64,000 nucleotides of DNA from Archaeoglobales archaeon (GTDB taxonomy: Archaea > Halobacteriota > Archaeoglobi > Archaeoglobales > Archaeoglobaceae), in the NCBI GenBank assembly GCA_011605865.1, contig JAAOZI010000031.1, positions 1-64,000 of the forward strand, written 5' to 3'. The notes under the pieces are model-generated. The model saw nothing but the letters and a program-made list of their open reading frames with translations. It was not told the DNA's origin and did no database searches. Shown here one piece after another: positions 1-64,000 of this stretch (the first letter of the stretch is position 1; every line of letters begins with the position of its first letter). The position numbers and the translations under genes are program-made.

Positions 1-305
1 CTTCGGGGTGAACGGAAGCTCTGCATCCATCTGGTACCTGCGGGCTTATAACCCCTTGCTCTTAGCATACTCGACAGGTCTTTGTTTCTGCCTCTCCAGA
101 TCTTCTCTCTGATCCGCTGAGCTTACCCTAGCATAAATCGCGACCCTACCTTTTGGTGCTTCGCCGAGAAGCCTCTTAATCTCGCTGTATTTACCGGGCG
201 TTTTAATGTACTTGATCTTCCCCGAGTAAGCCCACTCCTTCACAGCAACTAAGAAACGCCGAATATCTTGGCAACTTCACCGGTCGTGTAGGGCTTCTCA
301 GACAT
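1..305 (-). pseudogene. IS607-type serine recombinase (TnpA) remnant, frameshifted
   Basis: Minus strand encodes MSEKPYTTGEVAKIFGVS (MerR-like HTH start), then a stop/frameshift, then KEWAYSGKIKYIKTPGKYSEIKRLLGEAPKGRVAIYARVSSADQREDLERQ (serine recombinase YARVSS motif). The frame breaks again near the window edge. Confidence 0.85.
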
Positions 306-360
306 CTGGGTTATTTAAGTAATTCAAGTTAATAAAACTACGCTAGAGAGAAACTGCTTC

Positions 361-601
361 ATAACCCCAAACTTTTCGAGGGAGGTTTGGAAACCGCTTC
401 AGGACGGAGATTGAGAAGCCTAAATAAATAAAAAATGTAAAAATTGCAGATGCAGGCATGTTGCCCAAGATGAGGCTGCAACATGGCCAATGCCTTAATG
501 AGAGGCATGGGATGGGGAAGCTTGGCTTTAAACCTGCAGATAAAGGAAGCGTAAAGCCCCCTTAACGCCGAAAGCCTTGCTTTAAAGGCGGGGCATCTCA
601 C
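361..601 (+). mobile_element. MITE-like internally deleted TnpB-transposon derivative (copy R1)
   Basis: Left end ATAACC...CTTCAGGACGG...AAGCCTAAATAAATA. Hairpin-rich right end AATGCCTTAATGAGAGGCATGGG...GCTTTAAAGGCGGGGCATCTCAC. Shared with copies at 28.2 kb and 56.5 kb. Confidence 0.75.
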
Positions 602-624
602 TAGAACGACTCCGGAATACTTAT

Positions 625-1902
625 TTGAAGCTAGTGAAAATTAGTTTTGTGAAAGTTGCGATAGAAACGTATGGATGCACGATGAATCAAGCAGATTCGG
701 ATATCATGAGAGCACTTATTTCGGAGAATTTTACTCTCTCTGATGTTTCGGAAGCAGATGTAGTTGTCATAAATTCATGTGGAGTAATCGATTTTACAGA
801 AAGGAAAATATTGAAGAGAATTCAAGAATTGAAAGGTCTGGGCAAGAAAGTTGTTCTCGCAGGTTGTCTTTCAAGGATTTCAAGGGAAGCTTTAAGATTA
901 TCAGACTCTGTGGTAGCTCCAGATAATCTTGACAAAATAGTAGATGCAATAAAAGGGGCTTACAATGGTGGGTCAGCTTTTCTCCAGTGGAGAGATTTAG
1001 ATAAAACCTTTTTACCAAAGCTTAGGTTAAGAGAAAATGTAATTGCTATTGTTTCGATTTCTGAGGGCTGCATGGGTCACTGCTCTTTTTGTGCGACGAA
1101 ATTTGCAAGAGGGAGGCTTAGAAGCTTCTCCCTAGAAAAAATAGTTGAAGAAGTCGAGAATGCAGTTAAACAGGGTTTCAAGGAAATCCAGATTACGTCT
1201 CAAGACACAGGTTGCTATGGTCTTGATAAAGGAAAGCTGATGTTACCAGAACTGCTTGAAAGGATTGGAAAGATTGAGGGAGATTTCAGAGTGAGAGTCG
1301 GAATGATGAACCCACAGTACGCTAAGGCTATGATTGAGGATCTTTTAAATGCGTTCGATAATGAAAAGATTTACAAATTCCTGCACTTGCCAGTTCAGAG
1401 CGGGGATAATGTGGTTTTAGATCATATGAAACGTGGACATACCGTTGAAGACTTCTTGGAGGTTGTAGACAGTTTCAGAAAAAGATTTGATATAACTTTG
1501 TCTACTGATATAATTGTTGGATATCCGACTGAAAATGAAGATTCGTTCTGGAAAACCTACGAGCTGATAGAAAAGGTTAGACCCGACATAGTGAATATAA
1601 CTAGATTTTCGAAAAGAGAAGGAACACTGGCTGGAAAATTGAAGCAGATACCTGGGTGGATTGTGAAAGAGAGATCTAGAAAACTCACAGAGCTCTGTGT
1701 CAAAATAGGTTTGGAGAACAACAGGAAGTACATTGGAAAAGATTTTAGAGTTCTAGTGACGAGTCACGGGAAGAAGTGGATGCTTTCAAGAACTGATTCT
1801 TACAGGGCCGTGATAACGAAGGGTAAATTGGGAGAATTTAGGAGAGTAAAGATAGGAGACTGCAGGCACAATTATTTATTGGACATAGAACTAAAAAGTT
1901 AA
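625..1902 (+). CDS. tRNA methylthiotransferase (MiaB/e-MtaB-like, t6A to ms2t6A)
   Basis: YGCTMNQADSD N-terminus, radical-SAM CMGHCSFC motif, TRAM-like C-terminus. True start may be about 649. Confidence 0.9.
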   Translation: MKLVKISFVKVAIETYGCTMNQADSDIMRALISENFTLSDVSEADVVVINSCGVIDFTERKILKRIQELKGLGKKVVLAGCLSRISREALRLSDSVVAPDNLDKIVDAIKGAYNGGSAFLQWRDLDKTFLPKLRLRENVIAIVSISEGCMGHCSFCATKFARGRLRSFSLEKIVEEVENAVKQGFKEIQITSQDTGCYGLDKGKLMLPELLERIGKIEGDFRVRVGMMNPQYAKAMIEDLLNAFDNEKIYKFLHLPVQSGDNVVLDHMKRGHTVEDFLEVVDSFRKRFDITLSTDIIVGYPTENEDSFWKTYELIEKVRPDIVNITRFSKREGTLAGKLKQIPGWIVKERSRKLTELCVKIGLENNRKYIGKDFRVLVTSHGKKWMLSRTDSYRAVITKGKLGEFRRVKIGDCRHNYLLDIELKS

Positions 1903-1928
1903 GAAAAATCTTTATATATCCGGACTCC

Positions 1929-1947
1929 GAAAAGTTTATATAGCTTT
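1929..1947 (+). promoter_or_regulatory. Possible archaeal TATA box for the gar1 gene
   Basis: AAAGTTTATATAGC about 30 nt upstream of ATG 1968. Other TATA-like runs are nearby. Confidence 0.4.
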
Positions 1948-1967
1948 ACGCAAAGCTTATATATTGC

Positions 1968-2270
1968 ATGAGAAAACTGATCAATCTTGGAAAACCCGCG
2001 AAAACGACGAAGTCTGGTTTCATTCTCGTTCCAGTATCTCCCACCAATATCCCGAAAATTGGAGATAGGGTTGTAACGAGGAAGATGGAAGAGGTGGGCG
2101 TAATTGTGGATTTAATAGGGCCAGTATCATCTCCATTTGCCTTGGTTAAGCCGAGCAAGGTTGTTAATGAGGATTTGTTTGTGGTGAGAGGTTATGGTGG
2201 AGATAGAAAAGGTGAAGGAGAAGGAGTTGGAAAAGGAAGTAGAAAAGGAAGTAGAAAGAAAGGAGATTGA
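1968..2270 (+). CDS. gar1: H/ACA RNP protein Gar1-like, with Gly/Lys/Arg-rich tail
   Basis: [37 protein letters not shown] is typical of archaeal Gar1. The tail overlaps the TFB start out of frame. Confidence 0.85.
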
Positions 2271-3186
2271 AAGAGAGGAAGATATAGAAGTTTGTCCTGA
2301 ATGTGGGAGTCCCAGACTTATTCGCGATTATAAGCGGGGAGAGTTCATATGTCAGGACTGTGGTCTAGTAATTGAAGATCAGTACATAGATTCGGGTCCA
2401 GAATGGAGAGCTTTTGATAGTGAGCAGAGAGACAGAAGAGCCAGGGTGGGCGCTCCGGTAACGTTTACGATCCATGATAAAGGTCTCTCGACAATAATTG
2501 ACTGGAGCAACAAAGATTATTACGGAAAAGCCATTTCAGTCAGAAACAGAGCGCAACTTTTTAGACTCAGAAAGTGGCAACGCAGGATTAGAATAAGCAA
2601 TGCAGCTGAAAGAAACCTCGCATTTGCGCTTAGCGAGCTTGACAGAATGGCTTCAGCCCTAGGATTGCCGAAAAGTGTAAGGGAAGCCGCTTCAGTTATT
2701 TACAGAAAGGCAGTCGAAAAGAATCTTATCCGCGGGAGGAGCATCGAGGGAGTTGTAGCTGCAGCCCTTTACTGTGCATGCAGACAAGCTGGCGTTCCAA
2801 GGACTTTGGAAGAAATTGCGACGTATTCGAGGGTAGACAGAAAGGAAATTGGTAGGACTTATAGGTTCATAACTAGAGAACTGGGAATAAAGCTAATGCC
2901 AACTAGTCCGGCTGATTATGTTCCAAGATTCTGCGCTGCTTTGAATCTAAGCGGGGAAGTTCAGAGAAAAGCAATAGAGATAATAAAGAAAGCTGAGGAG
3001 AGAGAACTTACGAGCGGCAGAGGTCCGACTGGAGTTGCTGCCGCTGCTATTTACGTGGCTTCGATACTCTTGGGCGAAAGAAGAACACAAAGGGAAGTTG
3101 CTGAAGTTGCTGGTGTGACTGAGGTAACAATAAGAAATAGATACAAAGAGCTTACAGAAAAACTGGGAATAGAAATAATACTTTAA
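2194..3186 (+). CDS. tfb: Transcription initiation factor IIB (TFB)
   Basis: Zn ribbon [29 protein letters not shown] and two cyclin repeats. Confidence 0.95.
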
Positions 3187-3431
3187 TCCTTAAGAAGCTC
3201 TTCAAGCTTTTCTCTGTTGAATCCAAGAACCCATTTATCCCCCTTTACAAGTAGGGGGACGGAATAGCTTTTTGATATGTTATATATTTTTTCGATCACT
3301 TTTTTTCTTTCTTCTCCTTCCAGTTTGTCCACCCATATAACTTCGAAGTCGGCTTTCGCGGTTTTGAGAAATTCCAAAGCCCTTTTGCAATGCGGACAGG
3401 TTGTTAAACCATACAAGGTTACTTTGGTCAT
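3183..3431 (-). CDS. Glutaredoxin-like thioredoxin-fold protein
   Basis: [31 protein letters not shown] with CPHC motif. The longer 123-aa ORF extends into IS remnant DNA. Confidence 0.85.
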
Positions 3432-3439
3432 AAATAAAG

Positions 3440-4085
3440 TATTCTTGAAATTTTTAAATTTTTGCGGCTTTTTCTGAATTTTGTCGCTGCAAGAGCAGGG
3501 AGTTTCGGGATTACATCTCCCCTCTTTGGGGGATTTAATCCCCTGGCCGGCCAATTACCCCTATCAATTTCAGGACTCGAGTTATGAGAATGTTGTATGC
3601 AGCTGCCAGATGTGTTGAAAACTTTTTCAGCCTTTAATCTTTTTCCCGCAGCTATCTCCATGTATCTGGCATTTTGGTGAGGTTTTTCCTCGTCAACGAA
3701 GGAAACCGCAGTGCTATATTCCTCAGCAACCTCATAGATTTTCCTGAGCAGGTAGCCATATGTCCAAACATGGACGTTGCTGAAGTTCCCCACTTTTCAT
3801 TTTTCTGAGCTTTTTGATGCTTTCAGGCCATATTTGTTCAGCGTAGACTGGTATTCTGCAAATCCTTTTTCCCCAGCTTCAGCTTCTTTTCAGCATTCTT
3901 ATCAATGAAAGCTCCAATGCTAGTCCTCTTCATCTTTGCCTCCCAGTTTTTTGTTCGGAGAGCATAAGACAAATACAGAGGTTCAATCAGCATCTTTATG
4001 GTTGGTTCTTCAGGACAACCCTAGAGGACAATCATAACAAACTTTTCCATCATCCCGCCCTGAAGGGTGGGACTTTCAGTTGTAA
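3440..4085 (-). pseudogene. Degraded TnpB (IS1341/IS605-type) remnant (copy R2)
   Basis: Minus strand contains SYALRTKNWEAK (TnpB N-terminal-like) and NVHVWTYGYLLRKIYEVAEEYSTAVSFVDEE (C-terminal half), with the centre deleted. A terminal CCCACCCTTCAGGGCGGG palindrome lies near 4060. Confidence 0.7.
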
Positions 4086-4129
4086 ACTGAATGCAAAAAC
4101 TTAAATTTTCTTGTATTTTTTCGAGTCAC

Positions 4130-4516
4130 ATGAAAGAGCAGGTAGAAGTCCGACAGCTGAGGGAAGGGGGATATATAGTAATTGATGAAGAGCCCTGTGA
4201 GATAATTAGCATTTCTGTTAGTAAACCAGGAAAGCATGGGGCTGCTAAGGCTCGAATAGATGCTATTGGTATCTTCGATTCCCAAAAAAGGAGCATAGTT
4301 GAACCGGTCACAGCAAAGGTTTATGTTCCACTTGTCGAAAGAAAAAGAGCACAAGTTTTGAGCGTTACAAAAGAGAACGCACAGCTGATGGATCTGAATA
4401 CTTTTGAGACATTTGAACTTCCGATTCCAGAGAACTTGAAGGATAAAATTCAAGCAGGAGTCGAAGTGGTTTATCTGGAATCTCTCGGAAAGAGAAAAAT
4501 TGAGAGGCTAGCGTAA
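4130..4516 (+). CDS. Translation initiation factor aIF5A
   Basis: SVSKPGKHGAAKARIDAIGIFD hypusination loop; SH3/OB-like length. Confidence 0.95.
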   Translation: MKEQVEVRQLREGGYIVIDEEPCEIISISVSKPGKHGAAKARIDAIGIFDSQKRSIVEPVTAKVYVPLVERKRAQVLSVTKENAQLMDLNTFETFELPIPENLKDKIQAGVEVVYLESLGKRKIERLA

Positions 4517-5340
4517 TGCATATTGATTCATATTTTTCAATTTCTAATTCTGAAATAGAGAAAGCCGATTACGTTATATATGGTATTCCATACGATGCAA
4601 CACAGTCTTTTAAACCTGGAGCTAGATTCGCTCCAAATGCGATAAGAGAGGCGAGTTGGAATCTTGAATCGTATTCTCAGTTCTTCTCCTTTGATTTGTC
4701 GTTAGCAAAAGTTTGCGATGCAGGAAATATTCTTTGTGATGGTAATTTCTTAGACATAGGAAAAAGGATCGACGAATTTTTGGTTAAAGTTAAGGGTATA
4801 CCAATTGCACTGGGTGGGGAACATAGCGTGAGCATCTTAACAACTAAAAGATTCAGAAAATCCTGTTTTGTTGTTTTTGATGCCCATTTCGATCTTAGAG
4901 ATGAATTCGATGGTAACAGATTCAACCATGCATGCACTAGTAGGAGGGTATTTGAAGAGGGTTTTGAGGTTGTTATATTGGGTGTTAGGAGTGGTTGTAA
5001 AGAGGAGAGGGAGTTTGCGGACAAAAATGGGGTAGTTTACAGATTTTCTTGGAATATAGAAAAACCTTTAGATTTACTCGAAATTTTGGGAGTATATGAC
5101 AGGATTTATTTATCCATTGACATGGATGTTTTTGATCCATCTTTTGCCCCTGGTGTTTCGACTCCGGAACCCTTTGGGATAGATCCGAGAATAATTTTGC
5201 CTATTTTTTCCGAGATTGCTAAGAAAGTCGTTGCAATGGACATTGTGGAAGTCGTTCCGGATGAAAACAAGATAACTCAGACACTTGCTGCTAAATTAAT
5301 TTTTGAATTTATTTCGGCAAGAGAAAGCAAAAATTTTTAA
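4516..5340 (+). CDS. speB: Agmatinase / ureohydrolase
   Basis: GGEHS, DAHFDLR and SIDMDVFDPSFAPG metal-binding motifs. Confidence 0.92.
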   Translation: MHIDSYFSISNSEIEKADYVIYGIPYDATQSFKPGARFAPNAIREASWNLESYSQFFSFDLSLAKVCDAGNILCDGNFLDIGKRIDEFLVKVKGIPIALGGEHSVSILTTKRFRKSCFVVFDAHFDLRDEFDGNRFNHACTSRRVFEEGFEVVILGVRSGCKEEREFADKNGVVYRFSWNIEKPLDLLEILGVYDRIYLSIDMDVFDPSFAPGVSTPEPFGIDPRIILPIFSEIAKKVVAMDIVEVVPDENKITQTLAAKLIFEFISARESKNF

Positions 5341-5368
5341 TTCTTTCCAATTTTTTAGCCATTGAATC

Positions 5369-5405
5369 CGAGGTGAGCCACCTCGCCTTTAAAGGCGGTA
5401 GCTCA
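5369..5405 (+). repeat. Hairpin pair resembling the right-end tip of the TnpB-derived repeat (copy R3)
   Basis: GAGGTGAGCCACCTC hairpin plus CGCCTTTAAAGGCGGTAGCTCA, similar to the ends of R5 and R7. Could alternatively act as a speB terminator. Confidence 0.5.
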
Positions 5406-5685
5406 GAGAGAGTAGAGCAGTTGTAGACACAACATGACATGATGCAGAAGCGATCGCAGTAGCTGCCTTCAAATAGCAGTTCTTGGTGAGAGATCAGCTT
5501 TTGTAGAAAAATCTGAGAAACTCGTTGTTGAAAAAACCGGGAAGATCTTTGATGGCCTCTACGTTGCAGGGATAGCTGTGGCTGCGGTCAATTCATTGCC
5601 CCGAATGGGTCCAATTTTTGGCGGAATGCTCCTGAGCGGCAAAAGAATAGCCGAAATTGTTGCAAAGGATTTAAGTTCGAAATAG
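5406..5685 (+). pseudogene. thi4: 3' remnant of sulfide-dependent thiazole synthase (Thi4/Thi1 family)
   Basis: [19 protein letters not shown], then a frameshift, then ...[66 protein letters not shown]. 5' end missing, one in-frame stop, one frameshift. Confidence 0.85.
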
Positions 5686-5719
5686 AAATTTTTATAAATC
5701 TTAAGAATATCTTAATTTC

Positions 5720-6706
5720 ATGTCAGAAAAATTTGATTTCAGAAAAGCCCTATTTTTATTAGTTGTGGGTAATACGAAGACGGCTGAAATCCCGGGAATT
5801 ACGATTGCAGGTGCGAATGAAGAACTGATAAAATATACGCCTCCTGCAGATGCGGAGTTGCTTTATTATGGAAGATGCCTTAGTATTGATTCAATTCCCG
5901 CAACCCCAGATGGTAAGCCTACTCCGGCTCTGATAACATACACCGCTTTGAGGCTTACAGGTATTCCTTTGCTTGTTGTGGATTCGGGGCTTATGGTAAA
6001 ACCCAAGATTCCGTATATTTCCCTTGACGCTCCTGTTGGGGAAAATATAGCCATTAATCCTGCGATGAAAGTAGAAGATGTTGAGAGAGTTGTAAGAAAT
6101 GGAAAAATACTTGGGGAACAACTTTCCAAGCTTGCCGATTTGATCGTAATAGGTGAAAGCATTCCGGCTGGAACTACAACTGCCGGAGCTGTCCTGAAAG
6201 CGCTTGGATTTGAACCTAAAGTTTCTTCAAGCATGCCAAACAATCCAATCGAGCTTAAGCAGAGAGTTATAAACGAAGCTGTTAAAAGAGTAAAGGGCAG
6301 AGATCCGACAGAAATAATAGCCTCAGTTGGTGATCCCGTAATGGCGGGAATTTATGGCATACTAAACGGATGCAAGAAAGCTTTGCTTGCGGGAGGCACT
6401 CAAATGGTGGCAATTGCAAATTTGGCAAAGAATTTGGACTGTGAATTCTCCATAGCCACTACAGAATTTGTTGCAAATGACAGAAATGCAGATTTATCAT
6501 TAGCTCCTTGCAGGGTTCATGTTGCGAGAATTCCGCTTAAAAAATCGAAGTATGAGGGGCTGAGAGCTTATGCTTACGGATTCGTTAAGGAGGGTGTCGG
6601 AGCTGGAGGAATGGCATTTATTGCGCATCAAATGGGGATAGATGAAGAAGTGTTGCTGAGAGAGATCGAGAGAGATTATGAAAGGATAGTTTTGAGATTA
6701 GGTTGA
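5720..6706 (+). CDS. UPF0284 / CobT-like nicotinate-nucleotide phosphoribosyltransferase family protein
   Basis: Whole-length similarity by eye to the archaeal CobT-like family ([43 protein letters not shown]). Confidence 0.8.
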
Positions 6707-6735
6707 GAATTTTTTTAAACAATGTAACTTCTTTT

Positions 6736-8148
6736 ATGGACGTCATCATAGGACTTGAGGTTCATGCGCAGTTGAACAAACTTAAAAGTAAGCTTTTCTG
6801 CTCATGCTCAACGAGTTATCATAAAAGCCCTCCAAACACTCATGTCTGTCCGGTTTGCCTTGGTATGCCCGGAGCAATGCCGGTTGTGAATAAAGAAGCT
6901 GTAAAAGCCGGAATAAAAGTTGCATTGGCTTTAAATGCAAAGATACAACCGATGATGGTCTTCGACAGAAAGAATTATTTTTATCCTGATCTTCCCAAGA
7001 ACTTCCAGATAAGTCAGTATGATCGTCCCCTTGCGCTTGGGGGACATGTAATTATAGAATCAGACGGAAAAGAAAAGAAAATCACGCTGAAGAGAATTCA
7101 TTTGGAAGAAGATCCCGGAAAGCTTAGTTACAAAGGCTCCATAACCACCGCGAGCTATTCGCTTATAGACTACAACAGGAGCGGAATGCCTCTACTGGAA
7201 ATCGTAACCGAACCTGTGATAAGCTCCCCCAGAGAGGCAAGGATTTTTCTCAACAAACTTAGAATGATTTTGGAGTATCTAGACGTCTTTAATGGCGAAC
7301 TGGAGGGAGCTATGAGAGTTGATGCAAATGTATCAATAGCCGGTGGTGCAAGAGTGGAGATAAAGAACATATCTTCCTTCAAGGGAGTTGAAAAGGCTTT
7401 AAATTATGAAATAATGAGGCAGAGAAACCTGATAAAGAGAGGCAAATCCGTTTTGAGAGAGACTAGACATTTTGATGAGGCCCAAGAAATTACCGTTTCT
7501 TTGAGGAGCAAAGAGGAGGAGCAGGATTACAGGTACTTCCCTGAGCCAGATCTGCCGGTTATCTATACAGAAGAACTCGTGAAAGAGGTAATTGGAACGC
7601 TTCCAGAAATGCCTGAGGAAAAGAGAGAAAGACTGAAAGCGGAGTATGGAATTCCTGACAATTACGCAAGAGTTCTGATTTTGGATCTTAAGATGGCAGA
7701 ATATTTCGAAAAAGTAGCGAAATTGGTTTCTCCAAGGATTGCAGTTACTTGGATTGTTGATATTCTTCGCGGGGAACTTAACTATCGCGATCTTAGTTTT
7801 TATGAATGCTTCAATCTCATGAGCCCGGAGGAATTTGCAAGACTTCTTAGCTTCTTCATCGAGGAGAAAATAACTGAAAAAGGTGTCGTTGAAGTTATAA
7901 GAACGAAACTTGATGAGGGAGGAGAGATAGAGGAGATAATCGAGAAAAAGGGATTGTTTGCGATTCCGAAAAGCGAGATAGAGAGGTTTTGCAGAGAAGC
8001 AATTGAGGAAAATCCAAAGGCAGTTCAGGATTATTACAGCGGAAAAAAGCAAGCATTGAACTTTCTAGTTGGGCAGGTGATGAAGAAGACAAAAGGTAGG
8101 GCTGATCCGGAGGAAACTGCAAAAATAATAGCAAGAATGTTGGGATGA
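6736..8148 (+). CDS. gatB: Asp-tRNA(Asn)/Glu-tRNA(Gln) amidotransferase subunit B
   Basis: [41 protein letters not shown]-terminal GatB/YqeY domain. Confidence 0.95.
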
Positions 8149-9069
8149 GATTGGCAATTGTGGTTCCGGTCTCCCCTTTTGAGCCAGAAAAGGCTTTGAA
8201 AGACAGCATAGAACATGTAAAGGGGATTGCAAAACACTTTAATTGTAGTATTGTTTACGTTATTGACAAAAATTCTGAAAAAGATGAAAGGGTGAGGATT
8301 GCAAAGGAAATGGGAGTTGAAGTTATAGAGAGGAACGGAAGAAGGGGTAAAAGAGCAGGAGCTATAAACGATGCTATTGATTATTTGAAGAAAAATCCGC
8401 CGGATTTTGTGCTTATATTGGATATAGACTCGAGAACTGACGTGGAAACGATTTCAAACTGCATCAAAGCCCTTTCGATGGATAGTGAAGTATACATAGC
8501 TTCTGCAAGGAGATTTGTCTTGAATGGCTCAGGTCTCCTGCCCGAAACAATCGAGGCCGAGTACAGGTTTATAAATTTTCTACTTAAAAAAAGCTCATTC
8601 AAGCAGTTTAATGGTTTAATAGGAGTTTTAAGATACGAAATTCTCTGCGAGAGATTGAATGAAGATGCAGTGGCTGAAGATGCCGATTTTGCTACGAGAA
8701 TGCATGCTAAACGCCTAAGAGGGCTAATGGTTGAGGGTGCCTTTTTCGAACAGGCTCCAATAAGCTGGAAAGATTTTTATAAACAAAGAAAAAGATGGTA
8801 CTATGGCGGTTTGCAACTCTGGAAATACAGAAAAGAAATAATAAAGAACGAGGAGGTAAGATTATCATGGTTTTTGGCATTAACGGTTACCTATTTTCCA
8901 ATTCTCTTAATTCCTCTGTTACCTATTGCATTTTTTGCAATCCTGATTTATTACAGGAAAGTATCCAAGCTGAAGATAGCGATCGGTCTGATTGTTTATT
9001 CGATGGTTCTACAGGTTTCTGCGATTTCGGCCCTTTGGGACTTTTTAAGAAAAAAGGAGGCAGAATGGG

Positions 9070-9089
<20 letters not shown>
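8145..9089 (+). CDS. Family 2 glycosyltransferase with C-terminal TM segments
   Basis: [10 protein letters not shown] and QRKRWYYGG (QxxRW) motifs and a hydrophobic C-terminus. Confidence 0.8.
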
Positions 9090-11149
<2,060 letters not shown>

Positions 11150-11153
<4 letters not shown>

Positions 11154-13141
11154 GTTGGTTAATCATAACCGAGAAACAGAAGGCAGCAGAAAGAATTGCA
11201 AATATATTATTTAATGATATTAAAAGATTAAAAAAAGGAAATATAGTCTTTTTTTATTCCCCTTCATCTAATGCGTATGTAATCGGGCTGAAGGGACATA
11301 TAGTTGAACTAGATTTTCCAAAAGAGTACAGCAATTGGATTAAAACTGATTTAAATGAGCTGATAAATGCAAAACCTATCAGAGTTGAGAAAGAAAAGGA
11401 AATAATAACCCTTCTAAAGGAAATCGCAAAAAAAGTAGAGAAAGTTACAATTGCAACTGATTACGACAGGGAAGGAGAGTTAATCGGTTTAGAAGCCCTT
11501 GAAGTTCTTAGAGGAGTTAACAGGAATATTAAGTTTGATAGAGCACGATTTAGCGCGATAACTAGGGAAGAAATACTTAAAGCCTTTTCAAACCTTGAGA
11601 AAGTCGATTTTAATCTTGCTTTTTCCGCTCTTGCTAGGCATGAGATAGATCTTGTATGGGGCGCAGTTTTAACAAGGTTAGTTTCCTTAAGCTCGGGAAG
11701 ACTTGGTAAAGATTTTCTAAGTGTTGGTAGGGTTCAGACTCCCACTTTAAGGCTTATAGTTGAGAGGGAGAGAGAAATAGAAAATTTTAAGCCCGAAAAA
11801 TACTATGAGATATTCATAGATCTGGGTTTCCTTGCAAGGCATCCCTCGAGGTACAAGGATCTGGAATCGGCAAAGAAGGTTTTATCCCAGATAGGGGATT
11901 TTGCAACTGTAAAGGAATTCGAAGTGAAAAGAAAAATCGAGTCGAAGCCAATACCATTCAACACAACCGAATTTCTGCGAGAGGCTTCCAGGATCATGTC
12001 CCCGCATAGAGCAATGGAAATAGCTGAGAACCTGTATATCAACGGGTACATCAGCTATCCAAGGACTGATAACACAGTTTATCCGGAAACCCTTGACTTG
12101 ATCGGAATTGTAAGGAGTTTTTTGAACAGTTATTTTTCAAAGGAAGCGAAATATGTTTTGGGTCAGAAGAAAATCGAACCCTCTAGAGGTAAAAAGAAGA
12201 CAACAGATCATCCGCCGATACATCCAACTGCTGTTGCGGATAAAGGCAATCTTACAAGGGAGGAATGGGCTATTTATGAGCTCATTGTTCGTAGGTTTTT
12301 TGCGACTCTGGCAAGTGATGCGATTTGGGAAATAAGAGTTGCAGAGCTGGAGAGCAATGGAATAAAATTCATATCTGTCGGAAGAAAGTTAGTCGAGTTG
12401 GGTTGGAGAAAAGTCTATCCGTACTCGAATGTCGAGGAAGTGGAGATACCCGTACTTAAGATTGGGGATAAATTGAGAATAAGGGAGAAAAAAATCGAAG
12501 AAAAGAAGACAAAACCCCCTCCAAGATTCACACCTTCTGCCTTGATAAAGCTAATGGAGAGATTGAATCTTGGGACTAAATCCACAAGACATGAGATAAT
12601 AAAGAAGCTGATCAGCAGAGGATATATAAAAGGAAATCCGTACAGAGCTACTCCTTTGGCCTTTGCAGTTATAGATGTCTTAAAGGAAAAAGTTGAGACA
12701 ATTACGCTTCCAGAGATGACAGCAAAGCTTGAGAAGGAATTGGATGAGATTGCTGAGGGGAAAAAAACAAAATCTGAGGTAGTTTTAGGATCTAGAAAAA
12801 TTCTGGCAGAAATAATAGGCAGGATGGGTAACTTGGAGAAACTTAAGGCACTCAAAACACTTAAAAGCTTGGAGCCCGGGAAGAATGAGAAAGTTATTGG
12901 AAAATGTCCGGTCTGCGGAAAAGAAATAGCTATAAAAAGAGCGAGAAAAAGGTTTGTTGGATGTACGAATTATCCAAATTGCAGGTTTTCTGTTCCTTTA
13001 CCTCAAAAAGGAACGATTTACATAACCTCGAGGACTTGTGAAAAACATGGTGTCAGAATTCTGAAAATCAGGGGGAGTAAGTGGGCTTTTTGTCCAATCT
13101 GCAACTATGAAAATTTGAGTGGAGGTATTCAGGCCCAATAA
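11150..13141 (+). CDS. topA: Type IA DNA topoisomerase I with C-terminal Zn ribbon
   Basis: TDYDREGELIG, SVGRVQTPTL, GYISYPRTDNTVYP motifs; CPVCGKEIAIKRARKRFVGCTNYPNC. Confidence 0.95.
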
Positions 13142-13151
13142 ACCAAAAGTG

Positions 13152-13280
13152 CTTAAGTGAGCTGCTCCATGGCTAAAGCCGGGAGCTTCCAGCGTTTAGC
13201 TGGGGCTTTACGCCTCCAGCCTCATCTGCTATTTAAGTTTTGCCCATTCATCCAGAGCTAAAGCTCTGGGTTTTCTGTGC
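13152..13280 (-). repeat. Divergent TnpB-transposon right-end remnant (copy R4)
   Basis: Read on minus: CCAGAGCTTTAGCTCTGG...GCAGATGAGGCTGGAGGCGTAAAGCCCCAGC...GGCTTTAGCC...CTCACTTAAG. Same hairpin order as R5 with different stem sequences. Confidence 0.6.
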
Positions 13281-13289
13281 ACCTATTCT

Positions 13290-13480
13290 TATAAAACGCT
13301 CAACGAGTACTTCGAACTTTTAAATGGTATGAGCTACAATTCGAAATCAAAAACTTTTCTCCACAAAAAATGCTAGGAAGTTCTTCAATCTGAACAGCCT
13401 TAATCCAGACAGCAAGGAATAAGCAGTCAAGATTCTGAAGAACTTTGAAGGAAAACAAGAAAGAGATTGTGAAACAAACT
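13290..13480 (+). pseudogene. Possible degraded coding remnant, unknown family
   Basis: Plus-strand frames read LNEYFELLNGMSYNSKSKTFLHKKC* then ARKFFNLNSLNPDSKE*AVKILKNFEGKQERDCE: protein-like text broken by a frameshift and stops. Confidence 0.35.
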
Positions 13481-13486
13481 CACTTT

Positions 13487-14206
13487 TCATAGATTAGAGC
13501 CTAGAACTTTTATGGCCTCTTTAACAATTTCAACACAATTCTTTGCACTTTCTTTTGCCCTCTTTATTATTTCTTCGTAGTCCACGCTTGCGCTCCTTAC
13601 TCCATGGGCGTAATTGTCGATTGTGCAAATTATGGCGTATTTAATTCCCAACTCTTTTGCGACAGTTGCCTCACTTCCCGCAGTCATCCCAACGCAGTCT
13701 GCAAAATTCTTTATCATCGCTATCTCTGCCCTAGTCTCAAGCCTTGGTCCCCTTGTCTGGAAGTAGACCCCTCTGTCAATAACCGGGAGCTTTGAAATTC
13801 TTTTGGCGATGTCTATTAGGGTTCTCCTTATCTCTTCGTCAAACCCGGGTGTTATGTAAACGAGGGAGTTATTGAAAACGGTTACACCGCTAAAAAAGTC
13901 AATGTAATCGTGTGGAATCATTACGGCTGGAATTTCTATGTCTTCTCTCAGACTGCCAGCGGAACCCATAGCAACGACTTTCCTTACGCCGAGGGACTTT
14001 AGGGCATAGAAATTGGCCTGATGGTTTATTCTGTGCGGCGGTCTATCTTTTTTTCTTCCATGTCTCTGAATCAACGCTACTTTTATACCGTTCAAAATTC
14101 CCACATCGATTTCCGCTAGACCAAAAGGGGTCTGAACCTCAAGCTCTTTTTTGTCTTCTAGTAGGTTTGCCTCTAATAGATGGGTACCCCCTATTACTCC
14201 TATCAT
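13487..14206 (-). CDS. S-methyl-5'-thioadenosine / purine nucleoside phosphorylase
   Basis: MIGVIGGTHL, VKVALIQRHGRKKDRPPHRINHQAN, VGMTAGSEATVAKELG. Confidence 0.9.
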   Translation of the reverse strand: MIGVIGGTHLLEANLLEDKKELEVQTPFGLAEIDVGILNGIKVALIQRHGRKKDRPPHRINHQANFYALKSLGVRKVVAMGSAGSLREDIEIPAVMIPHDYIDFFSGVTVFNNSLVYITPGFDEEIRRTLIDIAKRISKLPVIDRGVYFQTRGPRLETRAEIAMIKNFADCVGMTAGSEATVAKELGIKYAIICTIDNYAHGVRSASVDYEEIIKRAKESAKNCVEIVKEAIKVLGSNL

Positions 14207-14221
14207 CTTCTCAGCCTCCTG

Positions 14222-14416
14222 TCAGAGTCTTGACATCTTTCTGCAACCTTTTTCATCTCGAGAATTCTCGAAATTTAGCACTAGCGCTGATATGTTTCCC
14301 ACGAGGTTCCACAGTGCAATTATTTTTTTGGATCGAAAGCTGTCTTCGAGTACCTGCATTGCAACTTTTCTGCCAAGTCTTTCTGCGTAATTCCAATCCA
14401 TTACTGCAAATTTCAT
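14222..14416 (-). CDS. Small conserved-looking hypothetical protein downstream of PolD DP1
   Basis: 64-aa ORF abutting the DP1 stop codon; co-directional, no overlap with a better ORF. Confidence 0.5.
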   Translation of the reverse strand: MKFAVMDWNYAERLGRKVAMQVLEDSFRSKKIIALWNLVGNISALVLNFENSRDEKGCRKMSRL

Positions 14417-15907
14417 TCAACCACCGCCGAAATTTATCCTGTAAACTTTATCTCCAAAGTAAACTGCAACATTGCAAGGTATCGGGTTCAGATTTATCTT
14501 TTTTTGAAACTCTGTTTGCGCCTGCCAAGTGGAAGAGTTCACCAAAAAGACACCCCTATAAAATCCCGTGCCATAAGTGTGGACGTGTCCACTATGCAAA
14601 ACGTCGGGAAGTTCATCAATAACGAGCAAGTCTTCTTTTGAGGGAGCTATTGGGCTTCTTCCGCCGTATAGTGGACAGAGATGCCTCCTCTTAAGGAGTT
14701 CTTCCATTGCTTTATGCGGATATTCATAACTGAGCCTTGGTATTTTGGTGACCAAATCATCAAGACTTCTTCCATGGTAGATCAAAACCCTTAAACCCTC
14801 AAGTTCGACGAAGGCTGGATTGCCTAGATTTTTCACATTACTCGGGAAAAGGTTTGAGAACTCTTTTGGCAGACACGGTTGCGGTTCGGCCTGTCTGACA
14901 GCATCGTGATTTCCTGGAGAGATTAGGACTGTTATATCTTTTCTTATATCGTCTAAATGCATTGCAGCAACTTCGTACTGTTCGTAAACATCGATTATGG
15001 CCAACTCTTTTTCCTGATCGGGATAAACGCCCACACCATCAACTATGTCTCCGGCAACTATCAAATACTTCACTTTTTCTGCTATTTTGTTAAGTTCAGC
15101 ATTCTCACTTTCGCAGTTGAGCCATTCTATAAAGTTTTTCCAGCTATCTTCTAGAAAGCCTTTGCTACCGAAGTGCGTATCGGAAATAAAGACTACTCCA
15201 AAATCGATGGGTTTTATCTCTCCATTTGTTGGACAATCAGGGAAAACTATTCTGTCTACGATCATTGAACTTCCTTTCAAAGTACCCGTTACTGCTATCA
15301 CTTCGTCTCCTAGCAGTTCTCTCGCTACCTCTGCACATTTTCCAGAAGCAATACAGTTTATAGTACCTGTCTGGTCCTCCAGTTCAATCACAACGCTTTC
15401 TTTCTTGTCAAAAACGTTATTGACCATTCCAATTACACTAACATTTTCTCCGCGGATTCTGCCAAGGTCTTTTATTTTAACTGAGTGAACTCTTCCTCTA
15501 AAGATTCTGCCAATCTTTTCCAGCCGTGAGTTAAAATAAGCAACAAAGTCTTCGATTGTTCCTTGCACGAAACTATTGTTTACATCTTTCAAAATCTTCA
15601 CTCTCTCTATTTTTTCCTCTTTTTTATCCTCTTTAGTTACCTCTCTTTTCTTTGGGGCTTTTTCTAAATTTTTCAAGGCCATTAGGACGTCTTCTTCACA
15701 TATTATGAACTTGTTTTTTGAAATCTTGCATATTTCGGCTATTAGTAGATCCGGATCACTAAAGGAGACTACCATTTTTGCCGCTTCTGGGCTAACGTTG
15801 AAACCACGGACCAAGAATTTTTTAACAACCATCGTTGTATCGATACCTTTAACAGTCTTTTGCAAGCTTTCGTTCATGTCAAGCAACTCTAAAGCTTTCA
15901 GGTTCAT
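14417..15907 (-). CDS. polB: DNA polymerase D small subunit (DP1, exonuclease-like)
   Basis: Calcineurin-like phosphoesterase motifs SDTHFGS, AGDIVDGVG, SPGNHD; OB fold. Start likely ATG 15907 or 15877. Confidence 0.92.
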   Translation of the reverse strand: MNLKALELLDMNESLQKTVKGIDTTMVVKKFLVRGFNVSPEAAKMVVSFSDPDLLIAEICKISKNKFIICEEDVLMALKNLEKAPKKREVTKEDKKEEKIERVKILKDVNNSFVQGTIEDFVAYFNSRLEKIGRIFRGRVHSVKIKDLGRIRGENVSVIGMVNNVFDKKESVVIELEDQTGTINCIASGKCAEVARELLGDEVIAVTGTLKGSSMIVDRIVFPDCPTNGEIKPIDFGVVFISDTHFGSKGFLEDSWKNFIEWLNCESENAELNKIAEKVKYLIVAGDIVDGVGVYPDQEKELAIIDVYEQYEVAAMHLDDIRKDITVLISPGNHDAVRQAEPQPCLPKEFSNLFPSNVKNLGNPAFVELEGLRVLIYHGRSLDDLVTKIPRLSYEYPHKAMEELLKRRHLCPLYGGRSPIAPSKEDLLVIDELPDVLHSGHVHTYGTGFYRGVFLVNSSTWQAQTEFQKKINLNPIPCNVAVYFGDKVYRINFGGG

Positions 15908-16433
15908 AAAGGATTTGGTCTCCACAGTTTTAATGTTGGTAGCTGTAATCGCCATTGGAATAGCAATAACCGGTTGTTGGCCTTTTATGGTAGCCGTGGA
16001 ATCGGGAAGTATGCAGCCAAATCTAATGCCGGGTGACGTTGTCATTTTGATGCATCCGAGTAGGGTTGGATTAGTTACTTGGGAGGAAGGGAAAGAAAAA
16101 GGTTACAAAAGTTTTGGGGACTATGGTGATGTAATTGTTTATTACCCAAATGGAAACGGAAAGCCGGTGATACACAGAGCGATTGCATATGTTGAGAAGG
16201 GAGAGAAAATTCCGATTCTTTCTAAAGGAGAACTAGTTTACTCCGAAAATGTGGCAATTATCTCCGGATATATAACACAGGGGGATGCAAATAGAATTCC
16301 GGATCAGCTCGCTTTGGTTAAAATTTCTGGGAAAACTGAACAGTTGATGCCCGTTCAGAAGGATTGGATCATAGGAGTTGCAAAATTTAGGATACCCCTG
16401 ATAGGGTATTTCAGACTTCTCATTCCCATATAG
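15876..16433 (+). CDS. Signal peptidase I (archaeal/ER type)
   Basis: VESGSMQPNLMPGDVVI catalytic Ser box; GDVIVYYPNGNGKPVIHRAIAY; TM segment. Start uncertain (15876 or 15932). Confidence 0.85.
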   Translation: MSSNSKAFRFIKDLVSTVLMLVAVIAIGIAITGCWPFMVAVESGSMQPNLMPGDVVILMHPSRVGLVTWEEGKEKGYKSFGDYGDVIVYYPNGNGKPVIHRAIAYVEKGEKIPILSKGELVYSENVAIISGYITQGDANRIPDQLALVKISGKTEQLMPVQKDWIIGVAKFRIPLIGYFRLLIPI

Positions 16434-18024
16434 CCCTAACTTTCACAAACATTGGACCGCGGATATCTATTTTACCTCCTTTCCATACTATGTATCTCCT
16501 AACATTTTCCTGAATCTGCAGGTTTATGCTTGACAGCCCCTCAACGTTCCTCACTCTTATTACTACCTCTCCTTCCCCTTTAATAGCTGAATCCTCTATT
16601 CTCTTTGAAGCTAGGAAAGCAAAGGAATCTATATACCTGATCCCGCAGTTTACACCCTCATCGAAGATTTTTTTAAATTCCTCAGATCTTGGAATACCAT
16701 ATACACTGCCGTTGTATACTACAATTTCGTTTGCGAATGCCGGACCGCATAGATTGGCACCCTCTTCATTCTCTTCAACGAAAACCCTCAATTTTTTACC
16801 GTAAATCTCCCCTTCAAATGCTAGGAAACTGCAGGGTCCTTTAGCGTTGGCGTTCTCTTCAGCTATTTTTGCTATCCTTTTGGCAATTTCATAACCAACA
16901 TCTGTCTTTGGGACTTCTTTTATTTTTATGGATCTGGCTATATCCAAATCGCTGAGCTTAATTTCTCCGTAAAGCTGTGGATAAACCAGCTTTCTTATAT
17001 CGTCGTATCCAAATAGAATCATTGCAAGTCTCTCTACACCCAGTCCAAGGTTCATGACTGGATATTCTATTCCATATTCAGCTAAAGCTGTAGGAGAATA
17101 AATTCCAAAAGTTGCAATTTCAACCCAACCATCACTGTATTTTGTTTTTGACCCAACAAGTTTTGGATGAAAGGCGTAAACTTCTGTTTGTGTGAAAGGA
17201 ATGTAATATTTACTTCTTTTTTCATCTAGCCTGAACCTGAATTTCTCGAATCCAAATTGTTTAAGCAAAGATTCTGCTACGGCTTTTCCATCGTCGACGT
17301 TTACATCTTCATCAACGACAACGCAGCTTGCGGAAAAGTAGCTGTAGAGCCTTGTAGCATCCTCTCCCTGTTCTTTTCTAAAACATCTGTCAATGCTGAA
17401 GAGTTTTATCGGTAAAGGAAGCTTGTCTGCCAGTTCACTTAAAGTTATAAACCACCCGGTGGTCATATGGCTTCTAAGCGTAAGCTTGCTCGGTTCTGGT
17501 TTGAGTTCCTTGAATTCTGGAAACACTTCATCAAGAATCCTGATAGCTGTCAGGTCATCCGTTCCCAGTTTTTTTGCGATTTCGTAACTTAGATCATCTC
17601 CGTCTATCTTTCCCTTTTTGTATAGGTGGAAAATTCTCCTAAGCTCCTCTTCGCTGAAATCTTTGCCTATAATATCCCTTATTTTCTGCACTTTTTCGGC
17701 AGAAATTCCGATATTTGGTTTTGGAAGAGATGCAAGATAAAAGCAGCGATCCAAAACGGCCAAAGCCTCTTTTCCAAACTGCTTTTTAACGTGAACATCT
17801 TCAACTATTATTGGATTGACAACTTCTCTGAAGCCCATGGATATATATGCTCTCCTGAGCATTTCTATGGTTTTGAAAACTGGATGCTCTTCTCCGTAAT
17901 GGTAGCCGATTCTTGGGTAGAGCTTGTTTGGATCCCTAGTTGAGATTATTTCTTGGCCTGCAAGCCAAGCCTTCTCGAAGTCTCTCTCTGCAAGCTCCTT
18001 GAACTTTCTCGCATCAAATCTCAT
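16420..18024 (-). CDS. sepS: O-phosphoseryl-tRNA(Cys) ligase
   Basis: Class II aaRS motifs, characteristic N-terminus MRFDARKFKELAERDFEKAWLAG and length about 534 aa. Confidence 0.93.
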   Translation of the reverse strand: MRFDARKFKELAERDFEKAWLAGQEIISTRDPNKLYPRIGYHYGEEHPVFKTIEMLRRAYISMGFREVVNPIIVEDVHVKKQFGKEALAVLDRCFYLASLPKPNIGISAEKVQKIRDIIGKDFSEEELRRIFHLYKKGKIDGDDLSYEIAKKLGTDDLTAIRILDEVFPEFKELKPEPSKLTLRSHMTTGWFITLSELADKLPLPIKLFSIDRCFRKEQGEDATRLYSYFSASCVVVDEDVNVDDGKAVAESLLKQFGFEKFRFRLDEKRSKYYIPFTQTEVYAFHPKLVGSKTKYSDGWVEIATFGIYSPTALAEYGIEYPVMNLGLGVERLAMILFGYDDIRKLVYPQLYGEIKLSDLDIARSIKIKEVPKTDVGYEIAKRIAKIAEENANAKGPCSFLAFEGEIYGKKLRVFVEENEEGANLCGPAFANEIVVYNGSVYGIPRSEEFKKIFDEGVNCGIRYIDSFAFLASKRIEDSAIKGEGEVVIRVRNVEGLSSINLQIQENVRRYIVWKGGKIDIRGPMFVKVRAIWE

Positions 18025-18070
18025 ATCACTCCTTACTCGGATAGTTATTTATTCTTGTCGTATTTTCTAT

Positions 18071-18373
18071 ATGCTCAAGAGGGAGAGAGAAAAAGAGAGG
18101 CAGATTGCAATGGAGAGGATAATTTACTTAATAGAAAGAGCTCAGAAATTCAAAAACATCGATTATGAGCTCGCTCGAAGATACATCGAGCTTGCAAGGA
18201 ATATTTCTATGAAATATCGTATTAGAATTCCAAAGAAATACAAACTTTTATTCTGCAAAAAATGTCTTTATCCTTATCGTTCGGATCGTTTCAGGGTTAG
18301 AATTCACAAATCTTCTGTGATAATAACCTGTTTGAACTGCTCAAATGTGAGGAGATTCCAACTGAGGGGATGA
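18071..18373 (+). CDS. rnp4: RNase P protein component 4 (Rpp21/Rpr2)
   Basis: ERIIYLIERAQ; CKKCLYPYRSDRFRVRIHKSSVIITCLNC Zn ribbon. Confidence 0.9.
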   Translation: MLKREREKERQIAMERIIYLIERAQKFKNIDYELARRYIELARNISMKYRIRIPKKYKLLFCKKCLYPYRSDRFRVRIHKSSVIITCLNCSNVRRFQLRG

Positions 18374-18374
18374 G

Positions 18375-19676
18375 ATGGATTTAGGAGAATTTGAGGTTTA
18401 CAGGATAGACAGCTATGGATACGACGAAACCCCTAAGACAATCGCCCCAAAGAGCAGGAATTTCATTGTTTTTAAGCCAAGAAATGCGATTGAAGTATCA
18501 AAAATACTGAAATTTGCAAATGAGAGAAAAATTCCGGTTTTTGTTAGGGGAGGAGGTACGGGGCTAAGTGCAGGAGCTGTTCCGACGCTAGATGGAATTC
18601 TTATCTCGACCGAGAGGATGAAAGAAATAGAAATCGATGTTCGGAACAGATTAGCCATATGTGAGGCAGGCGTCACTCTCGATGAGCTTACGAAAGCAGC
18701 AGAAAAGCATGGGCTCAGTTTTCCGCCAAAACCGGGAGCCGAAAATGCTACAGTGGGAGGCATGATAGCAACAAATGCCGGGGGAGTTAGGGCGATGAAA
18801 TTTGGAGTTATTAGGAACTACGTTCTTGGACTTGAAATCGTCTTGCCGGATGGTAGGATTATGAAGTTTGGCGGAAAGACAATTAAAAATTCCGCTGGTT
18901 ATCCTTTACTCCAGCTTTTTATCGGCAGTGAGGGGACTCTTGGAGTTATAACTAAGGCAATAATCCGCCTTTTTCCTCAGTTAAGGGATATGAGCATGCT
19001 GGCTATTCCTTTCAGAAACATCGAGGATGCGATGGAATATTCAATTGAGACTTGTAGAAAATTGACCCCACTTGGACTTGAATACATGGAAAAAAGGGCT
19101 GTAGAAATCGGAGAAAGTGTTAGCGGGAAAAGATGGGTTAGCAAGGAGGGTGAAGCTCATATTCTTTCCATATTTGAACACAAATGGGAAGCCGAGGAAA
19201 GTGCTGAAATAGCATACAGCTGTAATGCCGTAGATGTTTTTCTGGCCAGTCCAAAGGAGCAGAGGGATCTATTAGACATAAGAAGCAAGATTTACCTTGG
19301 AATTAAAAATAGGATCATCGAAATCCTGGATATCTGCGTTCCACCGGCATCAATATTAGAATACCTTCGAAAAAGCGACGAAATTGCAAGAAAGTATGGT
19401 ATAGATGTTATAACCTACGGCCACGTTGGTGACGGTAATTTGCATCAGCATCCGTTAATCTTTGAAGGCTGGGAAAGGGTTTACTGGAATTTTAGGAGAG
19501 AAATAATGAGACTTGCAGTTGAAATGGACGGAACCATAAGCGGAGAACATGGAATCGGAGAAATAAAGAGAGATGAGCTCGCAGAGCTTTTTCCTGAGCA
19601 GTACAGTATAATGAGAAAAATAAAAGAAATCTTTGATCCTAACGGTATTCTGAATCCTGGAAAGATATTTAAATGA
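18375..19676 (+). CDS. FAD-linked oxidase, GlcD/D-lactate dehydrogenase-like
   Basis: PVFVRGGGTGLSAGAVP; GHVGDGNLHQHPL; GTISGEHGIGEIK. Confidence 0.9.
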   Translation: MDLGEFEVYRIDSYGYDETPKTIAPKSRNFIVFKPRNAIEVSKILKFANERKIPVFVRGGGTGLSAGAVPTLDGILISTERMKEIEIDVRNRLAICEAGVTLDELTKAAEKHGLSFPPKPGAENATVGGMIATNAGGVRAMKFGVIRNYVLGLEIVLPDGRIMKFGGKTIKNSAGYPLLQLFIGSEGTLGVITKAIIRLFPQLRDMSMLAIPFRNIEDAMEYSIETCRKLTPLGLEYMEKRAVEIGESVSGKRWVSKEGEAHILSIFEHKWEAEESAEIAYSCNAVDVFLASPKEQRDLLDIRSKIYLGIKNRIIEILDICVPPASILEYLRKSDEIARKYGIDVITYGHVGDGNLHQHPLIFEGWERVYWNFRREIMRLAVEMDGTISGEHGIGEIKRDELAELFPEQYSIMRKIKEIFDPNGILNPGKIFK

Positions 19677-20325
19677 CTAAGGTTCCGATTTTTTCCCCAT
19701 TGACGATTCTCTTTATGTTTTCAGGCTCTCCTCTGAATACTACTGCTTTAATCTTACTTCTTTCTAAAATCTTCACAGCAAGAATATCCATCACAACATT
19801 AACGCCGGCCTTTGCCTGCTCTTTAGCAACGAGCATCAGCAATTCTCTTGGGCTTATCTTTTCGAACTTATAAGCATTGGGATTTTTTCTTGGATCTTCG
19901 GAATATATTCCGTCAACAGAAGTAGCGTTTAAGAACAAATCAGCTCCGACGAATTCGGCAAGCAACGCTGCAGTGGCGTCAGTCGTGTGCCCCGGAAAAG
20001 TTCCACCCATCACAACAGCTTTGTAATTTTTACTTAATTCTTCAGCTTCTATAAAATTTTCTGGTATCCTTTTTGCCGAATTCTTCATTGCAAATGCCAA
20101 AAGCATCGCATTTATTCTTGTAACTGCAATTCCTAAATAATCGCACATAACTTCATTTGCTCCCAGATTTCTGGCTTTCTCTATTAGTTCTCTTGCCATT
20201 TTACCCCCGCCGACTACGACGAATAGTTTGTTCTCTTCGGCTATTTCATCTAGGACGTTTGCAAACTCTCTAATTCTCTCAACCCCTTCAAAAACTGAAC
20301 CGCCTAATGACAACACGATTTTCAT
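19669..20325 (-). CDS. pyrH: Uridylate kinase
   Basis: MKIVLSLGGSVF; VVVGGGKMARELIEKAR; GGTFPGHTTDATAALLAE. Confidence 0.93.
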   Translation of the reverse strand: MKIVLSLGGSVFEGVERIREFANVLDEIAEENKLFVVVGGGKMARELIEKARNLGANEVMCDYLGIAVTRINAMLLAFAMKNSAKRIPENFIEAEELSKNYKAVVMGGTFPGHTTDATAALLAEFVGADLFLNATSVDGIYSEDPRKNPNAYKFEKISPRELLMLVAKEQAKAGVNVVMDILAVKILERSKIKAVVFRGEPENIKRIVNGEKIGTLVI

Positions 20326-21353
20326 ACTCTCAACCTATCCAAGGCCTTTTCCTTTTCAAAACTGCTTAGCTGTGTCTGCTTTAAAACATCGCTCAAAAAC
20401 CGGATTACCTCATCGTAAACTTCTCTTCTAATCGGAAACGGGACTCCATCTTTTCCTCCGACAGCGAAGCAGTATTTTGCGGGATCTTGCTTGTCGTATT
20501 CAACGTTGTAAATTAAGTCAGATATCAATGCCAACGCTCTTATGGTCTCTCTCCCGATTCCCCTTATAAGAAGCAGATCTTCGAAGTTCTCCACTTGTAA
20601 GTTATACGCTTTTTCTACGGCTTTCCAGTCTATTTTTCTGGGTACGTAGAAGGCATTTCCTTTTCTGGAGATTGAAATTAGTTTTTCATAGTCCTTTCTA
20701 AATGTTCCATCTCGCACTAAATCGACTATTAACTTTCTGGATTCTTTGCTTCTTTTTGAAACCATGTTTATTACTCTTTCTTCGAATCTCTCAGTTATTA
20801 TTCCGCTGTGCACATCATCGAGTTCTGGAATTTTGGTATACACTTCCCAGTGATATCTCCTAGCCATCTTTTCTTCGGGATTCATCCCTTGCTGGACAAC
20901 GGTGAAATGTTTTTTTGTGAAAAAGACGGCGTGATGGTAAAGGGTATATCCGTCTATCAATGCAGAATTGTCGGCTTTGGCAGCTAATCTGCTGAACTTG
21001 ATTAGCATTTCCGCATCCGCACCAACTTCTTCGGACATTTTCATTATTTCTTCGGGCGTTTTTAAACTGTTCTCTCCTTTCCCACCAGCGACTCTTATTT
21101 CGAATTCGGGATTATTGAGCACAGCCTTTAGAACTCCTGTCAGAACAGTTGTAGAGCCGCTAGAATTCCAGTCAAAGCCGAGAACATTTGAAAAAGATTG
21201 GAAGAATATCGGATCTGAAATTCTTTTTAAGAACTCAAGTTCCCCATATTCTATAATTATTATTTTTACAATTTGATTCGCAAGCTTTTTCATTTTGCTC
21301 AGAAGCCAGTAAGGAGCTTTGCCGTCGTGGAGAGGCAGATAAATCTCCTTCAT
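20322..21353 (-). CDS. DUF763 family protein
   Basis: MKEIYLPLHDGKAPYWLLSKMKKLA and GGKGENSLKTPEEI match the DUF763 pattern. Confidence 0.85.
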   Translation of the reverse strand: MKEIYLPLHDGKAPYWLLSKMKKLANQIVKIIIIEYGELEFLKRISDPIFFQSFSNVLGFDWNSSGSTTVLTGVLKAVLNNPEFEIRVAGGKGENSLKTPEEIMKMSEEVGADAEMLIKFSRLAAKADNSALIDGYTLYHHAVFFTKKHFTVVQQGMNPEEKMARRYHWEVYTKIPELDDVHSGIITERFEERVINMVSKRSKESRKLIVDLVRDGTFRKDYEKLISISRKGNAFYVPRKIDWKAVEKAYNLQVENFEDLLLIRGIGRETIRALALISDLIYNVEYDKQDPAKYCFAVGGKDGVPFPIRREVYDEVIRFLSDVLKQTQLSSFEKEKALDRLRV

Positions 21354-21754
21354 ATATCAACGACTATGAAAGCTGCGAGTTTTCCGTTCTCTCTTCTTAT
21401 GCCGAACTTGTGCATTGTTATGGCTTTTGGCTCTACTTTCACAGCTTCTCTGCCAAATTTGCTGCCAACTATTGTCCCTTCAGCTTTCATGTTCTTGATC
21501 CTGACTTTTACTTTTTTTCCAGCAAAGAATTGAGTTTCAAAAAGGAAGAGAAGCTCGTTAAGCCATCTGTAGAGAAGCAAATCTTCTTCATCAGCTTCAA
21601 CTTCTACAGTTCGCGTTTCAGCTTCTTTTATTGCATCAACCTTTACAAAAGCTTCATAGAAAGCATAGGCTGAGTTTTCAAGAAGCTCTTCTAAGCTATT
21701 ACCGTATACCTCAAAAGCTATGTCTGCTGTATGGTCAATAAAGCGGTATTTCAT
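21350..21754 (-). CDS. Archease (RtcB cofactor)
   Basis: MKYRFIDHTADIAFEVYG; EPKAITMHKF; expected length. Confidence 0.93.
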   Translation of the reverse strand: MKYRFIDHTADIAFEVYGNSLEELLENSAYAFYEAFVKVDAIKEAETRTVEVEADEEDLLLYRWLNELLFLFETQFFAGKKVKVRIKNMKAEGTIVGSKFGREAVKVEPKAITMHKFGIRRENGKLAAFIVVDI

Positions 21755-22468
21755 GATGTTAAATTTTCCTCTTTGGATTTTTCTTTTTCGGTCCTGAGTT
21801 TCTTTATGAATGATATCGTTTTTGTAAAAATTCCCATAAGGCTTTCGAATTCGTAGTCTCTCATCCTGGCCCTACCGAGAACCCTTCTTAGTGTTACTAT
21901 CTCTCTTTCTCCTTACAGCTGGGAAATCTATCAGCTCCATCAGTTCCGAAACTTTGCTTATCATTATTTCTATATCTCCCGCTGTGGCAAGCTTTTCTTC
22001 GCTGGTTTTTTTGCTACTCAGTTCGTATAATATAACGGCAACTGCATGACTAACGTTCATCACAGGATAAATATCACTGGTTGGTATTTTCACCAATACG
22101 TGGCACATTTCAAGTTCTTCGTTCAGCAGTCCATAGTCTTCCCTGCCAAAAAGAATTGCAACTTCTCCTTCTATAAACTCCTTTAATTCATTGGGGGTTA
22201 ACATTGGTTTTCTGAAGTACCTGTACTCTCCTCCTGAGATACCAGTTGTTCCAACAACCAGATTGAACTTTGAAAGGAAAGAATTTAGATCCTCAATTTT
22301 CCTAGCCTTTTCGAGCAATTCTCTGGCATTTGCGGCAGTTTTGAAACTTTCTTCGGTCACCTTGCATTTATAAAGCCAGAGGTTTTCATACCCGAAATTC
22401 TTTAAAACTCTGGCTATAAACCCAACGTTTTCCGGGATTTTTAGCTCCACTAGTACAACATGGATCAT
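21751..22468 (-). pseudogene. trmJ: TrmJ/SpoU-type RNA 2'-O-methyltransferase interrupted by one frameshift
   Basis: ORF 21872-22468 has SPOUT motifs (ELKIPENVGFIARVLKNFG; VAILFGREDYGLLNEE; PVMNVSHAVAVILYE). Another frame then continues EIVTLRRVLGRARMRDYEFESLMGIFTKTISFIKKLRTEKEKSKEENLTS* and ends in an ATGA overlap with archease. Confidence 0.85.
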
Positions 22469-22878
22469 CTATGTGGATCATGACAGTAAGTGCATATAAC
22501 TCCGCTTCCATGGCCTTCATCAACGACTTTTATTGCGGTTCTTCCCGCAATTTCTTTGTGACAGATGAGGCAACTATCTCTGCTTTTTTCGACGATCACG
22601 CTTTCTTTGGTTCTGAGCTTTACGTGTTCAGCCCCGTATCCGTGACAGACTTCACACTCTACGCTTGAATGATTCCCGGAGATCCAAGTTCTGTAGACCT
22701 TCAAATGACACTCCCTGCAAACTTCGCTTTGTACAAAACTGACTTTTCTCTCTTTTTCCTTTTCTACCCAGTTTTCTACGCTTCTCTCTTTCACTACGGG
22801 GGACAAATGGAAAGTGTACACATATAGTGCTCCGTAAACGAGAATTGCAAAGATTAAAACAATTTGCCAGGCTTTCAT
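22465..22878 (-). CDS. Tetraheme c-type cytochrome, membrane-anchored
   Basis: Four CxxCH motifs (CRECH, CEVCH, CLICH, CTYCH); N-terminal TM. Confidence 0.9.
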   Translation of the reverse strand: MKAWQIVLIFAILVYGALYVYTFHLSPVVKERSVENWVEKEKERKVSFVQSEVCRECHLKVYRTWISGNHSSVECEVCHGYGAEHVKLRTKESVIVEKSRDSCLICHKEIAGRTAIKVVDEGHGSGVICTYCHDPHR

Positions 22879-23546
22879 TCAACCACCGTATCCAAGTTTA
22901 GGTAGAAAACTCTCGGATTAGTTCCGGCTTCAGGTTTCAGGACGCTGAATCTTTTAGATTTTAGAATTTCATAAACTTCACTCCCCTCTTTGAATTCTCC
23001 GAATTTTCTCGCACCAGTTGGACAAACTAGCACACAGGCAGGCTTTAAACCCCTTCTTATTCTGTGGTAACAGAATGTGCATTTGTCCGTGACCTTTTCT
23101 TCGGGATGTACAAAAGTAGCACCATATGGACAGGCTATAATGCAGTACTTGCAACCTATGCATACGTCTTTATCCACTAAAACGATGCCATCAACGTGGA
23201 ATCTTGCTGATACTGGGCAAACATTTACGCATGGAGCATTTGAGCAGTGATTGCAGAGTTTCGGAACGAAAAATCCATTTTTGGCTTTTATCTTTATGAA
23301 TGGGTTATCTTTTGTGTTCATTACGATCTTTTTCCCATCTAAATAACTCTCGATCCAGGTTCTGGATATCGGTAACTCTAGGGGGACTCCATTTTCTATT
23401 TTGCAGGCAATTACGCACTTACCGCAGCCTATACACTTCTCAACATCGATTATCATCGCATAACCCTTGCTACTTTTCAGAGAAGCGATTGAAACCGATG
23501 CTAAGGGAAGTGAAAGGATTAACTTCAGAAAGTCTCTACGATTCAT
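22875..23546 (-). CDS. Tat-exported multi-[4Fe-4S] ferredoxin subunit (NrfC/PsrB/DmsB-like)
   Basis: MNRRDFLKLILSLPLASVSI Tat-like signal; CIGCGKCVIACK, CNHCSNAPCVNVCP, CIGCKYCIIACP, CTFC...CVLVCP. Confidence 0.9.
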   Translation of the reverse strand: MNRRDFLKLILSLPLASVSIASLKSSKGYAMIIDVEKCIGCGKCVIACKIENGVPLELPISRTWIESYLDGKKIVMNTKDNPFIKIKAKNGFFVPKLCNHCSNAPCVNVCPVSARFHVDGIVLVDKDVCIGCKYCIIACPYGATFVHPEEKVTDKCTFCYHRIRRGLKPACVLVCPTGARKFGEFKEGSEVYEILKSKRFSVLKPEAGTNPRVFYLNLDTVVE

Positions 23547-24753
23547 GTTCCACCTCCATTGGAAGGAGCTTGTATAGGATGTAGTACAGCAGCAAAGCAA
23601 GAGAAATCGCCCCAACGGCGAAAATGGCTTCCAACGGATGTACGGGAGGTGTTACGCTCATTCCTGAAATCTGCTTGGACGTCTGTCCTGCATAGACGAA
23701 ATCGAATCTGAATGCAAAGATACCAACAAGCGATAGGAATGATGCTACAAAGAGGGCATCTAAGTTCTTTCTACCAGCGATTATGGCTAGGATGGGTGCT
23801 ATTATTCCGACGAAAATTTCCAGGAACCAGAAATTCAATGCAAACTTTCCGAAAATCAAATTATTAACAGAATAGCTCGCCAAATAGGACACAGCCGGAT
23901 ATCCGATTATCACTGTCCTCCATAGGATGAAGATTGAAGATGCGAAAAGGGAATAGAGAAGCAGTTTTCCTAGAAGGAAGACCGCTTTCATTTTTCTTTC
24001 ATCTGACTTTCCGGTTGTCCAAGATGTGATTATCGTCGAAAAGATTAGGACGGCTGAACCGGCAGTAATTGCTGTTAATACAAAGTAAACTGGATTTGAA
24101 GCATCATTCCATAAGGGAATGTAACTCGCAGAGAAAAGAGCACCAAGATTGCTGTATGCAAGAATAGCCGTGATTAAGGCTAGAAAACCGATTGATTTTG
24201 CAAAGCTCATGTCTAAATCCCTGTTTTGTTTGGAAAAGAAACCTCCAAGGAATTTAAGGGAAAGAAGTTTTGAAATGAATGCCTTAAATCCTCTCTTTTC
24301 GGATTGTTTAAGCAGATCTGCTCTGAAATAAAACCAGCCCTCAAGAATCAGAAAGAGCAGTTCCAGAACATAGAAAATTATCATCCAGTACATAACACTC
24401 ATCGGATTTGCGTAGCCGAGCAACGCATTGCCCGCCCGCTCGATTCTCTCTAGATCTACGGCGATCGTTATCAGTCCAACCGAAATCGTAACTATTGATA
24501 TTAAAATTGCTTCTTTGATAATTGGCTCGAGCTCCTTTATTCCCAGTATTTCCCCAGCTGAGGCGATCGCTCCGGTGCCTATGAGAACCAAAAAGACGTA
24601 TAGGGCAACCAGAAGACGCCAGGGATTTCCAACCGCAGATTCGTATGGTTCTATCGGAATTACGGTACCAAAGTGCATCTGATAGGCCGCAAGAAGACCA
24701 GAAGCAACTAAGACTAGCAGAGCTGAAATTAAAATAAATTCTCTGGTCTTCAA
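23536..24753 (-). CDS. NrfD/PsrC family polytopic membrane quinone-interacting subunit
   Basis: Hydrophobic polytopic protein, gene order with the FeS subunit, NrfD-like sequence. Confidence 0.85.
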   Translation of the reverse strand: MKTREFILISALLVLVASGLLAAYQMHFGTVIPIEPYESAVGNPWRLLVALYVFLVLIGTGAIASAGEILGIKELEPIIKEAILISIVTISVGLITIAVDLERIERAGNALLGYANPMSVMYWMIIFYVLELLFLILEGWFYFRADLLKQSEKRGFKAFISKLLSLKFLGGFFSKQNRDLDMSFAKSIGFLALITAILAYSNLGALFSASYIPLWNDASNPVYFVLTAITAGSAVLIFSTIITSWTTGKSDERKMKAVFLLGKLLLYSLFASSIFILWRTVIIGYPAVSYLASYSVNNLIFGKFALNFWFLEIFVGIIAPILAIIAGRKNLDALFVASFLSLVGIFAFRFDFVYAGQTSKQISGMSVTPPVHPLEAIFAVGAISLALLLYYILYKLLPMEVEHES

Positions 24754-24845
24754 ACTCTCACCTCTGCAAAGATCTTTTAACGCTTTTTAAGTTTTTCCAA
24801 ACTTAAATAGGAAAGGTTAAATAGTAGTTAAAAGATTCATCATAC

Positions 24846-25670
24846 ATGAGCAAAGTTAAAGTTGGAGTTTTGAAAATGGGTGCAATTGGGACAGCCGTAA
24901 TTCTTGAATACCTTTTCGACGAGAGAGCGGATAGGGAAGATATTGAGGTTAGAGTTGTAACAAGTGGAGCGAAAATGCAACCCGAAGAGGCTGTTGTTGC
25001 AGAGAAATTAAAAGAATTTAATCCAGATCTAATAATAGTAGCATCACCAAACGCAGCCCTTCCAGGTCCTAAAGCAGCTAGAGAGGCTTTTGCTGGAAAA
25101 CCTGTTATTGTGATCAGCGATGCTCCGGCTAAAAAAGCGAAGGATGAACTGAAAGAGAAGGGCTTTGGATACATATTCATAAACGCGGATTCGATGATAG
25201 GAGCAAGAAGAGAATTCTTGGATCCAACAGAAATGGCTTTGTTTAATGCAGATGTTTTGAAAGTTCTGGCGGCAACAGGGGCTTTAAGAGCCGTACAGGA
25301 AGCCATCGACAAGGTTATAGAAGACATAAAGGCTGGAAAGAAGCCTGAGTTGCCTCAGCTAATAATAACGGCTGAAAAGGCGGTAGAAGCAGGAAAATTC
25401 AGCAACCCATATGCAAGGGCAAAAGCAATAGCCGCTTATTATATTGCTGAAAAAGTTTCAGATCTGACGACGCGTGGCTGCTTTGTGGAGAAAGACTACA
25501 ATGTATACGTCCCATTGATAGCTGCTGCACATGAAATGATGAGGGTTGCGGCAATATTGGCCGATGAGGCCAGAGAAATAGAGAAGTATGGAGACAAAGT
25601 CTACAGAAATCCACACGCAAGGGATGGAAAGGTTCTTTCGAAAGTTGAACTTATAAGTAAGCCTCAGTAA
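24846..25670 (+). CDS. mtd: F420-dependent methylenetetrahydromethanopterin dehydrogenase
   Basis: MSKVKVGVLKMGAIGTAVILEYLFDERADREDIEVRVVTSGAKM; full-length Mtd. Confidence 0.96.
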   Translation: MSKVKVGVLKMGAIGTAVILEYLFDERADREDIEVRVVTSGAKMQPEEAVVAEKLKEFNPDLIIVASPNAALPGPKAAREAFAGKPVIVISDAPAKKAKDELKEKGFGYIFINADSMIGARREFLDPTEMALFNADVLKVLAATGALRAVQEAIDKVIEDIKAGKKPELPQLIITAEKAVEAGKFSNPYARAKAIAAYYIAEKVSDLTTRGCFVEKDYNVYVPLIAAAHEMMRVAAILADEAREIEKYGDKVYRNPHARDGKVLSKVELISKPQ

Positions 25671-25687
25671 TTTTTACTATTTTTTCC

Positions 25688-26191
25688 ATGGAAGTCGAAG
25701 CGAAGTTTAGGTTGAAAGAAGGGGTTTTTGAGAAAGTTGAAAAATTTGCTAGGTTTTTGGAGGAGAAGGAAGAATTTGATTTATACTTTAATCATCCTTG
25801 TAGAGACTTTGCAAAGACGGATGAGGCACTAAGACTTAGAGTTGAAAAGAAAATAAAGATGACTTACAAGGGTCCTAAAATCGACAAAGATACGAAATCT
25901 AGAGAGGAAGTGAATTTAGTTGTTGACAGCTTTGAAAATGCATTGGAGCTTTTGGAGAAGTTGGGTTTCAGAAAATTTGGAACTGTTAGAAAAAGAAGAA
26001 GGATTTACGAAATGAATGGAGCTCTCATTTGTGTTGACTTTGTGGAAGGTCTTGGAAACTTTTTGGAAATCGAAGTAAAAGAATTGGATGAGAAGGAAAA
26101 AATATTTGAAATAGCTGCTTTTTTAGGCTATTCCAGAGAGGAAAGTATAAGGCTGTCCTATCTGGAAATGTTGTTAAATAGGAAAGTATAG
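25688..26191 (+). CDS. CYTH domain / class IV adenylate cyclase-like protein
   Basis: EVEAKFRL (ExExK), ALRLRVEKKIKMTYKGPK, CVDFVEGLGNFLEIE. Confidence 0.88.
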   Translation: MEVEAKFRLKEGVFEKVEKFARFLEEKEEFDLYFNHPCRDFAKTDEALRLRVEKKIKMTYKGPKIDKDTKSREEVNLVVDSFENALELLEKLGFRKFGTVRKRRRIYEMNGALICVDFVEGLGNFLEIEVKELDEKEKIFEIAAFLGYSREESIRLSYLEMLLNRKV

Positions 26192-26557
26192 GGCCATAGT
26201 TGGGCAAACTTTTATACAAGCACTGCAGTGAATGCATTTTTCAGTTCTAATCTCTACTTTCATTTCTTCATTCAGTCTGAAGACTTCTGTTGGGCAAATG
26301 CTTACACAAAGCCCGCAGTGAACGCAGTTATCGTTTCTTGCTATCGTTCTCGTAACTTCATGGACTTCAACACCCATCTCATTAAAGAGTCTCTCTATTT
26401 CCTTAGATTTTTCATCTGGGATTTCTACTATGATCTCCCCCTTTCTTGCTCCAACGTCTGCTCTGAGAATATTTATTGGAACCCCAGTTTTTATGGCAAC
26501 TCTAGATATTATAGGTTCTCTAACTGTTTTTGAATCGAAAAGAAGCTGCAGGAGCAT
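26174..26557 (-). CDS. NIL domain-ferredoxin, HcyF-like (homocysteine biosynthesis)
   Basis: NIL domain followed by two 4Fe-4S motifs CVHCGLCVSICP and CIHCSACIKVCP; adjacent to the DUF39 protein. Confidence 0.85.
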   Translation of the reverse strand: MLLQLLFDSKTVREPIISRVAIKTGVPINILRADVGARKGEIIVEIPDEKSKEIERLFNEMGVEVHEVTRTIARNDNCVHCGLCVSICPTEVFRLNEEMKVEIRTEKCIHCSACIKVCPTMALYFPI

Positions 26558-26559
26558 TT

Positions 26560-28032
26560 TTACACCCCCAGCATTTTGCTTATGGTCTCACTTGTCACTA
26601 TCCCTAAAACCCTCTTCTTGGAATCTATAACTGGCAGGGCAGAGATGTCGTATTTCTCGAGTTTTGAAATCGCTATTGCTATTGGTTCTTCTGGAAATAC
26701 GGTTATGACTTCTCTCGTCATAACTTCTTTTACTGTCTTTGCTCCCTTTGTGACAGCTTTTGCTATATCCCAGGAAGTCACGATTCCTTTCAGAATTCCT
26801 TCATCATCAACGACCGGCAGATGATTCACGTTTTTGTTTATCATTAGCATTGCAGCATCTTCAATCCTTGAATCTTCTCTTATTGTTATAGCCTTGGTCA
26901 TAAACTCTCTCACGATCCTTATCTCCTTCTGTTTCATTGGCTTGAATAGTTCCTTACCTTTTAGCCTCTCAACTGGCAAGCTGAGTAGAAATTCCCCTTT
27001 CTCTATCATCCTCTTTAGTTCTTTCATGACCTTTTCTGCCATATAAAAGCTCGAAAGTGGTGAAACTCGTACCTCCTCTCTGTTTATCTCAACTTTACCA
27101 CTTTTCAGTTCAGCATACGTGACTTCCCTGACAACCGGTCGATCCCTCCTCGGAACCCCGAAGTCGATTATCGTCGTCTTTATTTCCCAATCTCTAATAG
27201 CAGTTGACTTTGCAATTTCAGCATCCAGAATTGGGATTGGAATTCCGATGCCCAGAAAAATTGATGGAGCATAGCCGGGGAAATAACAAGCTTTTAGAAA
27301 TTCTGCCTTCATGTCCTTCAAGTTCCCCTTAACCATAAGCGTTCCGAAAGGCGGAGAGTGCTGGGTCCCTTCACCGATAATATAGCCTTTTGCACCGCAC
27401 AGAAATATCCTAGTTCCAACACCTATTGTTCTAAACTCGGGATCGTTGTTCAGTGGAGAAATCTCCCCTGTTCCCGCAAAAGTCACGTTGCCGTAGTTTG
27501 GAAGCAGAGTTCCCATATATGTCCTTAAGACTTTATCAGAAGAATTTGTCGCAGCTCTGTATCTCTGATATGCGTTTCTGGGATTTACCATCACTGCTTG
27601 GTTTACATCTTCAAGAGAGACTGCAGTTTCTATTTCTTTTCTGGGATAGCAATCTGTTCCAAAACCAATAGCTCTGAGCTCAACTTCTCTTCCAAAGACA
27701 AGTTCTTCGATAACATGCGCTCCTCCATAATTTTCTCTCGTTTCTGAGGGCTTGGTTGCACCCAAAAAAGCGTCTACTGCTGCTAATCCTGTGTAAACTT
27801 CGACGTCGTTAAGCCAAGCTCTTCTGAATTTTATGGGAGGGTCGGAATGTCCAAAGTTGATGAAAACACCCGTAGAACACATTGCCCCGAATGTTCCTGT
27901 TGTAACCACGTCAACTTCTTTAGCAGCTTTTTCGGGGCCAAGTTCTGAAACTATGTCCTTCATTTCCTTGGCAGTAACAACGCAGACACTACCTTCTCTT
28001 ATCTTCTCATTTATTTGCTCTATAGTTTTCAT
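26560..28032 (-). CDS. HcyS-like (DUF39) homocysteine biosynthesis protein with C-terminal CBS pair
   Basis: EVDVVTTGTFGAMCSTGVFINFGHSDPPIKF; GFGTDCYPRKE; two CBS motifs at the C-terminus. Confidence 0.88.
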   Translation of the reverse strand: MKTIEQINEKIREGSVCVVTAKEMKDIVSELGPEKAAKEVDVVTTGTFGAMCSTGVFINFGHSDPPIKFRRAWLNDVEVYTGLAAVDAFLGATKPSETRENYGGAHVIEELVFGREVELRAIGFGTDCYPRKEIETAVSLEDVNQAVMVNPRNAYQRYRAATNSSDKVLRTYMGTLLPNYGNVTFAGTGEISPLNNDPEFRTIGVGTRIFLCGAKGYIIGEGTQHSPPFGTLMVKGNLKDMKAEFLKACYFPGYAPSIFLGIGIPIPILDAEIAKSTAIRDWEIKTTIIDFGVPRRDRPVVREVTYAELKSGKVEINREEVRVSPLSSFYMAEKVMKELKRMIEKGEFLLSLPVERLKGKELFKPMKQKEIRIVREFMTKAITIREDSRIEDAAMLMINKNVNHLPVVDDEGILKGIVTSWDIAKAVTKGAKTVKEVMTREVITVFPEEPIAIAISKLEKYDISALPVIDSKKRVLGIVTSETISKMLGV

Positions 28033-28170
28033 GAACTATGTGAGCTACCAGGATATATAAATATTTGGAAACTTTAACATTGTAAATATTCCTACTGTTA
28101 ATAAGATAGAAAATCGAAACCGATTGTTTCTAAAGCGATAACGAAGAAAGTAACATCAAAAACAAAATAC

Positions 28171-28242
28171 TGGACTCGCCGGGATTTGAACCCGGGGCCT
28201 CCGCCTCGCGAAGGCGGCGCTCTACCGCTGAGCTACGAGCCC
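28171..28242 (-). tRNA. tRNA-Ala (anticodon CGC)
   Basis: Minus strand GGGCTCGTAGCTCAGCGGTAGAGCGCCGCCTTCGCGAGGCGGAGGCCCCGGGTTCAAATCCCGGCGAGTCCA folds into a full cloverleaf. Loop TTCGCGA gives CGC; no encoded CCA. Confidence 0.97.
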
Positions 28243-28244
28243 TT

Positions 28245-28457
28245 AAGTGAGTACCCCGCCTTTAAAGGCGAGGCTTCCGGCGTTAAGGGAGGGCTTTATG
28301 CCCTTCCCTCATCTGCCGGTTCAAAAGCCAAGCTCCCCTATCCCATGCCCCTCGCTAAGGCATGGGCTATGTTTATGCATGTTTGGACATTCTATTCAGA
28401 CTTTCTATTTATTTAAGCTTTTTCATCCCCGCCCTGAAGGACGAGGTTTTCGGTTAT
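28245..28457 (-). mobile_element. MITE-like TnpB-transposon derivative adjacent to the tRNA-Ala 5' end (copy R5)
   Basis: Minus strand ATAACCGAAAACCTCGTCCTTCAGGGCGGGGATGAAAAAGCTTAAATAAATAG...GCATAAACATAGCCCATGCCTTAGCGAGGGGCATGGG...CCGGCAGATGAGGGAAGGGCATAAAGCCCTCCCTTAACGCCGG...CCTCGCCTTTAAAGGCGGGGTACTCAC. Confidence 0.8.
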
Positions 28458-28461
28458 AAAA

Positions 28462-30309
28462 TCATTCTGGTTTTTTTAAACTTTCGTCTTTTTCAGCGCT
28501 GAAGATCTTTACTTTACCGTCGTCAAATACCTTATAAAAGCATTTTTCGAAGCGCTCGTCATCAATGGAGAAGAATTTCCTCTCCTCGTGGCCTATAAAA
28601 ATGTAGGAGACGTTGTATTTCTTTACAATTCTTCTCATTTCCTCACAGTTGCTGAAAGAAAAGAAATTCCTGACATCTTTTGCTCTTTCGGATATGATCT
28701 CGTAATCCCTTCTCCACTGGAACTCGTGATTTGTCCATGCGATTACAGCAGGATTTCCCGTAAAAACCGCAACCCTTCCACCGTAACTGTATCCACACAA
28801 AATCCCGTGCGTGCATCCTTCTTCTATCACTACACCCTCCCTCTTTTTTAGCCATTCTAAGGCCCCATATTCCCCGAAAGTTTCGGTGAATTTCATACCA
28901 TCAAAGCTGAATGTTGCGGAATGGTAACGGATAGGCGTGGCCGCTAGAGGGTAAGAAAGGCTGACGAAGAGCAGAGTAGCGATTAATATCTTCTTTTTTC
29001 CGTTTTGTATATCTTTAAGTTTTATTAGAGCTCCAATCGATATGAAAATCCAGGCAATTAAGTAAAACTTGAAAATGGTGTTCATTCTCGAGTCTATGGT
29101 TAGAAAATCGGGTATGAGAAATGCCAATGTTCCAGTAAAGATTAGCGCAGCACTTTTGTCTCTAGTGATTAGCGATGCTGCTGAAGGTGGGATGAGCACT
29201 GGCAGTATTGGGGATATAATATAGAATGGTATGGAAATAGGAACCAAATAAATAGCCTTTTTTCCCAAAGCGATGAATGCAAGTGCTAAAATTGTTGCGG
29301 AATAGTAAAGAAATTGGATTGGATCGGTTTTTTCTGTAGAAAGGAAAATATTTACTTTTGGTAGATTCATAGATTCATAATAAAACGCAATTGGGATCAG
29401 AGAGATGATGGAATAAATTATTGGGTCTTTCTCCCGATGGAATACTGAAAAAAGTACTGTTAAAAGGAAAGAAAATGGAAAATCCCATGGATTTGTGGCA
29501 AAAATAGCAAATAAAGCAATTGGCAGCAAGAAATAGATTTTTTCGAGTAGTAAAGCTATTAGAAAGACCTTCATCGGAATTGCAAATACATGTGCATGTA
29601 GGTCTGCGTGGATGAAGCTGAAGTATGGAAACTCAGTGATGGCCCCTTCTATGACTCTTGTGGAATTCCAGTAATAAAGATAATCCAGCGTGAGAGGGCG
29701 GGAAATTAAGTCAATGAAAGCATAAAGGTTTCCGGAGAAGATTGTTAAAACAACGGCAATCACTGCGAATCTTTTGTTTTCCCTGAAAATTCCATAGATG
29801 AGCGATGCTGTATAAGCGGGAAGAGAGGCGACAACTATGTTATATCCGATTTCCGGAGTAGATAGAGATAGAAGGACTATGGAAGCTCCCAGTGCGTGTC
29901 CGAAGTAGTAATAGCAGTCGAGTTTTGCGTTTGCAAGAAAAAGGTCGTTTGGCGGAAGTGAAGGAGATTTTAGGATGGAATTTATAATCGCCAAATCCAT
30001 AAATTTCTCAGAATCAAATATGCTCGGATCTATGAATCTAAGAAGAGAAAAAAATGCAAATACGGTAGCAAATACTATCTCAGACTCATCAAGCTTTAGC
30101 TCGAATCTTTTGAACCCAAAAATGGGAAGTAACAGTACTAAAATGGCGAGTAAAAAAGCCATTTTAAAGCTCATAAAATGAGCTAGGAGGAAAGATATGG
30201 TTGTTAGGATAAGAAGGGATGCAAATCTTGAAATTGGAAATTTGAAGAACCTTGTAAGCGGGATGGATATTAGAAGAGAAAGAATGTAAAAGATAATGGG
30301 TTCAATCAA
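28462..30309 (-). CDS. DUF2298-like polytopic membrane protein
   Basis: Many TM segments; LDCYYYFGHALGAS and related motifs; paired with a GT2-flippase gene. Confidence 0.7.
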   Translation of the reverse strand: MIEPIIFYILSLLISIPLTRFFKFPISRFASLLILTTISFLLAHFMSFKMAFLLAILVLLLPIFGFKRFELKLDESEIVFATVFAFFSLLRFIDPSIFDSEKFMDLAIINSILKSPSLPPNDLFLANAKLDCYYYFGHALGASIVLLSLSTPEIGYNIVVASLPAYTASLIYGIFRENKRFAVIAVVLTIFSGNLYAFIDLISRPLTLDYLYYWNSTRVIEGAITEFPYFSFIHADLHAHVFAIPMKVFLIALLLEKIYFLLPIALFAIFATNPWDFPFSFLLTVLFSVFHREKDPIIYSIISLIPIAFYYESMNLPKVNIFLSTEKTDPIQFLYYSATILALAFIALGKKAIYLVPISIPFYIISPILPVLIPPSAASLITRDKSAALIFTGTLAFLIPDFLTIDSRMNTIFKFYLIAWIFISIGALIKLKDIQNGKKKILIATLLFVSLSYPLAATPIRYHSATFSFDGMKFTETFGEYGALEWLKKREGVVIEEGCTHGILCGYSYGGRVAVFTGNPAVIAWTNHEFQWRRDYEIISERAKDVRNFFSFSNCEEMRRIVKKYNVSYIFIGHEERKFFSIDDERFEKCFYKVFDDGKVKIFSAEKDESLKKPE

Positions 30310-31919
30310 CTCCTCACCTCTTTCAAAGTCAGATTCGTCGCTGAAAGTGAGAAGAAACCGAGAACAATTGTTGCAAGATTTTTGAGCGCATGATCAGCAA
30401 AGGCAATTGCAAACGCAGAGGAGGGGTTTTGAAGAGAAATAACAGCAGTTACCGCGAGCTCGTATGTCCCTATCCCACCGGGTGTTATCGGAATTGCCTT
30501 GACTATGTTTCCAATTGCAACCGCGAGCGCGACTAATGCAATGCTAATTCCAAAGCCTGCCGAAATTAGGTAGCATACAATAATATCGCAAAGCCAGATT
30601 AAAGTTGAAAGTAAAAAAACAGTAATGGAACTGGCCGGACTCAGAATAATCCGAGCCTTTTGCATGATTTTTCCCAGAAGGTTCTTCATTCTTGAGAGAA
30701 GTAGAATCAAGAAAAACATCAGAATCGCAAATGCGATTGCATAGTAAGTTTCTACATTTCTTGTTCCTAAGTATATAGAGAAGAGGAGAGCTATGAGGCC
30801 TATAGAAAGAATATCAAATGATCTCTCTGCCGCAATTCCCCCAAGGGATGCTGTGTATGGAATTCCGTATTTTTTGAATACATAAGCCCTTGCGAGATCT
30901 CCCAGTCTTACGGGAGTTATAACATTGACTGTTTGTCCAATGTTAACTGCCAATATTGCTTTTTTTAATGAGCTGTTTTCGCCAATTCTTTTCATTAGGT
31001 AATGAAATCTATATCCTCGAATTATAAAAGATAAAAAATATATTATAGATGCAGAGATCAAGAATTCTGGATTTATCAGAGAAAGACTTGTGAGGAAATT
31101 CGAGACTCCGGTTGTGAGAGCCAAAAAGATGAGCAATACTGTTGCGAGCAAAGTTGCAAAAGCGTAAAACTTTCTACTTCTTGCTATATCTTCTAGAAAC
31201 ATTCTAATAATTTGAGAGAACATGTAAAACACATCTTTTCCGAATCTGACTTTGGTATCCCTTCCTTGGACCCATCTAACTGGGATCTCCTTGACGCTAT
31301 ATCCAAGCCTTTGAGCGACTACGAGAGTTTCCGTATCCCAGAACCAGTGCGTATCCCTTACTTTTTCTGAAATCTTCAATATTGCATCCTTTTTGAAGGC
31401 CTTAAAGCCACATTGATGATCATGAATCTTCGAACGGAGAAGCAAGCGGACTAAGAAGTTGTAGCTCCTTGATGCTATATCCCTCTTTAGAGGTCTCTTT
31501 GTTTTGCTCCCCTTAACTAGTCTCGAACCTGTTGCTACATCATAGCCATCCAGAATCGCGTTAATCAATTCTTTTAAATGTTCCAAGTCTGTGGACAAAT
31601 CGACGTCCATGTAAACAACTATATTCCCCTTTGCTTCTTTAAATGCCCTTGTTAAAGCTCTTCCTCTACCCAGCCTTTCATCGGAATGTATGTGTCTAAT
31701 TCTGGGGTTATCTCTTGCTAAGCGTCTTGCAATTTCGTCAGTACCATCTGTTGACCCATCCTCGGCTATAATTATTTCGTAATCATACCCCAACTTCTTT
31801 AGATACTCCTCAACTTTTCTAACAGCATTTTCCAGTCTTTTTGCTTCATTGTAGGCTGGGAGAACGATACTAACTCTTTGGTCTGTAGATGCAGCAGGGT
31901 TCTTCTGCAAGATAATCAC
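30306..31919 (-). CDS. Fusion of dolichol-phosphate-type GT2 and DUF2206/LPG synthase-like (AglD-type) flippase domain
   Basis: N-terminal RVSIVLPAYNEAKRLENAVRKVEEYL, DVDLSTDLEHL, DHQCGFKAFKKD; C-terminal polytopic domain with TPVRLGDLARAYV and PGGIGTYELAV. Confidence 0.85.
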   Translation of the reverse strand: MIILQKNPAASTDQRVSIVLPAYNEAKRLENAVRKVEEYLKKLGYDYEIIIAEDGSTDGTDEIARRLARDNPRIRHIHSDERLGRGRALTRAFKEAKGNIVVYMDVDLSTDLEHLKELINAILDGYDVATGSRLVKGSKTKRPLKRDIASRSYNFLVRLLLRSKIHDHQCGFKAFKKDAILKISEKVRDTHWFWDTETLVVAQRLGYSVKEIPVRWVQGRDTKVRFGKDVFYMFSQIIRMFLEDIARSRKFYAFATLLATVLLIFLALTTGVSNFLTSLSLINPEFLISASIIYFLSFIIRGYRFHYLMKRIGENSSLKKAILAVNIGQTVNVITPVRLGDLARAYVFKKYGIPYTASLGGIAAERSFDILSIGLIALLFSIYLGTRNVETYYAIAFAILMFFLILLLSRMKNLLGKIMQKARIILSPASSITVFLLSTLIWLCDIIVCYLISAGFGISIALVALAVAIGNIVKAIPITPGGIGTYELAVTAVISLQNPSSAFAIAFADHALKNLATIVLGFFSLSATNLTLKEVRS

Positions 31920-32934
31920 CTGTTAGGGCGTAGGCTCTAGCCCTACTACCTCCGCAAATGTATCTGAATTCGCAGATACCACACTTACCTTTTAAGTTGT
32001 TTGGGTCTTTTAGTTTGATGAAGATTTCAGATTTTCTGTAAATTTCTTCGATTTTTCCTTTTCTTACATTTCCAGCAGGAATTTGAAGAAATCCACTAGG
32101 ATAGATCTCTCCCGTATGGCTTATAAAAAACATTCCCCTCCCGTCTGTAACATAAGCTCTTTTTTCAGAAAACTCAACTTTTTTCGGTTTCAGACCATCT
32201 ATTTCTTTTAGGAGGTCATAGTATAGCTCGCTGACTTTTGGCATGATTCCTTCATTTCTCATTTTCTCTATTCTTCTGAAATGGACGGCTGCAGAGCTTT
32301 TGACATTCATAAGATGTTTCAGATCGTAAAGCCAGCAAAGAATGTCTTCAAATTCCTGAGCATCGGGCATCATATCAGCTTTTGCTCTTCCAGTTGGGAC
32401 AAGGAAAAAAACATCCCACATCTCCGCTCCAAGGCTCATACAGAGCTTTGCAACTTCAGGAAGTTCTCTTATATTGTTTTTTGTTACTGTGGTGTTTATC
32501 TGAAACGGCAGGCCAATTTTCTTTGCGTTTTCAATAACTTCTAGACTTTTTTTAAATGTCCCCTTTATACCCCTTATTTCGTCATGCGTCTTTTCTAGGC
32601 CATCTATACTGACAGCTATTCTTGAAACTCCGGCATCCTTTAATTCCTTCAGTTTGTCTAGCGTTGCAAGCTCAGTCCCACTAAAAGCAATTGAAACTCT
32701 GAATTCCTGCGAGGCGTACGAGAGTATCTCAACCAAATCCTCCCTCATCAGGGGATCTCCACCGGTGAAAATTATTAGCGGTTTGGCAAATGAAGCTATT
32801 TCGTCGAGTATCTTAAAGCACTCTTGAGTTGTTAACTCTTCTGGATGCCTTTTTGTCACAGCTTTTGCTCTGCAATGTTTGCAAGCCAATTTGCAGGCTC
32901 TAGTGAGTTCCCAGAATACTATAAATGGGTCCAT
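31870..32934 (-). CDS. Radical SAM/SPASM protein (AhbC/AhbD- or TIGR04053-like)
   Basis: ELTRACKLACKHCRA; FTGGDPLMREDL; C-terminal CGICEFRYICGGSRARAYALTGDYLAEEPCC. Confidence 0.85.
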   Translation of the reverse strand: MDPFIVFWELTRACKLACKHCRAKAVTKRHPEELTTQECFKILDEIASFAKPLIIFTGGDPLMREDLVEILSYASQEFRVSIAFSGTELATLDKLKELKDAGVSRIAVSIDGLEKTHDEIRGIKGTFKKSLEVIENAKKIGLPFQINTTVTKNNIRELPEVAKLCMSLGAEMWDVFFLVPTGRAKADMMPDAQEFEDILCWLYDLKHLMNVKSSAAVHFRRIEKMRNEGIMPKVSELYYDLLKEIDGLKPKKVEFSEKRAYVTDGRGMFFISHTGEIYPSGFLQIPAGNVRKGKIEEIYRKSEIFIKLKDPNNLKGKCGICEFRYICGGSRARAYALTGDYLAEEPCCIYRPKS

Positions 32935-32986
32935 ATTCTAGCACCTTTTCCGTGAAAGTTATTAATTTGGCGATAAAAGTTTTTCT

Positions 32987-33889
32987 GTGATAACTGTTGA
33001 AAAACTCGTTAAAGAATTCGGAAACTTCCGCGCGGTTGATGAAGTGAGCTTTGAAGTTAAAGAGGGGGAAATATTTGGGATACTTGGTCCTAATGGAGCT
33101 GGAAAGACGACACTTGTAATGATTTTGGCAACTCTTCTCAAACCAACAAAGGGGAAGGCGAGTGTTGCAGGTTATGACATCGTTAGAGAAGCTTCTAACG
33201 TTAGGAAAAAGATAGGAATCGTTTTTCAAGAAACAACGCTAGACCTTGAGCTGACAGCTAGAGAGAATTTGGACTTCCATGCAAGGCTTTATGGGATGGA
33301 GAAGAAGGAAAGAGGAAAAAGAATTGCAGAAGTTCTTGAACTTGTAGGATTGAGTGATAACGCTGATACCGTTGTAAAAAAATTCAGTGGGGGGATGAAA
33401 AGACGTCTCGAGATTGCAAGAGGTTTGATACATTCTCCGGAAGTTCTTTTTTTAGATGAGCCAACTTTAGGTTTGGATGCGATAACTAGGAGAAAAATAT
33501 GGGATTATATAGCGGAAGCTAGGAAAGATACAACGATAGTTCTTAACACAAACTACATCGATGAAGCTGAAAGACTCTGTGACAGGGTTGCAATAATGAA
33601 CAGAGGCAAGATAATTGCGTTAGAGGAACCTAAAAAGCTTATAAATCTGGCGGAGAGTGTTATAATACTCGAAGGAATAGGATTTGAGAAATTAAAAGAT
33701 CTATTGGAAAATTATAGATATGTTCTCTCTGGAAACGCTCTCCGAATTTATACAAAGGAGGGAAATAGAATTCTTCCGGAGATAATCTCTTCGGCGATTA
33801 AAAAAGGTGTGGAGATAACTTCCGCCAGAATCGAAAAGCCAACTCTTGAAGACGTTTTCATTCAAATAACAAAGAAGTGGGCAGAGTAG
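32987..33889 (+). CDS. ABC transporter ATP-binding protein (DrrA/ABC-2 type)
   Basis: GPNGAGKTTL, FSGGMKRRLEIARGL, LFLDEPTLGLD. GTG start. Confidence 0.92.
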   Translation: MITVEKLVKEFGNFRAVDEVSFEVKEGEIFGILGPNGAGKTTLVMILATLLKPTKGKASVAGYDIVREASNVRKKIGIVFQETTLDLELTARENLDFHARLYGMEKKERGKRIAEVLELVGLSDNADTVVKKFSGGMKRRLEIARGLIHSPEVLFLDEPTLGLDAITRRKIWDYIAEARKDTTIVLNTNYIDEAERLCDRVAIMNRGKIIALEEPKKLINLAESVIILEGIGFEKLKDLLENYRYVLSGNALRIYTKEGNRILPEIISSAIKKGVEITSARIEKPTLEDVFIQITKKWAE

Positions 33890-33932
33890 AGCAAAATTTT
33901 TATATTCGTTTTAGGTTTAAAAAGTTAGAGGG

Positions 33933-34181
33933 ATGGAGATGAGAATACCGGTAAGAAGTCTTTCTAGGAAAACAGTTGTTTTGACAGATGGGACAGTAGT
34001 GGGTGCTCTCTACAACATAACGGTCGACTTCAAAACAGGAGCTTTGGTTAACTTGATAGTTAAACCGCTGAATGAAATCCCAGAACTTAGAAAAGAAGAA
34101 AATATGTATATAATACCGTTTACCGCTGTGACATCACTTAAGGATTATATAGTGGTTGACAAGGGGAAGCTGAGAATGTGA
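33933..34181 (+). CDS. PRC-barrel domain protein
   Basis: IPVRSLSRKTVVLTDGTVVGALYNITVDFKTGALVNLIV. Confidence 0.85.
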   Translation: MEMRIPVRSLSRKTVVLTDGTVVGALYNITVDFKTGALVNLIVKPLNEIPELRKEENMYIIPFTAVTSLKDYIVVDKGKLRM

Positions 34182-34876
34182 GGGATTACGTTTTTCCCCC
34201 AATAATTTTTCCCCTGTTTTTGATACTGGTAGTCTTACCTTTTCTAATTCTTTTTTTGGTTTTTGCGGGCTCAGCTGTTTTTGAGATCATTTTTGGAATT
34301 GAGAGCGAAAAAGCTCTGATTATTTTCGCTATGATCGTGATAGGAAGTCTTGTAAATATCCCTCTATTTGAAAAAAAAGGGTCGAGGTTGTAAGGAGATA
34401 TGAGATTTTTGGTGTTATCTATGCTATAAGAAGTAGGAAAAATCTAACTATCGCGGTAAACTTGGGTGGTTGTGTAATCCCAGCCATTTTGGCCTTTAAA
34501 GTACTTTACGATATAATTAGTTTGATACCTTTCATCGTCTTTCTTGGTTCATTTTTGCTTTCATCAATTGGTAATCTATGCTTTCTCTAGGCCCATCCCC
34601 GGGGTTGGAATTGTCGTACCCATGTTTTTGCCACCATTGGTAGCTACATTAGCTGCTTTCTTGGCATTAGCAATTTCAAATGCCTCAACAATTTTGTTAC
34701 CGAAAGTATCTTTCGCAATAGGCGTTTTATCTGCTCTTTTTGGGGCGGATATATTGCATCTCAAGGACATAGAAAAAGTTGGTTATGGTATCGTTAGCAT
34801 AGGTGGAGCCGGGACTTTTGACGGAATATTTCTGACCGGAATTTTTGCTGTTCTTTTCTCAGTACTTTTCATCTAG
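34178..34876 (+). pseudogene. DUF1614 polytopic membrane protein broken by two frameshifts
   Basis: Three consecutive frames give one continuous protein: ...NIPLFEKK / VEVVRRYEIFGVIYAIRSRKNLTIAVNLGGCVIPAILAFKVLYDI... / YAFSRPIPGVGIVVPMFLPPLVA...GIVSIGGAGTFDGIFLTGIFAVLFSVLFI. First break is at an A8 run (34371-34378). Confidence 0.82.
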
Positions 34877-35767
34877 TAAATCTCTGACGGCCCTTCTTAC
34901 TGCTTCCTCACTTCTGTATTTCGGTTTCCATCCCAATTTTTTCAACTTTTCTATCGAGAGAAGCATTACTGGTATATCCCCTATCCAACCTCTGTCTCCT
35001 CCTGTGAATTTAAAAACAGGATTCAATTTCATCTCTTCGCAGACAATTTCGGCAATTCTTTTGACTTTTATTTGATCTTCGCTGCCAATGTTAAAGATAT
35101 TTATGGGCTCATTGGCTTTTAATCCGGTGAACATAGCGTTTATGCAGTCATCTATGTATATGTAAGACTTGTTTTGTTCTCCGTTTCCAAGAATCTCCAG
35201 CTCGTTTGGATTTGATTTTAGCTTTCTTATAAAGTCGTAGATCACTCCGTGAGTACTCCTTTTTCCTATTACATTAGCAAACCTGTAAATGTAGGCGGTA
35301 ATTCCGAATGTGTGGCAGTAAGATTCTATTAAGGCTTCGCATGCAAGCTTTGAAGCGCCATAAATGCTTATAGGATGTGGCGGATATTCTTCAGGAGTTG
35401 GGATAATTTTTGCCTCTCCGTATACAGTCGAAGTAGAAGTGAAAATGATTTTATTAACCCCAAACTTTCTCATCGCCTCTAAAAGTCTAAAAGTTGCGAG
35501 AATGTTATTTCTATAAATTTCCTCGGGTTTTTCAAAACCGATTCTGACGTCTGGATTTGCCGCTAGATGCCATACTTCGTCGGCTTTTTTTAGATAATCT
35601 GAGAGATCATCCTTTGCTAAATCTACCAGAAAAAATTCGGCTTCTTTGTTTAGAAACTCTCTCTTTCCACTTGAAAGATTGTCCAGAACGATCACTCTGT
35701 CCATCTCGACGAGTCTGTCGACTAAATGGCTACCTATGAAACCAGCACCACCAGTTACAAGGATCAT
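34859..35767 (-). CDS. NAD-dependent nucleotide-sugar epimerase (GalE-like)
   Basis: MILVTGGAGFIGSHLVDRLV; STSTVYGEA; YGASKLACEALI. Confidence 0.92.
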   Translation of the reverse strand: MILVTGGAGFIGSHLVDRLVEMDRVIVLDNLSSGKREFLNKEAEFFLVDLAKDDLSDYLKKADEVWHLAANPDVRIGFEKPEEIYRNNILATFRLLEAMRKFGVNKIIFTSTSTVYGEAKIIPTPEEYPPHPISIYGASKLACEALIESYCHTFGITAYIYRFANVIGKRSTHGVIYDFIRKLKSNPNELEILGNGEQNKSYIYIDDCINAMFTGLKANEPINIFNIGSEDQIKVKRIAEIVCEEMKLNPVFKFTGGDRGWIGDIPVMLLSIEKLKKLGWKPKYRSEEAVRRAVRDLLDEKY

Positions 35768-35824
35768 TAGCAAAGCTTTTATATGTTTGTTGATATACTT
35801 TTTTCCACTTCGGAGGTGTAAGAG

Positions 35825-36043
35825 ATGCTTCCGAATCAAATGGTAAAATCATTGCTCGGAAAAACGATCAGGGTTGAAATGAAAGGCGAGGAAAACGAGT
35901 TGGTTGGAAGACTGGAGGGAGTGGATGAGTACATGAACCTTTTTCTCACAAACGCGACTGAATGCAAAGGCGATAAAAAAATAAGGAACCTTGGAAATAT
36001 AATCCTTAGAGGAAACAATGTAGTTTTAATAAGACCTGAATGA
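35825..36043 (+). CDS. Sm-like (LSm) protein
   Basis: SLLGKTIRVEMKGEENELVGRLEGVDEYMNLFLTNA Sm1, IILRGNNVVLI Sm2. Confidence 0.93.
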   Translation: MLPNQMVKSLLGKTIRVEMKGEENELVGRLEGVDEYMNLFLTNATECKGDKKIRNLGNIILRGNNVVLIRPE

Positions 36044-36423
36044 CAGACTTTCAGATTGTTGATACCCGTGAAGAAATTTTGAGAATACTTGAGGAGAAAG
36101 GAGAAATTTTGCAGAAAGATCTCTGGAAAGAGCTGAAAATAGACAGCAGCAAGTGTTCTAGGATTCTCAGAAAACTGGAGAAGGAGGGTCTGATAAGAAG
36201 GGTGGAAGTTGTAGTAGACGGTGTAAAGACATTTAAGATAGTATCGGCAAAGTTTGAAGAGAGGAAAGCAGAGGAGGAGAAGCTGGATTTAAAGACGATA
36301 ATGGATAGAATGGAGCAAGTCACAAAGCTTCCGCCTTGCTATGGTTGCTTGGACTTGGAATGTGAAGCTGAGAGGTGTTTAAAACTTGAGGTATGGTTTT
36401 TGAAGTTGTGTAAAGTGAGATAA
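36040..36423 (+). CDS. Winged-helix regulator with C-terminal cysteine cluster
   Basis: wHTH EEILRILEEKGEILQKDLWKELKIDSSKCSRILRKLEKEGLIRR; C-terminal CYGCLDLECEAERC. Confidence 0.8.
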   Translation: MTDFQIVDTREEILRILEEKGEILQKDLWKELKIDSSKCSRILRKLEKEGLIRRVEVVVDGVKTFKIVSAKFEERKAEEEKLDLKTIMDRMEQVTKLPPCYGCLDLECEAERCLKLEVWFLKLCKVR

Positions 36424-36437
36424 ATATTTAAGGAGTA

Positions 36438-38324
36438 ATGTGTATTTATATTTCAAAAATGGAAGACGTAAGGGCGTTGCTAGGAGGATTGGATTTTGAG
36501 GACACGAGTCAGATAAAGGTCCCCGAGAGACTGATAGATCAAGTTATAGGCCAGGATCATGCAGTTGAGGCAATAAAAAAGGCTGCGGTACAGAAAAGAC
36601 ACGTGATGCTCATAGGTTCCCCGGGAACGGGAAAGTCGATGCTAGCAAAGGCCATGGCAGAACTTCTTCCAAAGGAAGAACTGGAAGATATACTTGTCTA
36701 TCCAAATCCGCAGGATCCAAATCAACCAAAAATAAAGGTTGTTCCGGCTGGGAAAGGGAAGGAAATAGTCGAAGCCTATAAGCAGGAAGCGATGAAAAAA
36801 GCCCAAGCTAGGAATTTCATGATCTTTTCGTTGGTGATGCTTGTAATACTGTATACAATTATAACAAATCCTGCGAACTTCATTTGGGGACTAATAGCTG
36901 CCATTCTCCTTCTAATGGTTGCAAGGTATTTTGTGCCAAGAGAGGAAAGAAATGTTCCGAAACTTCTTGTTGATAACTCCGAGAGAAAAACAGCCCCATT
37001 TGAGGATGCAACGGGTGCACATGCAGGTGCTTTGTTTGGCGATGTTAGGCATGATCCTTTCCAGAGCGGCGGTCTTGAAACTCCTGCTCATGAAAGAGTT
37101 GAAGCAGGTGCGATTCACAGGGCCCATAAAGGAGTCCTCTACATCGATGAAATAAACACTCTTACGATAGAGTCGCAGCAAAAACTTCTGACTGCTTTAC
37201 AGGATAAAAAGTTCCCAATAACCGGGCAGAGTGAAAGAAGTAGTGGAGCAATGGTGAGAACGGAACCGGTTCCATGTGATTTTATACTGGTCGCTGCAGG
37301 AAATCTCGATGCTTTGATGGGCATGCATCCCGCATTGAGGAGCAGGATTGAAGGTTACGGTTACGAAATTTACATGAACGATACGATGCCAGACACACCT
37401 GAGAACAGACAAAAGCTCGTAAGATTTGTAGCACAGGAAGTGGTAAAGGATGGCAAGATTCCGCATTTTGACAAATATGCTGTTGCTGAAATTATAAGGG
37501 AAGCGATGAGAAGGGCTGGGAGAAGAAACCATCTTACTTTGAGATTAAGAGAGCTTGGGGGGTTGATAAGAACAGCTGGAGACATAGCAAAGAGCGAAGG
37601 ATCGAATCTTGTAAGGCTTGAGCATGTTTTAAAGGCAAAAAAGATTGCAAAAACGATCGAAGAGCAACTTGCTGATAAATATATAGAAAGAAGAAAAGAT
37701 TACAGACTTTTCTTAACCGAGGGATACGAAATTGGGAGAGTAAATGGTCTGGCTGTCATCGGAGAAACTGCTGGAATAGTTTTGCCGATAATAGCTGAAG
37801 TGACTCCGGCGATGAGTAAGTCAGAGGGAAAGGTTATTGCAACCGGCAGACTGCAAGAAATTGCTAGAGAGGCTGTAATGAATGTATCTGCGATAATAAA
37901 GAGGATTATAGGAAAAGATACCTCGAACTACGACATACACATTCAGTTTGTTGGAACCTATGAGGGGGTTGAGGGAGATTCCGCAAGCATAAGCATAGCT
38001 ACCGCTGTAATTTCAGCAATAGAGGGGATTCCGGTAGATCAATCGGTTGCGATGACTGGAAGCCTCTCGGTTCGTGGTGACGTTTTACCGGTTGGAGGAG
38101 TGACACAAAAAATCGAGGCAGCAATTCAGGCCGGACTTAGAAAGGTGATAATTCCGAAGGGAAACATAGATGACGTCCTACTCGACGCTGAACATGAGGG
38201 GAGAATTGAGATAATTCCAGTTTCAAGGATAGAAGAAGTCCTAGAACACGCTTTAGCAGACAGCGAAAAGAAGTTAAAACTGATTGCAAAATTCAGGGAG
38301 CAGGCTTACGCTTTGGCAAGTTGA
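36438..38324 (+). CDS. lonB: Archaeal membrane-bound Lon protease (LonB)
   Basis: GSPGTGKSMLAKAMAE Walker A; two inserted TM segments; GDSASISIATAVISA catalytic Ser. Confidence 0.95.
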   Translation: MCIYISKMEDVRALLGGLDFEDTSQIKVPERLIDQVIGQDHAVEAIKKAAVQKRHVMLIGSPGTGKSMLAKAMAELLPKEELEDILVYPNPQDPNQPKIKVVPAGKGKEIVEAYKQEAMKKAQARNFMIFSLVMLVILYTIITNPANFIWGLIAAILLLMVARYFVPREERNVPKLLVDNSERKTAPFEDATGAHAGALFGDVRHDPFQSGGLETPAHERVEAGAIHRAHKGVLYIDEINTLTIESQQKLLTALQDKKFPITGQSERSSGAMVRTEPVPCDFILVAAGNLDALMGMHPALRSRIEGYGYEIYMNDTMPDTPENRQKLVRFVAQEVVKDGKIPHFDKYAVAEIIREAMRRAGRRNHLTLRLRELGGLIRTAGDIAKSEGSNLVRLEHVLKAKKIAKTIEEQLADKYIERRKDYRLFLTEGYEIGRVNGLAVIGETAGIVLPIIAEVTPAMSKSEGKVIATGRLQEIAREAVMNVSAIIKRIIGKDTSNYDIHIQFVGTYEGVEGDSASISIATAVISAIEGIPVDQSVAMTGSLSVRGDVLPVGGVTQKIEAAIQAGLRKVIIPKGNIDDVLLDAEHEGRIEIIPVSRIEEVLEHALADSEKKLKLIAKFREQAYALAS

Positions 38325-39490
38325 AGGAACCACTTTTTAAGTATCTGGAACTGTTCATGGGTGTTCATAGTTTCGCACTCCATTGGACTCTTGAAGAAGA
38401 AGGCAAGTTCTTTAACTACCCCTCCAACTTCTTTTTTCTTTGCCAAGAGCAGAAACCTTGCTATGTCAAGTATGAGAGGTGACGCTACTATTGCATCTAT
38501 AGCATCCCAGATGAAGTAGAATTTCATAAGTTTCCCAAGAAATCCTTTGAAGTGAACGAAATCAAAAGCCGTCTTATTATCAACTAGGCTTGGGAAAAAT
38601 GCAATATCTGTTATGCTAAACGGAGAATAGCCGAGAATTTTTTCTAAAACTTTATCCTTGCTTATTATTTTGCTTTCTTTATTCTCTTTTGCAGATAAAA
38701 CTTTTCCATCAAAATCACCCAATATGTTATAGCTCATCCATCCAACAACCTTCAAATTTCTGTATACAAACATCGGAGCGATGGTAGTTTTAACTAAGGT
38801 CTCACCAGTCTTTCCATCGTTTCCCGCATGGGGTACGTTCTTGTCTTCAGCAAGTTTCTTTAAAGCGGGAATTGAAGATCCTACACTCGGTGTGAAGTTT
38901 GCGTATGGCAATCCCAGTTTAATTGCTGAATAGGCGTATAGCATGCTGGCTGTTGCAAACTCCTTGGCATCTCTGTCTATCATTTCTTCAAATCCTTCTA
39001 CGCTGTAGTGGAATTTCTCATTAAGCTTCGGTAGCGGTTCTGTTGATGCTACATTTATTACAACCGTCTCGTCGTCAGCGAAGCTCTTCATGTCCTTCAT
39101 CAGTCTTTCAACTATCTCCTTGAGACTCAGCTCCTCATCTTCTAGTGTGTGAATTTTGCCCAGTTCTTTTATCCCTGGGCCACAGTTCAGGGCAGTTCCT
39201 TTGGAAGCTGAGATCTTCTCAAGATCATCTTTTACGGCGTTCAGCAGTTCAAAATCAAAATGTCTGTTTAGCTCCCAGTGCTCTTTGCAGGCAACAAAAG
39301 CATTCGGTAACAGTCTTATCTCATGCCCTCCAAAATCGAATCTGAAAGGAATTATTCTCTCTATTTCGTTAAAAGGTTCCATTGCAGTTATTAGTCCAGT
39401 ATTTTCTACCAGCCCCCTCTCTATCGCTTTTGCACCTACCATTGCCGTTGTTGAAACTATACCGTATGCGCCAATAATCCAGATCTTCAT
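38306..39490 (-). CDS. myo-inositol-1-phosphate synthase
   Basis: MKIWIIGAYGIVSTTAMVGAKAIERGL; NDGKTGETLVKTTIAPMF. Confidence 0.93.
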   Translation of the reverse strand: MKIWIIGAYGIVSTTAMVGAKAIERGLVENTGLITAMEPFNEIERIIPFRFDFGGHEIRLLPNAFVACKEHWELNRHFDFELLNAVKDDLEKISASKGTALNCGPGIKELGKIHTLEDEELSLKEIVERLMKDMKSFADDETVVINVASTEPLPKLNEKFHYSVEGFEEMIDRDAKEFATASMLYAYSAIKLGLPYANFTPSVGSSIPALKKLAEDKNVPHAGNDGKTGETLVKTTIAPMFVYRNLKVVGWMSYNILGDFDGKVLSAKENKESKIISKDKVLEKILGYSPFSITDIAFFPSLVDNKTAFDFVHFKGFLGKLMKFYFIWDAIDAIVASPLILDIARFLLLAKKKEVGGVVKELAFFFKSPMECETMNTHEQFQILKKWFLQLAKA

Positions 39491-40533
39491 TCCTCCACCC
39501 TGAAGTAATCTCCCACACTCTCGATGGATTTCGTTACCAATTTAACGGCCCAGTTGACGTCGTTCAGATCCACGATTTCTACAGGGCTGTGGATGTATCT
39601 TGCCGGAATGCTTATAACGCCCGAAGGAATTCCCTCCTTTGTCAAACTTATAGCCGTGGCATCAGTAGTACCACCTTCTGCAACTTCCAGCTGGTATTGT
39701 ATCCCATTTTTTTCTGCTGTCTCCTTCAGCCATGTCAGTACCCTTTGTGAGACTATTAAACCTCTGCCAGATGCGTCTACGATGGTTATTACAGGTCCTT
39801 TTCCGAGAGCAACATCCATATGAACTGCTTCGCTTCCAGGAAAATCCGTGGCGGGACATGAATCGACCGCAATCGCAACATTTGGTTCCAATTTGTACGC
39901 TGAAACCTTAGCACCTTTCAATCCAACTTCTTCTTGAGAAGTTGCAACTAGATGGACAGTTGCTGAATTCTTACAGTTCTTGAAGCTCTCTATAGCAACT
40001 GCCAATCCCACACGATTATCGAAGGCTTTTCCGGATATTCTATCGTTTGCAAGCACGATGACTTCCCTGTCTATCGCAATTGGAGTTCCAACGTTTATTC
40101 CAAGGTTCAAAACCTCCTCCCTGTTTCTGGCCCCAACATCTATGAACATGTCGCTGATTTCGATGGCTTTCTTTCTTTCTTCCTCCTTCATGACATGCGG
40201 CGGTTTGCAGCCTATTACACCGTAGATTTTCTTTTTCCCATAAAGGACAACTCTCTGGGCTAAAGCAATTTGCGAGAACCAGCCACCAATGGGTGCAAAT
40301 CTTATGAAACCTTTTTCATCTATTTTTTTAACCACAAATCCGATCTCATCCATGTGGGCAGATACCATTAGGCTCAAATCCTTTCCGTTTTTGGTTGCTA
40401 TGAGATTTCCGAAATTGTCAATCTTTATTTCGTCCGCAAAGTCTTCAATTTCCGCTTTTATAACTTCTCTTATCTCGTCTTCAAATCCGCTGACCCCATG
40501 AGCATTACTGAGCTTTTTTATCAATTCTATCAT
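39487..40533 (-). CDS. M42 family metallopeptidase (endoglucanase/TET-like)
   Basis: MVSAHMDEIGFVVKKI; SGKAFDNRVGLAV; ATSQEEVGLKGA. Confidence 0.92.
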   Translation of the reverse strand: MIELIKKLSNAHGVSGFEDEIREVIKAEIEDFADEIKIDNFGNLIATKNGKDLSLMVSAHMDEIGFVVKKIDEKGFIRFAPIGGWFSQIALAQRVVLYGKKKIYGVIGCKPPHVMKEEERKKAIEISDMFIDVGARNREEVLNLGINVGTPIAIDREVIVLANDRISGKAFDNRVGLAVAIESFKNCKNSATVHLVATSQEEVGLKGAKVSAYKLEPNVAIAVDSCPATDFPGSEAVHMDVALGKGPVITIVDASGRGLIVSQRVLTWLKETAEKNGIQYQLEVAEGGTTDATAISLTKEGIPSGVISIPARYIHSPVEIVDLNDVNWAVKLVTKSIESVGDYFRVEE

Positions 40534-41072
40534 AGTCCCACCTCGTTTTCTATGCTATGTCTTCTTGCTAGTTTGTCTTCACTGATATTCTTTTTTTCCA
40601 TTATCTCAGCCACAATGCCATCTAAAAAGATTAACGCCGTTATCTCAAAAAGCGTTCCAAGGGGTGCAAATTTCGATATTTCTTTGCCAAACTTGCTTTT
40701 CAGCACTATTGTCAAATCTGCGATCTTTGCAATGCTCGAATCCGCTTTAGAAGTCACAGCAACTACCTTTGCCCCTATTTCTTTTGTCTTCTTTGCAAAG
40801 GCAACTATTATCGGCGTCTCACCGCTACCAGATACTGCAATTAAAAGATCTCCAAGTTCAATTCTTGGTGTTATGGTTTCTCCGATAACATAGGCTTCAT
40901 ATCCAAGGTGCATCAGACGCATCGCAAAGGCCCTAGCAACAAGCCCACTTCGTCCGATTCCTGAACAGAATATCCTTTTAGATCCCTCTATAGCATCGAT
41001 GAACTTTTCAACTTTTTTTTGATCGTAAAGATCCTTCAGACTTTCACTTATTACGGCAAATAACTTTTGCAT
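40530..41072 (-). CDS. 6-phospho-3-hexuloisomerase
   Basis: SIS domain [46 protein letters not shown]. Confidence 0.9.
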
Positions 41073-41118
41073 GAAACGAGAAATCAAAAAGTTTTATAAG
41101 TGTATTTCTTCTTATTTT

Positions 41119-42132
41119 ATGGATCCTACTATAATTTTTGCGCTCATCGTATCTTTTTATGTAGCATGGAACATAGGTGCAAATGATGCAGCAAATTCAA
41201 TAGCAACATCATACGGTAGCAGGGCGCTTACTTTGAGGCAATTAGTAATTCTCTGCGCAATACTGGAATTCCTCGGAGCATCTCTTTTTGGCAAAAACGT
41301 CGTAAAAACGATAGCGAAGGGGATCGTACCTATCGAAATTCTTGAACCACACCTCGTTGTATATGGAATGATTGCAGCTTTGCTTTCTGCCGGTGTTTGG
41401 ATAACAATTGCAACCTACATGCATTTGCCCATCTCCACAACCCATTCAATAGTTGGCGCGGTTCTCGGCTTTGGCATTGCGGCAGCATCACAGGGGCATT
41501 TGAAGGTTGAGATGATAAAATGGTCAGAAATATTTGGAATAATGCTAAGCTGGATTATTTCACCTATAGTGGGTGCAATTTTAGCTTTTTCTGTATTTTT
41601 ACTTATAAGGTATATTCTTTTCTCAAAATTTGGATCAAAGAAGGTCGAAGGCGTTTTCAGATATCTCCAAGTTTTTACAGCTTGCTATGTTGCCTTTGCA
41701 CACGGAAGCAATGATGTGGCGAATGCCGTAGCGCCTCTGGCGCCGATTTTCGGTTACAGTGCAGCTGGATACTATGAAATTCCGAGGGAAATTCTTATCT
41801 TTGGGGGAATCGGGATTGCAGTAGGTGTTGCCACGTGGGGTTATAGAGTGATAAAAATGGTGGGAGAAAGGATTACTGAGCTGACGTACACAAGAGGATT
41901 TTCAGCTGAGTTTGCGACTGCTACAACTGTACTGTCAGCATCAGCTCTTGGCTTGCCGATATCAACAACCCACACTCTTGTTGGAAGCGTCATTGGCGTT
42001 GGATTGGCTGGAGGCTTGGCAAGCATTAATTTAAGAGTTGTCTATAAAATCATACTCAGCTGGTTTTTAACATTGCCGGTGGCGATGTTTTTATCCATCG
42101 GACTTTATTCCATTATGGTGGTCTTCCTATGA
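41119..42132 (+). CDS. pit: PiT family inorganic phosphate transporter
   Basis: [46 protein letters not shown]. Confidence 0.93.
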
Positions 42133-42809
42133 AGTTCTTTAGGTCTGTCACTGAAGTCTTCGGATACTCACCGTTCAAACCACTAGTGCAGCATGCGATA
42201 CTTTGCGGAAGAGCTCTCGGTTTGCTTCAAAAACAGTTCGAAGCTTATAGGAGGTGCGATTTTTCATCTGTTGAGAGGCTTAGAGATGAAATCGATGAAC
42301 TTGAAAGCGAGGCGGATAATATAAAAGAAGAAATAAGGATGAAACTGAGTAGATCGCTAATTCTCCCCGTAGATAGACACGATTTGCTCGAATTTCTAAA
42401 GGTTCAAGATGAAATAATAAACAACTGTGAGCACGTTGGACACATGCTTACTTTCAGGAAAATGAAAATTAAAGATAAGATTATGTTCGAATTCGATGTC
42501 CTCCTTGCAAAGATAATGGAATGCATAAATGAGTACGAGGAGATGATAGCCCATTTTAGTAGTCTACTGGAATCCTCATTTGATAAGAAAGAGATAGAAA
42601 GGGCAATGGAGCACGTTAAAACAATTGAAAAAATTGAGCACGAATGCGATGAGATTCAAATTGGGCTTCACACTATTCTATTTAACTCTGAAGATCTTCA
42701 TCCATTGGACGTTCATCTGATGGAGGAGTGGGTAGTTCATTTGGGATACATTGCAAACTCAGCGGCAAGAGCTGCAGACAGGTTCAGGATAATGATATTG
42801 GGCAGGTAG
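42129..42809 (+). CDS. DUF47/PhoU-like phosphate transport regulator
   Basis: [43 protein letters not shown]; downstream of pit. Confidence 0.9.
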
Positions 42810-43165
42810 TTCTGGGAGACGTTGATTACTTTTTCTTCGCTCCTTTCCTTTAGCACCCTCCTCAGTATTTCTCCCACAGCGGATTTCGGAAGCTCATCCC
42901 TGAACTCTATTATCCTCGGCACCTTGTAAGCTGCGAGCCTTTCGCGGCAGAACTTAACTATCTCCTCAGCCGTAACCTTCCCCCTGTATTCGGGCTTTAG
43001 CACTATGAAGGCTTTCACGGTTTCTTCCCTGGAGGGATCGGGAACGCCTATAACAGCAGCCTCAAGCACAGCTGGATGCTCGTAGAGAACCTCTCCAACC
43101 TTGCTTTCCATCTTCCAGTAACTCTTCAGCTTCTCCTCAGTTTTGCTGTTAACTGAAAGTTCCAA
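42800..43165 (-). pseudogene. 3' fragment of AMP-forming acyl-CoA synthetase fused to a TnpB N-terminal remnant
   Basis: [78 protein letters not shown] is the acyl-CoA synthetase C-terminal domain only; the N-terminus is replaced by IS sequence. Confidence 0.88.
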
Positions 43166-43230
43166 CGCTAGTCCATCCTGTTTTTTGTCCCGGAGGGCAT
43201 AAGAGGCTTTCAGTTGTAACTTCTGAAAGG
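43125..43230 (-). repeat. TnpB N-terminal coding remnant (copy R6)
   Basis: Minus strand [33 protein letters not shown], alignable at DNA level with R2 around 3890-3975. Confidence 0.65.
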
Positions 43231-43508
43231 TCTCGAAATTTGCAGAAATCGATGCGTTTGCGTTTTCGGTTTTGTTAAATTCTAAAGTCGCGTAAGCGTT
43301 TGGGTCTTTCTAAAACAATTTTGCCACGCATTCTCTTTCAATTTCCTTTTTCCAGTAGTTGGCCGATAATGTTTGCGAGATCTGAATCGGATATTTCATG
43401 AAAAAATATGAGTCGATGATCTAATAGAAATTAAAAAAGATTGGAATTGTGGAATATATAGCTTGCAGTTAGGATAACAGTTATATTCCCATAAAGTTCT
43501 CAAAAAAC

Positions 43509-43682
43509 ATGAGAAGATCCTTGCTTGATATACTTGCATGTCCAAAGTGCAAGTCCGATCTTGAGCTGGAAGTTTTTCAGGAGGAAAATGAGGAAATAAT
43601 ATCTGGTAGGCTAATTTGCAAATCATGCAAGGCTGCTTATCCGATAGAAGAGGGAATTCCAAATTTCTTACCGGAGTTATGA
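43509..43682 (+). CDS. Trm112 family Zn-ribbon methyltransferase activator
   Basis: [57 protein letters not shown]; 57 aa, not in the ORF track; ATGA overlap with pyrG. Confidence 0.9.
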
Positions 43683-45271
43683 AGTTTATAGTTGTTACGG
43701 GAGGAGTGATGAGTGGACTGGGAAAAGGAATAACGGCAGCCTCCATAGGTAGGCTTTTAATTGACCAAGGCTACAAAGTCGTTCCAATTAAAATAGATCC
43801 GTATATAAACATCGATGCAGGAACGATGAATCCGTTCCAGCATGGCGAAGTTTTCGTTCTTAAAGATGGAACCGAAGTTGATCTCGATCTCGGGCATTAT
43901 GAGAGGTTCATGGGAGTGGAGCTGACTGGAGAGCATAACATAACAACTGGGAAAATATACAAGAGAGTGATTGAGAAGGAAAGGAAAGGGGAATATCTTG
44001 GACAAACTGTGCAGATAATTCCGCATGTTACGGACGAAATAAAGTCTTGGATAAGAGAGGTTGCTAGAAAAAACAACGCTGAGATCTGTCTTATAGAGAT
44101 TGGCGGGACTGTTGGGGACATAGAAAGCATGCCGTTTCTCGAAGCTATAAGGCAAATGAGAATGGAGGAAAAAGAGGAGGACTTCTTGTTAGTTCATGTT
44201 ACATTAGTTCCATTGGATGCTGGAGGGGAGCAGAAAACCAAGCCGACTCAGCACAGTGTGAAGGAATTGCGAGAGCTCGGGCTTTATCCCGATGTGATTG
44301 TGGGCAGATGCAAGGAAAAACTTAAGGATTCAACGAAGAGGAAAATAGCCCTTTTTTGCGATGTGGAAGTGGATGCTGTAATAAGCAATGAGGACTGTGA
44401 TATATATGAAGTCCCAATTAAATTCAAAGAGGAAAAGCTTGACCAGGTCATTCTAGAAAAACTGAAGCTTGAAAAGAGGAGGGAAAGCGACGAATGGGAG
44501 AAGTTGGTAAAAAGAATGAGAGAGCTAAAGGAAGAAGTGGACATTGCAATTGTTGGAAAGTATGTAGACGTCAAGGATGCCTATTTGAGCATTAGAGAAG
44601 CTCTGAAACACGCGGGGATAAGCGTGGGTTGTAGGGTGAACTGCATCTGGATCGATGCTGAAAGGCTTGAAAGAGAGAGTGTTCCCTTGGATTATGATGG
44701 CATTTTAATACCCGGTGGATTTGGAAAAAGGGGAGCAGAAGGAAAAATTAGGGCCATTAAATACGCCAGGGAGAGAAATATTCCATTCCTTGGAATTTGT
44801 TTTGGATTTCAGCTTGCGGTGGTGGAATTTGCAAGGAATGTTTGCAAATTAAATGCTAGCAGTGCTGAGATAGATCAAAGCGAGCATTGTGTCATCGATT
44901 TACTACCGGAGCAGAAAAAAATTAGCGAACTCGGCGGAACAATGAGGTTGGGTGAGATTGAAGTTACTATAAAGCCAGGAACCATCCTTCATGAACTCTA
45001 CGGAAAGGAAAAAGTTTACGAAAGACATAGGCATAGATTTGAAGTTAATCCAGAATACGTCCCGCTCTTCGAAAAAATGGGACTTGTTTTTAGCGCATTC
45101 TCTGATAATGGTAAGAGAATGGAGGCCTTGGAAATTTCCAAACACAGGTTTTTCATCGGAACACAATTCCATCCTGAATTCAAGTCGAGACCTCTTTCGC
45201 CATCCCCTCCATTTGTTGGATTCGTGAGAAGTGCTCTGCTATTTAGAAAGGAAAGGGTAAACCTTTGCTGA
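43679..45271 (+). CDS. pyrG: CTP synthase
   Basis: [42 protein letters not shown]-like; [17 protein letters not shown] glutaminase. Confidence 0.97.
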
Positions 45272-45346
45272 ATAGCGAGAATTTGGTAATACTAAAAAAC
45301 GAAAAGTTAATATGTTCTATATGAGATTTTCTGTGGGTGATACTAT

Positions 45347-46408
45347 ATGGTCTTCGAGGTCAAACCCGTTGGTATAGTAAGATTCCCTTATAAGAGAGAT
45401 GGCGAAGCCCCGCATCAGGGAAGGTTTTCGGAGGAGATTTCAGAGATAGAAATCTTTCCGGAATTCGAACAAGGTCTTAAAGACATTGAAACCTGTACGC
45501 ATTTAATCGTTCTATATTGGTTTGACAGAGCAAGGAGAGACAAGCTCATAGCAATTCCTCCCCACGACAGGCCGAATCGACCAAACCCCATAGGTTTTTC
45601 CGTTGTTAAGCTGCTTAAAAGAGAGGGGAGAGTATTGAGAGTTAAATGGCTTGACGCGTTAGATGGAACTCCTGTTTTGGATATCAAGCCGTACTCTTCA
45701 CAGATAGACAGCATCGAAGATGCAAAAATAGGCTGGTTTGGGGAGAATAAGATGAGGAATCTTCTGATGAAGGCAAAGGAATTCCACGGGCATATCTGTC
45801 CCTTTTTAGCACTCGGGGTTAGAATTTCAATTTTGGCAATGGAAGAGCTCGGGATTAAAAAGGAAGAGTTTGCAAGTGTGACTGAAGACTTGCTTGCAAT
45901 TGTGGAATGCAATAACTGCCTTACCGATGGTGTCCAAGTTGCTACCGGTTGTACTCTGGGAAACAATAGTCTTTTGTATCTTGACCTAGGAAAAAACGCT
46001 CTCACACTTGTTAGAAGGAAGGACTGGAAAGGTGTTAGAATTTATGTCGATGCTGAAAGTTTGAGGCAAAAGTATTTCGACAAGGAAGCTCTGGAACTCT
46101 TTAATAAAGTTATAGTAGAAAGACGGGGGGGCGAGGAAGATATAAGGAAATTGTCCGCATTGTGGGAAAATATAGGATGGAAAATGCTTGAATTGCCAAA
46201 AGAAGAGTTTAAAATAGATTTTGTTGAAATAGAACCGATTGAGAGGGCTCCAATTTTCGAAAACAGGAAGTGTAGTAGATGCGGCGAAATTGCAATGGTA
46301 ACTAGAATCAAAGATGGCCTGTGCCTAAAATGCGCGGGTAGTTATTATGCTGTTGTTGGCAGGGGAATTGTTAAGTTTGAGAACGGGAAGTTTTTTGAGG
46401 TGATTTGA
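45347..46408 (+). CDS. Fusion: TsaA/TrmO-like domain + FmdE-like domain with C-terminal Zn ribbon
   Basis: N-terminal PVGIVRFPYKRDGEAPHQGRFSE...HDRPNRPNPIG (TsaA/TrmO); C-terminal FHGHICPFLALGVRISILAMEELG...CNNCLTDGVQVATGCTLGN (FmdE) and CSRCGEIAMVTRIKDGLCLKC. Confidence 0.88.
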   Translation: MVFEVKPVGIVRFPYKRDGEAPHQGRFSEEISEIEIFPEFEQGLKDIETCTHLIVLYWFDRARRDKLIAIPPHDRPNRPNPIGFSVVKLLKREGRVLRVKWLDALDGTPVLDIKPYSSQIDSIEDAKIGWFGENKMRNLLMKAKEFHGHICPFLALGVRISILAMEELGIKKEEFASVTEDLLAIVECNNCLTDGVQVATGCTLGNNSLLYLDLGKNALTLVRRKDWKGVRIYVDAESLRQKYFDKEALELFNKVIVERRGGEEDIRKLSALWENIGWKMLELPKEEFKIDFVEIEPIERAPIFENRKCSRCGEIAMVTRIKDGLCLKCAGSYYAVVGRGIVKFENGKFFEVI

Positions 46409-47505
46409 TGAAGAGAGTGTTTATCATTTTAGCTTTGCTTTTTATAGTCTTTTTTAGCGGCTGCGTTCAGCAAACACAAGTTCAAAGTGCTGAGAAGATC
46501 AAAGTCAAGGATCTTGCAGGAAGAACCGTAGATGCGCCAAAAAATGTTAGCAAGGTAGTTGCAATAGGTCCGGGTGCTCTTAGGCTTGTTGTCTATTTGC
46601 AAGCCGTTGATAAGGTTGTTGGCATTGAAGATGCTGAGAAAAGATGGGAAGTTTACACTCGTCCTTATAGGCTCGCGAATCCCATGTTGGCAGAGTTGCC
46701 TACAATAGGTGTTGGCGGTCCGGACGACCCAAAGCCAAATGTAGAAGAAATTCTGAAACTCAAACCTGATGTCATTTTTGCAGTTGTGAGCGCGCAGTAT
46801 GCCGAAAGTTTGCAAGAAAAGACCGGAATTCCCGTAATTGTTCTTGATTATGGCACTTTGGGCAACTTCAGAACTGCCCAGCTATTTGAATCCATAAGGT
46901 TAGTGGGAACAGTTCTTGGAAAAGAGAAGAGGGCTGAAGAGGTGATTTCTTACATACAGGAAGCGGTTAAAGACTTAGAAAACAGAACAAGAAATGCAGA
47001 GAAACCCTCAAAAGTTTACGTCGGAGCGCTTGGTTTTAAGGGACAGCACGGAATTACCTCTACCACCTGCAGATTTCCGCCGTTTGAAGTGAACAACATT
47101 TTTAGTGAGAACATAGCTTGCAAGGTTAACACAACGGCTAATATTTTCATCGACAAGGAGTTCTTGCTTAAGGAACAGCCCCAGATAATATTTCTCGATC
47201 TCGGAAATCTCTTCCTTGTAAGAGAAGATTACTCAAAAGATAGGAATTTCTATGAATCGCTAAATGCGTTTAAAGAAAGAAGAATCTATGGGATTTATTC
47301 GTTCAATTTCTACAACACCAACATAGAACAGGCTTTGGTTGACAGTTATTGGGTTGGAAAAGTGCTATATCCAGAAAAGTTCAAAGACATAGAGATTAAG
47401 GATAAAGCAAACGAAATATACAAGTTCTTTGTGGGAAAGCCGCTCTACGAAGAAATAGCCTCAAATTACGGAGAACTTGGAAAGATAGATGTCAGTAGCT
47501 GGTGA
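46405..47505 (+). CDS. ABC transporter substrate-binding lipoprotein (BtuF/FhuD/MolA-type)
   Basis: Lipobox FFSGCVQ; DLAGRTVDAPKNVSKVVAIGPGALRLVVYL. Confidence 0.9.
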   Translation: MMKRVFIILALLFIVFFSGCVQQTQVQSAEKIKVKDLAGRTVDAPKNVSKVVAIGPGALRLVVYLQAVDKVVGIEDAEKRWEVYTRPYRLANPMLAELPTIGVGGPDDPKPNVEEILKLKPDVIFAVVSAQYAESLQEKTGIPVIVLDYGTLGNFRTAQLFESIRLVGTVLGKEKRAEEVISYIQEAVKDLENRTRNAEKPSKVYVGALGFKGQHGITSTTCRFPPFEVNNIFSENIACKVNTTANIFIDKEFLLKEQPQIIFLDLGNLFLVREDYSKDRNFYESLNAFKERRIYGIYSFNFYNTNIEQALVDSYWVGKVLYPEKFKDIEIKDKANEIYKFFVGKPLYEEIASNYGELGKIDVSSW

Positions 47506-48532
47506 ATACAAAAAACTGATTTGGAGAAGGACCTTTTTTGGTATTTTTTCTCTCTTTTTACTTCTCATACTCTCTCTAGTTGCCTTAACCCTTGGTTCAT
47601 ACAACATATCGTTCCAAGATATTCTGGGGGAGATTGTAGATGGGAATCCCGTTCTTTGGAATGTTAGAATTCCGAGAATTCTGACGTCAATTTTTGTTGG
47701 TTCAAGTTTGGCTTTGAGTGGAGCTGTTATGCAATGTGTTTTAAGGAATCCACTAGCTTCACCATTTACTCTGGGAATTTCTCAAGGAGCGGCATTTGGG
47801 GCAGCGATTGCGATAGTTTTTTTCGGTGCTGGGCAAGTGCACAGAATTGGCGAGTCTTTGACAATTTTTAACCCATATCTTGTTCTAATATTTGCTTTTT
47901 TAGGTTCATTGATCAGCGCCATCGTTATACTGATTCTGGCAAAACTTAGGGATTTGTCTCCGGAGGCAATAATTCTTGCTGGAGTTGCAATGTCAGCTCT
48001 TTTCCAAGCTGCTGTGATGCTTATTCAGTACTTTGCAACTGACGTTCAAGTTGCATCCATAGTTTTTTGGACTTTCGGCGATGTCGGAAGAGCTAGATGG
48101 ATCGAAATTTACCTAATAGTAGCTTCATTTATAATTTGTTTTCTATACTTTTTATACCATAGATGGGACTACAACTCGCTTCTAGCTGGAGACGAAACAG
48201 CGATCTCTATGGGTGTAAACACCCAAAAAATTAGATTGGAGGGGATGATTGTATCTTCATTTCTGACTGCAGTTTGTATCTCTTTTACAGGGATAATAGG
48301 GTTTGTCGGCCTGATTGCTCCTCATGTTGTCAGGTTGCTCATAGGAGGAGATTATAGATTTCTAATTCCAAACTGCGCAGTTGTTGGGGCAGTCGTTTTG
48401 TTGATCTCAGATACGGTCGGCAGAATTGCTTTATCTCCGGTGATAATTCCCGTCGGTATAATAACGTCTATTCTCGGAGCACCGATGTTCATTTATTTAT
48501 TATTGAGAGGTGGTAAGGGTGTTAGAGGTTGA
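47489..48532 (+). CDS. FecCD/BtuC-type ABC permease
   Basis: RIPRILTSIFVGSSLALSGAVMQCVLRNPLASPFTLGISQGAAFGAA. Confidence 0.93.
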   Translation: MSVAGEYKKLIWRRTFFGIFSLFLLLILSLVALTLGSYNISFQDILGEIVDGNPVLWNVRIPRILTSIFVGSSLALSGAVMQCVLRNPLASPFTLGISQGAAFGAAIAIVFFGAGQVHRIGESLTIFNPYLVLIFAFLGSLISAIVILILAKLRDLSPEAIILAGVAMSALFQAAVMLIQYFATDVQVASIVFWTFGDVGRARWIEIYLIVASFIICFLYFLYHRWDYNSLLAGDETAISMGVNTQKIRLEGMIVSSFLTAVCISFTGIIGFVGLIAPHVVRLLIGGDYRFLIPNCAVVGAVVLLISDTVGRIALSPVIIPVGIITSILGAPMFIYLLLRGGKGVRG

Positions 48533-49268
48533 GGGCCTTTCCTTTTCTTATGGAAATAGGGAAGTTCTGCGCAAGATAGCATTTTCTGTAAAAGAAGGTG
48601 AAATGCTTTTTATCCTCGGTCCCAACGGCAGTGGAAAGACAACCTTGCTAAAATGTCTAAACAGAATCTTAAAACCAAAGGGTGCAATTTATGTAGATAA
48701 GGTGGATTTAGGAAAGATTTCCAGTTTTGAGATAGCTAAAAAATTTGGTTATGTCCCACAGAGGGGAGAAATTAGTTTCTTGACAGTATTCGATGCGGTT
48801 TTGCTTGGTAGAAGGCCGTACATAAAATGGGAAGCTAAAAAAGAAGATTTAATGATAGTGGAGGAAACTATAAGGATGCTCGGAATAGAGCATTTAGCAT
48901 TGAGAAAACTGAACGAATTGAGTGGTGGGGAATTGCAGTTAGTTCTTATTGCGAGGGCTTTCGCTCAGCGGCCCAAATATTTGCTTCTAGATGAGCCAAC
49001 AAATAATCTAGATATAAAGAACCAAGTTGAAGTTATGAGAATTATAAGGAAAGCTGTTAAGGAAAAGGGTATTTCTGCAATTGTGAGCATGCACGACGTA
49101 AACATTGCGCTGAGTTATGCAGATAAAATGATGCTGCTAAAAGATGGAAAAATTTTCGCATTTGGTGGAGTTGAAATATTGGATGGAAAGATGCTGAAAG
49201 AGGTTTTTGGGATAGAAGCTGAAATAGTTAGGTATAATGGAAGGATGCTTGTCGTTCCGGAAGTTTAA
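48510..49268 (+). CDS. FecE/BtuD-type ABC ATPase
   Basis: GPNGSGKTTLLKCLNRI; LSGGELQLVLIARAFAQ; LLLDEPTNNLD. Confidence 0.93.
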   Translation: MVRVLEVEGLSFSYGNREVLRKIAFSVKEGEMLFILGPNGSGKTTLLKCLNRILKPKGAIYVDKVDLGKISSFEIAKKFGYVPQRGEISFLTVFDAVLLGRRPYIKWEAKKEDLMIVEETIRMLGIEHLALRKLNELSGGELQLVLIARAFAQRPKYLLLDEPTNNLDIKNQVEVMRIIRKAVKEKGISAIVSMHDVNIALSYADKMMLLKDGKIFAFGGVEILDGKMLKEVFGIEAEIVRYNGRMLVVPEV

Positions 49269-49293
49269 AGAATTTTGACCAGGCATTTTTTCT

Positions 49294-49869
49294 ATGATTT
49301 ACTTAGGTGGAGAGGCTGAAGTGGTAATTGGGGAAGTCGTAGTAAAGAAGAGACGACCAAAAAGATACAGGATAAGGGAGATAGACGAAATTCTAAGGCT
49401 TAGAAGAACAAGAACTGAAGCAAAGCTGATCTCCCTCGCAAGGAGAATTGGAGTACCTACTCCAATAGTTCTGGATGTTGAGGGGGATACGATTGTCATG
49501 GAGAGAATTTATGGAACACCTGTAAAGGATTGCATGAGCGAGGAAATAAGCAGAGAAATTGGAAGACTGGTTGCAAAACTCCACAATGCAAACATCGTTC
49601 ATGGGGATATAACGCCTATGAATATGATTTTAAGTGAAGGAAAAATATACTTTGTCGATTTTGGACTGGCTTTTGTAGATAATCGGGTTGAGGCTAAGGG
49701 TGTAGATGTGCATGTTTACTTCGAATCGCTAAAAGCTGGTTTTGAAAACTGGGAAAGCTTGAAGAAGGCTTTTGTCGAAGGATACCTTGAGCTTGGGAAA
49801 GAAGAGGTTATTAAAAGAGCTGAGGAGATTGAAGAAAGAGGCAGATATGTTGAGAGAAGGCTAAAGTGA
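49294..49869 (+). CDS. bud32: KEOPS kinase Bud32 (standalone)
   Basis: GGEAEVVIGEVVVKKRRPKRYR; HGDITPMNMIL; FVDFGLAF. Confidence 0.93.
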   Translation: MIYLGGEAEVVIGEVVVKKRRPKRYRIREIDEILRLRRTRTEAKLISLARRIGVPTPIVLDVEGDTIVMERIYGTPVKDCMSEEISREIGRLVAKLHNANIVHGDITPMNMILSEGKIYFVDFGLAFVDNRVEAKGVDVHVYFESLKAGFENWESLKKAFVEGYLELGKEEVIKRAEEIEERGRYVERRLK

Positions 49870-50616
49870 CTTTTTTACGGTTTCAAGGTACTCTATTATT
49901 CCATTTACAGCTTCTCTGAGGACTTCTTTGTTGTCGTATTCTTCTAGGATTTTCTTCAGTTCTTCTTTGCTAGTATTTTTCATCTCTCTTGCGATCTCCA
50001 CCATTTTCGGAACGGCTCTTATAACGTTGTCGACTATTGTAATGTCGGCCATTCTCGCTGTCCTTGAAAGTGGGTTCAAATCAATTGCAATGACTTTCTT
50101 GCGGTGTTTTTTGAGTATCTCGCATCTGTCTCCATCCTCGAGTGGGACAAGTACTACGTCTGCAATCAGGATTCCTTTACTATCTACTATCCTTCTGGCC
50201 GAGCTGAGACCTTTAAGCTCTGCATCGCATGCGTGGAGAGCATTTATTCCAAAACTGGATAAGTATTCTGCAATTTTTTTAACCCTTTCTTTGCTAAAAT
50301 GGAAAACGTTAATTTCTACCTTTGCGTTTACTTCTTCGGCTAATTCTTTTATCTCTTTCGGTACAAGAACTGCCACATTTCCGTTAACGCTGATTACTGG
50401 ATGCTTTGCAAGTAAGAGTGCAGCTACAGCTGCTTTTTCAGCTTTTAAGGCGAATTCCCTTGTTTTTTCACCCAAAATATAATCAAATGCCTCACCCCTA
50501 CCGTGGGCTATAAGGCCTTGTAATGCAGTTACCCCTAGCTTTACACCTTCTACAAGCTTTTCCCTAGTAACCAGCGATTCATATCTTGGATGGTCCTTCG
50601 GTATCATTCCTATCAC
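49861..50616 (-). CDS. 4-phosphopantoate-beta-alanine ligase (phosphopantothenate synthetase)
   Basis: [48 protein letters not shown]. Confidence 0.92.
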   Translation of the reverse strand: MIGMIPKDHPRYESLVTREKLVEGVKLGVTALQGLIAHGRGEAFDYILGEKTREFALKAEKAAVAALLLAKHPVISVNGNVAVLVPKEIKELAEEVNAKVEINVFHFSKERVKKIAEYLSSFGINALHACDAELKGLSSARRIVDSKGILIADVVLVPLEDGDRCEILKKHRKKVIAIDLNPLSRTARMADITIVDNVIRAVPKMVEIAREMKNTSKEELKKILEEYDNKEVLREAVNGIIEYLETVKKSL

Positions 50617-51193
50617 CCAGAAATTCTGCGAATTCTTTTAATGAATAAAAAATGTAGTCAGCGTATGGTTTAAAGCTTTTTAGCATCCCCAAATTTCTGC
50701 TGTGAACTATTAGTGCTGTCCTTGCTCCTGCCTTTTTTCCGGCTAGTAAATCAAAAAGAAAATCTCCAACGACAAGAGTTTCATCACCTTTAACACCAAA
50801 TCTGCTCATAAGTATTCTTATTGGTTCATCTGATGGCTTAGGTTTTGCGTCATCCCTTGAAACTATGAAATCGAACTTCAGATTGAACTTCTTTGCTATC
50901 ACTTCAACGCTGCGTCTGCTATTCCTTGTAACGATCCCATGAATTATTCCCGATTTTCTTAGAAAATTTAGCAGTTCTAAAGCGTAAAATGCGAGTTTAG
51001 CATTTTTTGCGCTCTCTAACTCAAAATCCTCGAGAATTCTGAGCATTTCGAGTTTTTTCTTTTCGTCCCTTTCCTCCATAATTCTCTCAAGGATAAATCT
51101 CTCTTTTATACCTAGCTTTTCTCTTATCAATTCGAAGGGTATGTTGAATTCTACGAGCGTCCCGTCAAGGTCTAGTGCTATAAGTCTGAACAA
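50579..51193 (-). CDS. HAD family hydrolase
   Basis: [37 protein letters not shown]. Confidence 0.9.
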
Positions 51194-51809
51194 GGTTCCT
51201 CAACTCCTTTGCAGTTTCTCTTGGATTATCTGCCATGTAAACGCTTCTTCCAACTATTATGCCGTCAGCAAATTTCAAGGCATCCAAACTACCACCCTGT
51301 GCGCCAATTCCTGGACAAAGAATCTTCATGTCCCCAATAGCCTCTCTTATCTCCTTCAGCTTTTCGATTCTTGTTGCCGGTGCTATTAGCCCATGACAAC
51401 CGCTCTCTTTTGCCAATTTTGCTATTTCAACTGAAAATTTACCCATAAACTCTCTTCCTCCCTCGCTGCTAAGCTCTGTAACTGCATAAACTTCGCAATC
51501 ATAGCGTTTTGCAACGTTTAATACAGCCCTCATCATATCGCTACCAGCGAATCCGTGGATTATTACAGCCTTTGCATCGTTTCTAAAGGCTATTTCTGCA
51601 ATCTTTGTGGCGATGTGTGGGACATCTGCAATCTTCAAATCAGCGATGACAGGTTTTAGTTCGGAAATTTCGGAAATTATTCTTACACCGGCTGAGAGTA
51701 TCAGCGGATAGTTCACCTTAAATTTGTCGACAATGTCTGAAAGGTTTTCGGCGATTTTCAGGGCATTCCTTCTATCTTCCAAATCCAAGGCAAGCACGAG
51801 TTCTTTCAT
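51165..51809 (-). CDS. pyrF: Orotidine 5'-phosphate decarboxylase
   Basis: [43 protein letters not shown]. Confidence 0.93.
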
Positions 51810-51868
51810 GAAACTCCTAAACATGGAAGAAATAAAAATTTTCAATCCTAAAGAAGAAAGTTAAAAAA

Positions 51869-52222
51869 TCAGATGATCGGAACAAACTTTGTTCCGTAAT
51901 ATATTATTCCAGCTTCACCGTCTTCCCCGTATCTCCTGAAGGCCTTTTTTACCCTGCTTCCGATCTCTATATCCCCACATACCTCTGCCAGCATTCTTGT
52001 GCCATTTTTAAACTCTATTAAAGCTATTTTTCTGCCATTAACGACCGTGTAGCTCAGAACTGTGCCCTCATCGTTTATCTCGACCTCTTTTACAATCCCT
52101 CTCCTTCTGCATTTTGGGCAGATCTCTCTTTGTGGATAGTAGTAGCTACCGCAACTCTCACAATAGCTTGCTATAACGTTGTATCTGTATCTTATCCTCC
52201 TCCAAATTCTCGGAACCATCAA
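51869..52222 (-). CDS. DUF35 Zn-ribbon/OB-fold protein of the thiolase/HMGCS complex
   Basis: YCESCGSYYYPQREICPKCRRRG; next to thiolase and HMG-CoA synthase. Confidence 0.92.
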   Translation of the reverse strand: MMVPRIWRRIRYRYNVIASYCESCGSYYYPQREICPKCRRRGIVKEVEINDEGTVLSYTVVNGRKIALIEFKNGTRMLAEVCGDIEIGSRVKKAFRRYGEDGEAGIIYYGTKFVPII

Positions 52223-52223
52223 A

Positions 52224-53375
52224 TCACCTCGATAAAATGCTTACAACAGCTGTCGCTCCGCTTCCACCAATGTTCAGAGCAAGAGCGTTTTCCGCATTTA
52301 CCTGTCTTTTTCCAGCTTCTCCGCGTAGCTGGATCACTAAGTCGACGATCTGTCTTATTCCTGTTGCACCAACCGCGTGCCCGCAAGCCTTCAAACCACC
52401 GGAAGTGTTTACGGGAATTCTTCCACCTATTTCTGTTTCTCCTTCCCTAATCAGTTTTGCCCCTTCTCCCTTCTTTGCAAAGCCCAGATCTTCATACGCA
52501 ATGAGTTCGGCTATGGTGAAGGAATCGTGAACTTCGGCTATGTTTATATCCTTCGGCTCTATTTTTGAAATCTTGTAAGCTTTTCTCGAGGCTTTTACGA
52601 CTGCCTCGAAAGTCAAAATGTCTCTTCTATTCTGGATTGAAAAGTAATCGCTGGCCTGAGTACAGGCCTTGACGTACACAGGTGTATCGCAAAGTCTTTT
52701 TGCAATCTCTTCATTTGCTAGTACTACGGCTGAGGCTCCATCACTCAGCGGAGCGCAGTCTAAGACCTTTAGAGGTTCCGCAACATACGGGGAACTCATC
52801 ACGTCTTCTATGCTTATTTCTTTCCTGAACTGGGCTTTTGGGTTATGGACGGCGTTTTTGTGGTTCTTTACTGCTATCATGGCAAGATCTTCTTCTTTAG
52901 TACCGAATTTGTGCATGTGAAGCCGTGCTATTATTGCATAGATTGCCGGCAAATTTGCACCAACAAATCTCTCCCATTCCTGGTCTATTGCTGACGAGAG
53001 AACTTCCATGGGATCGCTTGCATCGCTCACCTTTTCAATTCCGGCTGCAATTACTATATCATGCATACCAGATGCTACTGCCATATAAGCCTGCCTGAAG
53101 GCAGATCCGCCACTGGCGTCAGCATTTTCGACTCTGATAGCTGGAATTCCAAATTCTGCTAGGCCGGCATGATCGGCTATTAATGCGGCAATATGTTCCT
53201 GGTCTACAAATTTTCCCGCGCTCATATTGCCAATGTAAATAGCTTCTATTTCTTTTCCACTTATTCCAGCATCTTCAAGTGCTGAAAGACCAGCAGAAAG
53301 GAAAAGACTTCGGAAGCTTTCGTCCCAGAGTTCCCCAAATTCGGTAGTTCCAACTCCTATAATTGCAACCTTCAT
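52224..53375 (-). CDS. Acetyl-CoA acetyltransferase (thiolase)
   Basis: [42 protein letters not shown]. Confidence 0.94.
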
Positions 53376-54400
53376 TTTATCATCCTCCTATGTTTTAGAT
53401 AGAGAGCATAATCTATGTAAACGCAGTTTTTCACTTTATCCCAGACTCTCCTGTTTCTTGGGTAATCAAGAATTTTTTCAGTTACACGAATTGCAAAGGC
53501 ATCACTTCCAGCTCCGGAGCCAAAAGAGACAAGCAGAATTCTCTGATCTGGCATAGCTTTATCCAAGATTCCGCAAAGACCTAGAAGAGATGATGCAGAG
53601 TAGGTGTTACCAACGACTTTCACGAGCATACCGTCAGCTATTTTTTCTTCATTGAATCCCAACATGGAGGCAACTCTTTGCGGAAATTTCGCATTTGGCT
53701 GATGAAAAACTGCAAAATCGAAATCCTTTGCAGAGTAACCGAAATCTTCCATTAATTTCTTTGCAGCCGAAACTATGTGCCTAAAGTATGCCGGAGAGCC
53801 GGTAAATCTACCGCCATGGCTTGGATAGGGTTGTAGATCTCTTCTCCAAAAGTCAGGAGTATCGCTTGTGTACGAAACTGTGGCTTCTATCTCTGCAATA
53901 GGGTCCTTTCCAACCAATATTGCCACAGCTCCAGCCCCAGCAGTATATTCCAGCGCATCCCCCGGTCTTGCTTGTGCGACGTCAGAGCCAATAGAGAGAC
54001 CGTACTCTATCATACCAGCTTTAACCATCGCGTAACATATCTGGATACCTGCTGTCGCTGCTTTGCATGCAAATTCCAGATCGGCGGAGAAATAGTAATT
54101 TCCAATTCCAAGGGCTTCTCCGACTATAGTGGCGGTTGGCTTTACAGCATATGGATGGCTTTCTGAACCAACAAAGACAGCACCTATTTTTTCCGGTCTT
54201 ATCCTGACCCTTGAAATTGCCTCCCTTCCAGCTTCAACAGCCATAGTTGCTGTATCCTCATCCACATCGGGAACCGCTTTTTCGAAAACTCCGAGATTCT
54301 GTTTTATCGCATTTGCATCTTCGTTCCAGATTCTTGCTATCTCTTCTACTTTAATCCTGAACTTTGGTATGTAAGTTCCATAAGAGACGATTCCGATCAT
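53372..54400 (-). CDS. Hydroxymethylglutaryl-CoA synthase
   Basis: [57 protein letters not shown]. Confidence 0.95.
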
Positions 54401-55077
54401 ATAAAATTCCTCCTCAGATTTTCGACGATCTGGGACACTTCCAGATCCGTTTTGATAAGCGGGATCTTTTCTACGTTCGCAATTTTTAGGGCTATCTCAT
54501 CAACTTTCGAAACCCCGTGTAAGACTACAGTTGAAGGCTTCAAGCTTGAAACCCTGACTGCCACCATTGGTGACCTTCCAGTAGTAACTTTTGTGAAAAT
54601 CAGGGCCCTTTCAGTAGTAAGTCCGAATAATCGGTAAAAATCGTAGGAGCTAAACCTCATTATTGCACCTAGGCTATCTATTATTGTATGACCATTAACG
54701 TCTCTTTCAAACTCGTTCAGCCTAACACCGTCGATAGCCCTACAGAATTCGTCTATTTCAACGCTTCTTGAGTATTCTACTATATCAATGACGGCTGGAG
54801 GAAGATCCAGTAGATCAACAAACCTAGACAGAATTTTTTCCCCTCTTTCCTTATCTATATCTATTAACGCTTTCACGAATCTCCTCAAAAAAGAAACTCC
54901 GGGACTCCTCCTATTCGCCTCGTAATCGCTTATCACCGAAGGGGATATATCGAGTTTTTTTGCGAGTTCTGTTTGGGTAACAGAAAAAATATGTCTCCAT
55001 TTTTTCATTGTCTCTCCGCTGTTTTCGGATAAAACGATCTCGCCGCAGATTTTCTCTGCAAACCTTCTTTCATCCAT
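54397..55077 (-). CDS. HTH (XRE/COG1709-like) transcriptional regulator
   Basis: [44 protein letters not shown]-type overlap with HMGCS gene. Confidence 0.88.
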
Positions 55078-55135
55078 AGTAAAAGTATGCAGATTGTTTA
55101 TAACTTTAACTGATTGTCTAAATTAAAATCGACAT

Positions 55136-56422
55136 TTATCGAACCTTCTCCCATTTGTACAATTCAATGACGTCCGCTAGTGTTCTGCCCCTCTCTTCTA
55201 TTTCCCCTCTAATTCTGTCCTCGGCTTTTTTCACTTCTAGAGCTCTTCTTGCAATCTCATAGGCCCTTTGTTTTGGAATAACCATTACCCCATTATCATC
55301 CGCGATTATCCAGTCACCGGGGTTGACTTCTATTCCTCCGCAGAAAATCCTGACATTTATTTCCCCAAATCCTTTCGGTTCTCCTGCATTTGGGACTTCT
55401 CTTCTAGCAAAAACCGGAAAACCGAGCGATCTGATGTCGTCAACATCTCTGACGGCTCCGTCGATGATCACTCCCGCTATCTTTCTGTTTATACAACTCC
55501 TCGTAGCCAGCTCACCCCATACGGCTGTAGTATCCCCGGAACACTTTATAACAATGACTTCTCCCTCCTTTGCAACGTTTATCGCTTCAACTGGTTTTGC
55601 CCAGTCTCCATCCATGGTGCTAACCGTTACAGCCTTTCCAACTACTTTTTTCCCGCGTACTAGAGGATATATACCTTCCATAGCCTTTGCTCTGTGCATT
55701 GCATCGCTAACGTTTGGAGTTGAAACTTTCATCAGAATTTCTCTTATTTCATCATCCATGCTCTTTCTGACATATTCTCCGATCTTCTTGTCTATGGCCT
55801 CTCTAACCTTTCTTGCCGACTCTGTTACATTCCTAGACTTTACTATGTTGCTCCCAACGATAACAATCTTTGCCCCTAAGGAAACGCAAATTGCAGCCCT
55901 TTCGGCATCCAGCCCCCCAGCTGTAGCAACAGGAATGCTAACACTATTGACAACCTCTTTCAGGACTTCTATCGGATCCTGTCCTATCATTTGCTGATCA
56001 ACACCTACATGTACATTTATGTAATCTGCACCCATTCTTTCAATTTCCTTTGCCCTTTCAACGGGCTTGGGATGGTTTATTAGGTCTACCATTACTTGAC
56101 AACCGTATTTTCTACCTGCTCTTATAGCTTCGGCAATTGTTGCATCATTCGAAAGCGCCAAAATTATTACAACATCAGCTCCACTTTTTGCGGCCATTTC
56201 AACCTCAACCGCTCCCGTATCTATGGTTTTCATATCTGCGACGATCTTATGATCTTTGAACTTCTTTTTTAATTCTCTGACGGCATTCATCCCTTCGCTC
56301 TTTATCAGCGGAGTGCCGGCTTCTATCCAATCGGCCCCTCCAATTATTGCCTCTTCAGCGATTTCCAAAGCCCTTTTCAGCTCCACAAGGTCGAGAGCGA
56401 CTTGAAGGATTGGTTTTTCCAT
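55136..56422 (-). CDS. Fusion: 3-hexulose-6-phosphate synthase + RraA-like domain
   Basis: N-terminal LQVALDLVELKRALEIAEEAIIGGADWIEAGTPLIKSEG; C-terminal GDTTAVWGELATRSCINRKIAGVIIDGAVRDVDDIRSLGFPVFAR. Confidence 0.93.
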   Translation of the reverse strand: MEKPILQVALDLVELKRALEIAEEAIIGGADWIEAGTPLIKSEGMNAVRELKKKFKDHKIVADMKTIDTGAVEVEMAAKSGADVVIILALSNDATIAEAIRAGRKYGCQVMVDLINHPKPVERAKEIERMGADYINVHVGVDQQMIGQDPIEVLKEVVNSVSIPVATAGGLDAERAAICVSLGAKIVIVGSNIVKSRNVTESARKVREAIDKKIGEYVRKSMDDEIREILMKVSTPNVSDAMHRAKAMEGIYPLVRGKKVVGKAVTVSTMDGDWAKPVEAINVAKEGEVIVIKCSGDTTAVWGELATRSCINRKIAGVIIDGAVRDVDDIRSLGFPVFARREVPNAGEPKGFGEINVRIFCGGIEVNPGDWIIADDNGVMVIPKQRAYEIARRALEVKKAEDRIRGEIEERGRTLADVIELYKWEKVR

Positions 56423-56458
56423 GGTTAACCCTCTGTGTTAGAGTTTTTATATTTAATT

Positions 56459-56742
56459 ATAACCGAAAATCTGCCCCTCGGGATTGGATGAGAAAAAGCC
56501 TAAATAAATAAACATGTAGAAATTAACAGATGCCGGGCATGTTGCCCAAGTCAATGGAAGGGGGATTCAGATGCCCGAGATGCGGGCTTATATATAATAG
56601 GGATTTAAATGCGTGCATAAACATAGCCCATGCCTTAGCGAGAGGCATGGGGGGAGCTTGGCTTTGAACCGGCAGATGAGGGAAGGGCATAAAGCCCTCC
56701 CTTAACGCTGGAAGCCTCGCCTTTAAAGGCGGGGCAGCCCAC
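56459..56742 (+). mobile_element. MITE-like TnpB-transposon derivative retaining the TnpB zinc-ribbon 3' end (copy R7)
   Basis: Same left end as R5/R1. Contains in-frame MPGMLPKSMEGGFRCPRCGLIYNRDLNACINIAHALARGMGGAWL* (56530 onward), then the three-hairpin right end. Confidence 0.82.
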
Positions 56743-56792
56743 TTTTTGGCATGAAGAGGAAAAATTTTTAAAAAGAGTAGAAACATGCTCTT

Positions 56793-57023
56793 ATGGTAGT
56801 TGGAGTCACACTGGTAAACGTATTGGCCGGAAAAGAGAAGGAGGTTTATGTTAAAATGAAAGAAATAGAGAAAGTTAAGGATGTTTACCACGTTTTTGGA
56901 GAGTTCGATTTCGTCGTAATAATACACGCAAATTCTCTCTCTGAGCTTAACAAAACTGTCGACGAAATTCGAAAAATCCCGGGCGTAACCAAGACTCAGA
57001 CAGTCGTGGGAGCAGAAATATGA
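56793..57023 (+). CDS. Standalone Lrp/AsnC ligand-binding (RAM) domain protein
   Basis: [43 protein letters not shown]. Confidence 0.88.
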
Positions 57024-58840
57024 CTGATCTCAGGGAGATAAGTGTTGCAGAGTTTTTTGAAAAAAACAAACATATCTTGGGATACACTAATCCTGCGAAA
57101 GCACTCATCACTGTTGTTAAGGAAGCAGTTGACAACTCATTAGATGCCTGTGAGGAAGCGGGGATTCTGCCTGATATCTTTGTTAGGATAAACAATGTCG
57201 GCGAGAATTTTTACAGGGTAACCGTTGAGGACAATGGCCCGGGAATAAAGAAAGAGTTCGTATCGAGAGCATTCGGGAAGCTTTTGTATGGTTCAAGATT
57301 TCACCTGGTAAAGCAGAGCAGAGGTCAGCAGGGTATAGGAATATCCGGAGCAGTGCTATATGCTCAGTTAACTACTGGAAAGCCTGCGGTTATTTTGACA
57401 AAAACTAAAGATTCCCAGAAGGCTTACAGGGTTCAGATATATATAGATACGAAGAAAAACGAACCCATCGTCGAAAAAGAGGATGAAGAAGACTGGTATA
57501 TGCCACATGGAACTAGAATAGAGCTTGAAATCTTGGGTAGCTATGTGAAAGACAAAAAGCAGAGCGTCTATGAGTATCTAAAAGAGACCTCTGTGATAAA
57601 TCCCCATGCAAGGATAACCTTTGTAGATCCAGAAGGAAATGTTTTCGAATTTAAAAGAACTTCAAACGAGATACCCAGAATCCCGAAGGCAATTAAACCG
57701 CATCCACACGGAATAGAACTTGGAAAACTAATGTCAATGCTCAGGGAAACAAAGATGAACACCCTCAGAAAATTTCTTAAAGAGGAATTCGTAAGAATCG
57801 GGGATAAGATTGCTGAAGAAATATTAAAAATCGCAGATTTTTCAGGTGAGGAAGATCCTAAAACGCTTGGAAGAGCAGAAGCTCAGAGGCTATTGGACGC
57901 ATTTAGGAGCATCGATCTTTTGCCTCCTCCGATGGACTGTCTTTCCCCCATCGGTGAAGAACTTTTGATGAGAAGCATAGTTCAGGAATATTCGCCGGAA
58001 TTTGTTTATGCGATAACGAGAAAACCAAAAGTTTACAGCGGTCATCCATTCTTTGTAGAAGTCGCAATAGCTTATGGTGGTGAGATAAAGGGGGAAAAAG
58101 TCACTCTGCTTAGATTTGCAAATAAGGTTCCACTTCTCTATCAGCAGAGTGGTTGCGCTTTAACTAAGGCCGTAGAAAGCATAAATTGGAAGAATTACGG
58201 TCTCGAACAGGCTAAGGATGAGTTACCGATGGGAAATGCGATTATACTAATCCATTTGGGTTCGACAAATATACCCTACACATCCGAATCAAAGGAAGCA
58301 ATAGCTCCCATACCTGAAATAGTGGAAGAAGTTAGACTAGCACTTCAGGAAGCTGGGAGAAAGTTAAAAGAATATATAGAAAAGAAGAACAGACAGCAAG
58401 CTAAAAAGAAAAAAGAGGAAGTGATGGAGAGGATTTTACCGCTAATCGCTCAAAAAGTTTGTGAGGTTCTTGAAAAGGATAAGATAGAGGTTGAAAGAAT
58501 AGTCGCTAGGATAATGGGATATCTTCACTTTGAAAGGAGCATTAACGAGAAAGACGGCCTTAAAGACGTTACTTTGAGAGTTTGCAACTTTACAAAGACT
58601 AAAAAGGATTTTAGACTAATTGAGAGTTGCGAGGGGGAAGTTTTCGTGGAAAATGCTAGAGTAGTTCGTGGTAAATACGCCTCCATTACTTGGGATATAT
58701 CTATTGCTCCAAACGAGGAATTGGAGCTGAGATATGCCGTTAAAGGCCGGATATTGAACAGAAATCCTATTGTGGAGGGAGTTGATCCCGCAATTCTTAG
58801 TGGGGCAATTTCAAGTTTTTCTTTTAAAGATGAAGCTTGA
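57020..58840 (+). CDS. top6B: DNA topoisomerase VI subunit B
   Basis: GHKL ATPase motifs [39 protein letters not shown]. Confidence 0.96.
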
Positions 58841-60028
58841 ATTCAATGTGATAGCGAAAACGGAAATGCTAGATCTGGAATTGTTAGGGTTAGGGGGAAG
58901 AAATTTAAAACTCCGGCATTTTTGCCTGTAGCGACAGTTGGTAGTGTGAGAGCTTTGGATTATAGAGATCTTAAGGAAATTGGAGTTGAAATAATAATGG
59001 CCAACACTTTTCACCTCCATCTAAAGCCTGGTGACGAGTTAATAAAGAAACTCGGGGGGATTCACAAGTTTATGGGTTTTGACGGGGTGATAGCAACAGA
59101 TTCTGGCGGTTTCCAGGTTTTTTCACTTGGTTTTGGAATGGAACATGGGATTGGTAAAATCGCTGATAACATTTTTCTCGAAAGGATGAAGTCTAACATC
59201 ACAAAGAAGGGTGAGAAATGGATTGAAGTCGACGATGAGGGGATAACATTTCGAAACCCATTAGATGGATCGAAGATGCGTTTAACACCAAGAAAGTCGA
59301 TGGAAATTCAATCGAATCTCGGCTCAGACATAGTTTTTGTATTCGATGAATGCACCTCTCCCCTTTCTGATAAAGAATATACTGCAAAAGCTCTTGAGAG
59401 AACGATGAAGTGGACTCTTGAATGCCTTGAAAGCTATGATAAAAATCAGGCTATTTTCGGAATTGTCCAGGGGGGTGAATACAGAGATCTGCGCATAAAA
59501 TCTGCCGAATTCGTCTCGTCTCTAGATTTCGACGGCTACGGAATTGGCGGGTCTCTTGGAAAAAGCAAGCAAGACATGCTTAATATAATAAGTTGGGTAA
59601 TCCCAGTTTTGCCAGATGATAGACCAAGGCATTTACTTGGCATAGGAGCTGTCGAGGACATTTTTAACTGCGTCGAAAGGGGTATTGATATGTTCGACTG
59701 TGTTTCCCCGACCAGGTGGGCTAGGCGGGGCCATCTTTACGTGTCTCCGGAGTCGGGTGGGAGCAGAGAAAATAAGTTCAGAATTCATATAAAGAATTCC
59801 GAATTCAGGGAAGATGAATCACCAGTTGATGAATCCTGTGATTGCTTTGTTTGCAGGAAGTATTCGAGGGCCTATCTCCATCATCTTTTTGTGGCTAATG
59901 AGCTTACTTATTTCCGACTTTCTGCTTATCATAACGTTTACTTTATGATAAGGCTGATGGAGGGAATAAGAAAGGCGATCGAGAATAATTATTTTTCAGA
60001 ATTGAAAGATGAGGGGCTTAAAAGCTAA
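58830..60028 (+). pseudogene. tgt: Bacterial-type tRNA-guanine transglycosylase, frameshifted near the 5' end
   Basis: [10 protein letters not shown] in frame 1, then NGNARSGIVRVRGKKFKTPAFLPVATVGSVRAL... in frame 2 (gcgaaaacgg). TDSGGFQVFSL, FGIVQGG, CDCFVCRKYSRAYLHHL Zn site; no PUA domain. Confidence 0.85.
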
Positions 60029-60071
60029 AATTTGCTCTAAGTGTTTTTGATCATAACTCTTTCGAAAATCA

Positions 60072-60170
60072 ACATAGCCCCCTTAACAGAGGCATGGGGG
60101 AGCGGGCTTTTGAACCGGCAGATAAAGGAAGCGTAAAGCCCTTAACGCTGAAGCCTTTCAAGGCAAAGCG
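60072..60170 (+). repeat. Truncated TnpB-transposon right-end remnant (copy R8)
   Basis: ACATAGCCC..AGAGGCATGGGGGAGCGGGCTTTTGAACCGGCAGATAAAGGAAGCGTAAAGCCCTTAACGCTGAAGCC; lacks the left end and terminal hairpin. Confidence 0.65.
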
Positions 60171-60300
60171 CGGATAAACGCTTAAGAAGTGTTCAACTTC
60201 CTCTTCTAGTGCGTATCTTCTCTTGAACTCTTCCTTGCTTTCTATCGCTTTTGTATCCATTCATTCGCTAGAACTATCTTTGCACCGTTCATGGCTAAGG
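60160..60300 (-). pseudogene. Truncated ORF remnants next to R8, unknown family
   Basis: MDTKAIESKEEFKRRYALEEEVEHFLSVYPRFALK runs into the repeat; upstream MNGAKIVLANEWIQKR*. Confidence 0.35.
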
Positions 60301-60368
60301 ATATAGTTTGAGAAGGGGTATTTTCCTTTTTGTCTGCCGTAAAATTAAAAAATTTCATGAAAGTCTCA

Positions 60369-61781
60369 TCACTTTTTGGGAGGCCAGTTCTTCTCCATCC
60401 AGCCCTTTATCCTTCCGGAATCTATAGGACCTACAAGAACCTTCCAGCCAGTTTCGTCTTCTATAGATCCCTGAAGCCTTGCTGCGAGTCCGGGAATAAT
60501 AAGGTAGCGGTGTTTAACTTTTTCTGCGATCTTTGTTTCGTTTATTAGTTCTTTAACCTTGCTTGCAGTAAATTTTCCTCCAGCTACGCTTGCCTCGACG
60601 CAGATACCTTCTGTATTCAGTACAAGAAGCCAGGCTCTTATTTTTGCGCTGCCCAAGTCATTCTCCACGGTGTAATAAGTTAGGGCAAAGTTCGTCGTAA
60701 TCATGACCGGGTCGTCTGGGGTTGGATTGTTGATCTCTCTCAATCCCGGGGCTACTTGTACAGGTGTTCTGGGATCGGTGTAGATATTAAAGCGAAGCGT
60801 TAGCGTTGGCATTACCACATGTTGATCTAAGCTGTGGAAAATCATTGCGTCTGCGTACTTTACGATGAATATTCCTGCTATTACAGCTTCCCAGTAGGAC
60901 TTTGTGACTTCGTCCCCTTCTATTAGCCACGCCGCTATTGGTGTGACCATTATCGGATAGGCTACATCTTTATCCCCATCGAGTATCGCTTTTCTCCTCA
61001 GCTGAATCACTCTCTCGAATGTGCCCTGCAAACCTTCTCCCAGTGGCTCAGTAACCGGATCAAGAACAATATCTTTTACCCCAGCTGACTTGAACGTTAC
61101 TGCCAGACTTTTAAGAAGGTTCAAGTCTTTCGCTCTTAGTACTACTGGTACTTTGTAATCTAGCGCAAGTTTGAGAAATTCCTTCCAGTTTCCTTCGGTG
61201 GCAGCATAGATCAAAGGTCTCTGCTCCGCACAAACATCGAGGGCAGCTTTCATGCATTCTGGATTGAGTGCAATGAGAACCATTGGCTTTCCGTATCCGG
61301 CGACTTTTTTAACAACCTCTGCATACCTTTTTGGATCATTTGATGTGCATCGAACAGCAAATCCATCTAAAGTTAGATATTTACCCACATAGAATTTCTT
61401 GTAGCTTACAACTCTGTCGCAGCGTTCATCTATTTTCTTATCGTCCAGCGAATCCCAAACATCGTAGAAGAAAGCTGTTGGATTGAAAAACGTCAGCTCA
61501 TGGCGGTGCAAGACTTCTTCCCCGCCTATTTTTATGGCTGAACTCCCAACACCTATAACCACTTCTGCAATTTCTGGTGCGGTTAGTTCTAGGAGCTTTT
61601 CTAGCTTTTCTTTTGCTTTACTGTCCTTTTCCGCATCTCTTACCAAAGGTTTGCAGTCCGTAACTTTTGCGGATCTATCGAGGATGTGTGAAGCGAAGCT
61701 CATGCAAGTCTCATAGCCGCACTCTTTGCAGTTTGTTCTCGGTAGGAAATTGTAGATTTCGAGGGGGCTTTTTACTTTCAT
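60369..61781 (-). CDS. cdhE: Acetyl-CoA decarbonylase/synthase gamma subunit (corrinoid FeS protein large subunit)
   Basis: MKVKSPLEIYNFLPRTNCKECGYETCMSFASHILDRSAKVTDCKPL. Confidence 0.95.
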   Translation of the reverse strand: MKVKSPLEIYNFLPRTNCKECGYETCMSFASHILDRSAKVTDCKPLVRDAEKDSKAKEKLEKLLELTAPEIAEVVIGVGSSAIKIGGEEVLHRHELTFFNPTAFFYDVWDSLDDKKIDERCDRVVSYKKFYVGKYLTLDGFAVRCTSNDPKRYAEVVKKVAGYGKPMVLIALNPECMKAALDVCAEQRPLIYAATEGNWKEFLKLALDYKVPVVLRAKDLNLLKSLAVTFKSAGVKDIVLDPVTEPLGEGLQGTFERVIQLRRKAILDGDKDVAYPIMVTPIAAWLIEGDEVTKSYWEAVIAGIFIVKYADAMIFHSLDQHVVMPTLTLRFNIYTDPRTPVQVAPGLREINNPTPDDPVMITTNFALTYYTVENDLGSAKIRAWLLVLNTEGICVEASVAGGKFTASKVKELINETKIAEKVKHRYLIIPGLAARLQGSIEDETGWKVLVGPIDSGRIKGWMEKNWPPKK

Positions 61782-61783
61782 TT

Positions 61784-63139
61784 TCACACCTCCGCAAAAA
61801 TCCATTTGCCAGGATCTGCAACTCCCCCCTTCACCTTTCCTCCAAGTGTGTTGAAAACTTCTTTGAGCACAGCAACGGCGAGCGGATGCATCATCATGAA
61901 AACATCGACTCCCGCCAGCGAAAGCGTCAGTCCAGTTATTATCTCCCAAATCGGGCCGCGAAGTTCCCTCGGACCCCATGGTGTATCTCCCTCGATTGGC
62001 GATTCGGTCATCCAAGCCTCTCTGGCACCCCAGGCATTGGTTGTTCCGCTGGAAATTGGGAAGTTCAGCTCTTCATCCCCTTTGAGCCCACTTATCCTTA
62101 TTCTCTCCATGTTTGTGAATGCGTAGTCAAGACCATAGCCGAGAGCGGCAGTCGTTGGATCCATTACGATACTATTTCTTGGCATGTTTGCCCTTTTTAG
62201 AAGATATCTATTTAGCATCTTCTGGTTGTTTATATCTAACTGGGTCCAGCTTAGAACCACGTGCCCGTATTTTTTAGCTGCTTCGCAAATTCTTTGCCAG
62301 TCTGTGTCCAGCGTCGCGCTTGCAAGCATGACTCTTTCTCCTTCGGCTACTTCAGCTGCCTTTTCCAAAACTTCGGGATCTTTGTCTTTGTTTCCGCTTC
62401 CTCCAATGATGATTGGGCACTTTACCGCCTGCAGAACATCTTCGACAACTTTAGCGGCCTCGCTTGCTGGTGTGTTCTCGAGCAGGGGATCTGTGCTTAC
62501 TAGGTGTATCGTTACCATATCGGCACCAAACTTTTTCACACACTTTTTCGCCCACTCGGCAGGGCTACCCACAACATCTTCGTAGTGAACTTTTACGGCT
62601 TTTGCCAAAGCTGGAGGACGATCAAAGACATCTATTGCTATTGCAGGTAAATTTGGTTGCGGTTTATCGAATATGTAAAATGGAAGACTTTTCTCACCTC
62701 CAAGCTTAATCACGTAATCTCTTGTACCTCCATCGGCTCTAGTTGCTCCGAGTACGACTTCCTCTATATAGCCTGTGTACTCAACCTTTGCAGGTTCGAA
62801 TCTCGCTTCAATGAGTTTCTCTGGAATAGCTGGCTTTGCCGGAACTTCAACTTTGGCAACTGGGGCTGCTATCTGTGTTGGAACTTGTAACTGGAAGGGC
62901 ATCTGTATTCCCAGCATTGAGGACAACCTCTGCATGTATGTTAGGGCCATGTTTGCATGGTATAGGAAATTTCCCAGCTCGCTCAAAAGCGAATAAAGTG
63001 CTGTAAATGCTGTTAGGTCTACTGCAGAACCTTCAAGCTCGATCTCGAGGTCTCCATCTATTTTTACGTCCTCTATAACTTCTACGTCGTATTTCTTGAG
63101 CAAAGCCAAAAAATCTTCAAGCGTGAATCTTTTCGCCAA
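61784..63139 (-). CDS. cdhD: Acetyl-CoA decarbonylase/synthase delta subunit
   Basis: VGSPAEWAKKCVKKFGADMVTIHLVSTDP; MDPTTAALGYGLDYAFTNMERIR. Confidence 0.95.
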   Translation of the reverse strand: MAKRFTLEDFLALLKKYDVEVIEDVKIDGDLEIELEGSAVDLTAFTALYSLLSELGNFLYHANMALTYMQRLSSMLGIQMPFQLQVPTQIAAPVAKVEVPAKPAIPEKLIEARFEPAKVEYTGYIEEVVLGATRADGGTRDYVIKLGGEKSLPFYIFDKPQPNLPAIAIDVFDRPPALAKAVKVHYEDVVGSPAEWAKKCVKKFGADMVTIHLVSTDPLLENTPASEAAKVVEDVLQAVKCPIIIGGSGNKDKDPEVLEKAAEVAEGERVMLASATLDTDWQRICEAAKKYGHVVLSWTQLDINNQKMLNRYLLKRANMPRNSIVMDPTTAALGYGLDYAFTNMERIRISGLKGDEELNFPISSGTTNAWGAREAWMTESPIEGDTPWGPRELRGPIWEIITGLTLSLAGVDVFMMMHPLAVAVLKEVFNTLGGKVKGGVADPGKWIFAEV

Positions 63140-63143
63140 TATC

Positions 63144-63896
63144 TCACCCCTTCAAAAATACTTCAGCAACCTTACGCATCCTCCTATAAACTTCCGAACT
63201 TTCATCAAGATTAACTACAGGTAAACCTTTCAGGTCAAGTTCTACAACTCTCTCATCATAGGGCAAAACTTCCAGAAGCTTCATTTTCTCTCTTTCAGAA
63301 AACTCCCTAATTCTTTTTTCGGCTTCTTCGCTTGAAATTCTATTCGCTATGAGCATTATATCTTTAAAGTTCAGCTTCAATTCCTTCACCAGTTGTTTAA
63401 TTCTGCTTGCAGTGGCTAAGCCTTTCTTTGACATGTCAGTTACAACTATGACGTAGTCTGCACTGTCTATTGTCTTTCTGCTAAAATGCTCAAGCCCCGC
63501 TTCACTGTCTATTATAACGAATTCATAGTGCCTGGTTAGCTTTCTGAGGATTCCTCTGAGTAAAGAATTTGCAAAGCAGTAGCAACCTTCTCCTTCGGGA
63601 CGACCCATAACAAGCAAATCAAAGCCGTTGCACTCACAAATAGTTTCATAGATTTTTCCTTCGAGCCACTGCTCCTTGTTCATGGTTCCCATTTCGTCTC
63701 GGCTCACTTGAAATATTTCTCTAACATCACCCAGTGTTCTCTCAACTTCAACACCCAGTGCATCGCTCAGATTGCTGTCCGGGTCTGCATCAACCGCTAG
63801 AACCTTTCTCGATTTTTTTGAAATAAAATGGATGAGCAGAGCTGATACCAACGTTTTTCCTGTTCCTCCTTTGCCAGTTACAGCAATTGCTGTCAT
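63144..63896 (-). CDS. CooC/AcsF-type CODH nickel-insertion P-loop ATPase
   Basis: MTAIAVTGKGGTGKTLVSALLIHF; AVDADPDSNLSDALG. Confidence 0.9.
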   Translation of the reverse strand: MTAIAVTGKGGTGKTLVSALLIHFISKKSRKVLAVDADPDSNLSDALGVEVERTLGDVREIFQVSRDEMGTMNKEQWLEGKIYETICECNGFDLLVMGRPEGEGCYCFANSLLRGILRKLTRHYEFVIIDSEAGLEHFSRKTIDSADYVIVVTDMSKKGLATASRIKQLVKELKLNFKDIMLIANRISSEEAEKRIREFSEREKMKLLEVLPYDERVVELDLKGLPVVNLDESSEVYRRMRKVAEVFLKG

Positions 63897-64000
63897 TCCT
63901 CTTCCTCAATTATCAGCTCAGGGATTTTTATTTCAGCCCCGACTAGGATAAGCTTAATTTTCTTGATTTCCTTCTCCATCACTTCTCCCCCTTCTTTTTC
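63893..64000 (-). CDS. C-terminal end of an upstream CDS, possibly ACDS beta subunit (CdhC)
   Basis: Partial: EKEGGEVMEKEIKKIKLILVGAEIKIPELIIEEEE*. Identity inferred mainly from operon position. Confidence 0.35.
   Translation of the reverse strand, partial: EKEGGEVMEKEIKKIKLILVGAEIKIPELIIEEEE

Follow-up and report, generated by a model that had tools for sequence, protein, structure and literature searches.

tnpB-less IS200/IS605-type elements with a conserved, omegaRNA-like right end in an Archaeoglobales genome

Results

Three tnpB-less elements in the window

The window, the whole stretch of 64,000 nucleotides analyzed here, belongs to the draft genome of a heat-loving Archaeoglobi archaeon (contig C31; 1.27 Mb in all, 84% complete) and contains three elements, R1, R5 and R7, that are with near certainty structured IS200/IS605-type elements without tnpB. 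R7 is a 282-bp element at positions 56461 to 56742 on the plus strand, recognized by its ends, by a covariance-model match and by its absence from the corresponding site in the congener G005. R5 is 209 bp in length (28247 to 28455, minus strand), and R1 (363 to 601, plus strand) is a decayed copy. The first-pass annotation had reported three tnpB-less copies at these places, with a left end and a three-hairpin 3' region common to all, and this description stands; the exact left starts required correction, to 56461 for R7, to 28455 on the minus strand for R5 and to 363 for R1, and the right limit of R5 is now placed at 28247. A minimal copy with a second left-end type (CCAGAGCTTTAGCTCTGG) is located at 13157 to 13277 on the minus strand and retains hairpins 2 and 3 while having lost hairpin 1, and a degraded right-end copy lies on the plus strand at approximately 60072 to 60171. 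Also in the window, at 4040 to 4086 on the minus strand, is a lone palindrome (AACTGAAAGTCCCACCCTTCAGGGCGGGATG) from the left end of a related element of IS605 type. A scan of the window against Rfam at gathering scores returned tRNA only.

The left boundary of the elements reads TTAT|AACC. Among the 18 copies whose left end can be read, 16 have TTAT directly before the element, and no position upstream of this tetranucleotide is strongly conserved when left ends are compared. TTAT is assigned to the target, and the element begins with AACC. At the left flank of R7 this target or TAM-like sequence occupies 56457 to 56460 on the plus strand, and it has a parallel in S. islandicus, where elements with a solo tnpB have TTTAT at the left end (PMC10640517). 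At the other end, the previously proposed terminus YYCAC holds, being CTCAC at 60 of 74 right ends, and the base that follows CTCAC is not conserved among the 74. Insertion may accordingly take place 3' of TTAT, with no conservation in the right flank; relatives are too diverged to supply a base-exact empty site. In G005 the same two genes that neighbor R7 enclose a 97-bp gap from which the element is absent, the intergenic sequence being too diverged to align base by base, and R7 is also absent from the matching place in a second congener, G006.

Subterminal palindromes are present at the left and right ends of many copies and terminal inverted repeats are lacking, as in the IS200/IS605 family. 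Because terminal inverted repeats are absent, the label MITE given to these elements earlier is replaced here by palindrome-associated transposable element (PATE). A left-end hairpin and a right-end hairpin are the usual pair of IS200/IS605 end palindromes. The left-end palindrome, CCTCGTCCTTCAGGGCGGGG, which was missing from the first-pass annotation, is clear in R5 (28427 to 28446, minus strand) and partly decayed in R7.

Within R7, all on the plus strand, a conserved box, AAAGCYTAAATAAATA, with the appearance of a BRE/TATA promoter is found at 56495 to 56510, followed at 56566 to 56664 by what is left of the C-terminal part of tnpB, zinc ribbon and RuvC-III, with a frameshift upstream. Hairpin 1 (CCCATGCC/GGCATGGG) occupies 56627 to 56651, within the former end of tnpB. 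It had been described as lying in a preserved tnpB end; the stretch CPRCGLIYNRDLNACINIAHALARGMG is indeed open in one frame, but the remnant as a whole is frameshifted and non-coding. Hairpin 2, which has an outer stem (CCGGC/GCTGG) and an inner stem, extends from 56669 to 56711, and hairpin 3 (56715 to 56734), supported by the pairing test and by compensatory types among right ends, is the right-end palindrome and as such serves the transposase as well as any RNA. The flanking DNA directly after CCCAC (56743 to 56762) is the putative guide of R7, by analogy with known omegaRNA anatomy. R5 stops 4 nt upstream of the tRNA-Ala(CGC) gene, in a region at 28171 to 28246 on the minus strand, and has thereby cut this tRNA off from its former upstream sequence; the putative guide of R5 (28227 to 28246, minus strand) would cover the first 16 nt of the tRNA.

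Spread of tnpB-less copies in two genomes

A covariance model built from 19 right ends matches 47 places in the source genome and 83 in G006 (apparently Archaeoglobi archaeon WYZ-LMO2) and has no match in eight other congeners of the same genus, a distribution that indicates lineage-specific spread. About 14 copies in G006 possess one identical internal deletion, which joins a tnpB 5' remnant to the scaffold, and have different flanks; another internal deletion is common to five copies of the source genome, including R1. The tnpB-less copies have therefore spread. The earlier proposal that such elements are mobilized is supported by internal deletions with an identical junction, which recur at many independent sites in each of the two genomes. 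This is the behavior of PATEs, which have no transposase gene and are mobilized in trans. The same deletion junction occurs with two left-end types and with two hairpin-1 types, and these mosaics show that copies recombine. Copies without hairpin 1 also exist, one such deletion being common to two loci (C29:733 and C10:1606), so that mobility does not need hairpin 1. The tnpB 5' remnant of one G006 lineage (L159-L162 and relatives) can form a small hairpin, TTCCC...GGGAA, which also occurs in a compensated form, TTCCT...AGGAA.

A full-length tnpB and a candidate transposase

A search of the source genome (G000) for tnpB yielded 18 matches, among them a single full-length copy at C19:8916-9995 and one truncated where its contig stops, a count taken from a draft that is broken at many tnpB copies; further full-length copies may be hidden at contig ends. 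A related full-length TnpB, which had been supposed to exist elsewhere in the genome, is thus present. Two CxxC pairs and the residues D153, E244 and D327 are present in the C19 protein, which has a match to the Pfam Cas12f1-like TNB domain and, by sequence comparison, resembles solved TnpB and Cas12f structures. Its reading frame covers hairpin 1 and extends into hairpin 2, and the three-hairpin scaffold that closes the element is the one found in the tnpB-less copies. This overlap, together with the covariation described below, constitutes a conserved structure at the tnpB 3' end of a full-length element, as is characteristic of omegaRNA. A tnpA-bearing element of a congener opens with the same left-end palindrome, AACCGAAAG, indicating that a TnpA that might act on these ends is present in that genus. 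IS200-type TnpA proteins usually carry an HUH motif; an apparently intact Y1 transposase gene of G000 (C20:14923-15273, L088) reads PDHVNL, with HVN at the expected HUH site, a point that counts against the reading favored in the Discussion.

Pairing of the three hairpins is maintained in tnpB-less copies

In an alignment restricted to tnpB-less copies, the three right-end hairpins noted in the first-pass annotation are preserved with compensatory changes. Among 36 such copies 91% of pairs form, against 38-45% in slid controls, and 144 cells of the alignment are double (compensatory) changes, against 9-31 in the controls; two alleles of hairpin 1 have been exchanged as blocks between copies, with a few broken hybrids, and independent events are therefore fewer than the double-change counts suggest. 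When 75 copies of both genomes are taken together, 92% of pairs form, compared with 40-47% when partners are slid by 1-3 columns. For hairpin 1 of the tnpB-less copies the figure is 93%, with double changes at six of its eight pairs. Predicted folding z-scores relative to shuffled sequences are -5.2 for R7, -5.6 for R5 and only -1.4 for R1, which is accordingly read as decayed.

The scaffold ends at YYCAC and the sequences beyond it differ among copies, the layout of an omegaRNA followed by its putative guide. Nearly all tnpB-less copies carry, about 40 nt from the left end, the box AAAGCTTAAATA, with two mismatches at most in its core. The box resembles an archaeal BRE/TATA promoter and may function as one; the promoter scan that was used is bacterial and unsuited to an archaeon.

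HgcC as a possible omegaRNA family

HgcC (Rfam RF00062) is said to have been first described in M. jannaschii as an RNA of unknown function. Its model aligns over its full length with the scaffolds of R5 (20.4 bits) and of the C19 element (20.0 bits), neither score being significant, and membership of R5 and R7 in HgcC was rejected, about 20 bits standing against a gathering score of 50 bits. A second IS605-type end in the source genome, terminating in GGTCAG, scores 32 bits (E 2.5e-4). Near-identical ends of a second IS605 family, ending GGAGGTCAG, lie near contig ends of G000 (C13:324, C38:274 and C3:45404), which suggests collapsed recent copies.

HgcC matches with an E-value of 0.001 or better occur in 39 of 149 genomes of the phylum, often in several copies. 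Of 30 loci examined, 15 have a same-strand tnpB reading frame that terminates at the match or within it, and none has one on the opposite strand; the tnpB-associated matches fall below the gathering score. The HgcC loci of the four best-scoring genomes, which all exceed it, have no adjoining tnpB, and several of the top-scoring copies possess two palindromes and a BRE/TATA-like box. Matches in G031, G076 and other genomes (L186-L191, L216-L222 and L229-L235) fall either at tnpB 3' ends or in tnpB-less two-palindrome elements with a BRE/TATA-like box. The G031 copies lie at independent sites with differing flanks, and in them the HgcC RNA follows a left palindrome and a BRE/TATA-like box and precedes a right palindrome that terminates in GGTCAG. 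At the tnpB-bearing locus L235 of G076, the tnpB 3' end is matched by HgcC with E 5.5e-4 and by the haloarchaeal omegaRNA family sot0042 with E 2e-8. Three other loci of G076 (L232, L233 and L234) are identical in their upstream sequence and scaffold and retain a short piece of tnpB, each with a 3' flank of its own; they are a recent burst of a tnpB-less HgcC-like element.

HgcC thus looks like an omegaRNA family whose members are often solo. Given that its tnpB-linked matches score below the gathering threshold, this reading rests on their position and on the shared right-end structure. In relatives, HgcC resembles the R5/R7 type in being multicopy, in having palindromes at both ends and in the BRE/TATA-like box that precedes the RNA. 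It differs from that type in its right-end sequence, GGAGGTCAG, and in its first stem, and it represents a separate element family.

Discussion

The first-pass annotation had proposed that copies such as R7 might be solo omegaRNA genes mobilized or used in trans. Two of the three outcomes named there as refuting it, lack of a related full-length TnpB and loss of the stems in a proper alignment, did not occur. We consider it probable that R1, R5 and R7 are PATEs that contain a solo omegaRNA; TnpA would move them and TnpB might load the RNA, both acting in trans, with the flanking DNA as guide. Judged from sequence, use of the solo omegaRNA by a TnpB in trans is likely. The elements would be non-autonomous IS200/IS605 (IS1341-like) derivatives that lost tnpB through internal deletion and retained a compact unit of left-end palindrome, promoter-like box, structured omegaRNA scaffold and right-end palindrome. 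Their mobility most likely depends on a TnpA that acts in trans on the ends they share. Transcription of the unit probably begins independently at the box and continues into the flanking DNA, which would yield an omegaRNA with the 3' flank as guide. TnpB made by the full-length copy could load this solo omegaRNA and would then cut the element-free site (TTAT plus flank), favoring retention of the element.

The most serious alternative, which we regard as unlikely but by no means negligible, is that these are plain PATEs in which the scaffold is a passive leftover: TnpA would move the copies by means of the two palindromes, and the hairpins would persist because the copies are young and recombine. 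Lineages with shared deletions and the mosaic copies are in keeping with this explanation, as is the interpretation given in 2011 to the PATEs of Haloquadratum (PMC3119063). Purifying selection on primary sequence was not seen in the congener lineage, in which the tnpB 5' remnant differs by 0.137 and the scaffold by 0.184. The remnant is no more diverged than the scaffold, and constraint is consequently seen on pairing only. As this neighboring segment shows no excess divergence and copies lacking hairpin 1 have spread as well, selection on the scaffold is not fully separable from hitch-hiking. A passive leftover, however, does not readily account for hairpin 1, the stems of which are the most diverged part of the scaffold (mean pairwise difference 0.296, congener lineage) and nonetheless still pair, or for the joint retention of the promoter-like box and the scaffold across different deletions.

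A third explanation, that the solo copies are small RNAs used by the host or cis regulators of the adjoining gene, for example by guiding TnpB to bind rather than to cut, appears improbable. R5 separates a tRNA gene from its upstream sequence at a distance of 4 nt, and P. abyssi sRkB has been proposed to regulate its neighbor (PMC3124441), both of which would suit such a role; yet insertion sites look lineage-specific, R7 being absent from the matching place in G005 and G006, and the choice of target is explained by TTAT. Least probable of all is that the hairpins, rather than forming an RNA scaffold, act as transcription terminators or as DNA structures used by the transposase. Hairpin 3 does coincide with the right-end palindrome, and T-rich DNA after certain hairpins gives them the look of terminators; hairpins 1 and 2, however, covary, are located well internal to the right end and, in the full-length element, are situated within or just past the tnpB coding end in the manner of an omegaRNA.

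If TnpB loads the solo scaffolds, one TnpB gene would serve dozens of guide genes at different sites. Such a multi-guide system would have arisen naturally, from transposition alone, and would permit a direct test of TnpB-based retention in trans. Many unlabelled archaeal repeats would then become guide-RNA genes, and a function would be suggested for HgcC. We give slightly less than an even chance to the broader proposition that a class of archaeal transposons consists of little more than a promoter and an omegaRNA, supplies guides to TnpB made elsewhere and so secures its retention without coding for protein, HgcC being one such solo omegaRNA. The link between HgcC and tnpB-less omegaRNAs is the part most worth following first.

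The kind of element described here is known, as both PATEs and expressed tnpB-less RNAs of the TnpB 3' end have already been published for archaea. For IscB and TnpB elements, solo omegaRNAs or PATEs are reportedly treated in Altae-Tran 2021 and Meers 2023. The PATEs of Haloquadratum walsbyi are tnpB-less IS605 derivatives with palindromes at their ends, some of which arose by deletion of the core (PMC3119063). The elements of the present genome resemble them in each of these respects, in the near-terminal position of the palindromes and in outnumbering full-length elements; the target duplication that the H. walsbyi elements lack may be absent here too. The present elements differ from those of H. 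walsbyi, to the extent that the latter are described, in the retention of a structured RNA scaffold that covaries in tnpB-less copies.

The omegaRNA of TnpB is produced by TnpB from the tnpB mRNA itself, and the right-end hairpin is the only feature common to almost all scaffolds (PMC10278001). Like these RNAs and the haloarchaeal sotRNAs (RF02656/RF02657), the scaffold described here is positioned at the tnpB 3' end and comprises several hairpins, with the right-end palindrome near the scaffold end and a putative guide taken from the flank; RF02656 itself matches the full-length C19 locus weakly and non-significantly (19.7 bits). Unlike the omegaRNA of IS200/IS605 TnpB elements, those of R1, R5 and R7 have no tnpB in cis.

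In P. abyssi, the RNAs sRkB, sRkC, sRk48 and sRk52 derive from repeated, transcribed loci that resemble the 3' end of orphan OrfB genes; the expressed loci have their own promoters, the 5' ends are processed, and the 3' ends of sRkB lie in the adjoining gene (PMC3124441). These are the features to be expected of a solo omegaRNA that takes its guide from the flank, a reinterpretation of a study that predates the omegaRNA concept. The elements described here share with sRkB/sRkC and sRk48/sRk52 the match to the 3' end of OrfB (TnpB), mostly without the gene, and the conserved hairpins. For the P. abyssi RNAs expression, promoters and L7Ae binding have been demonstrated, whereas the present elements are known from sequence, and the likeness is one of kind. 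In kind, sRkB, sRkC, sRk48 and sRk52 are the closest known counterparts of the tnpB-less elements of this genome.
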